From: Methanosarcina sp. 2.H.T.1A.6
GTDB lineage: Archaea; Halobacteriota; Methanosarcinia; Methanosarcinales; Methanosarcinaceae
DNA: 64,000 bases
Assembly: GCF_000979455.1 (NCBI RefSeq)
Contig: NZ_JJOY01000051.1
Location: 1-64,000, forward strand
Direction of reading: 5' to 3'
The position numbers and the translations under genes were made by a program. The notes under the pieces are model-generated. The model was not told the DNA's origin, did not search any database, and worked only from the letters and a program-made list of their open reading frames with translations. This document shows positions 1 to 64,000 of this stretch, piece by piece; position 1 is the stretch's first letter; each line of letters begins with the position of its first letter.

Positions 1-126
1 GTCCTATCCGATGTCCACCTGCTCCGAAGATATGTCCCCCCGGTCCTATCCGATGTCCACCTGCTCCGAAGATATGTCCCCCCGGTCCTATCCGATGTCC
101 ACCTGCTCCGAAGATATGTCCGCCTG
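1..126 (+). repeat. 42-bp tandem repeat, three copies plus a degenerate fourth
   Basis: Units start at 1, 43 and 85. The first two are identical and the third diverges at its end; a partial fourth runs to about 150. The period is a multiple of three, so the repeat encodes a 14-residue peptide unit without shifting frame. The array is cut by the left edge of the window, so its full copy number is unknown. Confidence 0.9.
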
Positions 127-434
127 CTCCTATCCGATGCCCCCCTGCTCCATTACCCAGTTGCCCTGTTCCAGTTATTATCCCACCAATAGAGCCTGAG
201 GATCCCCTTGTCCCAGTCACGATTATGGTCCCAAAATCAACCGCTGAAGCATGGATGGCTTCTGGCAAGCAGGATGAATTAAGTCCTGAGGATGCACATC
301 AGTATGCGCTCCAGGCTGCAGAAGAGGCTTACTGCGCTGCTCTGGAAGAGTTGGGCATGGCTGGTGAATATTCCGGGTTCCCCAGCGTCAAGGGCTGTAA
401 GAAAGGTGCATTTGATCCCAGCGCAAAAGAATAA
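1..434 (+). CDS. Cys/Pro-rich repeat protein, 3' part; candidate substrate of the adjacent radical SAM enzyme
   Basis: The frame starting at base 3 is open from the window edge to a TAA at 432-434 (143 residues visible, 5' end missing). It begins with a 14-residue unit, PIRCPPAPKICPPG, seen three times and then decaying (PIRCPPAPLPSC), followed by a Pro/acidic linker and a helical Cys-containing tail that ends in FDPSAKE. The other two forward frames through the repeat stop at 192 and 199, whereas this one runs on into the acidic tail, so I take it as the coding frame. A separate start at ATG 225 would give only the 69-residue tail. A PqqD-type radical SAM gene lies 54 bp downstream. I do not recognise a family. 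The reading as a RiPP precursor or a cysteine-rich substrate is inference from context and Cys spacing; an N-terminal core followed by a C-terminal conserved part would be unusual. Confidence 0.6.
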   Translation, partial: PIRCPPAPKICPPGPIRCPPAPKICPPGPIRCPPAPKICPPAPIRCPPAPLPSCPVPVIIPPIEPEDPLVPVTIMVPKSTAEAWMASGKQDELSPEDAHQYALQAAEEAYCAALEELGMAGEYSGFPSVKGCKKGAFDPSAKE

Positions 435-443
435 AACATTCTG

Positions 444-470
444 GATCCGGGAGGAATTCTCTCCCGGGTT
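444..470 (+). terminator. GC-rich hairpin between repeat protein and radical SAM gene
   Basis: CCGGGAG (447-453) pairs with CTCCCGG (461-467) and the stem can extend outward by two or three weaker pairs. It sits 10 bp after the stop of the repeat protein and about 20 bp before the radical SAM start. It lacks a long T tract, so it could be a processing or partial-termination hairpin that lowers expression of the enzyme relative to its putative substrate. Confidence 0.5.
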
Positions 471-488
471 CTTTCAGGTGGGTATTAG

Positions 489-1835
489 ATGCTGATACTA
501 AACAATCTAAATGATAATGATTTTCCATATTTTCCATATCCTCTTCAGGAATCCGGGAATGAGGACGATTATATCACAACAAATCACCTCATGGCCAGGC
601 CTATTCGATTGAACCGGCAGGCAGCTGAAGTTCTCCGACTCGCAGATGGCGTAACACAACTTTCAGATATTATTGGTCATATCGTAGAGTTATATCCTGA
701 TGCTGGTGGGTCCGAAGTTATCAAACCAGGGGTTCTGGAACTCCTCAGGATATTAACCGAAAGAGAACTTATCTGGTGGCGTGGGGTTCCCGCCCTGCCG
801 GTTCCTGTCCAGCCGCCGCAGAGCATTTTCTGGGAGATTACTGCAGCATGCAATCTTCGGTGTCTGCACTGTGTAGTCGGTGCAGGCCCTAAACTGGAAG
901 AAGAACTTTCCACCAGCAAGTGCCTTGAGCTAGCAGAGGAACTTGCTGCTTTTGGGGTAAAAAATATAGCCTTTAGCGGTGGAGAGCCTTTACTACGTCC
1001 TGATTTTTTTACCATTGCAGAAAAGGTTCGGGAACTAGGGATGGGTGTCCAGGTGGCAACAAACGGAACTCTCATAACACCTCAGATTGCTCATCACCTC
1101 ATGAACCTGGATGCGGATGTACAGGTGAGCCTTGATGGTTCAAGACCTGAGATCTATGATATCCTGCGCCCAGGGCAAAAAGCGTTTACTAAATGTATTG
1201 AAGGTATCCAGGCCCTGGTTGCAGAAGGGCATCAGGTCACTATTGGCACTGTGCTCTCATCTATAAATATCAAAGATATTCCAGAAATTGTGGCACTTAC
1301 AGAGCGACTCGGAGCTACAGCATTTCGGCTTATCCCTTTTGTTCCAAAAGGTCGAGGACAACTGCATAAAGATATGGAGGTGCCTTTAGCACAGGTCAAG
1401 GAAATAGTCCAGTATCTTCATGATATGAGGGAACGTACCAGACTTCAGATTTCACCACTTGAATTTGAAGATATGCTTGATGGAAGCCTGTGCCCAGATC
1501 CTCTAGTACCTGAGATGCCTCTCAAGTGCGGGGGTGCAGTTGAGTATGGAACTATTACTCCTGCTGGAGAAGTACTTACATGTCATTTCTTTGAGGGTGT
1601 ACGGGCAGATAATATTCGCTCTGCTTCATTTCGTGATGTATGGTACCGCTCACGTTTCCTGAATTATTTTAGGAGCCTGAGAGTATCGGACCTGCATGGT
1701 AACTGTTCCGCCTGTACTTGGCTTCCCAGGTGTGCCGGAAGCTGCCGAGCAGTGAATTATGCAAAGGGTGATCTTTTTGGAGGCAACAAGTCGTGCTGGG
1801 CCTCACAAAATACAACAGAAGCAAGGTTGAAGTAA
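489..1835 (+). CDS. PqqD-radical SAM-SPASM peptide/protein maturase
   Basis: A 448-residue enzyme. Residues ~33-98 resemble a PqqD/RRE peptide-binding domain. The radical SAM core follows with the [4Fe-4S] motif CNLRCLHC (Cys121, 125, 128) and the SAM-binding GGEP at ~164. A C-terminal SPASM region carries seven cysteines in the expected order (KCGG, LTCHF, NCSAC, RCAGSC, SCW), which in this family bind two auxiliary clusters. The stretch around the first motif recalls maturases such as MftC and PqqE. The ATG at 489 is preceded by AGGTGGG at a normal distance. Members install thioether, C-C or related bonds in ribosomal peptides. The Cys/Pro repeat protein just upstream is the obvious candidate substrate, though that link is inferred. 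The function class is well supported; the product is unknown. Confidence 0.88.
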   Translation: MLILNNLNDNDFPYFPYPLQESGNEDDYITTNHLMARPIRLNRQAAEVLRLADGVTQLSDIIGHIVELYPDAGGSEVIKPGVLELLRILTERELIWWRGVPALPVPVQPPQSIFWEITAACNLRCLHCVVGAGPKLEEELSTSKCLELAEELAAFGVKNIAFSGGEPLLRPDFFTIAEKVRELGMGVQVATNGTLITPQIAHHLMNLDADVQVSLDGSRPEIYDILRPGQKAFTKCIEGIQALVAEGHQVTIGTVLSSINIKDIPEIVALTERLGATAFRLIPFVPKGRGQLHKDMEVPLAQVKEIVQYLHDMRERTRLQISPLEFEDMLDGSLCPDPLVPEMPLKCGGAVEYGTITPAGEVLTCHFFEGVRADNIRSASFRDVWYRSRFLNYFRSLRVSDLHGNCSACTWLPRCAGSCRAVNYAKGDLFGGNKSCWASQNTTEARLK

Positions 1836-1860
1836 CATAAGTTAAACATAATATAATAGC

Positions 1861-2181
1861 ATGATTGTCGTGGATGTTATCTTCCGTTCTGCAACAGGGG
1901 AATCGATCCTTCTAAAAGAGCCATCAGAAGATCGTAATTTCACTCGATATGCGGCAACTAAAGAGACTCAGGATGAAGCGGTTAAAGCACTGACCGGATT
2001 GGGATTTGAATTAGTAGGCCCGCCATCGCAATATGGGGTATCGATCTCTGGTCCTTCTCAATTAGTGCACGAAGTATTTGGGGATGAACCATTTACTGTT
2101 CCCAGGTCTTTAGCAAAGTGGGTCGAAGCTGTTCGGATACCACCACCTGTGGAGTTTTATGGAAAGGGTCTGGATGAATAA
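1861..2181 (+). CDS. small hypothetical protein, possibly like the pro-domain of sedolisin/subtilase proteases
   Basis: A 106-residue soluble protein 25 bp downstream of the radical SAM gene on the same strand. It is probably the third gene of the cassette, although no clear ribosome site is seen before the ATG. The pattern of a helix, a strand ending GFELVGPP, then GVSISGPSQLVHEVFG and TVPRSLAKWVEAVRI, resembles the activation pro-domain of S53 proteases (short strand, 'SG' turn, helix ending in FG, then V-P-x-x-L). No protease domain is attached or encoded nearby in the window. It could bind or present the modified product, or act as an inhibitor or chaperone. The resemblance is my own pattern reading and needs a profile search; the gene itself is likely real because of its position and length. 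Confidence 0.6.
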   Translation: MIVVDVIFRSATGESILLKEPSEDRNFTRYAATKETQDEAVKALTGLGFELVGPPSQYGVSISGPSQLVHEVFGDEPFTVPRSLAKWVEAVRIPPPVEFYGKGLDE

Positions 2182-2240
2182 TAACAACGTGTATTTTTTT
2201 AAAGGGATTGTCTCTTTGACTGGAGTTTCGTTGAAATTTT

Positions 2241-2837
2241 TTATAAATTCCTCAGAAGAAGCAGGGTCATCTGCCCGAAGAAGCCGGAAAAAACCGGTAT
2301 CACAAGGTTATCGTCTATCTGGTTTACTGCGGTTTCCGTAAGGGTTGCAAAAAAAGCCATGACAAGGGACACTAAGGGGTCTCCGACTATAACGAGTCCG
2401 ATCAGCAGATCAATTATGAATTCGGAAGTTGACCCTTCAAGAGATTTATCGTTTTTAAAGATTTTTTTGAAAATTCTTTTTTTTCCGTAGAATTTTCCTA
2501 TCAGGGCTGCAGCCAGGTCTCCGAAGGTGGTCATAAGGATTGCAGCATAAGCGATTTCCCTGTTGAAGAGGGAGATTGTTGCAATTGCACCCAGAGCGAA
2601 GTAGATGTGCCCTCCTAAGCTATCGGCTTCATGTTCCCTGTACATCATATAGAATATGGGAATTTTCATGCCCTGTTCGAGCCGGAAGTATTCCAGGAAA
2701 AGGACGGTTACAAGGAAAAGCATGAGTACCCAGAGGATTGTCTCTTTTCCGAAAAATTCGTAGATGAGCACTATCAGGACTGAGACCAGATGTACACTTT
2801 TTCTCAGGATTTCAAAGATAACTTCTCTGGAGGGCAT
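2241..2837 (-). CDS. dolichol kinase / CTP-dependent lipid kinase-like integral membrane protein
   Basis: A 198-residue multi-pass membrane protein beginning MPSREVIFEILRKSVHLVSV. The N-terminal RK-x-x-H motif, the central FGD-x-AAA-x-IGKFYGKK and the downstream KSLEGS motif are signatures of the SEC59/DGK1 (dolichol or diacylglycerol kinase, CTP-dependent) family. In archaea such enzymes are thought to phosphorylate polyprenol or dolichol carriers for glycosylation, or prenyl lipids. The frame stays open upstream to 3101, but that extension is Lys/Arg-rich low-complexity sequence. A TTTATATTTT box about 28 bp upstream of ATG 2837 suggests a near-leaderless transcript starting there. It lies downstream of a flippase-like gene on the same strand, consistent with a lipid-carrier role. 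Confidence 0.82.
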   Translation of the reverse strand: MPSREVIFEILRKSVHLVSVLIVLIYEFFGKETILWVLMLFLVTVLFLEYFRLEQGMKIPIFYMMYREHEADSLGGHIYFALGAIATISLFNREIAYAAILMTTFGDLAAALIGKFYGKKRIFKKIFKNDKSLEGSTSEFIIDLLIGLVIVGDPLVSLVMAFFATLTETAVNQIDDNLVIPVFSGFFGQMTLLLLRNL

Positions 2838-3110
2838 GGCATAAAGTTTTGTGAGAATAAAATATAAATCTATACTGGTCGGTGGGCTTAGAGAAACCCG
2901 GATTTCTTTGCAGTCGGATTTCTTGAAATTAAATATCTTGCAAAAAAGAGTTTTGAAAACCGGATTTGAGGATTTATCTCTCCAGTATTTCTCTGGCTTT
3001 TCTCTGGCTTTTCTCTGACATTTCCCCCGGTATTTTTCTCCGGCTTCCTTCTGGTATTTTCCCCGGTTTTCCTCTGCTGTACGGCGATTTTTCCGGTTCA
3101 AAATACTTTT

Positions 3111-4166
3111 TCAGGCGCTATGTGGGGGTTCAGCAGAGTCTCCTATTAGTTTTTTAACCATATTCATGTCTTTAATTATTTTCAGACTCATTAGTCCTCC
3201 TATTAAAAGGTTCATATGGTATGTCAGGGTTCTCCAGGCAAGCACGGTAATTCCCAGAATGGATGAATCTACAAAAATAGAGAAAATGGACGCTGCTCCT
3301 AATTCAGCAACTCCGCTTGCTCCGGGAGTTGCGGGTATTACCATTATAACAGCCAGTAGCACCTGAGCTGCAAAGACGGTGATAATTGAAGGTGTCCGCG
3401 AAAGGCCCATCAGGATCAGGACTAGGAGTGAAAATTCTACGGTCCAGAAAATAAAAGTATAGGCAATTCCACAGAGCAGCCCTCTTTTTCCTTCTGAAAA
3501 AAAGACCCTTACACTGTCATGAAAATGGTCTATTTCCCTGTCAATCTGTTCCATTAAGTGTGAAACTGCAGCATCGGTCTTTTTTCCAAAAAAAGGAGCA
3601 AGCCTGCCTGTTAGCCTGTGAGTTACGTATTTTACTTTTTCGGGTTTCCAGACGCCGTAAACAAAAAAGACGAGAAGTATAAAGACAAGGATATTTACTG
3701 TTAAGAAAGCTGCATCAAATTCATAATTTGAAATAATGTCCCCAAGAATGTAAAAGGCAAAAGGCAGACAGGAAAATATGAATATGGCATCAAGCAGGCG
3801 TTCCCCTACAACGATTGCAGTAGCCTTGCCGAGAGGAATTTTGTTCCTGCTCAGGCCGTGGACTCTCAGTATCTCTCCGCCTGCAGAAGAAGGGGTAATC
3901 CCTGCCACAAAAGTACCTGAGATGACTATCTCTGTCACTTTCAGGACACTTATCCTGTATCCCAGGGCTTTGCAGAGAGCCCGGGTCCGCAGCCCCCAGA
4001 TAAAGTATGAGCTAATATGAAGGAGGGCAGCTGCCAGAATGTACTCCAGCTTGATCCTTTTCAGGGTTTCAATAGTCTCCGAGTTAAAAGTCAAGCATGT
4101 AACCAGGGCAATTGATACAGCGCTGATAACCAGCGACCCAATAAGCCATTTTTTATACCTGGTCAT
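3111..4166 (-). CDS. UPF0104 / lysylphosphatidylglycerol synthase TM-like membrane protein
   Basis: A 351-residue protein with about eight hydrophobic segments. It carries the family motifs GTFVAGITPSSAGGEILRVHGLSR (about residues 88-111), a following GERLLDAIF, and PATPGASGVAELG toward the C terminus. This family (TIGR00374, UPF0104, related to AglD and the MprF membrane half) includes proteins tied to glycolipid or isoprenoid-lipid handling; the reaction in methanogens is unknown. It ends 9 bp before the frame upstream of the dolichol-kinase-like gene, so the two may be cotranscribed. Start chosen at the ATG giving MTRYKKWLIG, which opens directly into the first membrane segment. Confidence 0.82.
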   Translation of the reverse strand: MTRYKKWLIGSLVISAVSIALVTCLTFNSETIETLKRIKLEYILAAALLHISSYFIWGLRTRALCKALGYRISVLKVTEIVISGTFVAGITPSSAGGEILRVHGLSRNKIPLGKATAIVVGERLLDAIFIFSCLPFAFYILGDIISNYEFDAAFLTVNILVFILLVFFVYGVWKPEKVKYVTHRLTGRLAPFFGKKTDAAVSHLMEQIDREIDHFHDSVRVFFSEGKRGLLCGIAYTFIFWTVEFSLLVLILMGLSRTPSIITVFAAQVLLAVIMVIPATPGASGVAELGAASIFSIFVDSSILGITVLAWRTLTYHMNLLIGGLMSLKIIKDMNMVKKLIGDSAEPPHSA

Positions 4167-4994
4167 TGAAATCTCTTAATTTTATTCTTTAGTATAGGTA
4201 TTATCTTATTTAAGGAAACTTCTTTCTCCAATATATAATGAACGGCACAAGAGAAGTTCGATATGTCAGAGTGAACTGTTTTCTTTAGTCTTGAGTCCAA
4301 TTTTAAAAAGTCTGCACCGTTCTTATAAGATCCTTACTTATTCTTAACAGATTTATGTCTACTAAGCGATTGTATTTCTTAAAAGTTCCTGTTTCTTAAG
4401 AAATCTGTACTAAAAAATAAGAAAATGAAAATTATCTGTGTATCAGAAAGAAATTATCTGTATCAGAAATGATGGTTGTCCCCGGGTACACGGTTGAGAT
4501 TTGGCATAAGGTTTCCAGCCCGTCTAATACTTTTGTTTTTATCTACTACTGTACGCAGGCGGGCTCAAGCCTTGAGCGACGAATTGAAAAAAGGCTTAAG
4601 ACGTCATATACGGGCATTTCTTTAAATACCAACCAATTAAAAAGGGAGTACCGAAATGATAATAATCGGACAAAAATCCAGCAGAATGCCTGTGAAAGAT
4701 TACAAAAGCAAAAAAGCAAAGGTTCTGATCAATATTGAAAACTCAATTTGAATTTGCAAGAAACCCGTATTTCCAGGGTATGAATAATTTTTAATTGAGT
4801 CCGGATAAATCCGGAACATACCTTTTGACCTGGAATTATGCGGTTGACCTGGAATACGGGGTCCGATTTAGATTCTCAATGCAGATTCTCGATTATACTC
4901 ACTCTTAATTTTGGGTATCCTCTTTTGATTTTAGATCCTCTTATATATACTCTTAATTTTTGATCGGTTTTAACCTTTCTTTAAATCCTGTATT
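4167..4994. other. AT-rich intergenic region with one possible small ORF
   Basis: About 830 bp between two leftward genes. It contains several TATA-like stretches and no recognisable RNA gene. The only coding candidate is the 31-codon ORF listed separately. A longer rightward frame at 4469-4738 has no codon character or ribosome site and was not accepted. Confidence 0.6.
4656..4751 (+). CDS. possible small basic protein (31 aa)
   Basis: ATG 4656 is preceded by AAGGGAGTACCGAA, a fair ribosome site with 7 bases of spacing. A TTTAAATA box lies at about 4621-4628. The product, starting MIIIGQKSSRMPVKDYKSK, is rich in lysine and ends at TGA 4749-4751. It is too short to judge by codon use, and no family is recognised. 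It is included because promoter, ribosome site and start are correctly spaced. Confidence 0.3.
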   Translation: MIIIGQKSSRMPVKDYKSKKAKVLINIENSI

Positions 4995-6173
4995 TCAGGA
5001 GCCTTCATATGTAGTATCATAGTCCGAATTGATTACAATTTCCTTTATGCTGGAATTCTTTTCGATCACAACTTCAGGCCAGATCTTTACTCCCGAATGT
5101 ATGGTCGAATTGTTCCCTATAACGACTTTATGCCCGATTACTGTCCCATTCTCCAGGCTGCACTCATCTCCTACAGCAGTTTCATCCGCAACTACAGCTC
5201 CGGAGATGTTGGAGTTTTTACCTATGCATACATCATCAAAAAGGTACGAAGAAAGAATCTTTGCATTATTATCGATAGTGCAGTTTGCACCTATCACGCT
5301 GTAAGGTCCGATAAGGACATTATCGCCAATTACAGTGTTTTCTCCTATAACAATGGGCCCAACGAGTGAAGAATTCGAACCGATCGAGACATTGTTTCCT
5401 ATGGATAAGGGGCCTCGTATTCTTGCGTTTCTTGTTGTGAAGTTTCCTTCTATTGTGGTCCCTGGAAGGGCATCCAGCATCCAGCGCTGGGCCTGCCTGT
5501 AGGCTGCCGAACTCCCTACATCAGTCCATTTTCCCCGGACAAGCATGCCGTTAATTCTCTTATCTGCCGCAAGCAGGGCAGGGAAAAGGTCTTTTGCAAA
5601 ATCATACTTTTTATTTTCAGGGATCCAGTCAAAAATTTCAGGGTCACAGATGTAAATGCCTGTACTTGCAAGATTGCTGAATATCTGTCCGGATTTGGGT
5701 TTTTCCAGGAAGCGGTGGATCCGGTTGTTTATATCCATATCAGCAATCCCGAATTCCCTCGGGTCATCAATGGAAAGAAGTCCTATAGTTACCAGAGCAT
5801 CGTTTGTTTCATGGAAGCGGTACATCTCCCTCAGGTCGAGGTTAAGGACGTGGTCTCCCCCAAGCACGATGAAAGGCTCATTTTTCAGGTACTTTTCAGC
5901 ATTTTTTACCCCGCCTGCTGTCCCCATCTTTTCTTTCTCATACACATAATCTATGTGTACTCCGAACATGTGCCCGTCTCCGAGCTGTTCCTCTATGCGT
6001 TCTCCCATATATCCCAGGGTCATGACTATTTCATTGAACCCTTCCCTCGAAAGGTGCTCTATCAGGTGCAGGACTGATGGTTTATTGAGAATCGGTATGC
6101 TAGGTTTCGGGTGTTTGAAGGTCAGTGGCCTGAGCCTTGTCCCTGTGCCTCCGCACATGATACATGCTTTCAT
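4995..6173 (-). CDS. sugar-1-phosphate nucleotidyltransferase with C-terminal hexapeptide (GlmU-like) domain
   Basis: A 392-residue two-domain protein. The N-terminal half is an NTP-transferase fold: GGTGTRLRPLTFKHPKPSIPI at residues 8-28, GTAGGVKNA, the metal-binding GGDHVLNLD, and FLEKP. From about residue 240 to the end the chain is a left-handed beta helix of imperfect [LIV]-G-x-x hexapeptides, as in bifunctional archaeal glucose/mannose-1-phosphate or GlcNAc-1-phosphate transferases with acetyltransferase activity. It makes an NDP-sugar for glycan or S-layer glycosylation. The exact sugar and nucleotide cannot be read from sequence. Start MKACIMCGG is the only sensible one. It stands alone on the minus strand with about 74 bp to the next gene. 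Confidence 0.88.
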   Translation of the reverse strand: MKACIMCGGTGTRLRPLTFKHPKPSIPILNKPSVLHLIEHLSREGFNEIVMTLGYMGERIEEQLGDGHMFGVHIDYVYEKEKMGTAGGVKNAEKYLKNEPFIVLGGDHVLNLDLREMYRFHETNDALVTIGLLSIDDPREFGIADMDINNRIHRFLEKPKSGQIFSNLASTGIYICDPEIFDWIPENKKYDFAKDLFPALLAADKRINGMLVRGKWTDVGSSAAYRQAQRWMLDALPGTTIEGNFTTRNARIRGPLSIGNNVSIGSNSSLVGPIVIGENTVIGDNVLIGPYSVIGANCTIDNNAKILSSYLFDDVCIGKNSNISGAVVADETAVGDECSLENGTVIGHKVVIGNNSTIHSGVKIWPEVVIEKNSSIKEIVINSDYDTTYEGS

Positions 6174-6247
6174 ATTTTCTCAAATGTTACTCTATAGATA
6201 TATTGTTAACGATCTGTTCTTCCTGTTTCAAAGCTTATTGATGACGA

Positions 6248-6646
6248 TTATTTCAGAGCAATATCTTCTTTTCGTTCTACCCTTATCTCTTTCTTCCCCT
6301 TATACTCAGAAATAATGCCTGTTATGCTTATGAAGTCTCCTTCATTGATTAATCCGTCCAGGGCTTCGGCCCCTGCTGTCTTCGGGATAAATACGCTAAG
6401 GACTTCGGAGTCAAAGTTTACTTCTAAAAGCAGGTGATCTCCGGTATAAGTAAATCGTTTACTTAAAACCTCAGCATCAAGAGACACTTTTTCCCCAACT
6501 TCGGATTCGTGGGTGTACTTCAGGGCTTTTCCTTCTGACTGTTGTCCAGCTCCTGCAAGTTCCTGCCCGAAGAGCAGGTACGCTGTCGAAAGAGAGAACA
6601 ATGCCATAACGAGCAGCACTACCACGACTTTCTCTTCCTTTTCCAT
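6248..6646 (-). CDS. membrane-anchored OB-fold protein
   Basis: A 132-residue protein with an N-terminal hydrophobic anchor (about residues 6-30, VVVVLLVMALFSLSTAYLLF) followed by a short beta-rich domain ending GDFISITGIISEYKGKKEIRV. That pattern is typical of the bacterial/archaeal OB-fold (tRNA_anti-like) domain. A GGTGG ribosome site precedes ATG 6646. Probably exposed outside the membrane; ligand unknown. Neighbours are the nucleotidyltransferase and the FKBP cluster, all leftward. Confidence 0.72.
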   Translation of the reverse strand: MEKEEKVVVVLLVMALFSLSTAYLLFGQELAGAGQQSEGKALKYTHESEVGEKVSLDAEVLSKRFTYTGDHLLLEVNFDSEVLSVFIPKTAGAEALDGLINEGDFISITGIISEYKGKKEIRVERKEDIALK

Positions 6647-6721
6647 CTTCCACCACTTTCCAGTTTGTGGATTCTTAAATTAACTTCTTGTGAATTATCT
6701 TGAATAAATTTATTTAAAGGA

Positions 6722-7210
6722 TCAGTTTACATTTCCAGATCCGTTCACAATGGAGACAAGTTTTATTTCAAGGATCAGGGTTTTGCCTGCAAGTTCATGG
6801 TTGAAGTCAAGGGTTGCGTAAGTTTCCGTGGAATCGAGCACTTTAACTTCACTTCCCCCAGGCGTTATTATTTTTTTTCCTGCCTCCGGAGGGTACTTTA
6901 GTTCAAGTCTTGAAAGAGGAATTTTCTGAACGAGATAACTTTTAGATTCTCCGTAGGCGTCTTCAGGCACGATTTCAAGGGTTTTTTCTTCTCCTTCTCG
7001 CATTCCAAGAACCCCGTCATCGATACCTTTTATCACCTGACCGGTGTATGTCCTGAAAAATAAAGGTGTGTATTCTTTTTCTTCATCATATATGCCAGCC
7101 TCAAGAGCTTTTTCTTTTAAGGTGGTATCGAATACTGTTCCGTTCTCAAGGTTTCCAGTATAATCAATAAGGAGATAATCTCCCTTTTTCACAGTACGAG
7201 AGTTCTCCAT
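6722..7210 (-). CDS. FKBP-type peptidyl-prolyl cis-trans isomerase (SlyD-like), copy 1
   Basis: A 162-residue cytoplasmic FKBP. It has the canonical opening (GDYLLIDYTGNLENGTVFDTT), the Q-V-I-K-G-I-D-D-G-V-L-GM core, and an archaeal IF insert before the LDFNHELAGKTL motif that closes the FKBP fold. The longer frame to 7279 was not used because GGAG sits six to nine bases before ATG 7210 (MENSRTVKKGDY). It is the most downstream of three FKBP genes in tandem on this strand and is the most diverged, with TYTGQVI where the others have TxGAGQMI. Confidence 0.88.
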   Translation of the reverse strand: MENSRTVKKGDYLLIDYTGNLENGTVFDTTLKEKALEAGIYDEEKEYTPLFFRTYTGQVIKGIDDGVLGMREGEEKTLEIVPEDAYGESKSYLVQKIPLSRLELKYPPEAGKKIITPGGSEVKVLDSTETYATLDFNHELAGKTLILEIKLVSIVNGSGNVN

Positions 7211-7344
7211 TGTTCCTTCTCCTGCTAATTTTTTTTCTTTACAGTTTTTTCCGGCAGTCCTTATTCTTTTCCTGGTCACCAGAGGAGTGCATCTTTTTTA
7301 ATGAAATATAAGCCGGTTTTAAACCGGTTTAACTGATGTAAGCT

Positions 7345-7905
7345 TCATTCTATTGAAATAAGCTTTATATCGAAAATCAGAGTCTTGCCTGCGAGTTCGT
7401 GGTTAGAGTCAAAAGTAACATGCGTTTCATTTACATCAATGACTCGGAACTGTCCCCCGTACATACTGCTGAATGTCTGTCCGATTTCAGGTTTCACTGA
7501 CAGGTTCAGGTCCTCAAGGGGGACGGCCTGAATTTTTGCTTCATCATATTCTCCGTAAGCTTTTTCAGGGGGAATTGTAATGGTTTTTTCTTCTCCTTTT
7601 TTCATCCCGATTACGCCCTCGTCAAAACCCGGAATCATCTGACCTGCACCAGCTGTAAAGGCGAGGGGGCTGTAATTTCTTTCCTGATTATATGTGCCTG
7701 CTTCCTGTGCTACCTCTTTTATTGAAGTGTCAAAAACTGTGCCGTCTTCGAGTTTTCCCACATAGTCTACCTGGACGTTATCACCGGCCTTTACAGCTCT
7801 GCTTTCCCCTGTCACATCCCCTTTATCCGTGCATCCGCTTCCAAGGATTATGCTCCCCAGAAGCAGCATGGACAGGAAAAAAATTGTCCCCCTCCCCGCC
7901 CTCAT
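7345..7905 (-). CDS. FKBP-type prolyl isomerase, exported lipoprotein, copy 2
   Basis: A 186-residue protein with a signal peptide ending in a lipobox-like LGSGC (residues ~21-25) and then an FKBP domain: VDYVGKLEDGTVFDTS, GAGQMIPGFDEGVIGM, FDSNHELAGKTL. The lipobox predicts an isomerase held on the outer face of the membrane, useful for folding secreted or S-layer proteins. GGAGG lies 8 bases before ATG 7905, inside the three-base gap after the upstream FKBP gene, so the two are translationally coupled. Confidence 0.9.
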   Translation of the reverse strand: MRAGRGTIFFLSMLLLGSIILGSGCTDKGDVTGESRAVKAGDNVQVDYVGKLEDGTVFDTSIKEVAQEAGTYNQERNYSPLAFTAGAGQMIPGFDEGVIGMKKGEEKTITIPPEKAYGEYDEAKIQAVPLEDLNLSVKPEIGQTFSSMYGGQFRVIDVNETHVTFDSNHELAGKTLIFDIKLISIE

Positions 7906-7908
7906 TTT

Positions 7909-8391
7909 TTATGCCTCCATCGAAACGACTTTTATTTTGAATATCAGGGTCTTGCCTGCGAGCTCATGGTTGAAGTCCACAATGAAGTTTTCCTCGCTTA
8001 CCTCTGTGATAGTGCCCCTGAGTCCGGTTTCCGTAGCCAGCTGCATCCCTACTTCCGGAGTAAAATCCACAGCATTACATGGCAGTTCCCTTGCGTACTC
8101 TTTCATATATTCTCCGTACGCTTCCTCGGGAGGAATTGTAATGGTTTTTTCTTCTCCCACTTTCATTCCGACCACACCCTCGTCAAAGCCTTTAATCATC
8201 TGCCCCGCTCCCACGGTGAATGTCAGAGGATTGTAGTCTCTCATTTCGTTGTATATACCTGCCTCAGCGGCAGCTTCCTTTTCCGATGTATCGAAAACTG
8301 TGCCATCTTCCAGTTTTCCCACATAATCAACGGAAATACTATCTCCGTTTTCGACTGGTTTGTTTAAATTTTTACTTATCTCTTCAGTCAT
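7909..8391 (-). CDS. FKBP-type prolyl isomerase (SlyD-like), copy 3
   Basis: A 160-residue cytoplasmic FKBP and the first gene of the three-gene FKBP run. Motifs: VDYVGKLEDGTVFDTSEKEAAAEAG, GAGQMIKGFDEGVVGMKVGEEKTI, VDFNHELAGKTL. The frame could begin nine bases earlier at a TTG (8400), but ATG 8391 (MTEEISKN) is the normal choice. It is closer to the lipoprotein copy than to copy 1, pointing to a local tandem duplication in which one copy gained a signal peptide. Confidence 0.88.
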   Translation of the reverse strand: MTEEISKNLNKPVENGDSISVDYVGKLEDGTVFDTSEKEAAAEAGIYNEMRDYNPLTFTVGAGQMIKGFDEGVVGMKVGEEKTITIPPEEAYGEYMKEYARELPCNAVDFTPEVGMQLATETGLRGTITEVSEENFIVDFNHELAGKTLIFKIKVVSMEA

Positions 8392-8627
8392 AATAATCAA
8401 TATGACAAAATGAGAGCATGTTAGATAAACATAATGATAAATAAGGTGTTAGAAACCGGTTAAAATGATTCCCGGAAATAGGAAACACAGGAAGCTTTAA
8501 ACCTTATTTTTTAAGTTTTGATTTCGAATTTCGATTTCTGTTAGTTCTCTCTTTTAGCCCTGCTCATTTTCTTTCATTCCTTTTTCCAGTCCATTTCGCT
8601 TTTTTCACCTACTTCTTTAATCTTCTT

Positions 8628-9278
8628 TCATTTTCTTTCATTTTCTTTAAGTTCCTTTTGATATTCAATATATGAGTAAACAACAGTAATCCCGGCTACA
8701 AAAATTGCGGGCACAAGGATGAAGTAGATTGCAAATTCCGGAAAAAAAGCCCCGAAGATTGCTGCTATTCCTGCTATTTTGAATAGTTTCCCTCCAAGCC
8801 GGTTAGTTCTTTTCCACACCCTCTCGCTGCTGAGAGTCCAGGGTGTCCTGATTCCGATGAACCAGTTCTGCTCTGCATTTTCCGTAAGTATCCCTATATA
8901 ATAAAACAGAAGCCCTATCCCTACAGGAATTACGGCATTGGGGCTGATCTGAATTCCTGTGTTCCAGAGCAGTATCTGGAGATGGACAGCGACCATAAAC
9001 AAAACCATTATCGCTATAAACCCGTCATAATATTTCCTGAATTTTGCTATATTTTCTTTCAGCGGGTCAATTCTCGGAATTACCAGGAACATAATTACAA
9101 GACCCGTTATCACTAACGGCATGAAAAAGAGCCCCCAGAGTTTCGACATATAGCCGTCTACTTCTCCCTGTGAGTTCCAGTGAGTTGCCATCTGTTCAGG
9201 TACCTGCGGGTAAAAATAGATTGATAGGATAAAAGAAAGAAGAACCAGTCCTGTTATTGCTACTGTAGCTTTTCGCAT
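8628..9278 (-). CDS. SdpI-family integral membrane protein
   Basis: A 216-residue protein with about six hydrophobic segments. The N-terminal part (residues ~1-55, PEQMATHWNSQGEVDGYMSK) is a DUF1648 domain. The C-terminal part has the SdpI signature N-x-x-I-G-I-R-T-P-W-T-L-S-S-E-x-V-W-x-x-TNRLGG. In Bacillus SdpI is an immunity protein; in archaea the role is unknown, probably in stress sensing or membrane protection. ATG 9278 gives MRKATVAITG directly before the first segment. It is separated by about 240 bp from the FKBP cluster. Confidence 0.85.
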   Translation of the reverse strand: MRKATVAITGLVLLSFILSIYFYPQVPEQMATHWNSQGEVDGYMSKLWGLFFMPLVITGLVIMFLVIPRIDPLKENIAKFRKYYDGFIAIMVLFMVAVHLQILLWNTGIQISPNAVIPVGIGLLFYYIGILTENAEQNWFIGIRTPWTLSSERVWKRTNRLGGKLFKIAGIAAIFGAFFPEFAIYFILVPAIFVAGITVVYSYIEYQKELKENERK

Positions 9279-9362
9279 GTAAATTCTTTAGATGTTTCAA
9301 ATATTTAAAAATGTGGAGTACTTATAGGTCTGCCAACGCTAATGGACTGGCTACGGATCCGA

Positions 9363-9418
9363 CACTGCATCTTGCACTGTATCTTGCACTGTATCTTGCA
9401 CTGTATCTTGCACTGCAT
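9363..9418. repeat. 12-bp tandem repeat (cttgcactgtat), about 4.5 copies
   Basis: Perfect units begin at 9371, 9383 and 9395, with a slightly altered last one at 9407. The array lies in the spacer between the HdeD-like and SdpI-like genes and does not code. Confidence 0.85.
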
Positions 9419-9462
9419 ATATGAGTGGGAATGCTTATCGACCTTCAAGTTTTCTGAAAACC

Positions 9463-10032
9463 TTAACCTGAGTATGAGACGTTTTTCCCGGACTTCATTC
9501 TAAACCCGCCAATCAGTGCTGCAATCCCTCCTATTACAAGGGAAATTCCATATATCCAGGGCAGGACAACGGCACCTGCCAGGGGGTTAACCAGCAGGAG
9601 TATCCCGAGGGCAATTGTCAGGAGCCCGAGGACCGCCATTCCCGTTCCGCCTCCTTTGAGCGCCCAGACAAGTCTGATTACGCCGTATATAATACTCCAG
9701 ATTCCTATTATGATTACAAGAAGCGCCAGGATTACAAAGGGACTGTACGGGTACACAAATACCACAATCCCGATAAGAATGCCCATAACACCGGAGAGCA
9801 ATTTCCATCCCATGTTCTCTCTGTCCATTAGCAGTGAAACGATTGAAATAACTCCGCCCAGAAACCAGAAGATTCCGAGTATCTGGACTAAGGTTATGGT
9901 GGTTACTACAGGTGAAAACAACAGAAATAAGCCTATGATTACGGCAAAAATTCCTTCCAGTACAACCAGCCACCAGGGGACCTGCATTACTTCATATTCC
10001 ACAGTGCGGTATTCTGCAGCTGTTTGTTCCAT
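9463..10032 (-). CDS. HdeD-family (DUF308) membrane protein
   Basis: A 189-residue protein with six short hydrophobic helices in pairs, each DUF308 repeat having the form WWLVVLEGIFAVIIGLFLLFSP or LVVIIGIWSIIYG, followed by R-x-x-G-K. HdeD-type proteins are linked to acid or envelope stress in bacteria; the archaeal role is unknown. GGAGG seven bases before ATG 10032 confirms the start. It stands alone between the repeat spacer and a 640-bp gap. Confidence 0.87.
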   Translation of the reverse strand: MEQTAAEYRTVEYEVMQVPWWLVVLEGIFAVIIGLFLLFSPVVTTITLVQILGIFWFLGGVISIVSLLMDRENMGWKLLSGVMGILIGIVVFVYPYSPFVILALLVIIIGIWSIIYGVIRLVWALKGGGTGMAVLGLLTIALGILLLVNPLAGAVVLPWIYGISLVIGGIAALIGGFRMKSGKNVSYSG

Positions 10033-10673
10033 ATACTTACCTCCAGAGTTGCTTTAAGTAGAAAATTTGATACTGTCGGCTACCCCAATAAAAAGTACAG
10101 GTATCAAAAATACACCTCTTACCTGAAGTATGAAGTTTCCCGACTCTTCTGTGCACTGTGATTCAGTCAGGTAAGAAGGTTAATCTCCGCTATATATTAT
10201 ATATTTGAAATTATATAAATCAATGAGTATTTATTTCTCTTCTAATGTTCTGTGCTGTGTTCAGGCACACATGGGCCATGCTTCATAGCTGCTCAATATT
10301 CATTTTTGAACGCCACAATGCATCTTTATTTTTAATCTTTCCTGTACACCGAAACCGGGACGTGCGCAACTCAAAAGACAATCTAAATAACTGCATGTGA
10401 ATATTCTCAAACAATGTTTACTTCTTATTGGCACGTTGACTAAAAAATCACACCTTATCACAAAAAACTAGGATAATTTAGTTAATTTGATATAACATTG
10501 CCAATTTCGTAAAATAAATTCATTTTAAAACTCAATAAGTGTGACTTAGGACGTTTTTATGTCCTTTAAAGACAACGCCTCAGCCATACCAGTGCATCCT
10601 GTACAGTCAAAAATGGGGATTTGAGGTAACTCTTGATATTGAGATTCTAAAATAATTTGTAGGGGTTTTTCTT
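10033..10673. other. intergenic region, promoters for both flanks
   Basis: About 640 bp without a convincing ORF. An AT-rich CTATATATTATATATTT stretch at about 10189-10205 could serve leftward transcription, and AGGGGT at 10661-10665 is the ribosome site of the surface protein gene that follows. Otherwise nothing recognised. Confidence 0.55.
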
Positions 10674-12797
10674 TTGTGGCAAATAAAAAGATTATTATCG
10701 ATTTTATTTACAGTGGCTCTCGCACTTCAGGTTATTACCGGGTACGCAGCTGCGACTGAGTTTTATGTTGGCGACGATGGACCGGGGAACTACACAACAA
10801 TCCAGGAGGCCCTGAAAGATGCGGTTGATGGAGATATCATTCTGGTTAGCCCTGGTACGTATCCTGATGAAACCATATTCGTAAATAAATCAGTGACTAT
10901 CAAAGGAGCAGCTGGAGCTGAATATCCTTCAGTCGGTGGTTTTTCTCTTCTCAGACACTCCAGAATAGAGGGGCTCACAATCACAAAAGGCGTTGACTTC
11001 TCCGAGGGTGGGGTATCCTGCACAATTCGAAACAACCGGTTCAACGGCTGCGGTGTCAGCATGGGCACCAGTTACATGTACGGGAACCAAACCATAATGA
11101 ATAACCTCTTTATGGGCAGCCCGGTTGGTGTATCTACATATGACAGTATTGACAACAAAATAACAGGAAACACTTTCAGAGAATGTGATATAGGTATCAC
11201 ACTCACATACGGTGCGGGTGGTCATATTGTAACTGGTAACATTATCAAAAACTGTGGCATCGGTCTTTATATCATCAGGGACTCTGCGTCGGTATATAAT
11301 AACTATTTTTTGAATGACGTTAACCTGTTGATTGAGGACGGAAACCCCGGAGGGTCGTTCAGCGTCCCAAATATGCCTGGCCTGAACATAATAGGCGGTC
11401 CTTATATAGGAGGTAACTTCTGGGGATCTCCTGCAGGAGCTGGATTCTCCCAGATTCATTTGGATGCTAACGGTGATGGGTTTGCGGAGGAACCTTACTC
11501 TCTAAACGAGCAGAATATTGATTATCTGCCTCTGGTGACCCCCAGGACGGAGCCTGTACCTGTACCCCCTGTCGCAGACTTTACCGCCAATCCCACTAGC
11601 GGCTCTGCCCCCCTTCCCGTTCAGTTTACTGACCGTTCGCAGAACGCAACATCGAGGAGCTGGAAATTTGGAGACGGAGCTACTTCAAGCGATACGAATC
11701 CAACGCATTCTTATTACAAGGCAGGAAACTATACTGTTAACCTTACAGTAAGCAACCTGAAAGGCACGGATTCAAAAACTGCTGTTATAACTGTGCTGGA
11801 AGAGAATGTAGATAATGATGTATTTCCTGTAGCAGACTTTATCGCCAATCCTACCAGCGGCTCTGCTCCCCTTTCAGTCTCCTTTACTGACCGTTCACAG
11901 AATGCAACATCATGGAGCTGGGACGTAAACAATGACGGAGTCGAGGACTCAAACGCGGCAAGCTTTGTTTATGTGTATCCTGCCACAGGAACCTATACCG
12001 CTAAACTGACTGCGATCAATGCAAAAGGCACTGATGTAAAAACTACTTTGATAGCTGTAGAGAAGAAAAGCAGCGGAGGAAGCCACAGCGGTGGTGGCGG
12101 AGGCGGAGGCGGAGGATCTCCTGAGCCTGCAAAGAATGTAGAGGTCAAGGAGCTTGCCCAGGTCTTCATTACAAACGGTAAGGCCGTAAAGTTCGAGTTC
12201 ACGAAGAACGCCACCTGTGTTGTGTCTGTGGGCTTCGATGCGATCAAGAACGTAGGCAAGACCACAACCATTGTTGAGCAGTTAAAGAAAAAGTCAGCCC
12301 TTGTCTCGAAGATGCCTGCAGGCGAGGTCTACAAGTCTTTCAATGTCTGGGTAGGAAATGCCGGATATGCAACCTCAAAAAACATCGAAAACCCCACCCT
12401 GAGCTTCAAAGTTGAAAAGGCCTGGATCCAGGATAAGCTAATAGAACAGGACTCGATCACCCTGAACAGGTATGATGAAAAAGTCTGGACGCAGCTGCCA
12501 GCCAGCCTGTCAGGTGAAGATAAAAAATACCTGTATTTCACAGCTGAAACCCCGGGATTTGCCTCTTTTGCGATAACAGGTGAGTCACAGGGTGCCCCTG
12601 AAAAAGTAACCGAAAAAGGGACTTCGCTTGAAACCCGGTCGCTGCAAGGAGAAGGTAATGAAAGTACAGGGTTGGACACGGATTCAGAACAGAGTGAGAG
12701 CACAAAATTCTCTGGCATCTCTCCGGTCTATGGCATAATAGGTTTACTCTTTTTAGGCCTGATATGTGCGATTATTTATAGACAGATACCAAAATGA
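10674..12797 (+). CDS. PKD-domain surface protein with N-terminal beta-helix and PGF-pre-PGF domain
   Basis: A 707-residue secreted, cell-wall protein. Order: signal peptide (residues ~1-27); a NosD-like right-handed beta helix (YTTIQEALKDAVDGDIILVSPGTY, then parallel repeats) to ~280; two PKD domains (each VADFxANPTSGSAPLPVxFTDRSQNATS) at ~300-375 and ~388-462; a Gly-rich hinge of poly-Gly; a PGF-pre-PGF domain (~485-650); a Ser/Thr linker; and a C-terminal membrane segment ending RQIPK. The start is TTG 10674, with AGGGGT seven to nine bases upstream. It is likely part of the Methanosarcina cell envelope, binding glycans or neighbouring cells. The C terminus looks like a plain membrane anchor, not a full PGF-CTERM signal. 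Confidence 0.9.
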   Translation: MWQIKRLLSILFTVALALQVITGYAAATEFYVGDDGPGNYTTIQEALKDAVDGDIILVSPGTYPDETIFVNKSVTIKGAAGAEYPSVGGFSLLRHSRIEGLTITKGVDFSEGGVSCTIRNNRFNGCGVSMGTSYMYGNQTIMNNLFMGSPVGVSTYDSIDNKITGNTFRECDIGITLTYGAGGHIVTGNIIKNCGIGLYIIRDSASVYNNYFLNDVNLLIEDGNPGGSFSVPNMPGLNIIGGPYIGGNFWGSPAGAGFSQIHLDANGDGFAEEPYSLNEQNIDYLPLVTPRTEPVPVPPVADFTANPTSGSAPLPVQFTDRSQNATSRSWKFGDGATSSDTNPTHSYYKAGNYTVNLTVSNLKGTDSKTAVITVLEENVDNDVFPVADFIANPTSGSAPLSVSFTDRSQNATSWSWDVNNDGVEDSNAASFVYVYPATGTYTAKLTAINAKGTDVKTTLIAVEKKSSGGSHSGGGGGGGGGSPEPAKNVEVKELAQVFITNGKAVKFEFTKNATCVVSVGFDAIKNVGKTTTIVEQLKKKSALVSKMPAGEVYKSFNVWVGNAGYATSKNIENPTLSFKVEKAWIQDKLIEQDSITLNRYDEKVWTQLPASLSGEDKKYLYFTAETPGFASFAITGESQGAPEKVTEKGTSLETRSLQGEGNESTGLDTDSEQSESTKFSGISPVYGIIGLLFLGLICAIIYRQIPK

Positions 12798-12996
12798 GGT
12801 CATGAAAATGGAACGCTTCATAGCGTTTCTTTTTTATCTTTTTTTGTGAGGAAAGGTTGATACTCAATAAGCCTGTAATCGGTTTTGTCATAAAATCCTC
12901 ATATCCAGGAATCAACCTCTAAAACCTTAAGAGAAGTAGTGGAATTAAAAACTATAATGGTTTCAGCTTAATTACCAATTTAATTAGAAAAGAATA

Positions 12997-13068
12997 TGGA
13001 CCGGTCGGGAATTGAACCCGAGGCCTCTACCATGCCAAGGTAGCGATCTACCCCTGATCTACCGGCCC
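12997..13068 (-). tRNA. tRNA-Ala (anticodon GGC)
   Basis: On the minus strand the acceptor GGGCCGG pairs with CCGGTCC, including the G3-U70 wobble that marks alanine tRNA. The anticodon stem is CTACC/GGTAG with loop TTGGCAT, so the anticodon is GGC. The T arm contains GGTTCAATTC, and the discriminator base is A. No CCA is encoded. It is read opposite to the two tRNA-Ile genes that follow. Confidence 0.96.
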
Positions 13069-13295
13069 ATGTTGCGTTTTGCTTTGTCAGCACTCCCACA
13101 TACACTCAGTATCGTATATATAACTGTCGCCACACATGCTCCGCTTCCTGTAAATAAAATTTAGTATCTGGGAAATTCCTACTATCCGAGCAAAAGGTAT
13201 AAGTAGTAATTCGAGTATTAGAAGTGTTGTCGGATTGGGATGCTTTCCCTAAAAAAGCCTTTCAACTCTGATAATCATAGAAAAACCTGACATCT

Positions 13296-13369
13296 GGGCC
13301 CGTAGCTTAGCCTGGTGGAGCGCACGGCTGATAACCGTGAGGTCCTGCGTTCGAATCGCAGCGGGCCCA
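13296..13369 (+). tRNA. tRNA-Ile (anticodon GAT), copy 1
   Basis: Acceptor GGGCCCG pairs with CGGGCCC. The anticodon stem CACGG/CCGTG holds loop CTGATAA, so the anticodon is GAT. The T arm carries GTTCGAATC and the discriminator is A. The next three bases are CCA (13370-13372), so CCA may be encoded here by chance or design. Confidence 0.96.
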
Positions 13370-13440
13370 CCACAATCCAACAATCCAACAATGTCTTCTC
13401 AGAGAACTTTCAGGTTTTCTAAACTGAATACCTTCATTGA

Positions 13441-13514
13441 GGGCCCGTAGCTTAGCTTGGTGGAGCGCACGGCTGATAACCGTGAGGTCCTGCGTTCGAA
13501 TCGCAGCGGGCCCA
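13441..13514 (+). tRNA. tRNA-Ile (anticodon GAT), copy 2
   Basis: Same structure as the copy 145 bp upstream; one base differs (T for C in the D arm, GCTTGG against GCCTGG). It is followed by CTA, not CCA. The pair is a tandem gene duplication whose spacer sequences no longer resemble each other. Confidence 0.96.
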
Positions 13515-14121
13515 CTATACTTTCTCTTAATGATATCTCACTCTTTTTTGTTTATCCTTTTGTTTTTTTCCCTACATCTTCTTTCAGACATCTTCTTTCA
13601 GACATCTTCTTTCAGACATCTTCTTTCAATCAATAACTCTATTCCGATTCCATTTTTTCAATTGTATGTGATCTTTTACAACCTGATTACTTTTTTAATC
13701 TTCTGGAATATCCTAAAATAGAATCTCTTTTTTCATGTATTTTAGAATCAATTTCCACAAGTATGAAATACGGAAGGTATGAATAAAGGAAAAGCTTTGC
13801 CAATATTTGCGATCTAGTCCTCTTGAGCGAAGCTCACTGTGATACACTATAAATTAGTCTGCTTGAGCGAGCGAAGAGAAATGGATCGCGTCCTCCCGAG
13901 GCGCAATTCGGACGAGACACAATTCGAGCGGCTCAACTAGGGTTAGTAAGAATAATACTAACGGAAAAGTTGTTAACGAAAAAGTTGTTGGTAAGAAAAA
14001 AAGTTAGGGTGGGGGTAATCCCCTTTAAGACAGAACGGCTTCTGGATAGTTGAAGTCCAGGCAATTTGCGGTATGAAATCCTGCCCCTGACTTCAGGCCA
14101 TTCTGTTCCCTATCATAAATT
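13515..14121. other. intergenic region with a 14-bp tandem repeat
   Basis: About 600 bp. Nearly four copies of a 14-bp unit (catcttctttcaga) lie at 13575-13628. A GC-richer stretch at about 13815-13935 holds several short inverted repeats around CTTGAGCGA/TCGAGCG, but no RNA family is recognised. No supported gene. Confidence 0.6.
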
Positions 14122-14535
14122 TCAGGCAATGTGCTTCAGGCGTTCAATATTCCTCAGCACAAGTCTGCTTTCGGCTATGATTTCGTCTTCGATCTTGCTA
14201 ACAATGCGGTCCATCGGGACCGTTAGCCTGTACAGCTTGATCGGTCTGCCTTTACCTTTTGATTTCTTTTCTTCCCGGATGTTAATCCAGTCGTTTTCGC
14301 GGAGGTACCGCATTGCAACACTGACTTCCGGCTGTCTAAGACCAGATACCATTTCGATGCTCTGGGAAGAGATTTCCCTTCCTTTTGCAAGGCAGGCGAG
14401 GGTAAGAGCAATTGGCCTGCTGATATTGATCTTTCTAAATAATTCTATCATTTCATATTCGCTTGATCCCATGGATAAGGGAATCTCATTCGTTATGTCA
14501 GTAGTTTCTATAGCTAAACCACTTTCATCTACCAT
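14122..14535 (-). CDS. winged-helix transcriptional regulator, paralogue 1
   Basis: A 137-residue protein with one winged helix: SQSIEMVSGLRQPEVSVAMRYLRENDWI is the helix-turn-helix and EEKKSKGKGRPIKLYRLTV the wing, as in MarR/ArsR/TrmB-like archaeal regulators. The C-terminal helix (IEDEIIAESRLVLRNIERLKHIA) probably dimerises. The frame extends to 14556, but GGGTGAT before ATG 14535 (MVDESG) favours the later start. It is closely related to the gene at 15359-15760 (LACL-x-KG-x-EISSQ-x-IEMVSGLRQPEVS in both). Targets unknown. Confidence 0.85.
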   Translation of the reverse strand: MVDESGLAIETTDITNEIPLSMGSSEYEMIELFRKINISRPIALTLACLAKGREISSQSIEMVSGLRQPEVSVAMRYLRENDWINIREEKKSKGKGRPIKLYRLTVPMDRIVSKIEDEIIAESRLVLRNIERLKHIA

Positions 14536-14919
14536 TATAATCACCCAAAGAAGCATTATAGAGTGAATTAATATAAATATTTACTTATGTTTTAGTTTTA
14601 ATATATGTTTATTTATATTTATATTTTAAAATGTTACACTGGTTAACATTCAATTTTATGTGGCTACTGACTTCGTTTTGCTTAATTTGCTGCGGTTGAC
14701 CTTTTTGGGGCTTTCTTCTTAATAAACGATATGAAGTGCCCTGACTCGCCTCCCCCTTAAATAATTGTGGCTCTTCGCTATTTCAAGTGGGTAATTTTAC
14801 AGTCACTTCCTGAATATAAATGCAATACATATAATATTTTGAAAAATTTATTGTGGCAGCTGATTCAAGCAAAAGTAGCGTTATATTTTTCGAGTAAAAA
14901 TAAATGAGTTATATAATCG

Positions 14920-15192
14920 ACTCAGTTCTAAAATCCAGTGATTAGTGTAAACAAAAAAAATCACTGGATTTCAAAATTGGTTATAATTCTTTGAACACGT
15001 AATCAGGATTGAAGTCTATAGATGTCGAATATTGAGTTTATTCAAAGTATGGATTCTTTCTGCAAATTCATTGTTTCAATCAAAAAATGCAAAAATCACT
15101 GGATTTTGGACCAGAGCCATATAATCAATGGGTGCCAGAGACATTGAATAAGTGATAAAATTACTTTTGGGACCTCAAACCTGAGCTGGAAT
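14920..15192. repeat. dispersed intergenic element, copy A
   Basis: About 270 bp between the two regulator genes that shares order and sequence blocks with 36444-36707. Blocks in common: gactcagt, AAAAT-CAGTGAT, AAAATCACTG-GATTT (forming an inverted repeat CCAGTGATT/AATCACTGG here), TTGGTTA-A-TTCTT, TTTCAATCAA-AAA, GGA-CAGAG and TGAGCTGGAAT at the far end. It has no ORF and looks like a small non-autonomous element or a conserved RNA/regulatory unit. Bases 14557-14919 and 15193-15358 on either side hold no gene that I can support. Confidence 0.6.
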
Positions 15193-15358
15193 AAAAAAGA
15201 GAAAGCAAAAAGAGAATAAGATATCTTTAATTTAACTGTTCAGGTTATGAGGAGTTATTCCCTGATTATATATTCAGGTTTTTAATTTAAGAATGAACCT
15301 TTTACATATGAGATTGTAAGAGAAAAAACGCGTTAATCTCAATTTTTTCGCCGATTCT

Positions 15359-15760
15359 TCAGGAAAGGTTCTTGAGACGTTCTATGTTCTGGCGTATGGT
15401 ATTACTCTCAGCAATGATGTTTTCTTCTATTGTGTCAATAATTTTTTCCATATGAACTGTCAGTTTGTATAGCTTTACCGGCCTGCCCTTGCCCTGGTTC
15501 TTCTTTTCTTCCCTCATGTCTACCCAGTCATTTTCACGAAGGTAGCGCATCGCAATGCTGACTTCTGGCTGTCTAAGACCTGATACCATTTCTATACACT
15601 GGGAAGAGATCTCTTCTCCTTTTGAGAGACATGCAAGAGTTAAGGCGACAGGTCTATTTATATTAAGCCTCCTCAAAAGCTCGACCATTTCGTACTCAAT
15701 CTCTCCCATTTTAATATTATTGTCTTCTGATATTAGCCCATTATCTGCCACAACTATCAT
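15359..15760 (-). CDS. winged-helix transcriptional regulator, paralogue 2
   Basis: A 133-residue homologue of the regulator at 14122-14535, same strand, about 820 bp upstream. The helix-turn-helix (SQCIEMVSGLRQPEVSIAMRYLRENDWV) is almost identical and the wing (NQGKGRPVKLYKLTV) similar, so both may bind related operators. Start at ATG 15760 (MIVVADNGL). A 13-bp AT-rich direct-repeat array lies 100-230 bp upstream and could be a target for autoregulation. A divergent hdrA operon starts about 770 bp away. Confidence 0.86.
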   Translation of the reverse strand: MIVVADNGLISEDNNIKMGEIEYEMVELLRRLNINRPVALTLACLSKGEEISSQCIEMVSGLRQPEVSIAMRYLRENDWVDMREEKKNQGKGRPVKLYKLTVHMEKIIDTIEENIIAESNTIRQNIERLKNLS

Positions 15761-15857
15761 CTGCCGTTTATACCGTAGAGCACCTTATATTGGCCTCAGT
15801 ATCATGTTTTATCCAGTATCATCAGATCATGGAAATATATTATTTTCAAACGAACAA

Positions 15858-15990
15858 CTTTAATGAATTAACTTAACGAATTAGCTTTAATGAATTAACT
15901 TAATGAATTAACTTAATGAATTAACTTAATGAATTAACTTAATAAATTAACTTAATGAATTAACTTAATGAATTAACTTAATAAATTATC
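15858..15990. repeat. 13-bp direct repeat array (aacttaatgaatt), about ten copies
   Basis: Units of AACTTAATGAATT repeat with small changes (aacg, aata) over 130 bp, upstream of the regulator at 15359-15760 and of the divergent hdrA operon. The unit contains a near-palindrome ATTAACTTAAT. Iteron-like spacing suggests repeated protein binding, or it may be a simple AT minisatellite. Confidence 0.85.
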
Positions 15991-16499
15991 TCACTCAATT
16001 ACTTCAAATGGTTAATTCCAAATGGCTATTTTTGAATTTTTTATTTTTTCACTTAATATATCTGTATTTATTTAAAGTTAAAATCTGAGGAAGTGCCCAA
16101 CAAATCTGGCATCTCAGTTAATTTATATAATAATGATCTCCCTATATATAATTATATGCATATAATAACTTTCTGACAATAAGAGGCACTAAATATATTT
16201 CAGTCGAATACCCTGCACCTTGCGGCGGGGTGCGCCAGCGCAACTTTTATTTGCGAAATCTATGGAGCTACAGGGTAAGGAATAAGCTGGGCAACGTGAT
16301 CTTTTGCAGTTCTTCATTCAGGTATATATAGGATTAAAACCTTTGATAGTATATCTTCTACAATCTGAGGACGCTTACCAGGGTACAACTGAAACAGATA
16401 AGCGTTAAAATCTCCTTTTTCTCAAATATCTGTCCTAATTTTGCAACTATGCTCTTTCATCTGTCCTCTTTGGGTTACTTATCCTATTTTTTCGGCAAT
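15991..16499. other. upstream region of the hdr operon
   Basis: About 500 bp without a supported ORF. A short GC-rich imperfect hairpin lies at about 16209-16245 (CCCTGCACCTTGCGGCGGGGTGCGCC). The rest is AT-rich with several TATA-like runs. Confidence 0.5.
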
Positions 16500-16500
16500 G

Positions 16501-16508
16501 TTTAAATA
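16501..16508 (+). promoter_or_regulatory. box A (TATA) of the hdrA1C1B1 operon
   Basis: TTTAAATA lies 25-32 bp before the hdrA ATG at 16533. Archaeal transcription starts about 25 bp after box A, so the mRNA would begin at or within a few bases of the start codon (leaderless or nearly so). No ribosome site precedes the ATG, which agrees. Confidence 0.6.
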
Positions 16509-16532
16509 CAAATCCCTGAAAGATTTAGTATA

Positions 16533-18950
16533 ATGACTGCTGGGACGACTGATGGACTGGACAAAGCTGCTGTATTTATCTGCCACTGCAGCGGGAACAT
16601 TTCCGAACACGTTGATGTAGATGCCGTAAAAAAAACCCTTAAGGCAGAAGGGATCTCGGTTTTTGATTATGAGTACCTGTGCTCAAGCCAGGGGCAGTCC
16701 CTGATCAAAAATAAAATTCTGGAAGGGAATCTGAACAGGGTAGTAATAGGTTCGTGCACTCCTTCCAAGCATGGCACTCTCTTTAGAAAGTGCATCCAGG
16801 AAACCGGATTGAATAGAGCAGGGCTTGAAATTGCAAATCTAAGGGAACAGTGCGCCTGGGTGCATCCCGACAAAACAGGAGCTACTGAAAAAGCTCTTTC
16901 TCTCCTGCGGGCCAAGCTAAAACGCCTGGAAAACATAGAGCCCCTGAAAGAAATAAAAGTGGATATTGCTCAGCAGGCCCTTGTTATAGGTGGGGGGATA
17001 GCAGGAATCACAGCTGCGCTGAACCTTGCAGATAATGGGATTTCCACCTTCCTTGTTGAGAAAAATTCAAGCATAGGCGGGCAGATGGCGAAAATCGGGA
17101 AGATATTTTCCCCTGATAAGCTTGCGGAAGAGTGTGCAATGTGCTCACTCAGCCCTCTGATGAACGAAGTTGCAGCCCACCCGAAAATTACACTTTTGAC
17201 CTGGACCGAAGTTGAAAGCCTGAGCGGAAGCGCAGGAAACTTTACTGTCAGGTTAAAGAAGAAGCCAAGATATGTGAAAGACAGCTGCACAGCATGCGGA
17301 AGGTGCAGCCGTGTCTGTCCTACCCCGGTTGAAGACGAGTTCAACTGCGGTTATATGGACAAAAAGGCAATTTCTCTTCGCTTCTCCCAGTCAGTCCCCA
17401 AGATCTACTGTATTGATCCCGATTATTGCCTCCAGTTAAAGGGGGAAACCTGCGGAAAATGTGCAGATGCCTGTAAAACCGGAGCAATTGATTTTTCCCA
17501 GAAGGAAGAAATTGTTGAACTTAACGTAGGTGCAGTTGTTGTTGCCACTGGTTTTGAGGAGTATGACGTCTCCCAGAAACCCCAGTATGGATACGGAATT
17601 TTTGAAAATGTGCTGACCCAGATGGAACTTGCCCGAGTCCTCGGCATCAATGGCCCTACAAAAGGGGAACTTCTGAGGATCTCCGATTTCAGTAAAGCTT
17701 CTGCTGTTTCAACTCCTGCAAGCTGTACTTCAAGGTGCGAAAGTTCCTCTGCGCCGTCCTCTGATGCCGAAACGCCAAAAAGAATTGTCATGATCCAGTG
17801 CGTGGGCTCAAGAGACGAAAAAGAGGGCGGAAATCGTTACTGCTCAAGATACTGCTGTATGGCGGCTCTGAAACACGCAAGCCTGATTAAGAAAAAATAT
17901 CCTGAAATAGAAATCACGATTTGCTATATTGATATGAGGGCTTTTGGTTTTTATGAAAACTATTACCGTGCAGTTCAGGATACCGGAGTCAAATTTGTTA
18001 GGGGAAGGCCTGCCGAAGTTGTTGAAAAGCCGGACAAGAGCCTTGTTGTAAGGGTCGAAGATACCCTTAACCAGAAAATGAGAGAACTTCCTGCTGATCT
18101 TGTTGTACTTTCCGCGGCCATGATACCTTCTCCGGGGACCAGGAAAATTGCCAGTGTGCTGAATCTGAGCCAGGATGAAAGCGGCTTTATTAAGGAAAGG
18201 CACTCCAAGCTAAAACCAGTAGACAGTTCCCTTGACGGAATCTTTGTTTGCGGCACTGCCCAGAGCCCTAAAGATGTTACAGATACCATTGCCCAGTCCG
18301 GACTTGCAGCTATAAGGGCAAGGACTTTCATTACGGACAGCCCGAAAACGCTGGATAACGAAATTGCAGTCGTCAACCAGCTGCTTTGCACGCGCTGTGG
18401 GGAGTGCCTTAAATGCCCATTCGAGGCCCTTTCCCTGAATGAGGGCGGAAGGGTTGTTCTTGACCCTCTCATCTGTACGGGCTGCGGATACTGTACTGAT
18501 CTCTGCAAGGATGGAGCCGTTCAGATCGCAGGCTTTACGAAATCCCAGCTAAAAGCCGAGATGGAGGGTGTGCTCGAAGAAGGAGATGTGCTTGGCTTTG
18601 TAAATTCCGGGATTGCTTCCCTTACCTGCGATAATATAGGTAACAGTGTGCTCACATATCCTTCAAATGTTAAATTAATCAAGGTCCCTACAGGCCTGGT
18701 AGTGGACAGAGACCTGGTGCTGCATGCTTTAAAACATGGGGCGTCTTCTGTCCTTTTTGTAGAAGACCCGCCTGACAGCCCGAGAGCCGAGATAATATAC
18801 CCTCTTACTACCAGGCACGTTGAAAAACTCAAAGAAGAACTTGGAGATTCAGGAAACCGGATCTATTTCAAAAAAACCTATGTTCCGAACACAAAAGGGC
18901 TTGCAGGAACTTTTACCCGCCTTGCCCGGGAAGGAGAGGTGATCAGATGA
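16533..18950 (+). CDS. hdrA1: soluble heterodisulfide reductase subunit A (HdrA1), FAD/FeS protein
   Basis: An 805-residue flavoprotein of the cytoplasmic CoM-S-S-CoB heterodisulfide reductase. Order: N-terminal HdrA domain with ICHCSGN and IGSCTPSKH; FAD Rossmann motif GGGIAGITAALNLADNG (~153-169) with IGGQMAKIGK; ECAMCSLSP; ferredoxin motifs CTACGRCSRVCP and CGKCADACK; QCVGSRD; and a second ferredoxin pair CTRCGECLKCP and CTGCGYCTDLCK (~620-665). The last ~125 residues align by eye with MvhD (YPSNVKLIKV, GL-V-D-V-HALKHGASSVLFV) but lack its cluster cysteines. A Ser/Ala-rich stretch of about 20-25 residues is inserted before QCVGSRD. It overlaps hdrC by four bases. Confidence 0.96.
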   Translation: MTAGTTDGLDKAAVFICHCSGNISEHVDVDAVKKTLKAEGISVFDYEYLCSSQGQSLIKNKILEGNLNRVVIGSCTPSKHGTLFRKCIQETGLNRAGLEIANLREQCAWVHPDKTGATEKALSLLRAKLKRLENIEPLKEIKVDIAQQALVIGGGIAGITAALNLADNGISTFLVEKNSSIGGQMAKIGKIFSPDKLAEECAMCSLSPLMNEVAAHPKITLLTWTEVESLSGSAGNFTVRLKKKPRYVKDSCTACGRCSRVCPTPVEDEFNCGYMDKKAISLRFSQSVPKIYCIDPDYCLQLKGETCGKCADACKTGAIDFSQKEEIVELNVGAVVVATGFEEYDVSQKPQYGYGIFENVLTQMELARVLGINGPTKGELLRISDFSKASAVSTPASCTSRCESSSAPSSDAETPKRIVMIQCVGSRDEKEGGNRYCSRYCCMAALKHASLIKKKYPEIEITICYIDMRAFGFYENYYRAVQDTGVKFVRGRPAEVVEKPDKSLVVRVEDTLNQKMRELPADLVVLSAAMIPSPGTRKIASVLNLSQDESGFIKERHSKLKPVDSSLDGIFVCGTAQSPKDVTDTIAQSGLAAIRARTFITDSPKTLDNEIAVVNQLLCTRCGECLKCPFEALSLNEGGRVVLDPLICTGCGYCTDLCKDGAVQIAGFTKSQLKAEMEGVLEEGDVLGFVNSGIASLTCDNIGNSVLTYPSNVKLIKVPTGLVVDRDLVLHALKHGASSVLFVEDPPDSPRAEIIYPLTTRHVEKLKEELGDSGNRIYFKKTYVPNTKGLAGTFTRLAREGEVIR

Positions 18951-19657
18951 TGCCATATGTAAATAAATACGATACCCCGGAGTGTAAAACTCTTGCAGAG
19001 ACCGCAAAAAAAAGTATCCGAACCCCCGAATCCATGGGACTAGACCGCTGTATCCAGTGCGGAGCCTGCACTGCTTCCTGTCCTGCAGCTCGGTTTACGG
19101 ACTACAGCCCGCGGCAGATCGTAAAAAAGGTGCTCGAAAATGATCGTAGTGTGCTTGAATCTGAAATGATCTGGTCCTGCTTCTACTGCTATTCCTGTAA
19201 TGTGCGCTGTCCCAGGAACAACAGCCCTGTAACAATCGTGCAGGTGCTCAGACAGATCGCTATCAACGAAGGAATCGGGGTTGAAAAGCTTGCCTATTTC
19301 CTTGAGATCGGAGAGTACCTTGCCGAAAACGGAGCCAGCAAGGTCCCGGGAGCTGGTGTCAAGAACATGGAGAAAGACCTTGGAGAGCGCTGGATTGGAA
19401 TGAAAAGGAATCTGGAGCCCATCCGTTCCGAACTGGGGCTCAGCGCCAGGGATGTCAGGAACACCAATGGAGAAGTTCAGGCTATTCTTGAGAGCACGGG
19501 CTATTTCGAAAGGGAAAAATGGATCAAAGCAAGGATCCAGGAAAAAAAAATTCACGGGTTCCTGAAGACCGACGGCACTGAAAACGAGAAAAAACGCGGA
19601 GGCTTTGGCTTTGAAAGCGATAGAGAGTATACCGGACAGCAAGCTCTTACTGTTTAA
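18947..19657 (+). CDS. hdrC1: heterodisulfide reductase subunit C (HdrC1)
   Basis: A 236-residue iron-sulfur subunit that relays electrons from HdrA to the HdrB active site. Two [4Fe-4S] motifs, CIQCGACTASCP (~35-46) and CFYCYSCNVRCP (~77-88), match HdrC. The C-terminal tail beyond residue 190 is charged. ATG 18947 overlaps the hdrA stop (ATGA), with GGAGAGGTGAT upstream, so the genes are translationally coupled. It overlaps hdrB by 47 bases. Confidence 0.96.
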   Translation: MMPYVNKYDTPECKTLAETAKKSIRTPESMGLDRCIQCGACTASCPAARFTDYSPRQIVKKVLENDRSVLESEMIWSCFYCYSCNVRCPRNNSPVTIVQVLRQIAINEGIGVEKLAYFLEIGEYLAENGASKVPGAGVKNMEKDLGERWIGMKRNLEPIRSELGLSARDVRNTNGEVQAILESTGYFEREKWIKARIQEKKIHGFLKTDGTENEKKRGGFGFESDREYTGQQALTV

Positions 19658-20555
19658 GAGCTGCATGGTCGGGCAGGAATATCCTGGAATAGAAACGGCC
19701 ACAAGTTACGTGTTTGACCGGCTCGGGATAGATTACGGTATAAACGATGAGCAGTCCTGCTGCACGGGGATAGGGCACTACACCGATATCTTTGAAGGCC
19801 TCACAACAGCAGCTATTGCAGCCCGGAACTTTGCAATCGCCAGAAGGAGCGGATATCCCAATATAACCTGCCTCTGTTCAACCTGTTATGCCATTAACAA
19901 GGAGGCATGCGAACTCCTTAACACCAATACTGAGGTCCGGGAAAAAGTCAACTCCATCTTCAGGGAAAAGGGCTTCGATGACCTTGTCTATGAAAAGGGC
20001 GATATGGACTCCCGGACCAACTTCTATCATGCAGTCGAGGTCCTCCTGAGTAAAGTCGATCAGATAAAGGAAAAGAAACAATTCGATTTCTCAGGAGTTA
20101 AAGCAGCCTCCCATCACGCCTGCCACTATTATAAAGTCAAGTATCTCGATGTAGTCGGAAGCCCGGAAAACCCCCAGCTTATAGACACGATAGCTGAAGC
20201 CTGCGGAGCATCCCCTGTCCGCTGGTACGAAGACCGTACCCTTACCTGCGGAATGGGCTTTGCCCAGCTCCACCTTAACAAAAGCACCTCTCTTCAGGTT
20301 ACCAAAACTAAACTCGACAGCCTTCAGAGAGCCGGAGTGGAGTTAATGATCCACATGTGCCCGAACTGCCATATCCAGTACGACCGCTACCAGCCTGTAA
20401 TTGAAAAAGAGTTCGGGGTAGAGTACGACATGGTGCATATGAATATTGCCCAGCTCGTAGCTCTTTCAATGGGCGCAGACCCCTACAAAGTATGCGGTTT
20501 CCAGACTCACTCCGTGCCTCTGGAAGGTTTTCTTGAAAAGACCGGAATAATATAA
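19611..20555 (+). CDS. hdrB1: heterodisulfide reductase subunit B (HdrB1)
   Basis: A 314-residue catalytic subunit with two CCG domains that hold noncubane FeS clusters reducing CoM-S-S-CoB. The first domain is complete (SCMVGQEYPG, SCCTGIG, CLCSTC). In the second the usual CCG is TCGMG (ACC TGC), so one cysteine ligand is missing, while HACHYYK and CPNCH remain. Of two TTG candidates, 19611 is chosen: GGAGG at 19598-19602 is eight bases from it but only two from TTG 19605. The gene overlaps hdrC and ends at a hairpin terminator. Confidence 0.94.
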   Translation: MKAIESIPDSKLLLFKSCMVGQEYPGIETATSYVFDRLGIDYGINDEQSCCTGIGHYTDIFEGLTTAAIAARNFAIARRSGYPNITCLCSTCYAINKEACELLNTNTEVREKVNSIFREKGFDDLVYEKGDMDSRTNFYHAVEVLLSKVDQIKEKKQFDFSGVKAASHHACHYYKVKYLDVVGSPENPQLIDTIAEACGASPVRWYEDRTLTCGMGFAQLHLNKSTSLQVTKTKLDSLQRAGVELMIHMCPNCHIQYDRYQPVIEKEFGVEYDMVHMNIAQLVALSMGADPYKVCGFQTHSVPLEGFLEKTGII

Positions 20556-20558
20556 AGT

Positions 20559-20590
20559 CCAGTTTTTAAATAGAACTGGCTACCTTTTTT
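20559..20590 (+). terminator. hairpin terminator after hdrB1
   Basis: CCAGTT (20559-20564) pairs with AACTGG (20574-20579) around a nine-base loop, followed by TACCTTTTTT. It lies four bases after the hdrB stop codon. The duplicated copy near 24311-24340 has a decayed stem. Confidence 0.7.
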
Positions 20591-20772
20591 ATTTTGATTT
20601 TTCCCAATTAATTTTTTGGCTTTGTTGAAATTTATCTAACTTCTTTGAGGAATTTTTGTTTATATATACGTTTTTTTCTTGACTGGTGTCTAATTCAATT
20701 TTTGGCGTCCCATTCAACCCACCAGTCATTGGATCATTAATGCCAATAATTCCGGGTTGTCCAGGTCCTTTA

Positions 20773-22032
20773 TTACTTCTTCCTGAGTTTCCATCCACCA
20801 TACAGGCAGATCAAGCTTCCCAATAATCCAAAACCTGGAGTAGAGTTATTTTTACTTGATTCATTTCCACCTGAGCTACTACCATTATTAGATTCAGAAT
20901 TATTATTGTTTGAATTATTTAGTTCGGCAGCATTTATTTCTTCATATGATAAGTTCGTTTCTTCAACCCCTATATCTTCAGTTGAACTGGAGGTTGCCCC
21001 TGTGTTTTGATCAGTTACATTAGAATCTACAAAATGCCCAAAGACAATTTCAATGGGTTCGACTCCTACGTCCACAGTGGCTATTACATCGTTTGTAGCC
21101 GTGTCAATTACAGAAATAGTGTCGCTACCGTAGTTCACCACATACACCTTTTTTCCGTCAGGAGTGAGTGCAACTCCACAAGGATTAATTCCTACAGGAA
21201 CTGTAGCTGTAATATTGTTAGTTGCTGTGTCGATTATAGAAACTGAATTGTTTTCCCAGTTTGTTACGTATACATTTGTTCCTGCAGGGTTAACTGCAAC
21301 TCCCCAAGGATAGCGTCCTACATTTACTGTGTCTGTAACAGTGTTTGTGGAAGTATTAATTACAGAAACCGTGTCGCTGTTTGAGTTTACCACATACACT
21401 TTTGTTCCATCAGGACTGACTGCAACATCCCAAGGACTACTTCCTACGTTTACAGTGGCTATAACTTCATTTGTGGCTGTGTCAATTACAGAAGTAGTGT
21501 CGCTGATATGGTTTGTAACATAAATTTTTGTTCCATCTGGAGTGACGGCAACTCTATCAGGATTCAACTTCACATTAACCGTGGCTATAACTTTATTTGT
21601 GGCTGTGTTAATTACCAAGATATTGGTGCTGTCACGAACCGACACATATGCCCTTGTTCCTTCAGGGTTAACTGCAACTCCCCAAGAACTGCCTCCTATA
21701 TTCATGGCATTAACTGTATTTGTTGCAGTGTCAATTACAGAGACAGTTTTGCTGCCTATACCTGAGTTCGTCACATATATTTTTGTTCCTGCAGGGTTAA
21801 CTGCAACTTCGCCAGGATAGCCTCCTATCTTCATCATGTCTGTAACATTGTTGGTTGCTGTGTCAATTATATGAACAGTCCCACTGTTTATGTAGTTCCC
21901 CGCACTCATCACATATGCAAATGGAGCCGCACATGCAACATCCACCAGTATTAAAATCGCAAGTGCAGTTATTCCCAAAACTTTTATGAGAATATGCTCT
22001 CGATATGTTTTATCACATGTTATTTCTTTCAT
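20773..22032 (-). CDS. YVTN-repeat beta-propeller surface protein with PGF-CTERM anchor, copy 1
   Basis: A 419-residue secreted protein. After a signal peptide (residues ~15-36, ending ACAAPFAYV) come about seven 42-residue YVTN blades, each with VSVIDTATN, VIATVNVG and GVAVNPAGTKVYV motifs. These fold as a propeller seen in archaeal S-layer-associated proteins. A Ser/Asn/Glu linker leads to STPGFGLLGSLICLYGGWKLRKK, a PGF-CTERM signal expected to be cut by archaeosortase and lipid-anchored. GGGAG lies upstream of ATG 22032. It converges on hdrB1. A paralogue sits at 24529-25842 with the same flanking DNA, so the pair arose by segmental duplication. Confidence 0.9.
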   Translation of the reverse strand: MKEITCDKTYREHILIKVLGITALAILILVDVACAAPFAYVMSAGNYINSGTVHIIDTATNNVTDMMKIGGYPGEVAVNPAGTKIYVTNSGIGSKTVSVIDTATNTVNAMNIGGSSWGVAVNPEGTRAYVSVRDSTNILVINTATNKVIATVNVKLNPDRVAVTPDGTKIYVTNHISDTTSVIDTATNEVIATVNVGSSPWDVAVSPDGTKVYVVNSNSDTVSVINTSTNTVTDTVNVGRYPWGVAVNPAGTNVYVTNWENNSVSIIDTATNNITATVPVGINPCGVALTPDGKKVYVVNYGSDTISVIDTATNDVIATVDVGVEPIEIVFGHFVDSNVTDQNTGATSSSTEDIGVEETNLSYEEINAAELNNSNNNNSESNNGSSSGGNESSKNNSTPGFGLLGSLICLYGGWKLRKK

Positions 22033-22290
22033 TATGATTCTCCCTTATGAATCCTTATAGTTGAGATAATCTCGAGATAAATATAAAATGTATTTTTGGT
22101 TTACTTATAAATTAAACTTTAAATCTTGGAACAATTTTGTAAAAAATGAAAATAGTAAACATTGTGTATATCTTAACTTAAACAAACATATTAAAAATAA
22201 AAGTTCGATAAACCTGCTCTTTGGTTTATCGTATAGAAACATGTAATCAACCTTTAAAGCCAGAATTTTATTGAACTCAGTGAGGATTTT

Positions 22291-23489
22291 TTATCTCACA
22301 TATACACGTGCAACTTCTGGACCACCGTAAGTGCGTTCATATATTGCAGTACCGGGGAGCGGATCATTAATATACAAATAGAAATACCCACCTTCATTTT
22401 TGTATCCTCGACAAACCCGACAATGCCCAGAAACCAGACTGAAAAAAGGTCTTTCATTGTCAATCTCGGTAACAACGTCAATATTATTAAATGCAGAAGT
22501 CCTAGTAGTTGGCGTCTTTCCCCATTTATTTATAACCCATTTTTCAATGTCATAACATGTGAGCCCAACCGGGGGTTTCCCTTTCAAATAGGTATAGATA
22601 GACGTTTGTGAAGGGGCGGGATTCGGATCATTAAAGTACATACAAAGCATTCGGATACTAGTTGGAACACAGTAGTAGTTAGTTTCTTGTCCAAGATGGG
22701 GAACAGGAACATCTCCACTTGTTATTGCCGTTATCGCTGCATCGTCAATAAGTTTTTTAACATTTTCTTCAGTAACTGCAGCATTAATATTAACTCCTTT
22801 ATTAGCTGCTGCTTGTTCTATAGATTTTGCGTACTGATCACTTTTCTGCCATTCCTTTAAGTTGTTTTCCTTTCCAGACTTCAAAATCTGGTCATACATT
22901 GACCAAACTCCAAGTTCTGTTTCAGTTACAGGTTTATCTTGTACCTCATCAAGGGTGTATCCGTCTACAAATATCCGGTGTTCAACTCCAGTGGTCTTGT
23001 CTTTCACTACAGTCATCGCTCCTATACGTGGATAGCTGTATACAACCAAATTGGTTGATTTGATTTCCCCATCTGAATACTCACTTTTGGCTATTTCTAT
23101 TGATTTTTTCATGGCTTCAGCCACTTTATAAGGTTCCGGATCAAATACAATGTCATAAATTGAAGGCCCCAACGTTTTATCGGCACAGACGTCGATTGTA
23201 CCTATTAATTTATTTTCTTTATATACTGAGAACCGATAAAATAATTTCTGACCATTTATATCATAAAGCTCAACTGGTTGGTATCAATAGATGCCTCTGT
23301 CCAATTTTCAAAGCCTGGTGCATCGGCTGCTATGAAACTTATCATGTTCGCATTAGCATGCTTAAAAGCTTCCTCAGCAGTTACAGAATAATCTTTTTCT
23401 TCCTATGCACTTACTGCCGGCATTAACACCATACCAATCAGCAGTGTTGCTAAAACAAGTATACTTACTCCAATTTTATTACGGTTCAT
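22291..23489 (-). pseudogene. broken exported C39-like cysteine peptidase
   Basis: The intact part (22291-23172, 293 residues) ends in a papain-like C39_2 domain: Q-x-x-x-YYCVPTSIRML (catalytic Cys), SGHCRVCRGY (His) and NDPLPG (Asp/Asn). Conceptual translation upstream restores the N terminus: ATG 23489 gives a signal peptide MNRNKIGVSILVLATLLIGM ending AVSA, then an in-frame TAG at 23405-23403, then about 40 residues (EEKDYSVTAEEAF) to a frame change near 23272-23284, after which PVELYDINGQKLFYRF continues into the C39 protein. One amber codon plus one frameshift make a full product unlikely, even though Methanosarcina can read UAG as pyrrolysine. The promoter and first codons match the gene at 29704-30246. 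Confidence 0.8.
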
Positions 23490-23780
23490 ACTTTAATCTC
23501 CTGTGTATCTTATACCCAGGAGGCAGGATCAGGCAAGCTAAGCCTTAAATACACGCAAAGCTAACATAAATCATGCCTCTTAGGGTGTATTTTATGGAGT
23601 TCGTATGGTACGGGAAATACTTTTGAACTCCATGAATTCCTCTTATCTAACTCCTTATAAGTTTTCCGGCCATTCCATCGAACTATCCGTTTTTCGTGCC
23701 TGTTTTGAGTCTGCAATATTCTGAATATTCTATAGTTGATGATCTGGCCAATAAGTATATGTATAAGCATATATCCTTGA
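23449..23780. repeat. spacer repeat with shared promoter and signal-peptide start, copy 1
   Basis: Nearly identical to 30205-30530 from codons 1-14 of the leftward gene (MNRNKIGVSIL) through the ribosome site and leader, up to a shared block gatctggccaataagtatat. Contains an inverted repeat ATGGAGTTCG (about 23591-23600) / GAACTCCAT (about 23624-23632) and the block ctccttataagttttc found in all three copies. It drives the C39 pseudogene here. Confidence 0.8.
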
Positions 23781-23982
23781 CATATATTCAAGAGTTGATA
23801 TCCAAATGTAAAAATTCACATCTATACTCATATAAGAGGATCTTTGTGGACTGCTTACAGTATTACAGCAAAAGTCTCTGTGTTTGTATTTCATGTGAGC
23901 CTGTAGAGTCAGTGAATCTTCTAAACTTTGACAAGCATCTCCAAAAATTAGATCCTCTCTTTTTAGACAAATTCTGATAAAA
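23781..23982. other. spacer with no recognised gene
   Basis: About 200 bp between the spacer repeat and the hdrB pseudogene. A short open frame reads rightward (RIFVDCLQYYSKSLCVC) and stops at 23977, but it has no ribosome site and no recognisable family. It may be the decayed end of a mobile or duplicated gene. Confidence 0.4.
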
Positions 23983-23983
23983 T

Positions 23984-24311
23984 ACCGTCCGCACCCTTAC
24001 CTTCGGAATGGGCTTTTCCCAGCTCCACCTTAACAAAAGCACCTCTTTCCAGGTTACCAAAACCAAACTCGACAGCCTTCAGAGAGCCGGAGTGGAGTTA
24101 ATGATCCATATGAGCCCGAACTGCCACATATCCAGTATGACCGCTACCAGCCTGTAATTGAAAAAGAGTTCGGGGTAAAATACGATATGGTGCATATGAA
24201 TATTGCCCAGCTCGTAGCTCTCTCAATGGGCGCAGACCCCTACAAAGTATGCGGTTTTCAGACTCACTCCGTGCCTCTTGAAGGTTTTCTTGAAAAGACC
24301 GGTATATTATA
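23984..24311 (+). pseudogene. hdrB 3'-end pseudogene (duplicate of 20231-20555)
   Basis: About 325 bp nearly identical to the last third of hdrB1. It has no start, reads LTFGMGFSQL where hdrB1 has LTCGMGFAQL and IHMSPNC for IHMCPNC, so two active-site cysteines are lost. A two-base insertion at about 24124-24128 shifts the frame. Homology continues past the stop into the spacer and the neighbouring YVTN gene, showing that it was carried along in one duplication. Confidence 0.92.
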
Positions 24312-24528
24312 AAATCCCGTTTTAAAGTTGAACCGGTCATCTTTTTTATTTTGATTTTTCCCAATTAATTTTTTGGCTTTGTTGAAATTTATCGAACTTC
24401 TTTGAGGAATTTTGGCTTATATATACGTTTTTTCTTGACTGGTGGCGAATTCAATTTTTGGTGTACCATTTGACCCAACAGTCATTGGATCATTAATGCC
24501 AATAATTCCGGGTTATCCAGGTCCTTTA

Positions 24529-25842
24529 TTACTTCTTCCTGAGTTTCCGCACTCCATACATGCAGGTCAAACTTCCCAATAATCCAAAACCTGGAGTTGA
24601 GTTATTTTTGCTCGATTCATTTCCATTTGAGCTACTACCATTATCGGATTCAGAGTTATTTTTGTTTGAATTATTAAGTTCGGCATCACTTCTTTCTTCA
24701 GTTGCATTGGAGGTTGCCCCTGTACTTTTGGCAGTCATATTGGAATCCATAAAAGGCACAATTACAACTCCAACAGGATAGATTCCTACTTTCACTGTGT
24801 CTGTTACATTGTTTGTAGCGGTATCAATTACAGAAACAGTGTGGCTTGCACAGTTCACCACGTATACCTTTGCTCCATCTGAAGTGACTGCAATTCCACA
24901 AGGTGCCCTTCCTACAGGTACAGTAGCTGTAACCTTGTTTGCGGCTGTATCAATGATATCAACAGCACCTGTAAGTGAATTGGGTCCTGGAAACTGTATC
25001 GCTACATATACCTTTTTTCCATCCGGGCTAACCGCAACTCCACAAGGAATGTCTCCTACGCTCACTAAAGCTGTAAGCTCATTTGTACTTGTGTCAATTA
25101 CAGAAATAGTAGCTGTGGAGTCATGACGAATATTAGAGTTCATCACATATGCCTTTGTCCCGTCCGGACTGAATGCAACCCCAAGAGAGTTGTTTCCTGT
25201 GTGTATTGTGGCTGCAACAGTGTCTGTGGCTGTGTCAATTACAGAAACTGTACCTGTAAAGTTAGTTGAATCGCCGCCGGAATTCGCCACATATACCTTT
25301 TTTCCATCCGGACTGACTGCAACTCCGAAAGGAAAATTTCCTACTTTCAATGTGGCTGTAACCTTGTTTGTGGTTGTGTCAATAATAGAAACAGTGCCGT
25401 AGCTGAAGTCCGTCACATATGCCTTATTTCCATCCGGACTGACTGCAACTTTTTGAGGATAGATTCCTACTTTCACAGTGCCTATAACTTTGTTCGTGGT
25501 GGTGTTAATTACAGATACAGTGTTGCTACGTGAGTTCACAACATATACCTTTTTCCCATCCGGACTGACTGTAACTCCAGCAGGATGTTCTCCTACATCT
25601 ACTGTGGCTGTAACCTTGTTTGTGGCTGTGTCAATTACAGAGATATTATTGCTGTCGGAGTTAGTAACGTATGCAAATGGAGCTGCACCTGCTACACTCA
25701 CCAATATTAAAATCGCAAGTGTAGTTATTCCAAAAGCTCTTATGAGGGTATCTTCTCTGCGTGCTTTATTAGACATTGCTGCAGATGGAAGTGGAATAGA
25801 AAAAGTGTCAATCGATATTGTTGATATACTTTTATTTTTCAT
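24529..25842 (-). CDS. YVTN-repeat beta-propeller surface protein with PGF-CTERM anchor, copy 2
   Basis: A 437-residue paralogue of the protein at 20773-22032. It has a longer N terminus before the signal peptide (TTLAILILVSVAGAAPFAYV), about seven YVTN blades with GVAVSPDGKKVYV and SVIDTATNKVTATV motifs, a Ser/Asn linker and the C-terminal STPGFGLLGSLTCMYGVRKLRKK PGF-CTERM signal. GGGGAT before ATG 25842 supports the long start; an internal Met at 25776 would match the paralogue's length better. The blades have diverged more than the flanking and C-terminal DNA, and two blades carry short insertions (GGDSTNFTG, FPGPNSLTG). Confidence 0.9.
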   Translation of the reverse strand: MKNKSISTISIDTFSIPLPSAAMSNKARREDTLIRAFGITTLAILILVSVAGAAPFAYVTNSDSNNISVIDTATNKVTATVDVGEHPAGVTVSPDGKKVYVVNSRSNTVSVINTTTNKVIGTVKVGIYPQKVAVSPDGNKAYVTDFSYGTVSIIDTTTNKVTATLKVGNFPFGVAVSPDGKKVYVANSGGDSTNFTGTVSVIDTATDTVAATIHTGNNSLGVAFSPDGTKAYVMNSNIRHDSTATISVIDTSTNELTALVSVGDIPCGVAVSPDGKKVYVAIQFPGPNSLTGAVDIIDTAANKVTATVPVGRAPCGIAVTSDGAKVYVVNCASHTVSVIDTATNNVTDTVKVGIYPVGVVIVPFMDSNMTAKSTGATSNATEERSDAELNNSNKNNSESDNGSSSNGNESSKNNSTPGFGLLGSLTCMYGVRKLRKK

Positions 25843-25999
25843 CTTTTATCCCCAAGCAGTATATGTCTTTCATGGCAGGGCTATTTTCAAAAGATTTGAA
25901 CTTTGGACATTTTTCTAAATTCTTCATTAATTTAAGTCAATTTCAAGATAAAACAAACGAGTAATCAGGTGAACTAATTTCAGGATAAAATTTTTTTGA

Positions 26000-28285
26000 T
26001 TACTCATTATTACTCTCCTTTATCCAGAATGCAGCTAGCAGGCTTACAAACCAGTAAACTATTTCAAATCCAGGAGTTCTTTTGCTTTCTTTTGCAGGAG
26101 TGTCTGTGTTTTTTGTTAAGATTACCCCGTCACCGCCATATTCTTCGCTTCCATTACTGTTTTTTTTATTGGAACTGCTTGTATTCAGCACGAATACCTT
26201 ATCCACTTTTGAGGCTGTTATGTTTGCATTGCTTACTGTCAGGTTAACAGTATAGGTTCCTGCTGAAGAGTAAGTATGGATCGGATTTTGATTTGTTGAA
26301 TTATATCCATCTCCAAAGTCCCAGTTCCATAAAGTTGCGTTCTGAGAACGGTCATTGAACTGGATCGAGAGAGGGGTGTAACCGGAGGTGATATTGCTAC
26401 TGAAGTCTGCAACAGTAAATGCTGATTCCGGATTTGCTTTCAGAATAACAAGACCATTAACACCTTCACCTGCATAGACATAATTGCCGGAAACTGCAAT
26501 ATCTCCAGCAGAACCTGCATAAAGCCCTTTAAGAATTGGAGAAGAAGGATTGCTTATATCAACAACCACAAGACTATTATCAACGGCTACATAGGCGTAA
26601 TTGCCTGAAATTGAAACACATTCAGCATATCCGGAAGTATTGTAGTTTCCTATCTGAATTGGAGAAGAAGGATTACTTATGTCAATAATCGCAAGCCCAT
26701 TTTTGCTATCAGCTATATAGGCATAATTGCCGGAAACTGCAACATCGTAAGCAAGTCCGGCAGTATCGTAGCTTCCTTTCAGAATTGGAGCAGATGGGTT
26801 GCTAATATCAACAATCAAAAGACCGTTTCCTTCATCGGCTACATAAGCATAATTCCCGGAAACCGAAACACTCCAAATACTCCCGGTATAATCATAGTTT
26901 TCTATGATAATTGGGGATGTGTCATAAACTCCCTTAAGAATTGGGGAAGATGGGTTGCTTACATCAACGATGAAAATGCCATTAGCCATATCGGTTACAT
27001 AGGCGTAATTGCCAGAAACTGTAATACCTTGAGCCCATCCGCCAGTATTGTAACTTTTATTTAGAATTGGAGAGGAAGGATTGCTAATATCAACAATCAC
27101 AAGGTCATTCCTATCGGCTACATAGGCGTAATTCCCGGAAACTGCAACATCGTTAGCAGATACGGGAGTATCGCATCTTCCTTTGAAAGTAGGAGAAAAA
27201 GGATTGCTTATATCAACAATCACAAGGCCATTATCCCAATCGGCTACATAGGCATAATTTCCTGAAACTGCAATACTTTTAGCCCTTACGATAGTATCGC
27301 AACTTCCTTTGAGAGTAGGAGACGAAGGATTGCTTATATCAACAATTACAAGGCCAGTATTGCTATTCGCTACATAAGCGTAATTCCCGGAAACTTCAAT
27401 ACCATGAGCATATCCGGTAGTACTGCCGTTTCCTTTTAGAACTGGAGAAGAAGGATCACTTATATCAACAATTACAAGGCCATTATCATTATCAGCTACG
27501 TAAGCGTAATTACCCAAAACTGAAACATCACAAGCAATTCCGGCAGTATTGTAGCTTCCTTTCAGAGTTGGCGAAGAAGGATTGCTAATATCAATAATCA
27601 CAAGACCAGTATTGCCATCGGCTACATAGGCGTAATTCCCGGAAATTGAGACACCGTAAATATCTCCGGTAGTATTGTAGCTTCCTTTGAGAACTGGTGA
27701 AGATGGATTGCTTATATCAATAATCATAAGACCATTATCCCAATCAGCTACATAGGCATAATTGCCGGAAACTGTAACATCGCCGGTAGGACCTGCATAA
27801 CGTCCTTTGAGAATTGGATTAGAAGGATTACTTATATCAACAATCACAAGACCATCATTATCAGCTACATAGGCGTAATTTCCGGAAACTGAAACACAAT
27901 AAGTATATCCGGGAATATTGTAGCTTCCTTTCAGAGTAGGAGAAGAAGGATTGCTAATATCAACAATCAGAAGACCATTGTCGTCATCGGCTACATAAGC
28001 ATAATCTCCGGAAACTTTTATGTCCCTTACAAAACCTTCTGTCATAAGCTTACTCACTAAAACAGGTGAAGAGGGATTAGTGATATCCAATATCAAAAGA
28101 TCCTGCCCCTGCCCAACGTAGGCATAATTGCCAGCGACATCAACAGCGTCTGTCGTCCCGCCAAAATGTCCCACCAGTTCCATGTTTACTTCAGGAGCAG
28201 CTACTGCCCCGGCAACTGATACTGTTATAGTTACAAAAAAAGCAACAAATATAACCGAATGAATTATTTTTCTGGTTATTTCCAT
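26000..28285 (-). CDS. LVIVD-repeat surface protein with PKD domain and PGF-CTERM signal
   Basis: A 761-residue secreted protein. Signal peptide at residues ~8-28, then about fifteen LVIVD repeats of ~40 residues ([30 protein letters not shown]), predicted to form one or two beta propellers. A PKD domain follows (~640-710, [36 protein letters not shown]), then a linker and [20 protein letters not shown], a PGF-CTERM-type anchor. The gene is the third surface protein in a row on this strand and probably belongs to the variable cell envelope. The near-identical repeats suggest ongoing expansion by recombination. Confidence 0.92.
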
Positions 28286-28529
28286 TAATTATACATCCTG
28301 TCCTTCAAGTTCTCACTCTCGTATTTTTCAAAGATGTCAAACCCTTAACCACAGATACTTTTCGACTTCCATTTTTGATACTTCCATTCAAACAGAATCT
28401 AGCTTTCCAGTTATACCTTAAGAAATGATAACGGATTTAGAATTAAACTGAAAGTCGTTGACTGACAATCATGACGTTTTATTGGCATAGAAATCTATTC
28501 TACTTACTGTGCTGTTATATTTAGTTTGG
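28286..28529. other. promoter region of the LVIVD gene, no gene seen
   Basis: About 240 bp upstream of the LVIVD protein. No ribosomal, tRNA or coding signal; the spacer repeat copy 3 begins at about 28530. Confidence 0.5.
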
Positions 28530-28890
28530 ATGGCATGGAAAGTACTTTTGAACTCCATAAATTCCTCATAGTCGACTCCTTATAAGTTTTCTGGCCATTC
28601 TCTCTAACTATCCGTTTTCCATACTCATTTTGAGTCTGTAATTATTTCCTAATCTTCGATTGTTAGAGACTCTGGTCAGAAAATATTTATATGAGCAGCT
28701 ACCCTCACTCAAATTAAAGTATTTAAATAATAAAGAAAGTATCACAACTAATATTCATATATGATTATATCTGCGAAAAGTCCCTAACTCCATGGCAAGG
28801 GAATAATCAAAGGTGCCGGATTTGCATCTCTGCTCTCGTATAGGGCCTATAATGTGGTAGGTAGTGTAAAAATCGAATCGGTGAAAGTAG
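28530..28890. repeat. spacer repeat, copy 3
   Basis: Shares with 30360-30715 the blocks acttttgaactccataaa, tcctcatagtcgactcc, ttataagttttc, and the right part ctcaaat-aaagtatttaaata to GGTGC-GGATTTGCATC and cctataatg. The right part reads rightward as a short open fragment (KGAGFASLLS-RAYN) without a start, in both copies. Here the promoter-proximal half with the MNRNK start is absent. Confidence 0.75.
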
Positions 28891-28907
28891 TTTACAATAC
28901 TGTCAAA

Positions 28908-29492
28908 TCAGGGGTAAAGGTAACTAAGCATTACAGTGCAAATATTTTCATTTTGCTCTAACTCATTTTTTATCTTTGTTGCTTCTTTTTCCGGAATCCA
29001 CCAGTTCTTAGATCCCTTATAAAAACGAATTTCGCACCAAACAAACCTTTTCAACTGAAGATCGTATTTGTCCAGCACCGCAAGGAAATTTTTATCATAG
29101 GTAGCTTGTTCATATACCGTAATAATGTAATAATTTCCTTTTTTGATAGCAGGAACAGACTTAGTCCAATTGTTTTCTTTCCCTAATTCATCTCTTACAT
29201 CCGTTATTTTATTTTTGTCTACCATTATGTAATATATTTCATCTGTACTATTTGTGTCATATTCCATTCTATAGTCTACAGTCATGTTAGAGTTTTGAAG
29301 AATGGTTTTTACTTCCGACTCAGAAATTCCATCTTTAAATTGAATATACAGACCACCTACTTGCGATCCCGGAACTGGAAAAGATGTATTAACTGGTGGT
29401 TTCGTATCAATTGTCGTTTTTATAACTAATCCTGCAATTATTATGATAGTCAGAAAAACAATAAAAAAAAATTTCTTTGAAATTTTACTCAT
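28908..29492 (-). CDS. UPF0228 family protein, copy 1
   Basis: A 194-residue Methanosarcina-type UPF0228 protein with an N-terminal membrane anchor (MSKISKKFFFIVFLTIIIIA) and an extracellular domain containing [38 protein letters not shown] and W-I-P-E-x-EATKIKNELEQNE. Start at ATG 29492, after AGGTGTTGG; the frame extends upstream to 29564 but that part matches no family member. It shares domain order with two neighbours at 29704 and 30678. Function unknown; the family is confined, as far as I know, to Methanosarcina. Confidence 0.85.
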   Translation of the reverse strand: MSKISKKFFFIVFLTIIIIAGLVIKTTIDTKPPVNTSFPVPGSQVGGLYIQFKDGISESEVKTILQNSNMTVDYRMEYDTNSTDEIYYIMVDKNKITDVRDELGKENNWTKSVPAIKKGNYYIITVYEQATYDKNFLAVLDKYDLQLKRFVWCEIRFYKGSKNWWIPEKEATKIKNELEQNENICTVMLSYLYP

Positions 29493-29703
29493 GCCAACAC
29501 CTATAAAATGAGGGGAGCATAAATCCCACTTATATACGGTTGATTTTTGAATCAGAGACTTCAATTGTTTTTATTTCGAACCGGAATCTAAATGTATATA
29601 TTTTTCCAACGACTTTTGCTTATCCAATCCACTGTAACTTCTTTTTGAACTTCCACTCCCATATTGGCAAGCCAAGCTTCCCAATGATCCGAAGCTTGGA
29701 GTA

Positions 29704-30246
29704 TTACCCATCAATATACCCAAGACCTACAGTCAAAATTTTCTCATTTGTTTCAAGCTCATTTTTGATCCTTATTGCATCCTTTTCCAGAATACAATTC
29801 TTTCCCACAACCCAGTCCGCTGGTCCAACTCCAAAATGGATATAACACACAACTGCCTTTTTCAACTGAAGGTTATTTTTTTCCAATATTGTAAGAAAAT
29901 TTTCATCTGGAACAAATTCTGCAGATAACATAATTATGTTATAATTTCCTTTTTTGATTTCAACTAAAGAAGTCCAGTTTTCATCTTTCCTTAATTCATT
30001 TATCTTATCTTCATCTACTTTTACGTAGTACATTCCACACGAAATATTAGAATTGTAGTCTATGGTATAATTCACAGGTATGTTGTAATTCTCAAGAATG
30101 GCTTTTACTTCCGATTCAGTAGTTTCATTTTCAAATTGAATAGATAAACCAGCTACTTTAGCTCCTTGAGATTGTGTCATCAGTACTACGATAGTTAGAA
30201 TGAATATAAAAACAAGTATACTTACTCCAATTTTATTACGGTTCAT
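29704..30246 (-). CDS. UPF0228 family protein, copy 2
   Basis: A 180-residue UPF0228 protein. Its first eleven residues (MNRNKIGVSIL) and whole 5' leader are those of the C39 pseudogene at 23489, and not those of the other UPF0228 genes, which start MSKI. The mature part is typical: [76 protein letters not shown]. The gene is therefore a chimera of a borrowed promoter/signal segment and a UPF0228 body. An AGGAG site lies upstream of ATG 30246. Confidence 0.85.
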   Translation of the reverse strand: MNRNKIGVSILVFIFILTIVVLMTQSQGAKVAGLSIQFENETTESEVKAILENYNIPVNYTIDYNSNISCGMYYVKVDEDKINELRKDENWTSLVEIKKGNYNIIMLSAEFVPDENFLTILEKNNLQLKKAVVCYIHFGVGPADWVVGKNCILEKDAIRIKNELETNEKILTVGLGYIDG

Positions 30247-30715
30247 ACTTTAATCTCCTGTGTATCTTATACCCAGGAGGCAGGATCAGGCAAGCTAAGC
30301 CTTAAATACACACAAAGCTAACATAAATCATGCCTCTTATGACGTATTTTATGGAGTTCGGGTTATTGGGAAAGCACTTCTGAACTCCATAAACTCCTCA
30401 TAGTCGACTCCTTATAAGTTTTCCGACCATTTTCTCTAACTATCCGTTTTTCATACCTTTTTGGGTTTGCAATTATTCTGAATCTTCGATAGTTTGATGA
30501 TCTGGCCAATAAGTATATGTATGAGCAGCCACCCCCACTCAAATCAAAGTATTTAAATAAAAAAGAAAATAGTACAACTCAGATTCATATGGGGGGATAT
30601 TTGTGAAAACCCCACAACCCCGTTGGCAAGGAGATCACAAAAGGTGCAGGATTTGCATCCCTGCTCTCGCGGAGGGCCTATAATGAGGTACGTAGTGTAA
30701 AAATCAAATCGATGA
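30205..30715. repeat. spacer repeat, copy 2 (longest)
   Basis: The left part (to about 30530) matches copy 1 at 23449-23780; the right part (about 30360-30715) matches copy 3 at 28530-28890. It therefore joins both halves and may be the complete form. The inverted repeat TATGGAGTTCG / GAACTCCATA (about 30351-30390) is intact. It runs into the 3' end of the UPF0228 gene at 30678. Confidence 0.8.
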
Positions 30716-31235
30716 CTTCTTCCGGAATCCAATATGTCAGAGGTCCATCATTAAAAAGAAAACGAATATCACACCATGTAAACTTTTTTGTCCCAATATC
30801 ATATTTGTCCATTATTGCAAGAAATTTTTCGTCCTGGATCGCTTGTTCAGAGACCGGAAGAACGTAATAATCTCCTTTTCGGGTAACATCAGCAGGAGAA
30901 GATATAGTCCAATCTTTTTTATCTTCCTTCATCTCTTTTACAAGCTCGCGTCTTATGTCACTCCAATTATCTTTGTCCGCCATTATGTAATATTTTTCCG
31001 GAGAATTAGTGTCATATGTTATTCTATAGTTCCGAGTCATGTTGTAGTTTTGAAGAATGGCTTTTACTTCTGACTCAGAAATTCCATCTTTAAATTGAAT
31101 AGCCATACCACCTACTTTTGATTCAGAATCTGGCGTTTTCGCATCCTCTACCGGCACTTTTACAAGTAACCCCCAAATCGCTACGAGAGTTAGAAAAACA
31201 ATAAAAATAGCGATTTCCTTATTGATTTTGCTCAT
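30678..31235 (-). CDS. UPF0228 family protein, copy 3, C terminus replaced by repeat DNA
   Basis: A 185-residue UPF0228 protein ([22 protein letters not shown] anchor; [41 protein letters not shown]). Where the other copies continue WIPE-x-EA-x-x-IKNELE-x-NE, this one reads YWIPEE and then [12 protein letters not shown], encoded by the edge of the spacer repeat (30678-30715). About 25 family residues are lost. The gene may still be translated, since the hydrophobic anchor and most of the domain remain, but it is probably damaged. Start ATG 31235. Confidence 0.8.
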
Positions 31236-31420
31236 ACCAACACCTCAAAAATGAAGAAGATTCGATAAACCTTATAGATTGGCTGTTTGCATAAAGGATA
31301 TATAAGCAACCATTGAAACCAGAGATTTATCGAACTCCTCTAAGGAATTTTAAGACGGCCTCACATATATACGTTTATTATTTCAGGAGTGCAGAGGGTC
31401 ACGAATACCCAGTACTTTAG

Positions 31421-31537
31421 AGGCTGTCCGACAATTATTGCCAATAATAACTGAATTCCTTCTTTTTCGGTTTTAAGGCTTTAGATACTTCAATTTTTAC
31501 ATATTTATTACCCAAAAATCGAATTATCGGACAGCCT
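31421..31537. mobile_element. 117-bp MITE-like element with 17-bp terminal inverted repeats
   Basis: AGGCTGTCCGACAATTA at the left end pairs with GAATTATCGGACAGCCT at the right end (two or three mismatches). TTTAG lies next to both ends, directly on the left and one base away on the right, suggesting a 5-6 bp target duplication. No ORF inside. It resembles a deletion derivative of an insertion sequence whose transposase is not in this window. The rest of the 31236-31646 spacer is the promoter side of copy 3 and holds no gene. Confidence 0.7.
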
Positions 31538-31646
31538 GTTTAGGGTGGGGTGGCCACATGCAATTTGATTTTGATTTTATCTTTTTTCAGGCACCTTTCA
31601 TACAGGGCTTACTTTTTCCAAGCCTTATTCTGCAAATTCTGAAAAT

Positions 31647-32066
31647 TCAGATCGATTTCTCCCAGCCCTGTCCCATATCAACGAGAGGCCTCAGCTCAAT
31701 AATCTCGAAGGTGGCAGTTGCGTATATCATCTTTCCCGCTTCCTCCCCGGCTATTTTTGCGATCTGGCTTTTGATCATATCAAGCATCTCGCCGGAAGTC
31801 GCAGATTCTTTCAACTTCATATAAACCCTGATCCCTTTCCATGCCATAATATCTGCTCCCGGCTCCATTATCAGGAACATTGCGTAAGGGTTTTCCTGAA
31901 GGTTTGCAAACGTGCGGTTTTTCCCTGTTGCAACTACAACGGTCTTTTCATCGGTCATCTGAGGCGAACCGAAAACAGCCGAATCTACCTTTCCGTCTTT
32001 ACTCGCTGTGCTGAGAACCCCAATTCTCGGTTGCTTGTTAAAGTAGTCCATCAATTTTGACGTCAT
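31647..32066 (-). CDS. pyridoxamine 5'-phosphate oxidase-like FMN-binding protein
   Basis: A 139-residue split-barrel flavoprotein. MDYFNKQPRIGVLSTASKDGKVDSAVFGSPQ is the usual N terminus, TVVVATGKNRTFANLQENPYAMFLIMEPG the FMN-binding region, and GIRVYMKLKE the following strand. Such proteins act as small FMN reductases or F420/FMN-linked oxidoreductases in methanogens; the substrate is unknown. It is a single gene between the MITE and a 490-bp spacer. Confidence 0.85.
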   Translation of the reverse strand: MTSKLMDYFNKQPRIGVLSTASKDGKVDSAVFGSPQMTDEKTVVVATGKNRTFANLQENPYAMFLIMEPGADIMAWKGIRVYMKLKESATSGEMLDMIKSQIAKIAGEEAGKMIYATATFEIIELRPLVDMGQGWEKSI

Positions 32067-32555
32067 ATTAAATCCCCTATCACAAACTTATTTTCTCGCT
32101 CTTCCCCTTAAATATTGAAGGAGCAGGCCGCCTGGTCCGAAAGTACTGCCCGGAAAAGAGCTTTATTACTGTGCAAGCTGCGATAAATATGAGTCGTAAG
32201 TATGCTTAAAACTTTGCCTGATGTGAGTAATAAGTGTTTTTCACTTACATTTGGAATCCTGATGATAAAAGACCGGGGAGAAAATATCTAAATGATTGAC
32301 CCGCCAGCAGCCCTGTTATTTTTAAGGATTCAAAAACATGTACTCCGTGGGTTCAGATAAGAGAAAATAGGAAGAAAAGGAGGCAAGAATGGTAAAAGAG
32401 AAAGAAAATAAATAGGTGATTATCCAAAAAGTATTTTTTTATTAGTATTACAGTGGGTTAAGTAAAAAAATTAGAGGTTTGATATTTTAAGTAACAGATA
32501 ATGTTACTCTATATTCTACAATTATTCAAATTAATTTTTGATTGGTTTCGAGCTT
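32067..32555. other. intergenic region beside the defence genes
   Basis: About 490 bp, AT-rich toward the right. No RNA gene or supported ORF. It marks the boundary between a normal gene and the low-GC defence pair. Confidence 0.5.
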
Positions 32556-34430
32556 TTAAAACCAATGGGATAGTGTACCAGGAAGTTCTTGGCTAACTAA
32601 CCCAATACCTTCTAACTTCTTTCTCTGTATTTCATTTAATGGCGGAACTACTACAATAAGTAAATCTTTGGGTCGAGAACAAGCTACATATGCAAAACGG
32701 GCATATTCTGAGGTAGGATTCTCTAACCAGTGCTCGAAGTGGCCTCCTTTTGAATGTCTATCTGGATTTGAAATGAGCATTAAAGCGTCTAAAGTTTCTC
32801 CTTTTACGTCGTGAATTGTCGTCATGCGAATTTTTTTACTGGAACTTGATGAAGATAAAGAGTTCATGACCAATTCATTTGCCTTTCTGGAAGGAGCTTT
32901 TATTTTTCTTTTTGCTTCGTCCCATTTAACGTAAGTATCAGGCAAGTTCAAAAAATATTTTTCTAAAAATCCTTTGAGAGAACCGCACCACTGACTCCAT
33001 GTTTGAAGTCTGCTTCCATTTTTAAATGTTGCAAGCTCTTTTGAGGAATTAAGGATATTTGATAGAAACATTCTCCAATCAATATGTTCAAAAGTTTCAG
33101 GACAATGTTGATTCTGGTGATTTCCTCTCCCTTTATATGCTAAATTACATATCGATCTCCCTAAAAGTTCTAATGCCTCAATAATTGATTCGGTTTTTTT
33201 GAATTCAGAATTCCACAGAAAAAAAGCTTTTGCAATATCATAAGAGATTGACTCCAATGGATTTGTTTTCTTTACTTTATTTATTAAGGCTTTTCCACGA
33301 ACTACTATTGAACAATTTCCACATTCAATATTTTTAGAATTAAGATACCATTCAAATAGTGAAGGTAACCTATGTAATTCATCAGAAGGACACTCCCACA
33401 GGACACAAGACGCATCCTCTCTAGGTATTCTACCTTCGGGAGGGCATTGGATTCCGACTAACTTGGCACAAAGATTGGTGATATCTTGGTTGCTTCTGAA
33501 ATTTTTGGTTAATTCCATCTCATGCATACCAGAAACAGCAATAAAATCTTGAATTTTGAATGGATCTACATCTATAAAATCATAAATTGACTGGTTAATG
33601 TCTCCTACAAAGTGAAAAATCACTCCTTTTTCTTGAAGAATTTCAACTACATCAAGTCTTGATGGAGCCAGATCTTGACATTCATCTATTATAATATACG
33701 GAAATCTTTTTGAGATAAGATCTAGAATCGTCTCGTTTTGATTTAACAGTCTGTATGACCAGAATTCAGCGTCCTGATATGTTGCAAATCCACTTTTAGC
33801 AAATTTTAATTTGTTTTCGATTAGTATTCTTCTTTGATAAGAATTCAGATTTCTTTCACGATTCCTGTTAAATTTGATTGAGTTATTGCAGTCAATGTAG
33901 TACTCATTTACTTTCACTTCTTGATATGAAGGTTGACTCGAGATAACACTTTTATAATTTTCAAGGAAAGGAGCATTTGAATCGGAGTCAATGATATTTA
34001 CACTTGTGTCTCCATCTTTACCTTTATAATCCATTACTGAATAACAAAATGGTTGAAATATATACTGGTGCAACCAGCTGTCCAAAGTGCCCACAAAGTG
34101 AGGAAACTGGACGGCTTTCTGTTTTGAATATTTATTAGCTCTTTTCCATATTTCAGAAGCTGCATTTTTGGTAAAACTTAGAATTGCCATTCCTGCATAA
34201 GGACTATCCCAAGAAGATGCTTCATAAGCGGCTTTAAATCCTACAACTTCAGTTTTCCCACTTCCAGGACACGAATTTAGAAAAGAGGAATTAGCGATAG
34301 GGTTTACAATAAACTCTAATTGTTCCAAGCTGAGCTTCTCTATATGTTCATCGTGCTCCAACCTTTTATAAAGTTGCTCTAATAGCTCTTGCCGCTTTCT
34401 TTCTTCCTCAGTTAGATTTTCCTGTGACAT
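32556..34430 (-). CDS. UvrD/Rep-like superfamily I helicase, Gabija GajB-like
   Basis: A 624-residue SF1 helicase. Walker A is NSCPGSGKTEVV (~52-63). Motifs Ia and II follow: FVGTLDSWLHQYIF and YIIIDECQDLAPSRLDVVEIL with VGDINQSIYDFIDVDPF; motif IV/V is in ELTKNFRSNQDI; motif VI-like IRMTTIHDVKGETLDALMLIS and YARFAYVACSRPKDLLIVV close the protein. The start at ATG 34430 overlaps the OLD-nuclease gene by 23 bases, so the two are coupled. Paired OLD nuclease plus UvrD helicase is the layout of Gabija antiphage systems, where the helicase is thought to sense or process DNA for the nuclease. AT-rich codon use suggests transfer. Confidence 0.88.
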   Translation of the reverse strand: MSQENLTEEERKRQELLEQLYKRLEHDEHIEKLSLEQLEFIVNPIANSSFLNSCPGSGKTEVVGFKAAYEASSWDSPYAGMAILSFTKNAASEIWKRANKYSKQKAVQFPHFVGTLDSWLHQYIFQPFCYSVMDYKGKDGDTSVNIIDSDSNAPFLENYKSVISSQPSYQEVKVNEYYIDCNNSIKFNRNRERNLNSYQRRILIENKLKFAKSGFATYQDAEFWSYRLLNQNETILDLISKRFPYIIIDECQDLAPSRLDVVEILQEKGVIFHFVGDINQSIYDFIDVDPFKIQDFIAVSGMHEMELTKNFRSNQDITNLCAKLVGIQCPPEGRIPREDASCVLWECPSDELHRLPSLFEWYLNSKNIECGNCSIVVRGKALINKVKKTNPLESISYDIAKAFFLWNSEFKKTESIIEALELLGRSICNLAYKGRGNHQNQHCPETFEHIDWRMFLSNILNSSKELATFKNGSRLQTWSQWCGSLKGFLEKYFLNLPDTYVKWDEAKRKIKAPSRKANELVMNSLSSSSSSKKIRMTTIHDVKGETLDALMLISNPDRHSKGGHFEHWLENPTSEYARFAYVACSRPKDLLIVVVPPLNEIQRKKLEGIGLVSQELPGTLSHWF

Positions 34431-36243
34431 ACAAAATCGCATCTCGAATGTAGGAAGGCACTTCAAAGTCCGGTTTATCATCTGATTTCAGTAACATTGC
34501 AAGTTCTTGAGCAAATTCACCTTTTTTCTGATCCACATGATTTAGAAACCAAAGAGCCTCATCTGTCTTTTGTTTCTTCTCTTTTGTACGCCAATCAATG
34601 TTCTTTGATTGTCCCGCTCTTTTTTTTATCGGACCGTTTGTTTCGGTTATGTTTTCAAGAACAGAACTCATTATTGCGAGGTTATTTCCTTCTAAAGCTA
34701 AGTCATACTCAAAAGTTTTTGAATTTATGTACAGTCTACAATTGGTGGTATGTTCTCTTAATTCGCATACAAGGTATCTTTGTGGATTATTGCAATCCTC
34801 TGTAGACTGGCTATCAGAAGTCCCAAGGTTATCTCCTTCTGGATCACAATCTGTAATTCCAACACATCGAATTGGGATATTGTCGCAGGGCTCAAAGTTT
34901 CCTTCAGATATTTTGTAACCACAAAACAATTGCATGAAATATTTAAAGTATATCCCCTCGATATTTATCACAGAAATCCCATAATCTTCAAGAGTTTTTT
35001 GTCCCAAGATCTTTTTTACAAATTCCGGAAAAAGTATTGCTTCTGATATTCCTTCCACTAAAATGACCCCTTTAGAAAACAACAAAACAGATTTTGTGAT
35101 ATCGATCCATCTCTCTAAGAAAAATTTAGTTTTCCTATCCAAGCAACAATTGGTAAGTGCTATAGCTTCTCTCTCTCGACTAAGTGGAGACAATGACATT
35201 ACAACAACTGGATCAAGTCCAACAGCAGCTGCTATAGTAGGAGAATGAGTAGTAATTATCACCTGAATGTTGTTTTTCTCGGCAGCACTCTGTAAATATT
35301 GGAGAAGACGAGTTTGAAGCTGAGGGTGTAGATGAGCTTCAGGTTCTTCGATCAACAGCACCTTTAAAGATGTTGTACTTACATCACTTTTTGCTTCCAT
35401 CTCGGCTATAATTGTGGCCATGTAAAGAAGATTATTGTAACCTAAGCTGTTTTCTGATATATCTCGGAATGATTCTCTTGGGATCTCTCCCTCTTTTATC
35501 TCAGGAAAAAATAACAAGCGAAGCTGATGGATGATTTTATTAAAGTTTACTTCTGAAAATTGTATCGAAACATCCTGTCCTAAGATTTCTCCCACAGAGT
35601 CAATTAAGCATTTTTTAATTAACCCATTAGCATTTTGTATAAGGGGATCGCTAAGCAGTTCATTATTTTGTTCTTTTACCTTTTCCTCCAAACGTTTATC
35701 TTCGTCTCCTGAGCCGTTGAGACTAGTTAATAAACGAGCAAGCCTTGACCCTCGATAAGAATTCAATTTTTCTTCTGCATCTCTCAATGGGGGTAAGTAT
35801 ACACAATTGATAGAATTTACTAGCTCCCATTCAAAAATTCCTCTTCTAGAGGTCCCTCCCCACATATTTTTTCTTATTCGGCCCCTTGCATCTTCTTTAT
35901 TTATAGCTTCCAAATGCAGCTCTGCTTGATTCACATTACTGGGTTTTAACCAAGGTAAATAAGCAATCTGTTCAGGCCCCTCTAATTCATCAAAAATACA
36001 ATCAATTAGAATATTCGCAACTGGTGTGGCGCTCTCTATGGAGAAAGGTCTATGGAAGTCATTTAGCGATATTCCAGATCTATTGTACTCATCTTCCCCA
36101 AGCAACAAGCGAATGGCGTCTATCACTGTACTTTTTCCACTTCCATTTTCTCCCACTAAGACGGTAAGTCCTTTATTCAAAGACAATCTAAAACCATCAT
36201 TAAAAAACCTAAAGCCTTTGATATTTAATATGGAAATGTACAT
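34408..36243 (-). CDS. OLD-family ATPase/TOPRIM nuclease, Gabija GajA-like
   Basis: A 611-residue protein. The N-terminal ABC-type ATPase has Walker A GENGSGKST (31-39), signature NSLGYNN (~265-271) and Walker B VLLIEEPEAHLHPQLQ (~295-310), with TTHSP at 331-335 as the switch His. The C-terminal TOPRIM nuclease shows LVEGISEAILFP (Glu397) and TDCDPEGDN (Asp465, Asp467), the metal-binding residues. This is the OLD nuclease arrangement found in GajA, which cuts phage or plasmid DNA when nucleotides are depleted. It is the first gene of a two-gene operon with the helicase. Start ATG 36243, with a TTTTAAATTTA box about 25 bp upstream. Confidence 0.9.
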   Translation of the reverse strand: MYISILNIKGFRFFNDGFRLSLNKGLTVLVGENGSGKSTVIDAIRLLLGEDEYNRSGISLNDFHRPFSIESATPVANILIDCIFDELEGPEQIAYLPWLKPSNVNQAELHLEAINKEDARGRIRKNMWGGTSRRGIFEWELVNSINCVYLPPLRDAEEKLNSYRGSRLARLLTSLNGSGDEDKRLEEKVKEQNNELLSDPLIQNANGLIKKCLIDSVGEILGQDVSIQFSEVNFNKIIHQLRLLFFPEIKEGEIPRESFRDISENSLGYNNLLYMATIIAEMEAKSDVSTTSLKVLLIEEPEAHLHPQLQTRLLQYLQSAAEKNNIQVIITTHSPTIAAAVGLDPVVVMSLSPLSREREAIALTNCCLDRKTKFFLERWIDITKSVLLFSKGVILVEGISEAILFPEFVKKILGQKTLEDYGISVINIEGIYFKYFMQLFCGYKISEGNFEPCDNIPIRCVGITDCDPEGDNLGTSDSQSTEDCNNPQRYLVCELREHTTNCRLYINSKTFEYDLALEGNNLAIMSSVLENITETNGPIKKRAGQSKNIDWRTKEKKQKTDEALWFLNHVDQKKGEFAQELAMLLKSDDKPDFEVPSYIRDAILYVTGKSN

Positions 36244-36443
36244 CGTAGAGCCTTCGTTTAAATTTAAAATTCACTTAATATTCTGTTCTAAGGTTCCCTG
36301 AAATTTATTTATTAGTGAGTTTCTTTCTAATAGAAAACAACTTTGTTATATTTTCATAATCCTTCTAAATTGAACTCTCTTATAAATTAAGTATGTTTCT
36401 AATTTGACACTTTGTTATTTATTCTGGGGCAACCAAAATTTGG
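36244..36443. other. promoter side of the defence operon
   Basis: AT-rich spacer. Apart from the box A-like sequence near 36260, nothing recognised. Confidence 0.5.
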
Positions 36444-36707
36444 GACTCAGTACCAAAATTCAGTGATGAATGTAAAAATTAAAAATCACTGATTTTTATA
36501 CTTGGTTACAGTTCTCTTGATAATACTCTTGGATCGGGGCCTTTATATCTCAAATCTTAATCTTAATTAAAGACCTAATTTTTCTTACTAATTCAGAATT
36601 TCAATCAAGAAATTCAAAAATAATTAGATCTTGGAACAGAGTCTTTCATAATAATGAAAACGCTACTTCTTAGCATTCACTATATTTCTTCGAATTGAGC
36701 TGGAATC
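36444..36707. repeat. dispersed intergenic element, copy B
   Basis: About 264 bp matching 14920-15192 in block order: gactcagt, AAAATTCAGTGAT, AAAATCACTGATTTT, TTGGTTACAGTTCTC, TTTCAATCAAGAAATTCAAAAAT, TTGGAACAGAGTC and TGAGCTGGAAT. It sits next to the defence operon. No ORF. From 36708 to 36983 there is only AT-rich spacer. Confidence 0.6.
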
Positions 36708-36983
36708 TTAAGACTCTGTCTAAAAAGTGTTTTTCAAGGGAAAGAGCTTCAAAAGCTTATACTCCTAGGTTGAGGGAAATGAAATAAAAGGAGGTTGGAG
36801 TCGGGAAAAAATAAGGGAAAGAAAGTTGATAAGGACCGGGAGGTTCGCAAACTTCTTCTTGACCGACCCGGCATGAGAAATATCTGTTTTCCAGGTTTCA
36901 CAGGGTACGTTTAAAAAAGAAATAGAAAAGGATTGAATTGATCATCGGTTACTAAAAAATGAAAAAAAGTAAGTTACGTTTTT

Positions 36984-37217
36984 TTAGGCGGGGACCCCCA
37001 TATAAATTCGGTGAAGTTCCTCGGCGACATCCTCAGTGCTATTGTATTTCTTGTCCGGAAGCATGCCAAGTTCCTGCAGTATGTCCGGGATTGCTCCACT
37101 CTTCCTTGCTTGTTCAATAATGTCGTTCCTTTTTATAGAAAAATCTATATTTTTCAATATCTTCTGAGTTTCCACGGGAAGTTCTGCAATAAATCTGCTT
37201 TTACTTTCAGTTTCCAT
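36984..37217 (-). CDS. small DUF2795-like protein
   Basis: A 77-residue soluble protein. The part RNDIIEQARKSGAIPDILQELGMLPDKKYNSTEDVAEELHRIY follows the DUF2795 pattern (helix, ALPD-x-x-Y-x-S-x-x-DV helix), a short domain of unknown function common in bacteria and archaea. GGGGAA precedes ATG 37217. It ends in MGVPA. It stands alone. Confidence 0.65.
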   Translation of the reverse strand: METESKSRFIAELPVETQKILKNIDFSIKRNDIIEQARKSGAIPDILQELGMLPDKKYNSTEDVAEELHRIYMGVPA

Positions 37218-37848
37218 GATATTCCCCTTACTTTTGTTCAGGTTCCTTTAAATTTCCTCGACATTTGCAGCGTTTGTCTACTCCTTTTCCGGAGATTATT
37301 TGTATTCCGCAGCATGTCGTTCCTGGTGTTACTATCCTTAGCGTTTAACAACATCTTCCTTCTTTGCAGGAAAATCGATTTTTTTTGAAGCTTCTGAAGG
37401 AAACCTAACTTTTTTGTTAGTGTATATATCAATGATGATCTACTATTTAAATGTTAATATGTTATTATAAAATTATGTTAAAAATTAACACATTTTTGTA
37501 GTTTTGTGTCAACACATACTTTTTATTGATAATATCATATTATTTAATTGGTAAAAAAGAATTCAATCGTAATCCAGTTTCTTTATAGATGGACGATCAG
37601 TCTAGAGTCCTTGAGTACCGTTCTTGAGTACCGTCCTTGAGTCTCTCCAATCATTGATATATTGCGGCGGCCTCGTTATGTCCGGGGCTTTAAAAACTTA
37701 TACTCAGGGGTTCAGGGTTCAGAGAAAGGAATAAATGAAAAAAAAGAGAAAGAAAGCCACGGAGGTTTCAGCCCCATGGCAGATTACTTCAGTTTAATTG
37801 AGGCTTTTTGATGCCGTTTCTTAAAACCCGGCAGTGGTGTTATCAAGT
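37218..37848. other. intergenic region, no supported gene
   Basis: About 630 bp. It is AT-rich at 37430-37560 (several TATA-like runs), with a small repeat of cttgagtaccgt near 37610-37640. A leftward frame at 37238-37432 has no ribosome site or family and was rejected. Confidence 0.5.
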
Positions 37849-39066
37849 TTAGCTGTCATATCTTTTCTCCGAGCCGACTTTGATAAGCCAGACATCAGAG
37901 ACCATCCCATACGAGGAAGTGCGTCCTGCGAGTATGTATTCTCCCTCACGGGTTTCCTGGGCAAAAGCTGCGGAATCGTCATCCTGGCCTCCAAAGTTCA
38001 TCTCCCATTCTTTCTGCCCATCGGAATCGGTCTTCATCAGCCAGGCCTGGATATCGTTATAATCACTGCTCGGCTGGGTGATGCCTGCAAGTAAAAAGCC
38101 TTTATCTGTGGTTTTCCGAACCGAATAGAAATTATCTGTGTACGGGCCTCCAAAGGTCTTATTCCACTGTTCAGTCCCGTTTGAATCTGTTTTAATCATC
38201 CAGCCGTCAGTTCTCCCGGCCCCGAAGGATTCCGTGGTTCCTGCCAGTATGTATCCTCCGTCCTCAAGTTCCTGGACAGAGTATGCATAATCATAGCTTT
38301 CCCCGCCAAAGGTTTTACTCCATTCTTCTGTTCCGTTGGAGTCGGTTTTTATCAGCCAGGCTTCATTTTCGCCTGCTGAGGAATTGGTGAAACCTGATAT
38401 TACGTATCCTCCGTCTTTGCTCTGGTTGACAGAAGATGCGTAGTCCTCATTCATTCCTCCAAAGGTCTTATTCCACTGTTCGGTCCCGTTGGAGTCAGTT
38501 TTAATCAGCCAGGCATCAGATGCTCCTGCCCCGAAAGATTCCGTATGTCCGGCGAGTAAGTATCCCCCATCGATGGCCTTCTCGACCGAAAATATAAGGT
38601 CTGTTTTATTCCCGCCAAAAGTAAAATTCCATTCTTCTGTTCCGTTGGAGTCTGTTTTAATCAGCCAGGCATCCGGTTCTCTTGAATCTGGGTCTTTTGA
38701 ATCTATTTCTTCCCCCTTTTCAAGATAGCCCGCAAGTACGTATCCTCCATCTGCCGTTTGCTGGACCGAGTATGCACAATCATATGCAGGGCCCCCAAAA
38801 GTCCTGCTCCATTCTTCAATTCCATCCGGGTTTAATTTCATCAGGAGGGCATCAGCGTTAGCTTCATCGTAATTAACCACGGTCTCTCCTGCCAGTATGT
38901 ATCCTCCGTCCTGAGTCTGCATGACAGAATTTGCACAGTCAAATTCGATGTTCCCAAAAGTTCTGTTCCACTGCTCTGCCGGGATAGCTCCGGCTGATGA
39001 GGCACTTCCTGCAAGCAAAAGTAAGGATAAAATACAAACAGCAAATGAAATATATTTAACTCTCAT
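37849..39066 (-). CDS. secreted repeat protein (delta-60-like propeller)
   Basis: A 405-residue exported protein. Signal peptide (MRVKYISFAVCILSLLLLAGSASSAGA) then seven repeats of about 52 residues: W-x-x-TFGG-x-x-x-D-x-x-x-SVxQTxDGGYILAGxT, DAWLIKTDSNGTEEW. These are typical of archaeal and bacterial surface propellers. No C-terminal anchor is seen; it ends IKVGSEKRYDS, so it may be released or held by neighbours. ATG 39066 is preferred over 39087 because it opens directly into the signal peptide. Confidence 0.85.
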   Translation of the reverse strand: MRVKYISFAVCILSLLLLAGSASSAGAIPAEQWNRTFGNIEFDCANSVMQTQDGGYILAGETVVNYDEANADALLMKLNPDGIEEWSRTFGGPAYDCAYSVQQTADGGYVLAGYLEKGEEIDSKDPDSREPDAWLIKTDSNGTEEWNFTFGGNKTDLIFSVEKAIDGGYLLAGHTESFGAGASDAWLIKTDSNGTEQWNKTFGGMNEDYASSVNQSKDGGYVISGFTNSSAGENEAWLIKTDSNGTEEWSKTFGGESYDYAYSVQELEDGGYILAGTTESFGAGRTDGWMIKTDSNGTEQWNKTFGGPYTDNFYSVRKTTDKGFLLAGITQPSSDYNDIQAWLMKTDSDGQKEWEMNFGGQDDDSAAFAQETREGEYILAGRTSSYGMVSDVWLIKVGSEKRYDS

Positions 39067-39402
39067 CTTTATTTTCCCCCGCGTCAAACTTCACTAATAT
39101 ATTCTTCTATCTATAAACTAACGTTAGTATATTAAACTAACTCTTCATAAATTAATTTCTTAAATGGTGTGCCATACGGCTACCCTACTGTGGTATAATT
39201 TTTAGACTTCTCCCTTGCGAACAAAATGTCCTGAACCATGCCTGTCTCTAGAAAAATATTTTACAAACCTCTTCCTCTAATAGAACTTTTAGCTCACAAA
39301 TCCATTAAGTATATATATCTCGTTATAGTGAGTTCTGAAACCTTAATTCTTCAGCGTACATTTCATTCATTATCACTTTATTCTCGGAAAGGAGGCTTAC
39401 TT

Positions 39403-40644
39403 TTGGGAACAATCAGCGAAAAAATATTTTCCCGGACCGCGGGAACCGAGGCAAAGGCTAACGATTTTGTGCTTGCAGATGTGGATTATGCAATGGCGCA
39501 TGACGGCACGTCGGTGCTTGCAGTAAATGCTTTTAAGGAAATGGAGCTGGAAAAGGTCTGGGACCCTTCAAGGATCGTAATTCCTTTTGATCATATCGCA
39601 CCTGCGAATACTGAGACTTCAGCTACCCTGCAGAAGGAGATCAGGGAATGGATAAAGGAGCAGCGAATACCTAACTTCTATGAGGTTGGAGAAGGGGTCT
39701 GTCACCAGGTCCTTCCTGAAAACGGCTTTGCAATGCCCGGAAAGTTGATTGTTGGGGCTGACTCGCATTCCTGCACTTACGGGGCTTTCGGGGCATTTGC
39801 AACAGGGGTAGGGGCTACCGACATGGCTGAAATCTTTGCCACGGGAAAGCTCTGGTTTAAGGTTCCGGAAAGCTTCAGGATGACTGTTGAAGGCAGCCTT
39901 CAGAAAGGCGTCTACGCAAAGGACCTTACCCTTTACCTTGTCGGAAAGACCGGGATTGCCGGGGCAACCTACAAAGCAGTTGAGTTTTACGGGCAGGCGA
40001 TCAGCGAACTTTCGGTTGCTGGCAGGATGACGCTCTGCAATATGGCAATTGAGATGGGGGCAAAGACCGGCATTGTCCCACCGGACGAAAAGACCTTCGA
40101 TTTCCTGAAAAACAGGGCAGTTGCGCCTTATGAGCCCGTCTATGCCGACCCTGATGCTGCTTATCTTAAAGAGTTCACATACGATGCCGGAGATATCGAA
40201 CCTCAGGTTGCCTGCCCGCATCAGGTGGATAATGTAAAGCCTGTAGGAGAGGTTGAAGGTACTCACATAGACCAGGTCTTTATCGGGACGTGCACGAACG
40301 GAAGGCTTGAAGACCTCGAGGTAGCAGCAGCAGTCCTTAAAGGAAAAAAGGTTGCAGTCAGGACAATTGTGATTCCTGCCTCCCGCACCACCCTCCTTGC
40401 AGCAATCGAAAACGGGACCATGGAAACACTGCTGAAAGCCGGTGTGACCCCTGCAACCCCTGGCTGCGGCCCCTGTCTCGGTGCCCATCAGGGCGTGCTC
40501 GGGGAAGGAGAGGTCTGCGTTTCAACTGCAAACAGGAACTTCAAAGGCAGGATGGGAAAAGACGGCTTTATTTATCTTGCATCCCCTGCAACCGCAGCAG
40601 CCTCGGCACTGACAGGTGAAATAACTGATCCGAGGACAGTTTGA
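39403..40644 (+). CDS. 3-isopropylmalate dehydratase/homoaconitase-type large subunit (LeuC/AksD family)
   Basis: A 413-residue aconitase-superfamily large subunit. Motifs: [15 protein letters not shown]-x-APANTETS, [39 protein letters not shown] (first cluster Cys), [12 protein letters not shown] (second Cys) and [14 protein letters not shown] (third). In methanogens two paralogues act in leucine synthesis (isopropylmalate/citramalate isomerase) and coenzyme B synthesis (homoaconitase); sequence alone does not tell which. The start is TTG 39403, with GGAGG seven bases upstream (39391-39395); the frame is open further 5' but without family sequence. The small subunit is not adjacent. Confidence 0.9.
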
Positions 40645-40926
40645 ACCGGCAGTCTTTATGGCTGCCCTCCAACAATTATCCTTGAAAACGTTTTTTAATC
40701 TCTATTGGATCAACTTTACTCAGATCGACTGTGTCAGCCAGTTTTTCTGTTGCTCCCTCAAAAAATAAGTACAAAAAAAGAAGTAGAAGGAAGAAATCAA
40801 TGACTTTTCTTTCTCTTTCTCTTTATTTTCCGTTTCCGTTTCTGTATTAACAATGTGAAAATTCATCTTAAATCCACCTAAAATTTATACCATGAATTCT
40901 ATACTCTTAAACAGGAGGGAATAGCT

Positions 40927-41154
40927 ATGACAGAAGAACTTAATCACGATAACCTTTCACATTTGATTGAGCACTGGATCGAGCATAACGATAGCCATAT
41001 AAAGAGTTTTAGAGAATGGGCCCAGAAAGCCAAAAAAGACGGTTTTCTCGAAGCCTCTGAAGATATCCTTGAGGCTGCCAGCAAAGTTGAGGAAGCAAAT
41101 AAACTCCTTGACAAAGCAAGGGAAGGGCTTTTCCATCTCCACAGCCACAAATAA
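40927..41154 (+). CDS. small His/Glu-rich hypothetical protein
   Basis: A 75-residue, fully helical, soluble protein beginning MTEELNHDNLSHLIEHWIEHN and ending HLHSHK. AGGAGGG seven bases before ATG 40927 and a box A-like AAATTTATA upstream make it a convincing gene. The His residues at both ends may bind metal. It resembles small methanogen proteins of unknown function encoded near metal and redox genes; I cannot name the family. Confidence 0.75.
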   Translation: MTEELNHDNLSHLIEHWIEHNDSHIKSFREWAQKAKKDGFLEASEDILEAASKVEEANKLLDKAREGLFHLHSHK

Positions 41155-41305
41155 CTGTAATGGATAAATGCCCATAACTAACTCTTAATTATTTATGTGT
41201 CTGGCCTGTGCCTTTCACCTTTTCTCTTTTCTTTTATTTTTAGTCTGTCTTTCACTTACTGGCTTTAGTTTGTCTCTGTCTGACTGGCCATATTTTCTCA
41301 CTAAT

Positions 41306-42199
41306 TTACCCTGCATGTTCTGCCCGAACCAGGAGAGCCCTTATATTTTTTAAATCCGTAATTAGCTCTCCCACTTCCTGTTCTTCCAGATATTTCATAA
41401 AACCCTGCTCCTCTTCAGGGTTCAGGTCCTCACTATTCAGCAGCTCTTCAATCAGGCTATCTCCAAAAAGACTGGCTTCAGGGTCATTTTTGCTTTCAGG
41501 CTTGCTCTTCTCAATGGAACTTTCGCCGGAATTCCCACTGGAAACTTTATTTTCATTCACTTCCTCTATTGAGAAAAGATCTGTGGTTTTTATTTTTTCT
41601 GCCTTCTCCGGAAAAGTTTTACCTTCATTTTTTTCTCCGGCTCCGCTTTTTGGGGCTGCTTCTTCGGCGTTTACTATAGTAGTTTGGCTAGTGTCATGTA
41701 TTATATCTTCAGATATTTTTCCGTCAGGTTTTTTATCTTCAGGTTTTTTATCTTCAGATTTTTCGTCTATTCCTTTAACCTCTATCTCCATTCCACTAAC
41801 TTTTACCTCTGTAAATCCGGCATCTTTCGCAGGCAAAGAATCGTTTTTGATTTCCAGAGGCCCGGATGTTTTTACACGTACTTTTCCGGGGAGCGGGGGG
41901 AAAATTTCTTCCCGCCAGGGAAATTCTGATATTTCTTGTATTTCTTCGTTTTTTTCTTTTTCTGCTTTCCTGATCAGATCAATGCGGGCTTCAATCTCTT
42001 TTTTTTCTTTTATTAGCTTTATTATTTTTTTCTTAACCTGGTCTCGACTTTTTGTCAAATCCTCCATATCTTCAAGATTTACATCAGCTGTTTTCGGTTT
42101 GAGTATTAAATCCTTTAAGCTCCTCACTCCCAGGCCCTTTAACCCATTTTCTCTCAGTTCTTTTAATCCGTCTGTTTTTAAATCTTTTAAACTGTTCAT
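41306..42199 (-). CDS. archaellum-cluster coiled-coil accessory protein
   Basis: A 297-residue soluble protein at the end of the archaellum operon, 122 bp after arlJ. Residues ~1-35 hold imperfect repeats of LKDLKTDGLKELRENGLKGLG; ~45-85 is a charged coiled coil (KKKIIKLIKEKKEIEARID); the middle is Glu/Lys/Ser-rich and disordered; and the last ~50 residues (LIEELLNSEDLNPEEEQGFMKYLEEQEVGELITDLKNIRALL) form a helical bundle. GGGAGG seven bases before ATG 42199 sets the start. No known family. Position suggests an ArlC/D/E-like role or a link to chemosensory or motor-switch parts. Confidence 0.75.
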   Translation of the reverse strand: MNSLKDLKTDGLKELRENGLKGLGVRSLKDLILKPKTADVNLEDMEDLTKSRDQVKKKIIKLIKEKKEIEARIDLIRKAEKEKNEEIQEISEFPWREEIFPPLPGKVRVKTSGPLEIKNDSLPAKDAGFTEVKVSGMEIEVKGIDEKSEDKKPEDKKPDGKISEDIIHDTSQTTIVNAEEAAPKSGAGEKNEGKTFPEKAEKIKTTDLFSIEEVNENKVSSGNSGESSIEKSKPESKNDPEASLFGDSLIEELLNSEDLNPEEEQGFMKYLEEQEVGELITDLKNIRALLVRAEHAG

Positions 42200-42321
42200 C
42201 CAATTGCCTCCCACAAAATCTTATTTATTCTGGTTTCTATTTATTCTGGTTTCAAAATTTTCTTCCGACACCTTTCTTCATACTCTAACTGAATACATTT
42301 TTTTTCAACTGAATGTGTCTT

Positions 42322-43884
42322 TCATATCTCAAATGTGAATACCCTCGATACGACCGGAGGGATGAGAATCATACAAAGCCCTGAAATTCCGGACATCAGG
42401 CCCCCATAGAAAAAAAGTTTATAATTTCCTCCGCCCTCCACAATCTTTACTACGAGGGTGTTTGAAATCGTAAGAATAATTATCACGGAAAAAGTTAATT
42501 TATAGAGTATGGGTAAACTTTCGGCTACATTGAACATGCTCATTCCTATTCCGGACATCCCATTCATCCCCCCTTCCATGGACATGTAAGATTCACTCAT
42601 ATCGGAGACGAGCCCACTGAATTTGGAAATTATCTCAAGTACAAAGATCAGAAGCCCAACCATTACAGCATGCAGAATTATTGCAAGCCCCTTGAAGCCG
42701 GAACTGACCAGCTGCCGTTTCATTCTCAGGAGTACAATTGCCAGGCTTGAACTCGAAACTATGTCCCCTATCTCGGCCGGGTCCCCTCCCAGTTCGACTG
42801 CATCGGTAAAGATCCTTGAGCACCTGTTTATCAGTTCGGAACCTGTTTCCCCTATGAATTTATCCCAGCAAAGCCTGGGCTTAAGCCCCATAGAAAGGCC
42901 CATGTGCAGCTCTTCAACTCCGGGCTTGAGACAGCCGATAGTTTCCAGGTCAAGGTTTTCCATTGCACTCCTTATAGTGATTCCCGTTGTTCCTGCAAGG
43001 GTCCCCAATGTCTTTACAAAAGCAGGAAAACTGCTGTCTCTTTCACCGATTTTCCGGTCGTCAATCATAGCAAGGACGCCTATCGGAAGCATAAAGAATG
43101 TCACTCCCAGCAGGATAAATTCCGGCCTTGTCCCGAGCAAAATGAGAGCAATAAGAAAAACCGCACCGAAAGGGAGCAGAATCCGGCTCAGGAACCTGAT
43201 TTGTTCCTGTTCCTTCGATTTACGGCCAAGGGCATGTACCTTTTTTTCGGCAGGAGCTGACTTGTATATAATGTAAAGGGCAAGCCCGCATATGGTAAGA
43301 GTTAATAATACAATCAGGAATGCAATTGTTTCTATATTTGCTATATTATAGATCATGACCGAAACAAGGATTATGGTAACAACGAGGTTTACGGATACCA
43401 TCAGGGCAGTATAGCCGTCAGTCCATTTTTTCAGGGATTCAATACATCTCTCGTACTCATTAGAGTAGATCTCTTCCCTTGTGATTTTTTCCTGTTTCAG
43501 AAAGTTTTTCTCAGGCTCTCCGGAAGAGAGGATATTTGCCATCCTGCCAAATAGTTTTGAAAGATAGGCATCCTTCAATTTCTGAGAAATATACTTGCAG
43601 GCTTTTGCATACTCGTATCCCCATTTTGAGGCAAGGATATAGATCTGTTTAAAGTATTTCGAAGCTTCATACTCCTTCTGGCGCCCTGCATAATCAAAGA
43701 TCCTGTTCCTTTCGATATCCGCAGTTGAAATCGCAGCCATATATGTTAGCAGGAAGAGCATATCGTCATTGACTCTTTCAACAACTTTAGTGTTTTTCAG
43801 TTTTCTGGCGAGGTTAAAGTATCCATCCATTCCCTGTTTTTCAGCATTCAATTTTAAGTTCGGAACTATCTGCACGAAAGTCAT
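42322..43884 (-). CDS. arlJ: archaellum assembly membrane protein ArlJ (FlaJ)
   Basis: A 520-residue polytopic protein of the GspF/TadB family, the membrane platform of the archaellum motor. Two cytoplasmic GspF domains lie between membrane segments at ~185-230, ~260-310 and the C terminus. The signature GxTIRSAMENLD and L-x-x-C-SRIFTDAVELGGDPAEIGDIV is present. ATG 43884 overlaps the arlI stop by four bases. It receives force from ArlI to assemble and rotate the filament. Confidence 0.93.
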   Translation of the reverse strand: MTFVQIVPNLKLNAEKQGMDGYFNLARKLKNTKVVERVNDDMLFLLTYMAAISTADIERNRIFDYAGRQKEYEASKYFKQIYILASKWGYEYAKACKYISQKLKDAYLSKLFGRMANILSSGEPEKNFLKQEKITREEIYSNEYERCIESLKKWTDGYTALMVSVNLVVTIILVSVMIYNIANIETIAFLIVLLTLTICGLALYIIYKSAPAEKKVHALGRKSKEQEQIRFLSRILLPFGAVFLIALILLGTRPEFILLGVTFFMLPIGVLAMIDDRKIGERDSSFPAFVKTLGTLAGTTGITIRSAMENLDLETIGCLKPGVEELHMGLSMGLKPRLCWDKFIGETGSELINRCSRIFTDAVELGGDPAEIGDIVSSSSLAIVLLRMKRQLVSSGFKGLAIILHAVMVGLLIFVLEIISKFSGLVSDMSESYMSMEGGMNGMSGIGMSMFNVAESLPILYKLTFSVIIILTISNTLVVKIVEGGGNYKLFFYGGLMSGISGLCMILIPPVVSRVFTFEI

Positions 43885-45734
43885 GATGTTAGCCCCGCCT
43901 CCTCAAGCCGGATCAGGGTGTTGAACAGGTCGTAAAAATTGGTAATCTTTGCCTGGTGGATCTTCCTGAGTATTTTTGCCCTTCTGTCAAGTTCCGAATA
44001 AATTTTTCTAACCTGGTTTTCAGGAATCCCCATGCGTGGGGCAATTCTATGTTCCAGCAGATAAGAGTTGTTTTTTCCGGTGAACTTGAATGTATCCGTA
44101 ACAGGGTCCCATTTGAAGATGTCCATAAAATTAAAAGACTGGCTCTCTGAATCGTAGCCTACGATTTCGTTTATGCTCAGGATTCTCCTTCCAAGCCCTT
44201 TTCCCGGAACGTTTACAGCACTCTGGATAATAACCACATTCAGGTTATCCACATAATTTTTGGGAACATTTATCGGGTCGCCTGTCAGTCTCTGGATCAG
44301 TTTCTCAACTGAAGCTGCATGGAACGTGGACATTACAGGATGTCCGGTCTGCATTGCCTGAAAAGCGATATTTCCTTCAACCCCACGGATTTCTCCTATC
44401 ATAATCTCATTTGGACGCTGGCGCAGGGCTGCCTTTAACAGGTCAAACATAGAGATATCAGACCCGCTGTCCTCCCTTGTACTCCTTGTAACTTCCCGGG
44501 TCCAGTTCTTATGGGGGACCTGCAGTTCCGGAGTGTCTTCAATAGAAACTATTTTGGACTCAGGTGGAAGAAAAGTAGTCACTGCGTTCATCATTGTAGT
44601 CTTTCCGGAGGCTGTTTCCCCTGAAACGAAGCAGTTCATTCCTGCCCTGAGCATCATCCACATGTATGCAGCCATTGTGTAGTCAATTGTCCCGAACTCG
44701 ATAAGTTCGAGGATTGAAATAGGGGTCCCCATAAATTTCCTGATGGTAAAATTACTCCCCTGCTTTGACACATCTTCTCCGAACACGATATTAATCCTTG
44801 ACCCGTCCGGAAGAGCAGTATCGACTATCGGGTCCCTGTAGGTAATTGGCTTTCCTACTTTTTCGGACATCTGTATGACAAAAGAATTGAGTTCTTCGTT
44901 TTCCTCAAACGAGATTGTTGTTTTAAGAGATGAGAACACCTTATGCTCAACAAAGATCCTGCCAAGCCCGCTGCAGCTTATGTCTTCGATATTTGAGTCG
45001 AGAAGTAAAGGTTCGAGCACTCCCATCCCCACCTTGTCCCTGATCATCAGGTATTTGATTGCACTGAATTCCTCAGGCGTTAAGGACATTTTCTGCAGTT
45101 TTCTTATTTTGAATGCTTTGCCGGCTTCCTTCAGATTTCCAAGAATTCCGGATTTTTCGCTTTTTTCGCTTTTCTCGCTATTACTTCCCTCTCTAAGGGA
45201 AGTTTTTTCCTTACCTGAAATTGTTCTCTGTCCCCTGCTTTTTCCTTCCGATATCCCGGAATTTTCCTTTAAATTCTCTCTTACTTCGCAGGTTTTTTCA
45301 AGGGCTTTTTCGAGGAGCTTCTTTTTTTCTTCAGGATCTTTTGTGGTGATATCCTGATCGTATATTACGTCAATGAGTAACTTCTCAACTTCCTCTAGTT
45401 TGCTGTCAAGTTTCTGGAAAAGGCAGGGCTCTATGGGAATGTAATAGTTTCTTACGTCTTCTTTATCCGGATATATATGAACGGCAAGCCCTTTTCCGGT
45501 AGGATAGATCAGGTTCGGGCGTTTGATACCTTTCATGGATCTCGAAATTCTTGGATAAAATTCCGGAAATCCTATTTCTTCCGTCGGGAGCCTGCAGACA
45601 TAATCAAGGATATGATGGTTTTCTTCTCTGTCAACGAACTCCTGCATTTCTGAAGAAAGGCTGGAGTACATCTCTTCTCTGGAACGCCCCCCATTCTCCG
45701 GCGAAGGCAACGGATCAAAAGGCAGAGCTTCCAT
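43881..45734 (-). CDS. arlI: archaellum motor ATPase ArlI (FlaI)
   Basis: A 617-residue type IV secretion-like ATPase (GspE family). Walker A is GETASGKTTMMNAV (~365-378), followed by the Asp box SIEDTPELQVPHKNW, Walker B IMIGEIRGVEG and the His box GHPVMSTFHAASVEKLIQRLTG. The N-terminal extension includes a low-complexity KSEKSEKSG stretch (~185-195), not typical of the family, that may be a linker. GAGG precedes ATG 45734. It drives both assembly and rotation. Confidence 0.94.
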   Translation of the reverse strand: MEALPFDPLPSPENGGRSREEMYSSLSSEMQEFVDREENHHILDYVCRLPTEEIGFPEFYPRISRSMKGIKRPNLIYPTGKGLAVHIYPDKEDVRNYYIPIEPCLFQKLDSKLEEVEKLLIDVIYDQDITTKDPEEKKKLLEKALEKTCEVRENLKENSGISEGKSRGQRTISGKEKTSLREGSNSEKSEKSEKSGILGNLKEAGKAFKIRKLQKMSLTPEEFSAIKYLMIRDKVGMGVLEPLLLDSNIEDISCSGLGRIFVEHKVFSSLKTTISFEENEELNSFVIQMSEKVGKPITYRDPIVDTALPDGSRINIVFGEDVSKQGSNFTIRKFMGTPISILELIEFGTIDYTMAAYMWMMLRAGMNCFVSGETASGKTTMMNAVTTFLPPESKIVSIEDTPELQVPHKNWTREVTRSTREDSGSDISMFDLLKAALRQRPNEIMIGEIRGVEGNIAFQAMQTGHPVMSTFHAASVEKLIQRLTGDPINVPKNYVDNLNVVIIQSAVNVPGKGLGRRILSINEIVGYDSESQSFNFMDIFKWDPVTDTFKFTGKNNSYLLEHRIAPRMGIPENQVRKIYSELDRRAKILRKIHQAKITNFYDLFNTLIRLEEAGLTS

Positions 45735-45821
45735 CTCGAATCCTCATTCGGGTTTTTTCTCCGATTGCCATCTTTCCGGCTTTTTTTTCCGATTGCCATT
45801 TTTTCGGCTTTTTTCTTTTTT

Positions 45822-46610
45822 TCAGGCTTTAACCTTTGAAACCGGAATGATCTTCAGTCCAAACTCACTGTCCACATTAAAACTCACCATATTTCCGGTA
45901 ATTTTCCTGGCACCCCTAAGTTTCTGGATTTCCATAGTTTTTACCCTCTGGTCCCCAACCTGCTCTATCCTGAGTTCAAGACAGGCACTGCAAACTGACC
46001 TTAGCCTGTAAAGCACCACCTGGGAAAATGCATACCCGTGCACGCTAATGAGAATGGTCTTTCCCCTGTCACACAGCTTTACGCATTCAGTAAAGAAGTT
46101 TAACACTGCATTTTCCGAAGCGTTCACCGCAAAGATCGTCAGGGAATCTATAAGGATCAGTTCTTCTTCGCATTTTTTTATACATTCCAGAAGTACCTGA
46201 AGCAGGCTCTCGCTCAACTGGGGATTTTCCTCAACATAGCTTGCATTAATCTCAAATATTTTTGATCTCCCTATTATGAAATATTCCGAAATCCCGAGCT
46301 TCAGGCTCTCCATCTGGTTTAGAAGTTCTTTAGAGGTCTTTTCCGTTGTTAAAGCAAGAACTCTTTTATCCTGGTTCAGGGCTCCCCACATTATTTGCTG
46401 TAATAAAATCGACTTCCCACTATCGTTTCCTCCTTCTAGAAGGCAAAGTGAACCTACAGGAACTCCTCCCTCCAGTTTCCTGTCGATTTCCATGTTTCCG
46501 GTAGATATGAACTCCAGTAATGCTTTTTCTTCCTCTTTCAGGTCGCTGAATATTTCTTCATTGAAAGACTCTTTTTCATACAGTGCTCCCTCATCCTTAC
46601 TTTCTTCCAT
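45822..46610 (-). CDS. arlH: archaellum regulatory ATPase-like protein ArlH (FlaH)
   Basis: A 262-residue RecA-like protein with an ATP-binding loop GGNDSGKSILLQQIMWGAL (~59-77) in place of GxxGxGK, and a Walker B-like ELILIDSLTIFAVNASEN. ArlH forms a ring under ArlI and switches between assembly and rotation. The frame extends to 46727, but GGGGGGAG four bases before ATG 46610 (MEESKDEGA) gives a length closer to the family norm (~230-250). It follows arlF after about 140 bp. Confidence 0.9.
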   Translation of the reverse strand: MEESKDEGALYEKESFNEEIFSDLKEEEKALLEFISTGNMEIDRKLEGGVPVGSLCLLEGGNDSGKSILLQQIMWGALNQDKRVLALTTEKTSKELLNQMESLKLGISEYFIIGRSKIFEINASYVEENPQLSESLLQVLLECIKKCEEELILIDSLTIFAVNASENAVLNFFTECVKLCDRGKTILISVHGYAFSQVVLYRLRSVCSACLELRIEQVGDQRVKTMEIQKLRGARKITGNMVSFNVDSEFGLKIIPVSKVKA

Positions 46611-46748
46611 TTCTCTCCCCCCTTCTCCGGGATTCCCCCACAAATCCCTGAATTCTCGTAGCATCCTGATCCATTTGTTCCGGTTTACTTGCTTATCAGG
46701 ATCTTCCTTGATACAGAAATTACCCACTGAATATTATCCACTGAAATA

Positions 46749-47273
46749 TTATTCACTGAAATACCGTGAAGCCTTTATCCCATTGGGGGCAGCTACCAGA
46801 AGCCAGTTTGCGCTGGAGTTTCCAGGTGGGTCTGAGGGATCCAGTCTGACCTGCATTTTCATTTTCTCTCCCGGGTCAAAGACTCCCGGGTTTATCAGGT
46901 CAGGAACAATACCGATTTTTGTCCACTTCCCCCTGTCCTCTGAAATAATTTCGCTTTCCTGGTAGGGAATCCAGATAGTCTTCATGTCACCTGATTCATT
47001 TTGATAGGTAACGATCACGTCCATATAAGTGAAGTCCCCGATTTTTGTCGAGCCCGTGTTCTGCAGGTATACCAGAATATTTTCCGTGTCTATAGTGGAG
47101 GCATTTGTAACCTCTATTTCCGTTTTTAACATCTCGTTCTTGTTTTCCTGCATCTCAATGATTGAATTAGCGAGTCCGTCTGCCATGTAGAACCCTCCCT
47201 TCGAGCAGACATACGATGCCAGGAGGATGGTTGCAACCGAGATCATTGCTGCAATTATTGACCCGAACCCCAT
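46749..47273 (-). CDS. arlF: archaellum stator-type protein ArlF (FlaF)
   Basis: A 174-residue protein with one N-terminal membrane helix (MGFGSIIAAMISVATILLAS) and an extracytoplasmic immunoglobulin-like beta domain. The MGF-S start matches ArlF, which binds the S-layer in Sulfolobus and is thought to anchor the stator. It overlaps arlG at TAATG. The first helix is a type IV pilin-like hydrophobic stretch. Confidence 0.8.
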   Translation of the reverse strand: MGFGSIIAAMISVATILLASYVCSKGGFYMADGLANSIIEMQENKNEMLKTEIEVTNASTIDTENILVYLQNTGSTKIGDFTYMDVIVTYQNESGDMKTIWIPYQESEIISEDRGKWTKIGIVPDLINPGVFDPGEKMKMQVRLDPSDPPGNSSANWLLVAAPNGIKASRYFSE

Positions 47274-47767
47274 TATGACACCGTAAAATAGGCCTCTTCA
47301 GAAACCCCGTTGTATGTACTGAACTTGATGAAGTATTTCTTTCCGTTCACAGGCAAATATACAGGTTTTATTTTTATGCGTAGAGTCTCTCCTTTATCCC
47401 AGTTATCGTCCCCATTCTGTTCGATCAGGTAGCTCCAACCCGGAGTCAGATTTCCTGTTTCATCATAGGGTATGCGCTCAAAGTTTCCTGCCTCTCCAAA
47501 AAAGAGGTCCGAATCGGGAATTATGCCTGAAGATATTTCCTTGCATCCTACATTCTTTATCCATACATGAATCTCTGTACCTTCAGCAGCTGTTGTTTCA
47601 TGCAGGATTTTTATATCTGTCAGGATCTGGTCTCCCATAGAGTCCGAACGGCTCGTTATCGGGTCTCCTGCCGAGATGACCGAGGGGTATACAGCTGAAG
47701 CAAATCCAAATGCACAGATCACGGATGCTATTGTTAGAATCGCAGAGCTTATCGATTCCCCACTCAA
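47273..47767 (-). CDS. arlG: archaellum protein ArlG (FlaG)
   Basis: A 164-residue protein with an N-terminal hydrophobic helix (AILTIASVICAFGFASAV) and a beta-rich outside domain: ILTDIKILHETTAAEGTEIHVWIKNVG follows the FlaG pattern T-D-I-x-I, V-x-N-x-G. It partners ArlF in the stator. Here it lies before arlF, while the common order is F then G. ATG 47767 starts MSGESISSAIL. The spacer of ~220 bp upstream of it may carry a second promoter (AACCGGTTAATGTATATG near 47856). Confidence 0.75.
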   Translation of the reverse strand: MSGESISSAILTIASVICAFGFASAVYPSVISAGDPITSRSDSMGDQILTDIKILHETTAAEGTEIHVWIKNVGCKEISSGIIPDSDLFFGEAGNFERIPYDETGNLTPGWSYLIEQNGDDNWDKGETLRIKIKPVYLPVNGKKYFIKFSTYNGVSEEAYFTVS

Positions 47768-47990
47768 TTTTCGACCCCCGCTTTAATTTCCGGTCTTTTC
47801 AAACCGGATAAATTGATGTTGATTTGATGTTGATTTCTGATTAAACGGTTTATCAAACCGGTTAATGTATATGATATTAAGTTGCATCAAATTTTATAAT
47901 GTCAAATGATACTGCTAATGAAGGTGATATTGGTTCAGATTATCTGGAAGCAGTTAGTTTCAACTTCTCAGTTCTGTCTCAACTTCAAAC

Positions 47991-48698
47991 TCAGTTGAAG
48001 ACCAGCCCGGCTTTCTTCTCTTTTTCTTTCTCTTTCCAGCCTGAGGAGGTTTCATAAAGCGGCGGAATATTCTTTCTGAAATCTTCCGGGCTCAGGATCG
48101 CGCTCAACTGCGAAAGCACCATGATGTTATCCTTCATGCTAATCCTGTCTTCTTCTGCGGGCTCTTCAATTGAAAGTTTTGCAATGTTTTCAATAATCCT
48201 TTTTGTCTCTTCAGGGAGCTGTCCGGTAATAGTATAGAGGTTCAGCAGTCCTTCGAGGTTGCTGTGTCCTATTGTTCTGACAGCATAGTCCACCCACCGC
48301 ATAAGCTCGACAAGCATAAATGTGTCAATTTTTCTGAATTTTTCAGGTTCAGGCCTGTTCATTTCTTTTATCGGGGTATTCTGTACAGGATTTTCCTGGC
48401 TGGACCTGGCGGATTTCAAGAAGCTTTCACTGTTTTTTACTATTTGATCCCCTAAATCCGAAACTTCTGCATTGGGCTTGAGTCCGTTTTCTTCATTTCC
48501 AGTCTCAGTTAACTGGTTATCTACTGCCTCCCCTTTTTCCGGCACCTCAATCTTCAGTGCTTCAAGGCTCGGGACGCTGCAGAAAGGATTTTCACTCTTG
48601 TTTACCAGATCCCTTATGTCCACGAGTAACTCCTTAATCTCCCCTTTCATTATTTTCAGTTCGGTTTCAATTTCGTTTACTCTTTTGTCCAGTTCCAT
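47991..48698 (-). CDS. archaellum accessory protein ArlD/E (FlaD/FlaE family)
   Basis: A 235-residue protein. A coiled-coil N terminus (ELDKRVNEIETELKIMKGEIKELLVDIRDLVNK) and a disordered Glu/Asn region lead to the conserved FlaD/E domain (~130-215): FMLVELMRWVDYAVRTIGHSNLEGLLNLYTITGQLPEE. In archaea ArlC/D/E form the cytoplasmic switch that receives CheY-P. AGGTGG before ATG 48698 chooses it over GTG 48707. Only one such gene is present here, so D and E may be merged or encoded elsewhere. Confidence 0.87.
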   Translation of the reverse strand: MELDKRVNEIETELKIMKGEIKELLVDIRDLVNKSENPFCSVPSLEALKIEVPEKGEAVDNQLTETGNEENGLKPNAEVSDLGDQIVKNSESFLKSARSSQENPVQNTPIKEMNRPEPEKFRKIDTFMLVELMRWVDYAVRTIGHSNLEGLLNLYTITGQLPEETKRIIENIAKLSIEEPAEEDRISMKDNIMVLSQLSAILSPEDFRKNIPPLYETSSGWKEKEKEKKAGLVFN

Positions 48699-48781
48699 AC
48701 TGACCACCTGAAAACGAAGATAAATCTTTCCCGTTTTCGTAACGTTAAAAGAAAGGGAAGTATCCCCTTACATCTTAGGGG

Positions 48782-49384
48782 TTACTTCAGGTTCATTACA
48801 GCGTCAATCTGCGGAGGTGTAACTCTGGTGACAGGCACGATGGCACCGATCTTTGGTTTTACCTCAATTCTGAATTCTGTGTTAACCACATTAGTTGCGA
48901 TATTGCTCTGCAGATTTGAATTCACGGGGACATCGATGGTGATTTGCACTTTTTCGTGCTGTTCCAGTACATCATCTCCATCGTCGTCTCCGATGAATTT
49001 CTGTTCCCATTCTGTTTCCGGGAAATAGAGGGCGCTGTCAGAATATGATATAACCATCATTCCTGAACTACTGTTATTCCCTATATCTACCGGAGACTGG
49101 CCTGCTGTGAGTTGAAGAGTAACAATTAGGTAATTTATCGTTGGGTTAGTTGCATTAGGAGTACCTTTTGCGATCACATCCCCTGCAAGCTCAACGGATG
49201 AAGTAGTTTGTTTGACACCTTCATCAATGGTTTTCTTGGCGGTATCGGAGGTGGTAAACCCGGCCCCGAGAACTACATAGGAGAATACTGCTGCCACCAC
49301 TACGAAAGCGGTCAGCACTATTGCGGATTCCAGCCCTGTGAAGGCTTTTTCATCTTTCCTGAATATACTAAAAATCCCTTTCAT
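48782..49384 (-). CDS. arlB: archaellin (ArlB/FlaB)
   Basis: A 200-residue archaellum filament subunit. The class III signal MKGIFSIFRKDEKA is cut by the prepilin peptidase before FTGLESAIVLTAFVVVAAVFSYVVLGAG, the assembly helix. The rest is beta-rich with several N-x-S/T sites (NAT, NSS) for N-glycosylation. It is the first gene of the archaellum operon. GGAGTG before ATG 49384 and a TATA at about 49419-49428 give strong expression signals. Confidence 0.94.
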   Translation of the reverse strand: MKGIFSIFRKDEKAFTGLESAIVLTAFVVVAAVFSYVVLGAGFTTSDTAKKTIDEGVKQTTSSVELAGDVIAKGTPNATNPTINYLIVTLQLTAGQSPVDIGNNSSSGMMVISYSDSALYFPETEWEQKFIGDDDGDDVLEQHEKVQITIDVPVNSNLQSNIATNVVNTEFRIEVKPKIGAIVPVTRVTPPQIDAVMNLK

Positions 49385-49418
49385 TCTGTTTTCACTCCAT
49401 ACTTTATTTCCCTATGAA

Positions 49419-49428
49419 AAGTATATAG
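49419..49428 (-). promoter_or_regulatory. box A of the archaellum operon
   Basis: On the minus strand CTATATACTT lies about 38 bp upstream of the arlB start, with ribosome site GGAGTG between. The remaining bases to 49820 form a 400-bp AT-rich spacer with no gene. Confidence 0.55.
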
Positions 49429-49820
49429 AAAAGTCAAAAGGCTCCATTCCCCAGCGCCTGATATTCTACATTTCTTATTGTAATTTGTTATAGTAGCTAT
49501 CTGCTCAGGAGCTGATATTTATGGTTCCCGGTTAACTGACCCCCATACACATACTCACAATTTTACAACAGATACTATTCCCCTCCTAATTTATTAACTT
49601 TTGCCAAAAAATTATACAGTTATTATATTAGTGTTTATTTAAAATTTTGAGGTTATTTAGAAAATCAAAGTTATCCGGGCAGAGTATTTTGAGGTAAAAA
49701 TTAGAATTTCGGACTGAGTTTCAATAATTAATCGAAAGATTTCCAGACTGAGTTTAAATTATTTGATGTAAAGAATATCATACTGAGTTCATATACTAAA
49801 AAGAAAGTAAGTGAGGTTTT

Positions 49821-50672
49821 TTAATAAAATTTCTCAATCTCATGCTTTACGTCTTCGATTGAAAACTTTTGCCTCACAAGGGGCTCTTTATGAATTGTCG
49901 GCACCATTTCCTCCAGGGTTTCCTTATCGTTTTTGTAAAATATGCCGTTAGGGATTTTGTCCCCCCATTCAAGAGACCTTTCGAAAGCTTTTACGCGGTT
50001 GTAAGGATCATAGTTATCTTCGAGTTTGTAAACTCTGTCCCGGTACCACTTGAAGGTATTCACTTTATTAAAAGTGACACAGGGCTGAAGAATATCAAGC
50101 AGAGAAAAGCCGTTGTGTGTTATGGCAGCTTTCATCAGCTCTTTTAAGTGCTCCCGGTCTCCTGCAAAACCTCTGGCTACAAAGCTGCAGTCAAGGGAGA
50201 TTGCCATAGCAAGAGGGTTCAGGGGCTCAGAAGGGACCCCGTAAGGCTGGATTTTTGTGTGAGTTCCCCTGGCTGTTGTAGGCGAGGCCTGCCCTTTGGT
50301 AAGCCCGTATATCTGGTTGTCGTGAACTAAAAGGGTGATATTCGGGTTCTTGCGGATGGTATGAAGGAAGTGGTTTCCTCCTTCCCCGTAACAGTCCCCA
50401 TCCCCGGCAACTGCAATCACATGCAGGGAATGGTTGGCAAGTTTTGCAGCCGTGGCAACAGGCAGGGTCCTTCCGTGCAGCCCGTTGAAGGTGTGGCACT
50501 TCATGTAATGGGGTAGTTTTCCACTCTGGCCTATTCCTGAGACCAGCAGGACTTCCCACGGCTCGATTCCAAGTTCGACAAGTGCCTGCTTGAGGGTTGA
50601 GAGAATCTGGAAGTTTCCACATCCGGGACACCAGGCAGGGACCTGGCTTTCATAATCTTCAGAGGTAGGCAT
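49821..50672 (-). CDS. korB: 2-oxoacid:ferredoxin oxidoreductase beta subunit (KorB-like)
   Basis: A 283-residue thiamine-diphosphate subunit. WCPGCGNFQ provides cluster-related cysteines; [39 protein letters not shown] is the TPP/Mg site. Together with the gamma-alpha fusion upstream it forms the 2-oxoglutarate-type (KorAB) enzyme that makes succinyl-CoA and reduced ferredoxin, or the reverse, in the incomplete TCA cycle; substrate is assigned by family resemblance only. ATG 50672 overlaps the alpha gene by 14 bases. Confidence 0.9.
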
Positions 50673-52383
50673 CTACTTCCTCCTTCAGGTTTTCAATGGT
50701 AAACGGCCTTCCATCGAACTTTAAGATCTGGTGGGTAAATTCAAATCCTGTTTCGGCTCTTATGAGTTTTGCAAACTGGCCCGTGGCATTATTTTCTATG
50801 GAGATGGCAAGCTTTGCATTTTCGAGAAGCTCAATGTAATCGAATCTGTCCCGTTCGGGGAGTGGGTAGACCTGGCTGAAATGCATCATGGCAATCTTCC
50901 TGTCTTTTGAGAGGATATCCACCATCTCTTTAATCACACCGTAAGTCGAGCCATGTCCCATAAGCACTATTTCAGGAGAAGGGTCTCCGTACAGCAACGG
51001 AGCTTCGATTTCTGATTTTATAAGCGGCAGTTTTTTTTGCAGCCTTTTCCGGACCATTTTGATGCGGGTTTCGGCGTCCTCTATAATGTGCCCTTCTTCA
51101 TCATGTTCGTCGCTGTCAGCTACGACAAGGTGTTTTCCGGATTCTCCGGGAACTGCAAGTAGGGAAATCCCCGTATCCGAGTATTTGTAGCGTTTGTACT
51201 CCTCTACCTCTTCCAGGTCTTTTTCCCTCAAACGATAATCATTATAGATCAAGTGCTCGAAATCGAAGTTTTCAAAGGTCCACTCGGAATCCCCAAGGTA
51301 CTGGTCGGACTGGATAAATACGGGGATCTGGTACTTCTCTGCAAGTTCAAAAGCCCTGTTAGTGAGGTAAAAAGCCTGTTTTGGGGTCCCCGGCTCAAAG
51401 ATTACCCTTGGAAACTCTCCGTGCCCTGCGTACAAAATGAAAAGCAGATCCGCCTGTTCGGTGCGTGTGGGTAAACCCGTAGCTGGCCCCGGACGCTGCA
51501 CTTCGGCGATCACAATCGGGGTTTCGGTTATCCCCGCCAGGGAGAGACCTTCTCCCATCAGGGCAAACCCTCCTCCCGAACTTCCGGTCATTGCCCTTAC
51601 GCCTGCAAAAGAGGCTCCTATTGCCATGTTAATAGCTGCAATTTCGTCTTCAGCCTGTTCTACAACAAGGCCATATTCTTCTGCTTTTGAGGCAAGGTAA
51701 TTCAGAATCCCTGTTGAAGGTGTCATGGGATATGCAGAATAAAATTTGCAGCCGGATATGAGAGCTCCCATCCCGATTGCCTGAAGCCCGTCTATAAGCA
51801 GAAGTTTTTTTTCTTCCGGCTCCCGGATTTTAACGGTCTCGCAGCGGGGACAGTTTGAGATGACGTAATTGTACCCTGCCTCGGCACAGGCTACGTTTTT
51901 CTCAATTACTTCTTCTCCTTTTTTCTTGAAAGTGCTTTTCAGGATTTCTGTCAGGGTATCGAGCCCGAGGTCCAGCAGGCCAAGCACTGCCCCGATTGCT
52001 ACGGTATTTGCCATGATACTGCTTTTTCCGATATCAAGGGCTATTTTTTTGAAGGGAACATCTATAAACTCAGGCCCTTCAAACTTCTTCTTGATAGTCC
52101 TGGAGTCATAAAGGATAATACCATCGTCCCTTACGCTTTTTTTATGAATTTCGATCGTGTTCAGGTCAAGGGCGAGAAGAATATCGACCATATCCCTGGA
52201 GGCTGATACCTCCAGGTCGGAAAAGCGGATCTGGTAAAAGTTGTGCCCGCCGCGGATCCTGGACATATAGTCCTGGTGCGTGAATACCTGGTATCCTGTT
52301 CTGGAAAAGATCTTTGCAAGGGCTCCTCCTATTGTTTGTAGCCCCTGCCCGGCTTCTCCTCCTACTCGAAGTGTATAGTCCAG
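50659..52383 (-). CDS. korA: 2-oxoacid:ferredoxin oxidoreductase gamma-alpha fusion subunit (KorA-like)
   Basis: A 574-residue fused subunit. The gamma domain (~1-190) begins [20 protein letters not shown] and contains [21 protein letters not shown]; the alpha domain (~195-574) has [42 protein letters not shown] and [15 protein letters not shown] pair sits in the linker. In-frame bases before the conserved LDYTL are TTT after a TGA stop, so the only start that keeps the domain is CTG at 52383-52381, eight bases after GGGGG. Starting at the next ATG (52266) would delete the first 39 family residues. Confidence 0.9.
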
Positions 52384-53084
52384 AAATCAAACCCCCTTAA
52401 TTTCTTTCATTTTTTGTATCTGTCCGGACAGATTTACAGTTTGAAAGCTCAGCGTTCCTTAATTTAAGTAGGTATTGAGAATTTTCAATTTAAATAACTC
52501 AGTTTGTTATCTATTATTATCTCAGGTTTATACTGACTAAATATTTTTAATAGATTACGCCGGAACAAGGCTTGTATATTATTCGAAAACTTGTAATTTA
52601 ATAAAAAATTCTAACACTTTAATTCTATCCGGCTATTCCTGATCTTTTCTTTTCTCAGTCCCCTAAGGTTGTATTATAATTAAACCTTATATACTCTGCT
52701 ATACTCTTGCCTCCACGCCTGATCTAATATGGAAAAAGTCAATACTAAAAAGATGTGATATACTGCTAAGTAAAAAGTGATTTCAAGTACCTGGAAGAAG
52801 TTCACATATCCAGAGGGACAGTATAGGACAACACAGGGACAGTATAGGACAACACAGGGACAGTATAGGACAACACAGGGACAGTATAGGACAACACAGG
52901 GACAGTATAGGACAACACAGGGACAGTATAGGACAACACAGGGACAATACAGGGACAATTATACATCAGGAAAATAAGGTGAGAACCTGTACCCTTCTGG
53001 AACTGTGACGCAAAATTATTCGTGAACTCTGGTATGTAATGAAGAAAGTACGGATAAGGTGGTTTGCAAGGAGAATCAGTTAAA
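52384..53084. other. intergenic region with minisatellite
   Basis: About 700 bp between korA (leftward) and a small rightward gene. Holds the kor promoter side and the 21-bp array listed separately. Frames through the array on both strands are repeat artefacts. Confidence 0.55.
52815..52962. repeat. 21-bp tandem repeat, six perfect copies plus a degenerate end
   Basis: Units of gggacagtataggacaacac begin at 52815, 52836, 52857, 52878, 52899 and 52920 and are identical; the last stretch (52941-52962) is shortened. The perfect copies suggest recent expansion or contraction, so copy number probably varies between strains. Confidence 0.93.
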
Positions 53085-53351
53085 ATGGCAATTATAGAGG
53101 CAGTAAAAAATTTTTTTATTAAAGGTAGGGGCGTTTTATTGGGTTTTCCCCTGATCTTCCTGGGAGCTGTTCTGTTTACGGTTCACAAAATCCTGGGCCT
53201 GGTTACAGTGACTATTGGAATCATTTTTCTCACGATGAGTGATTATGTTATTGAAAACGAAGAGGAAAGTGAAGATGAAGTAATCGGGAGAGAACTGCCC
53301 GGGGCAAAGGTCGATGAAAATGAGATTGGTGAAGATAATCGACAGGAGTGA
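53085..53351 (+). CDS. small two-helix membrane protein with acidic tail
   Basis: An 88-residue protein: MAIIEAVKNFFIKGRG, then two membrane helices (VLLGFPLIFLGAVLFTVHKI and LVTVTIGIIFLTMSDYVI), then a Glu/Asp-rich tail. The frame opens earlier at a TTG (53064), but GGAG lies inside that extension, 11 bases before ATG 53085. No family recognised. A second tiny membrane protein gene converges on it. Confidence 0.65.
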   Translation: MAIIEAVKNFFIKGRGVLLGFPLIFLGAVLFTVHKILGLVTVTIGIIFLTMSDYVIENEEESEDEVIGRELPGAKVDENEIGEDNRQE

Positions 53352-53423
53352 GATTAACAAAAGTGAAGTATAAATGAAAAAACGGTAATTGTTCCGGCTG
53401 GAGAAAACCAGACATTCAAATTT

Positions 53424-53573
53424 TTAAAACAGGTACAGTATCTTCCCCAAAAGAATACAGCCTATCAAAACAATCCCCAGTATAAGTATATCCGACTGAA
53501 GTACAGTGTATAATATAAAAAAACAAATTATTGAAGTGACCGCACAGGCCAGAATATCCACAGGATTGCTCAT
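53424..53573 (-). CDS. 49-residue two-helix membrane protein
   Basis: ATG 53573 is preceded by GGAGG with five bases of spacing, one of the best ribosome sites in this area. The product starts MSNPVDILACAVTSIICFFI, has a short polar break (QSDIL) and a second helix LGIVLIGCILLGKILYLF, ending at TAA 53424-53426. It has two predicted membrane helices with almost no loops. It faces the 53085-53351 gene, with about 70 bp between the stops. No family is recognised. Confidence 0.6.
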   Translation of the reverse strand: MSNPVDILACAVTSIICFFILYTVLQSDILILGIVLIGCILLGKILYLF

Positions 53574-53990
53574 GCCTGCCTCCATATCAAGCTTATAAAT
53601 TCACATCATGATAAGCATTTCTACTTTGAATAAAAATTTAATAATATTCCAAAGTATAATATTTCGGAAATAACCCTTTAACCAAAAATAGTTGAAATGC
53701 TTAATCGTGGCCTGAATTACTTCAAAGGTCACCTGAGTTTTGAAAAGTAGCCTGAAGACCTTAAGAAGTAACCTGAATCTCTAAAGCGGTAAGCAAAACG
53801 AAAAATGTAACTCCCCTCCCTGCTGCTTTCATTAAGGAAGGGGATTTCTTGCTTTAGTGCAGAGTCAGAGTATGTTTTTATTTTCCTGAGCGGATCGTAC
53901 TAAGTTTTCCCTATCGTACTAAGTTTTCCCTATCGTACTAAGTTTTCCCTATCGTACTAAGTTTTTCTCTGTATCTTTCATTTCGCAGCT
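53574..53990. other. intergenic region with 19-bp repeat
   Basis: About 415 bp. An imperfect hairpin-like stretch near 53812-53850 (CCCCTCCCTGC ... AAGGAAGGGG) may be a terminator. The repeat array at its right end is listed separately. No supported gene. Confidence 0.5.
53894..53967. repeat. 19-bp tandem repeat, four copies, just after hmgA
   Basis: atcgtactaagttttccct repeats at 53894, 53913 and 53932 without change and at 53951 with changes. It ends about 24 bp before the hmgA stop, on the downstream side of that gene. Confidence 0.88.
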
Positions 53991-55247
53991 TTAGAATTTT
54001 CCACGACCGAGCTGGGCATGTGCGCGGGCGAGGTGTCCGGCAGCCTGTGCTCCTATAAGGGAAATTTCTCCTGCAAGTACGGCAGAGGCTACAATCTCTG
54101 CAAACTTTCTGGAATTTATTCCGGGGACATCTCCTGCTCCTGCCACACCAAGTATGTTCAGGCAATCTCTCTGGGTTCCAAGGCCAGTGCCTCCTCCGAC
54201 TGTACCTACAGGAAGGGCTGGCAGGGTGACAGAACAGTGAATCTCTCCATATTTTGTAAGTTCCATACTCGTAATTGCGGTACTGCCTTCGACAACATGG
54301 GCCGCATCCTGCCCGCAGGCAAGGTAAACGGCAGCGATAATGTTTGCAGCATGGGCATTAAATCCCATGGCTCCTGCTCTTGCCGAACCAAGCAGGTTTT
54401 TACTGTAATTTACTTCAAACATTGATTCTGGAGTACACTTGAGGGTTTTTTCGACTACCTCTGCAGGAATGGTAACTTCGGCAACTACAGTCTTTCCTCT
54501 CCCAAGAATGGTACTTATGGATGCAGGTTTTTTGTCAGTGCACATATTTCCCGAAAGGGTAACAGGATGTGCGCCAAACTCGTCTTCTATGAGGTGCATC
54601 ACTGCATCGGTGGCTATGGTTACCATATTCATGCCCATTGCATCTTTTGTGTCATAGGAAAACCTGAGATAAACATACGTTCCGGTCACGAAAGGCTTTA
54701 CAGAGAGCAGTTTTCCAAACCTTGTAGTCTTTTCAGCAACTTCTTTCATCTGCTCGAAAATTTCAGGACGCTTCACCCAATCATAAAATTTTTTTGTTCT
54801 GTCAAGGCTCTCAAGCTTAAAGACCGGTGCCCTGGTCATTTCATCTTCAAAAACTCTGACATTTGCCCCACCTGACTTTGTGATGGCTGAACAGCCGCGG
54901 TTTACACTGGCAACAAGGGCACCTTCCGTTGTAGCCAGAGGTATATAGTATTCCGCGTCCGCATATTCTCCGTTTACCTTCAGAAGTCCGGCAACCCCAA
55001 GAGGAATTTGAACTGCCCCTATCATGTTTTCAATATTTTTCTTTGTTACAGTTTCCACGTCTAAAGAGAAGTTCTGGATGTGTTCAAATTCGAGTTTTGC
55101 GTACTCCTGAATGGCAAGTCTCCGGATTTTTACGGCTGTTAACGGGTCTGCAAACTCTTCAATCTTACGAAAGGCTATATCTCCGTCGAGAACCTTCTGT
55201 AAAAGAAGCTTTTCTTCCTCACTAAGTTCATAATCTTTTAATAACAT
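53991..55247 (-). CDS. hmgA: 3-hydroxy-3-methylglutaryl-CoA reductase (class I, NADPH)
   Basis: A 418-residue soluble HMG-CoA reductase, the committed step to mevalonate and archaeal isoprenoid lipids. Motifs: ENMIGAVQIPLGVAG (HMG-CoA site), RFSYDTKDAMGMNMV (NADPH-binding DAMGMN), ACGQDAAHVVEGS, and GTVGGGTGLGTQ near the C terminus; the class I catalytic Lys and Asp regions (TDKKPA, GQD) and His (AGHLARAH) are present. Full length for the archaeal enzyme. ATG 55247 starts MLLKDYELSE. It stands alone, followed by the 19-bp repeat. Confidence 0.96.
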   Translation of the reverse strand: MLLKDYELSEEEKLLLQKVLDGDIAFRKIEEFADPLTAVKIRRLAIQEYAKLEFEHIQNFSLDVETVTKKNIENMIGAVQIPLGVAGLLKVNGEYADAEYYIPLATTEGALVASVNRGCSAITKSGGANVRVFEDEMTRAPVFKLESLDRTKKFYDWVKRPEIFEQMKEVAEKTTRFGKLLSVKPFVTGTYVYLRFSYDTKDAMGMNMVTIATDAVMHLIEDEFGAHPVTLSGNMCTDKKPASISTILGRGKTVVAEVTIPAEVVEKTLKCTPESMFEVNYSKNLLGSARAGAMGFNAHAANIIAAVYLACGQDAAHVVEGSTAITSMELTKYGEIHCSVTLPALPVGTVGGGTGLGTQRDCLNILGVAGAGDVPGINSRKFAEIVASAVLAGEISLIGAQAAGHLARAHAQLGRGKF

Positions 55248-55975
55248 GAAACCACCAGTTGATCTTTTTATTTTCTTACTTAATATTAATATTTTATAGT
55301 GTTACAGTAAGAATCGCTAATTCGAATGTTTTGCTCGTTTGAATATGGCCTTTGTGTTAAGATCCATTTTTACCCTAAATATCTGCATATTAGCATATAA
55401 TTCATTCCTCAAAAGTAGTTTTCAGACTACCTCACAAAGTCCATCAAGGTATATTGGAAAACATAAAAATTGTTGTCTGTTTTGTAGCAGCCGTTTACAA
55501 AAATAGCTTAAGAATTATTTTTTCCTGTCAGTTATTTTTTGTAGAATATGTACCTGGCATGGTAGTTCACTCGGTAATCTCAAGCATAAAATCCCGGAAT
55601 ATTGCAGGTTAATATAAAGCATCCTATAAAGCATCCCGGTACGAACTGAAGATAAAGTTCCTCAAAATAAATGAAAAAACAGCCAATATAGTGTAAATAA
55701 GATTGAAAGAGAGGTCCGAGATAAAGTGCTAAATTGTTCAAAGGTGGATCACTCAAGGATCAGGACATTCGAGAATTAGATCGTTGAGAGGAATCTCATT
55801 ACAATAGAACAATACTTTTAAATCACATTTTAGAAATCTTTCTAAAAAGGTGATTTTAAAAGACGTTCTTTAAAAAGACAGTTATTAAAATACAACTTTA
55901 ACTACTTGTTTTGAAATATATTTTAACGGAATTTTAACCATTCTTTAAAGTTGATTTTCGACTAAACTGCCAGGT
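55248..55975. other. intergenic region, no supported gene
   Basis: About 730 bp, AT-rich, with many TTAA-type runs. It carries the hmgA promoter near its left edge (TTAATATTAATATTTTATAG at ~55280-55300). Nothing else recognised. Confidence 0.55.
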
Positions 55976-56344
55976 TCAGAAGTTTATGATCAGCTGGTTT
56001 TCCTCGCTGTACGTCAGAAAAAGTTCAGCTACGTCTTTTGAGCAAATAAACTCAATTCCCGGGATCAATTCTTCCTTTTTAAGGCCGATCATATCTGAGG
56101 CAAGCTGACAGCATCGGAATTCTACTCCCATCTCGATGCATTCCTGAACAGAGGCATCGTACTTGGGCGATCCTCTTGTTTTATCTTTCTTTGCAAGCAA
56201 TACTCCCATAGGTCCCCACAGAATAACCAGAACGTCGAGCCCTTTACTTCTATAATACTTCGCGAACTTGAGAGTTTCCTGCGGGCTGGTGCTTTCGTAC
56301 ACCATATTTTTGAGTAGCAGTAATACCTTTTCGACTTTTGTCAT
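55976..56344 (-). CDS. DsrE-family small protein
   Basis: A 122-residue protein with a DsrE/DsrF-like fold: KVEKVLLLLKNMVYESTSPQETLKFAKYYRSKG, then VLVILWGPMGVLLAK and the C-terminal CCQLASDMIGLKKEELIPGIEFI. Members handle sulfur or bind small ligands. The paired cysteine (RCCQLA) sits where the active-site Cys of the family lies. The start is ATG 56344 (MTKVEKV) rather than the longer frame to 56365. Confidence 0.75.
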   Translation of the reverse strand: MTKVEKVLLLLKNMVYESTSPQETLKFAKYYRSKGLDVLVILWGPMGVLLAKKDKTRGSPKYDASVQECIEMGVEFRCCQLASDMIGLKKEELIPGIEFICSKDVAELFLTYSEENQLIINF

Positions 56345-56842
56345 AAGAACCCCAGGTCTGAACAATACTTTTCTGAAACAGATTACCTGGATGTATATAA
56401 AGTTTCACATTGAATACGAGGATATACACATTTTTTTACTTTATTTAAATAATTTTGTTCATCCCTTCGGAAACTGACAGGATCTTTAGACCTGTGCATA
56501 ATTTAACTGATTCTATTGTAGCTTGGAAGCATGCAGTTACTTTTGAACTCTCAAAAGGTCTAACCACGCAAAACTCAAAAAATTTATAAAGTACTGGGCC
56601 GATTATAGAGCTCGAGTTTTTGAAATTCCATTTGGCCGAAGTTATCTACCTTTATTACAACGGGAGCGCAGAGGGTCACGAATATCCCTTCCTTTATTTT
56701 CTTTTTGGAAGGCGCCCCCAGGCAAGATTGAGGTACACTTCATGATGTTTTAGTATTGAAAGACTGTCTATGGGGTCAAGGGGAGCATCTCTCAGTCCGG
56801 TGGAGTACTTTTTCCATAGAATTCGGCTTCTTTTAATTGTAC
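56345..56842. other. spacer with a 40-bp motif shared with 31365-31405
   Basis: Bases 56650-56690 (TTTATTAC-ACGGGAG-GCAGAGGGTCACGAATATCC) match 31368-31410 almost base for base. A short block acttttgaactc at about 56539-56552 also recalls the spacer repeat. No gene supported. Confidence 0.5.
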
Positions 56843-57025
56843 GGCTCTTTGCTGTTTCAAGTTTTTACCTTACATTCATTCCCTAAATATTAAAGTAGTA
56901 TATATAAAATTTAACAACATTTGTTGTTGAAAATCGCATTCAATCTCGATTGTTCTCTTTTTTGTATGGTTTCTTTATAACTATATAATTATTTTTGACC
57001 TTTCCTACTTCAGCGAAGAGTCAAT
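56843..57025. mobile_element. possible MITE remnant with inverted ends
   Basis: The left end ggctctttgctgtttcaag (56850-56868, with AATTGTAC before it) faces the right end cagcgaagagtcaattg (57013-57029): read backward this gives CAATTGACTCTTCGCTG, matching the left end in reverse. The same kind of end, GGCTCTTCGCTATTTCAAG, is present alone at 14770-14790. The pattern is like ISL3-type terminal repeats, but the match is imperfect and no transposase is present. Confidence 0.4.
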
Positions 57026-57205
57026 TGTAATATAGTACCAGTCCGGATGTTTTTTGTTAAAATCAATGCCAATGGACTTGTTTTTGTAGCTGTGTAGTTA
57101 TGAACTGCCATAACTTGTAAGGGCTTAACTTTCACCTATAATCTTATATACTTATTATAAATATATATGTAGTTTGTATATAAATACTATGGAGGTTGTT
57201 CAAAT

Positions 57206-59242
57206 ATGATTTCAAACGTTAGTGATATTGAATCTCAAAAGCAAAAAGACTCGTCAAAAAAATTAATAGAAGATGTGGATTTAAAATCAAAAGAAATAAG
57301 CTGGCTAATAGATAACCTTCCAATAACTGTTTTCAGAGTCGCGAATGATTCGTCATGGTCTATGGATTACATAAGTAAAGATGTCGAGAAACTAACCGGT
57401 TATTCAAATATGGATTTCATTAATCAAAAATTATTATGGACTGACATTGTTTTTCCAGAGGATATTCAAAAACACAATACTGTTTTACAGAAAGCAGTTA
57501 AAAACAAAACTTCTTTACAGGTTGAATATAGAATAAAAAAGTCAGATGGTAGTACAGTATACATTCAGGAACAAGCTACTCCAGTGATCGATGATAAAGG
57601 AAAACTGATTTATCTCGAAGGGGTTTTTTTAGACGTCACTCAGCAAGTAATACGACAAGAAGATTCTCGAAGGGTGATTGTTAAAAGTATTCCTAAGCCA
57701 TCATTTGCATATTTTGTAGATTCATCTCGAAAGATAAATTGTATTAGTGATTATTTTGTAGAAGTGTGCCATCTTAAAAGTGAAAATGATTTAGTCGGGA
57801 TGTCGCCTTCTGAAATCATAGAAAGTAGTACTCTAATACAGGGTACTAATGGTACTAATAGTACTAGTAAAACTAAATCGCTTGCTGAAAAAGTACTGGA
57901 AACTGGAGAAGCGGTTTATGATCTTGAAGGTTCTGTTAAACTCAGGGGTGCAGAAAAAGCGTTACTTGTAATATGTTCCGCTGTCCCAATTAAAGATGAG
58001 GCTGGCATTATTGTTGGCAGTCTCACGGTCCTGACTGATATGACTGAAATGAAAGAGAAAGAGAAAGAGGTTAAGGACCTTTTAGATTACACCAACATTT
58101 GTCTGAAAGATCTTGGGGAGGGTATCAGAGGAGTTAGTGAGGGGGACCTTGATGCTCATCTGGAGAAGCTAAAGGACGACGACTTTGGTGACACCTTTGA
58201 CGAATTCAATAAGCTTGTCATTAATCTGAAATCGGTTATTGAAAATATCCTGGCAGACATGCTCACAACCCTGGAAGAAGCTAAGCAGTCCGAAGAAGCT
58301 GTCGGCCAGATGAATATGGGTATGCAGCAAATTTCAACGGCCTCCGAACAGATCGCAACCGGTTCAGAGAACCTTTCGAGGCATGCTGGCACAGCAGCTT
58401 CGGATATAAAAGCTTCTGAAGTAATTTTCAAAAAGCTCAGTGAATCTTCCACTAAATCTTCCAGTTACGCTTCCCAGGCAGGTAAAACCAGTGACGAAGC
58501 CCAGGGTCTCAGTAATATGGCTCTGGAAGAAGTGGAGCAGCTTGTTACAGAAATCTCCAAACTTGGGGATATCGTTCATTCTCTGGATGACGCTGTCAAT
58601 AATATCGGTGCCGTTACAGGGAAAATCAAATCAATTGCTGACCAGACAAACCTCCTTGCTTTGAATGCAGCTATTGAAGCTGCAAGAGCCGGTGAATACG
58701 GCCGTGGATTTGCCGTTGTTGCCGATGAGGTCCGAAAACTTGCAGCCGACTCAAGGAAGAGTACTGATGAGATAAATGAGATTGTTACAAACGTCCAGAA
58801 AGAAACCAAAAAAGTGACGGAAGCTATTAACACCGCGGACGGTCAGGCTAAAACCGGAAGCAAAAACATTAAACAGGCTTTGAATAAGAGTCAGGAAATT
58901 GCCACTGCAGTTGCCACTATCAACTCTATGCTCATCGAACTGGATAGGCTTTCAGATGAAGGCCTGGATAAAATTGAAAATATTGAGAAAAGCATCAGTG
59001 AGACCGCATCTACTGCTGAAGAGAATGCCGCAAGCAGTGAAGAAACCTCTGCTGCTATCGAGGAACAGACAGCTGCCATGCAGCAGGTAAGCACTGCTGT
59101 GCAGAATGTTAGCGAGCTTGCTCAGAAAACAGTCGATGTCCTCTTAGAAAACTTCAAAGTTTCGGGGGAACAGACAAACAATCAACCTTCTTTTGGAAAA
59201 CCACAGCATTTCAACAGGATAAACAATTCTAAACTATACTGA
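57206..59242 (+). CDS. soluble methyl-accepting chemotaxis receptor with PAS domains
   Basis: A 678-residue receptor without membrane segments. Order: N-terminal helix; PAS fold (~30-150, [55 protein letters not shown]); second PAS-like domain (~155-285); HAMP-like linker; and the MCP signalling helix bundle with hairpin tip [37 protein letters not shown] (~490-526). It begins the che operon: GGAGG eleven bases before ATG 57206 and AT-rich promoter (TATAAATATATATG) upstream. Being cytoplasmic with PAS, it probably senses redox or an internal ligand rather than an outside signal. Confidence 0.93.
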
Positions 59243-59336
59243 ATGTAAAATCGAGAGCTGTTTGAATTCGGGGCTGATGGAATGCTGCAGTTTGTATCCT
59301 GTAATTCCTATAAGTCCCCCTTTCAGGTGATATAAA

Positions 59337-59816
59337 ATGAGTTATCATAGTCAAATTGTAAATGTGGATAATACTATTCAGGTGATTGTTTTCAGTCTTG
59401 GAGCAGAGCGATATGGGGTTGAAATCTCTCAGGTAAAGGAGATTATCCTGCCAACTCAAATTACCAGAATTCCAAACGTACCTGGCTTTGTAGAAGGAGT
59501 CCTGAACCTCAGAGGTCAAATAGCAGCCATTATTAATCTCAGAAAAAGACTGGGCAAAGAACCGAAGAAAAACGATGAAAATACCCGGATTATTGTTGTT
59601 GAATACAATAATGCCACTATAGGGATGATGGTTGACAGTGTCAGTGAAGTCAAATACCTATCTTCCCAGAATATCGAAGAAATACCCAGGTTTTTAGCTT
59701 TGAGAGACGATTCAAGGTTTTTAAAGGGTGTTGGGAAACTTGAGGATGGTCTTCTCACATTGATGGACCTTAAAGAGTTATTCAGCGAAGAAGAGCTGAA
59801 GGAGATAGGGGGATGA
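59337..59816 (+). CDS. cheW: chemotaxis coupling protein CheW
   Basis: A 159-residue CheW. IQVIVFSLGAERYGVEISQVKEIILP (~15-40), VPGFVEGVLNLRGQIAAIINLRKRLG (~50-75) and MMVDSVSEVKYLS are the typical motifs linking receptor and CheA. It follows the receptor gene after 94 bp and overlaps cheF by four bases (ATGA). Confidence 0.95.
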   Translation: MSYHSQIVNVDNTIQVIVFSLGAERYGVEISQVKEIILPTQITRIPNVPGFVEGVLNLRGQIAAIINLRKRLGKEPKKNDENTRIIVVEYNNATIGMMVDSVSEVKYLSSQNIEEIPRFLALRDDSRFLKGVGKLEDGLLTLMDLKELFSEEELKEIGG

Positions 59817-60613
59817 CCGATAAAGTCCACCTTAGAGCTCCTGTTAAAACTTATGATGGCGGATGGGTGGATGTAGAACTTGTAGTAACCGACAACAGTC
59901 TTATTATAGGCAAAAAAGACATCCCCTTCAGGGAAATAGAAGACCTGGAAGATGTTGATGTAGAGGGTGTTAAATGCATCCAGATTAAAAAAGAGGGTAA
60001 ATTTGTACTTAACCTTCCTCAAAATCTTCATCAACAGGTTTTCAAATTCATTGCATTTAATCTCAAAGCAGATAAGTTTGCAGTGTTTTTTTTGTCGTAT
60101 GCTACTGTTGGTGGTGTTGTTTCATCGAATTCACAGTGGGAAAAAGGGTATTTCAGCGTAACAGATGAAGGATTCTGGTTTTTGTCCTCCAAAAACCAGA
60201 AGAGAATTCCAATTGAAAATCTCGGATCTGTTAACACTGATCTTAGAAACGTGGGTGGGAAACAGAGAAAAGTTCTCATCCTTTCTCATGTTGAAAAAAG
60301 TAATGTAGTAACAAGCCTGGTTCTCTGCCCGGAAAGTACGCTGGAAATGCTTGAAAGCTATCTTCAGCGGCTCTTTAAAAAACATAAACCTTCAATTAAA
60401 TTGTCTGAAGATGAAACGCAAATTCTCACTCTGATATATTCCGGATTAGATTTTGCATCAATTGAAAATATAATCGGAATCTCAACGGATGAACTAAATA
60501 ATTATTATGATCGGCTTGTCGATTCCGGATTAGCTAAAGTTGTAAAAATTAGAAAAGAAATAGAGTTGACCCCTCTTGGGGTAAATATGGTTGATAATAT
60601 ATCTAAAAGATAA
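59813..60613 (+). CDS. cheF: archaeal taxis protein CheF
   Basis: A 266-residue protein of the archaea-specific CheF family (DUF439). It connects CheY-P to the archaellum, and is only found beside che and arl genes. N-terminal beta domain (RAPVKTYDGGWVDVELVVTDNSLIIGKKDIPFREIEDLEDVDV), a PH-like middle (WEKGYFSVTDEGFWFLSSKNQKRIPIENLG), and a C-terminal winged helix (~200-266, SEDETQILTLIYSGLDFASIENIIGIS). Start ATG 59813 overlaps cheW. Confidence 0.92.
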   Translation: MTDKVHLRAPVKTYDGGWVDVELVVTDNSLIIGKKDIPFREIEDLEDVDVEGVKCIQIKKEGKFVLNLPQNLHQQVFKFIAFNLKADKFAVFFLSYATVGGVVSSNSQWEKGYFSVTDEGFWFLSSKNQKRIPIENLGSVNTDLRNVGGKQRKVLILSHVEKSNVVTSLVLCPESTLEMLESYLQRLFKKHKPSIKLSEDETQILTLIYSGLDFASIENIIGISTDELNNYYDRLVDSGLAKVVKIRKEIELTPLGVNMVDNISKR

Positions 60614-60630
60614 TTTTTAGGGGGATACAT

Positions 60631-60993
60631 ATGCCTAAAGTATTAATTGTTGATGACACAGCTTTTATGAGGAAACTTCTAAAAAACATTCTGTTCGGCG
60701 CTGGATTTGATATCGCAGGGGAAGCTGAAAACGGAAAGCAAGCAGTGGAAATGTATCGAGAGCTCAAACCGGATGTCGTTACAATGGACGTTGTTATGCC
60801 TGAAATGACAGGAATTGACGCATTAAAGCAAATAAAGTCCATTGATAAAGACGCTAAAATCGTGATGTGTACTGCCATAGGGCAGGAGAATATAGTAAAG
60901 ACAGCTATAAAACTGGGGGCAAGAGGCTATATTATAAAACCTTTCCAGGCTCCGAAAGTCATTGAAGAAATTAAGAAAGTAATTGGTGGATAA
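60631..60993 (+). CDS. cheY: chemotaxis response regulator CheY
   Basis: A 120-residue single receiver domain. VDDTAFMRK (Asp8, Asp9), phosphorylation Asp53 in TMDVVMPEMTG, Thr in CTAIG and Lys in IKPFQ are all present. GGGG precedes ATG 60631. Archaeal CheY-P binds the archaellum switch through CheF and ArlC/D/E. Confidence 0.96.
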   Translation: MPKVLIVDDTAFMRKLLKNILFGAGFDIAGEAENGKQAVEMYRELKPDVVTMDVVMPEMTGIDALKQIKSIDKDAKIVMCTAIGQENIVKTAIKLGARGYIIKPFQAPKVIEEIKKVIGG

Positions 60994-61006
60994 ATTTGGG
61001 GGTAGC

Positions 61007-62059
61007 ATGATACGTACTCTTATTGTTGACGATTCTGCCTTCATGCGGATGGCAATAAGAAGCATGCTTGCCAGTAGCTCGGATATAAAGATAGTCGGAG
61101 ACGCATGTAATGGAAAAGAAGCTGTAGAAAAGGCAAAAACATTACACCCTGATATAATCATAATGGACGTTAACATGCCAGTCATGGATGGGCTGACGGC
61201 TGTTAAAACCATTATGAATACGAACCCGGTTCCCATCATCATGTTTAGCACCCTGACTACAGAGGGCTCAAAAGAGGCATTAGAAGCTTTGCATCTTGGA
61301 GCAATAGATTTTACTGCAAAATCCGAGTCTCACCATGATGTAAATAAGGCAGAAAGCGAGCTTATCGATAAAATAAAAAATATTCACAGCTCAAATCCTA
61401 ACATATTAAGATTACTTAATATGAGGAAATTTAAAGGGGAGGTTGTCAGGGGAAAATGGAGATGTACCGAGAACTTTGGAATTCTTATAGGTTCATCTAC
61501 AGGCGGTCCTTCATCTCTTGAACAGGTGATTACAAGGCTTCCCGGGGATTTGCCTGCTCCGGTTTTTGTTGTCCAGCATATGCCTGAAGGTAGTTTTTGC
61601 AGGCAACTGGCAGAAAGGCTGAATTTTCTATCAGAGCTGGAAATAAAAGAAGCCAGAAATAATGAAAAAGTAACCGCAGGCGTTGTTTATATCGCACCAG
61701 GCGGCTACCACATGACCGTTAGAAAGGCTCTGGATGTCACTAGAATTAAACTCATAAAAAGCAAGCCGGTTCATGCTGTAATGCCTGCGGTTGATGTAAC
61801 AGCTGAAAGTATGTTAGAGGTATATGGAAAGAACATTGTTGCCTCTATTCTTACGGGTATGGGGTGTGATGGTGCTTCCGGGTTTAAAAAGATACGAGAT
61901 GCAGGCGGTTCCACAATTGCGTGCAGTGAAGATACCTGTGTTATTTTCGGGATGCCAAGAGCTGCAATAGAAGCTGGAGCTATTGATGTTGTGAAACCCA
62001 TTTTTGAGATCCCTGAAGAAATTGTGAAAAAACTGGAGGCGAAATGCAATGGAAAGTGA
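61007..62059 (+). CDS. cheB: protein-glutamate methylesterase CheB
   Basis: A 350-residue two-domain protein: receiver (VDDSAFMRMAIRSML, Asp in IIMDVNMPVMDG, TKSES) and C-terminal methylesterase with Ser (GSSTGGPSS), His (VQHMPEGS) and Asp (TGMGCDGASG). It removes methyl groups from receptors. Start ATG 61007 is chosen after GGGGGTAGC; the frame extends to 60983. It overlaps the next gene by 11 bases. CheR and CheD/C are not in the window and presumably lie further right. Confidence 0.95.
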   Translation: MIRTLIVDDSAFMRMAIRSMLASSSDIKIVGDACNGKEAVEKAKTLHPDIIIMDVNMPVMDGLTAVKTIMNTNPVPIIMFSTLTTEGSKEALEALHLGAIDFTAKSESHHDVNKAESELIDKIKNIHSSNPNILRLLNMRKFKGEVVRGKWRCTENFGILIGSSTGGPSSLEQVITRLPGDLPAPVFVVQHMPEGSFCRQLAERLNFLSELEIKEARNNEKVTAGVVYIAPGGYHMTVRKALDVTRIKLIKSKPVHAVMPAVDVTAESMLEVYGKNIVASILTGMGCDGASGFKKIRDAGGSTIACSEDTCVIFGMPRAAIEAGAIDVVKPIFEIPEEIVKKLEAKCNGK

Positions 62060-64000
62060 TATGGCAGCTTATAAAAGCGATTTCCTTCAGGAGATATACG
62101 AGTGTCTCGACGTATTTAATCAATCTTTTGTGGATTTAGAAAATGGAGACTCTGCCGCAATTGATGAAATCTTTAGAATAACCCATACAATAAAAGGAAT
62201 GGCTGGATTTCTTGGATATACATCACTTGAACATCTGTGTCATAGTATGGAAGAAGTTCTGTGCGGCATAAAAAACGGAGACATAGAGATAGATGGTGAG
62301 CTGGTTGACATTCTGCTTTCAACAGTTGACCGAATCATGGAAATTGTTAAGCAAATAGAAAGCGCAGATAATGATAATGTAAAAATAGAAGATCTTCTGA
62401 ACGCATTTGATACTTACGAAAAAATGATGACTGGTGGACAGGGGTCTCTTTGTATCCAAAATCCCGTGGAAAATAAGGTCTCATCTCCTAAAACAATGTC
62501 CATACAGCAATCAGATGACAATACCTCTTCAAACTCTGAATGCCATGACAAACAGGAAAATGAAGTTACCTGCAATCCTGATGACTACAATCTTGTTCTG
62601 GATGTAGTCCTTTCTAAAGACTGTGTAATGAAGGGTTTGAGAGCAGCATTGATCATAGAATCTCTCAGGGATATAAGCAAATTAGCTAAAATCGATCCCG
62701 ATGAAAATGAGATGGATAACAGCTTTGATGGTCACTTTAAAGTGTTCATTTCAGGAGACAGCAAGAAGGTTGAAGATATTATGGATAAAATTTCAGAAAT
62801 TGAACATTTTAATATTTCTGAAATTAAACCACTTAATATTGCCTGTAATGAAGAAATTAAATGTAATAGCTCTCTCTCAGTAGAATCTCAATCCGGTGTC
62901 CCATCCAAAATGGAAAATGAGGTTCCCTGCAATCCTGATGACTGCAATCCTGATGACTGCAATCCTGATGACTGCAATCCTGATGACTGCAATCTGGATG
63001 ACTGCAATCTTGTTCTGGATGTAACCCTTTCTAAAGACTGTGTAATGAAGGGTTTGAGAGCAACATTGATCATAGAATCTCTCAAAGATATAAGTAAATT
63101 AGCTAAAATAGATCCCGATGAAAATGAGATGGATAACAGCTTTGATGGTCACTTTAAAATGTTCCTTTCTGGAGAAAGTGATGAGGTTGAAGAGTTAATG
63201 GACAGAATTTCAGAAATTGAACAATTTAATATTTCTGAAATTAAACCGCTTAATATTGCCTGTGATGAAGAAATTAAATGTAATAGCTCTCTCTCAGTAG
63301 AATCTCAACCAGATACCTCCTCAACTCCAGTTACAGTGCCTGAAGCAACAGCTGTTTCAGCCACAAACAAATCAAATATACTTCACTCCTGTATGTACAG
63401 TTTGGCAGCAAGACTACGTTGCATTTTAAACAGAATTAGTAAATCAATAAACTGTTTCAAAATAACCGAATACGCTGGAATACTTCCAAGGAAAAAATGC
63501 AAGGACTCCTCTACTGACGGTCCAAAGTCACAGGAAGTCCGGGTCTTAGAAAAAGACTTCGAAATAAATCATGCAATTCCTTATCAAGAGGTGCAATTGA
63601 ACGAAGCTCGGATTCTAGAGCCCGGTTCTGGAAAAACTTTTGATAAGGGTATTTCTGATAAGGGTATTTCTGATAAGGATATTTCTGATAAGGATATTTC
63701 TGATAAGGATATTTCTGATAAGGATATTTCTGATAAGGATATTTCTGATAAGGATATTTCTGATAAGGATATTTCTGATAAGGATATTTCTGGTAAGGGT
63801 ATTTCTGATAAGAGTATTCCTGATAAGAGTATTCCTGATCAAGAGCTGCAATTAGATAAAGCCCAATCTCCGGCAGAGGACTCTGAAAATATCTCTACTC
63901 AGGGATTAAAGTCACAGGAGATCCAGGAAACCGGAGAATCGGAAAAAGACTCAATCAATCACTTATCTGAATCGGCAACATCCGTAAAAGCGCCTATGGA
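62049..64000 (+). CDS. cheA: chemotaxis histidine kinase CheA, 5' part, with domain duplication and repeat arrays
   Basis: Open from ATG 62049 (MESDMAAYKSDFLQEIYE) to the window edge, over 650 codons, no stop. Residues ~1-105 are the HPt domain, with the phospho-His in THTIKGMAGFLGY. Two copies of a CheY-binding (P2)-like domain follow (~173-285 and ~295-420), each LVLDVxLSKDCVMKGLRAxLIIESLxDISKLAKIDPDENEMDNSFDGHFK in pattern, nearly identical at DNA level. Between them lies a CNPDD tandem, and later a 13-unit DKDIS tandem (63646-63840). Dimerisation, kinase and CheW domains must lie beyond 64000. The linker is far longer than in ordinary CheA. Confidence 0.92.
   Translation, partial: MESDMAAYKSDFLQEIYECLDVFNQSFVDLENGDSAAIDEIFRITHTIKGMAGFLGYTSLEHLCHSMEEVLCGIKNGDIEIDGELVDILLSTVDRIMEIVKQIESADNDNVKIEDLLNAFDTYEKMMTGGQGSLCIQNPVENKVSSPKTMSIQQSDDNTSSNSECHDKQENEVTCNPDDYNLVLDVVLSKDCVMKGLRAALIIESLRDISKLAKIDPDENEMDNSFDGHFKVFISGDSKKVEDIMDKISEIEHFNISEIKPLNIACNEEIKCNSSLSVESQSGVPSKMENEVPCNPDDCNPDDCNPDDCNPDDCNLDDCNLVLDVTLSKDCVMKGLRATLIIESLKDISKLAKIDPDENEMDNSFDGHFKMFLSGESDEVEELMDRISEIEQFNISEIKPLNIACDEEIKCNSSLSVESQPDTSSTPVTVPEATAVSATNKSNILHSCMYSLAARLRCILNRISKSINCFKITEYAGILPRKKCKDSSTDGPKSQEVRVLEKDFEINHAIPYQEVQLNEARILEPGSGKTFDKGISDKGISDKDISDKDISDKDISDKDISDKDISDKDISDKDISDKDISGKGISDKSIPDKSIPDQELQLDKAQSPAEDSENISTQGLKSQEIQETGESEKDSINHLSESATSVKAPM
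62557..63313 (+). repeat. in-gene duplication of about 340 bp inside cheA
   Basis: Unit 1 (about 62557-62895) and unit 2 (about 62914-63313) are nearly identical at DNA level. Unit 2 carries several extra tgcaatcctgatgac (15-bp) copies near its start (about 62928-63000), coding the CNPDD tandem. Both stay in frame. The spacing shows a recent tandem duplication of the P2-like segment. Confidence 0.9.
63646..63840 (+). repeat. 15-bp tandem repeat (gataaggatatttct), 13 copies, in frame in cheA
   Basis: Units code DKxIS/P: two DKGIS, eight DKDIS (the last reads DKDIS then GKGIS), followed by DKSIP. The array lies in the linker between the P2-like part and the domains to the right of the window. 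Copy number is a multiple of three bases, so change keeps the frame. Confidence 0.93.

Follow-up and report, generated by a model that had tools for sequence, protein, structure and literature searches.

A family of PqqD-radical SAM-SPASM enzymes is encoded, in every carrier genome that we found, next to a protease gene that ends in an array of Cys-x-x-[Ala/Gly/Ser]-Pro units. We think it probable, with moderate confidence, that the enzyme staples these units by thioether links and that a leaderless protease thereby gains a stapled tail. The case for the array as the substrate of the enzyme is strong by inference: it is common to three otherwise unrelated proteases and would be their natural common substrate.

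In the 64,000-nucleotide window (the whole stretch of archaeal DNA that was analyzed), base 1 is the edge of contig C9 of the window genome (G000), and the array gene is truncated there. Its reading frame (positions 3 to 434, plus strand) encodes three near-perfect 42-bp (14-amino-acid) units, CPPAPKICPPGPIR, followed by an acidic tail, as described in a sequence-only reading of this DNA. The array occupies positions 12 to 173 (plus strand), with the assembly break inside it and eight cysteines visible (codons at 12, 33, 54, 75, 96, 117, 138, and 162), and the acidic tail (174 to 434, plus strand) ends in ...GCKKGAFDPSAKE. The array is above chance expectation, as the frame holds seven C-x-x-[AGS]-P motifs, compared to two or fewer in each of the other open frames of the window and one or none in 20 Markov-simulated windows. 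The 42-bp array leaves several frames open on both strands at positions 1 to 180 because its period is a multiple of 3. Homologues exist for frame 3 only, which identifies it as the coding frame.

The missing front of the gene is found elsewhere in this assembly, on contig C31 (positions 2 to 1549, minus strand), which supplies the N-terminal 516 codons; they encode most of a subtilisin-like (S8) protease and run into the same array. The order along this frame is an N-terminal domain of ∼130 residues, the S8 catalytic domain, and the array. The end of C31 shares exact overlaps of 51 and 93 bases with the start of the window, as expected of a collapsed tandem repeat; joined at the longer overlap, should that be the true junction, the array would hold about 12 cysteines. 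In a close relative (G006), the whole cassette is on one contig, with an intact 632-residue orthologue at L028:5252-7150 (Pfam Peptidase_S8, E = 3.4e-28). The motifs of the Asp/His/Ser triad (DSG, GHGTG, and GTSSAAP) are invariant, as in subtilases. An AlphaFold prediction of the full-length S8 protein from four sequences reached a pLDDT of only 37 and was set aside. Recovery of the upstream sequence, which the sequence-only reading had proposed, also revises its claim that the repeats are N-terminal to the conserved part in a reversal of the usual leader-core order: the repeats are preceded by a prodomain and a catalytic domain, about 460 residues in all, and the order seemed reversed because the contig cut hides the front of the protease. 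A short RiPP precursor is ruled out as the identity of the repeat protein, since both C31 and the close relative show a protease.

The gene downstream, after a gap of 54 bp, encodes an enzyme of 448 residues (489 to 1835, plus strand) with three Pfam domains above cut-offs. These are a PqqD (RRE-like) domain (residues 39 to 95; 603 to 773, plus strand; 6.5e-6), a radical SAM core matched at residues 116 to 269 (834 to 1295, plus strand; 6.3e-25) and containing the CX3CX2C motif as C121/C125/C128, and a SPASM domain matched at residues 351 to 410 (1539 to 1718, plus strand; 2e-6), the cysteines of which span residues 347 to 436. The seven SPASM cysteines (C347, C365, C406-x2-C409-x5-C415-x3-C419, and C436) are invariant in ten family members and form the pattern C..C-gap-CX2CX5CX3C-gap-C, which together with CX3CX2C is that of radical SAM-SPASM peptide maturases. 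Against a PqqD cut-off of 23.4 bits, the window enzyme scored 26.8, that of the bacterial genome G607 scored 38.6, and an M4-type enzyme (G034) scored 23.3, just below. Together with a gene for 106 amino acids on the same strand, these domains bear out the initial description of a PqqD-radical SAM-SPASM enzyme with seven SPASM cysteines followed by a small protein.

This third gene (1861 to 2181, plus strand) encodes a homologue of the S8 protease prodomain found in its own cassette. A direct search against the C31 prodomain gave 33% identity (E = 1e-5), and hhalign against the S8 prodomain gave a probability of 97 (E = 2.6e-11) over 97 columns. The top Foldseek matches of its predicted fold (mean pLDDT, 77) were the prodomain of tripeptidyl-peptidase 1 (TPP1), the inhibitor POIA1, and the ProteinT protease, all of them weak (E, ∼0.07 to 0.12). 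No Pfam or NCBIfam model matched the gene product, and a sequence search of the PDB returned nothing significant. Its homology suggests that it is probably a free-standing prodomain, acting as an inhibitor or folding chaperone of the S8 protease. An N-terminal hydrophobic segment is absent from all three types of array-bearing protease, which makes modification in the anaerobic cytoplasm plausible.

To map the distribution of the enzyme family, we searched 393 genomes of the host phylum and found it in 14 (E < 1e-229). Scanning GTDB contigs brought in a Deltaproteobacteria MAG (G452; enzyme identity, 59 to 60%), and a search of 395 genomes of the phylum of this MAG returned it together with two more carriers, G709 and G607. 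Including G006 and G454, the carriers number 19 distinct genomes (L035 and G436 are the same sequence and were counted once). The Cys/Pro array is on the gene immediately upstream of the enzyme in 19 of 19. The scan patterns, CNLRC[LKR]HC and one other, miss members such as that of G607 (CNLKCLHC), and the distribution is a lower bound. No family member was found in plasmid and viral collections or, at E 1e-90 and in searches run without a positive control, among 296 and 301 sampled genomes of two other bacterial phyla.

The array-bearing proteases (506 to 718 amino acids, with arrays of ∼10 to 16 units) belong to three unrelated types, all with intact catalytic motifs. An S8 protease is accompanied by the third gene in the window genome, its relative G006, the Deltaproteobacterium G452, and G709. 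In 14 genomes, all from one further genus in the archaeal family of the host, the array is instead on a thermolysin-like M4 protease with an FTP/PepSY propeptide and a helix-hairpin-helix-like C-terminal tail (weak Pfam matches). At these 14 loci no third gene was seen, and the cassettes consist of two genes only, overlapping by 4 bp. The remaining carrier, G607, encodes on a single contig an astacin (Pfam, 1.1e-45) whose array of 15 units leads into an acidic tail. The FDP-x-[AC] motif that ends the tail in the window also ends those of the bacterial S8 (GPFDPECDE) and astacin (EGFDPSCEG) cassettes, so that the S8 and astacin ends agree (FDPSAKE, FDPECDE, and FDPSCEG). The C-terminal tail, which might carry the recognition site, is of one kind in the M4 proteases and of another in the S8/astacin proteases.

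The enzyme family is sharply bounded: its members give E values below 1e-229, and the radical SAM proteins that come next do no better than 1e-84. Its tree groups by protease type and not by host: the Methanosarcinaceae S8 enzyme is 57 to 59% identical to the bacterial S8 enzymes and 39% identical to the M4 enzymes of its own family. Movement of the S8 cassette between archaea and bacteria, in either direction, would fit this grouping. Within the M4 genus, 13 genomes have both the enzyme and the M4-array gene and seven have neither (P = 1.3e-5 by Fisher's test), an association that reflects joint inheritance and not independent events, as the genes form one apparent operon.

Across 20 array segments from the 19 genomes, proline occupies position +4 of 198 of 217 array cysteines. 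Alanine, serine, or glycine is found at +3 in 52 of 57 cases in the S8 arrays, 15 of 16 in the astacin array, and 130 of 144 in the M4 arrays, where the 14 exceptions are one leading cysteine per protein. Positions +1 and +2 vary (PP, LR, YR, RR, and RV), as does unit spacing (mainly 6 to 9 residues), giving units such as CPPAPKI in the window genome, CLRGPIQ in G006, and CYRAPI in G452. Several types have similar final units (CLAGPWKRP, CWAGPYLRP, and CLPGPDPLP), and array length is nearly fixed among the M4 members. Compared with G006, the window enzyme is 96% and the third gene 98% identical, and the shared part of the protease is 92% identical between two close Methanosarcinaceae species whose array units differ. 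A C-x-x-[AGS]-P frame that stays fixed while its surroundings change fast is the pattern expected of a unit that an enzyme both recognizes and acts on.

As a control, we examined the next-best radical SAM loci and found an array at none of 84, of which 78 came from GTDB and 6 from the search of the host phylum. When 295 archaeal genomes were scanned with a DNA pattern for CPP[A/S]P-x2-CPP, 12 matched; 10 of these are carriers, with the matches inside the cassette, and the other 2 are lone chance matches without an array. The reversed pattern matched once. Among these 295 genomes, the CPP-type unit thus forms arrays only in cassette carriers, and within the window genome a search for substrate arrays in trans with this pattern matched the array gene only. 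The earlier proposal that array and enzyme belong together emerges stronger than it was put, as it holds in all 19 genomes despite three unrelated proteases; homologues of the enzyme lacking a Cys/Pro-rich neighbor, which would have spoken against it, did not turn up among them.

A stem-loop is predicted between the protease and radical SAM genes (443 to 471, plus strand; RNA fold z = −2.25). The four other S8/astacin cassettes (L028, L034, L149, and L150) have one in the same place (z values of −3.1, −3.2, −3.0, and −7.1), making five of five although the sequence differs. By eye, pairing in the G452 and G709 hairpins has apparently been kept through changes on both sides. The stem-loop is a possible partial terminator or processing site and could yield more protease than enzyme.

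The surroundings of the cassettes offer several further observations. In the astacin cassette, a gene for 113 amino acids (L150:2887-3228, minus strand; YscW/PF09619 match below cut-off) starts ∼20 bp past the radical SAM gene and perhaps replaces the prodomain gene as a partner of the protease. The array astacin itself (L150:4728-6248, minus strand) is just above the NCBIfam cut-off for the LegP metalloprotease (302.4 versus 300), pointing to a leaderless LegP-like astacin in this bacterial genome. A conserved Cys-containing protein of 780 amino acids with no Pfam family (L034:5201-7555, minus strand; L149:1964-4303, plus strand) and a BTAD-domain transcriptional regulator (L149:8472-9482, minus strand) are encoded on the flanks of each of the two bacterial S8 cassettes. 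Three genomes have a chagasin-family (I42) protease inhibitor gene near their M4 cassette or immediately upstream of it (L151:7509-8261, minus strand, and similar genes at L030:12417-13142 and L032:12604-13356), the family having been tested in L151 only. Elsewhere in the window (6722 to 8400, minus strand), three consecutive genes appear by eye to encode FKBP-like peptidyl-prolyl isomerases.

From these data we propose the following model for the window cassette, which comprises a leaderless S8 protease with a C-terminal array, the PqqD-radical SAM-SPASM enzyme, and a free-standing prodomain. The enzyme would bind the protease through its PqqD domain and work along the array, one unit after another. 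In each unit, the sulfur of the cysteine would bond with a carbon atom, either of the small +3 residue or of the +4 proline, with the loss of two hydrogens; the short intramolecular link is probably a thioether. The conservation of Cys and Pro does not by itself specify the bond, and we pick neither acceptor. We found no report of proline as a thioether acceptor in the literature examined. The product would be a protease with a rigid, proteolysis-resistant, stapled proline-rich tail. What the tail does is the weakest step of the model: it might serve as a stalk or anchor, or it might be a flexible tail shielded from the activity of the protease itself. Judging by homology, the free prodomain may silence the protease in the cytoplasm or aid its folding.

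The main rival reading is a genuine RiPP pathway, with the protease serving as leader and as leader peptidase at once: after modification it would cut itself and release the crosslinked array or its single units as a signal or antimicrobial peptide. In its favor, the core is fused to three different proteases, all with intact catalytic motifs; known leader peptidases include S8 proteases (PMC10885120); and QhpE, a cytosolic S8 protease, processes a radical SAM-crosslinked protein in a single turnover (PMC7876137). Release nevertheless seems unlikely, if worth keeping in mind, as neither the M4 nor the S8 loci have a transporter or immunity gene, the M4 cassettes are limited to two genes, and the M4 arrays are nearly fixed in length; the conserved C-terminal domain after the array would, moreover, be freed as well. 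The absence of transporter and immunity genes, along with this domain, leads us to favor a stapled tail that is retained on the protease over peptide release.

The modification could also differ from that in our model or fall outside the array. SPASM enzymes have varied chemistry, and the array might carry a C-C bond, an epimerization, or an oxidation at proline or alanine in place of a thioether. TvgB, for example, makes cyclopropylglycine in a repeated TVGG core (PMC9062424). Cysteine is present in every unit across the three protease types while +1 and +2 vary, which points to the thiol as a reactant and renders a thioether-free product rather doubtful. An array left unmodified, as a metal-binding or disulfide-rich tail, with the enzyme acting elsewhere on the protease or on another substrate, strikes us as improbable. 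Cys-rich arrays can bind metals, and a GCDCNCGCGCC stretch is also present in the astacin tail, but the proline at +4 is nearly as conserved as the cysteine, and neither metal binding nor disulfides need it. The protease domains are unrelated and hence offer no other common site, and no separate small peptide gene is common to all cassettes. Least credible, to the point that we give it almost no weight, is a heme or cofactor biosynthesis protein located beside a protease by chance. The best single-model similarities of the enzyme in NCBIfam are indeed to the AhbD, mycofactocin, and NirJ2 maturases, but all are far under the curated cut-offs (AhbD, 183.9 versus 500 bits), the window genome has other SPASM homologues elsewhere (e.g., on C1), and the enzyme is associated with the array in 19 of 19 genomes.

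Radical SAM-SPASM enzymes are known mainly as maturases of small peptides, of a few protein cofactors, and of sulfatases. The family described here goes with a simple repeat on three unrelated proteases, in archaea as well as bacteria, and this makes the substrate, the recognition motif, and the product predictable and testable together. We suggest, more tentatively than the stapling itself, that three or more unrelated protease families independently gained an array stapled by a dedicated SPASM enzyme, possibly with proline as acceptor, and that the crosslinked tail is a portable add-on for archaeal and bacterial proteases and not a released natural product. If true, full-size enzymes would carry a tail modified by radical chemistry, repeated crosslinking would have a case in archaea, proline might prove to be an acceptor, and a portable stapling tag would be on offer.

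The array-protease/radical SAM pairing appears to be undescribed: we found no system joining a radical SAM enzyme to a subtilase or astacin array in the PubMed Central literature, a scope that leaves most subscription papers outside. One candidate, a Red Sea fosmid paper (PMC6423787), was rejected, as its subtilase and radical SAM gene are on separate scaffolds with no link between them. As in a RiPP system, an encoded putative substrate lies next to the modifying enzyme (19 of 19 cassettes versus 0 of 84 control loci), whereas the short precursor with leader and core is replaced by proteases of 506 to 718 amino acids, the core being their tail. The label "RiPP-type" of the sequence-only reading is apt for the modification logic and provisional for the product, and the array is the C-terminal tail of a protease, not a small precursor peptide.

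In ranthipeptides of the freyrasin type, PapB crosslinks Cys-x3-Asp in PapA (PMC9413430), and the cassette resembles this system in having a SPASM enzyme and units in line that repeat a cysteine and an invariant residue four positions on. Unlike the cassette, PapA has Asp/Glu where proline is found here (Cys-x3-Pro, not Cys-x3-Asp/Glu) and is a small peptide and not a protease, and the enzyme scores 85 bits against the 340 of the PapB family model (NF047865). Streptosactin has an unnested i/i+3 sactionine ring, Cys31-Gly34 (PMC8172795), the size of which would match a link to the small residue at +3, and its maturase StsB is likewise a radical SAM-SPASM enzyme. The presumed substrate in the cassette differs in being a protease-fused array of ∼10 to 16 units, and the enzyme scores 132.6 versus 625 bits against the sactipeptide (StsB family) model NF045574. 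To our knowledge, Cys/Pro arrays and radical SAM partners are not known from protealysin/emfourin or from systems with the I9-type inhibitor POIA1. Their likeness to the cassette is in the leaderless M4 or S8 protease, protealysin being an intracellular one with a cognate inhibitor gene, emfourin (PMC9505478), just as the S8 operon here has a putative inhibitor gene.

With QhpD/QhpE of quinohemoprotein amine dehydrogenase (PMC7876137), the cassette shares a radical SAM thioether inside a protein (predicted here) and a cytosolic S8 protease in the operon. The S8 protease scores 54 versus 165 bits against the QhpE model, and no qhp structural genes were recognized beside the cassette. As the enzyme reaches none of the listed curated NCBIfam cut-offs, those for AhbD, mycofactocin, PapB, and StsB among them, and no describing paper was found in PubMed Central, we do not file the system in a named RiPP class; by its sequence features, it would be a variant of radical SAM-dependent peptide or protein modification. 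The roles of the two proteases differ: QhpE processes a crosslinked subunit, while the cassette protease itself carries the presumed crosslinked part.
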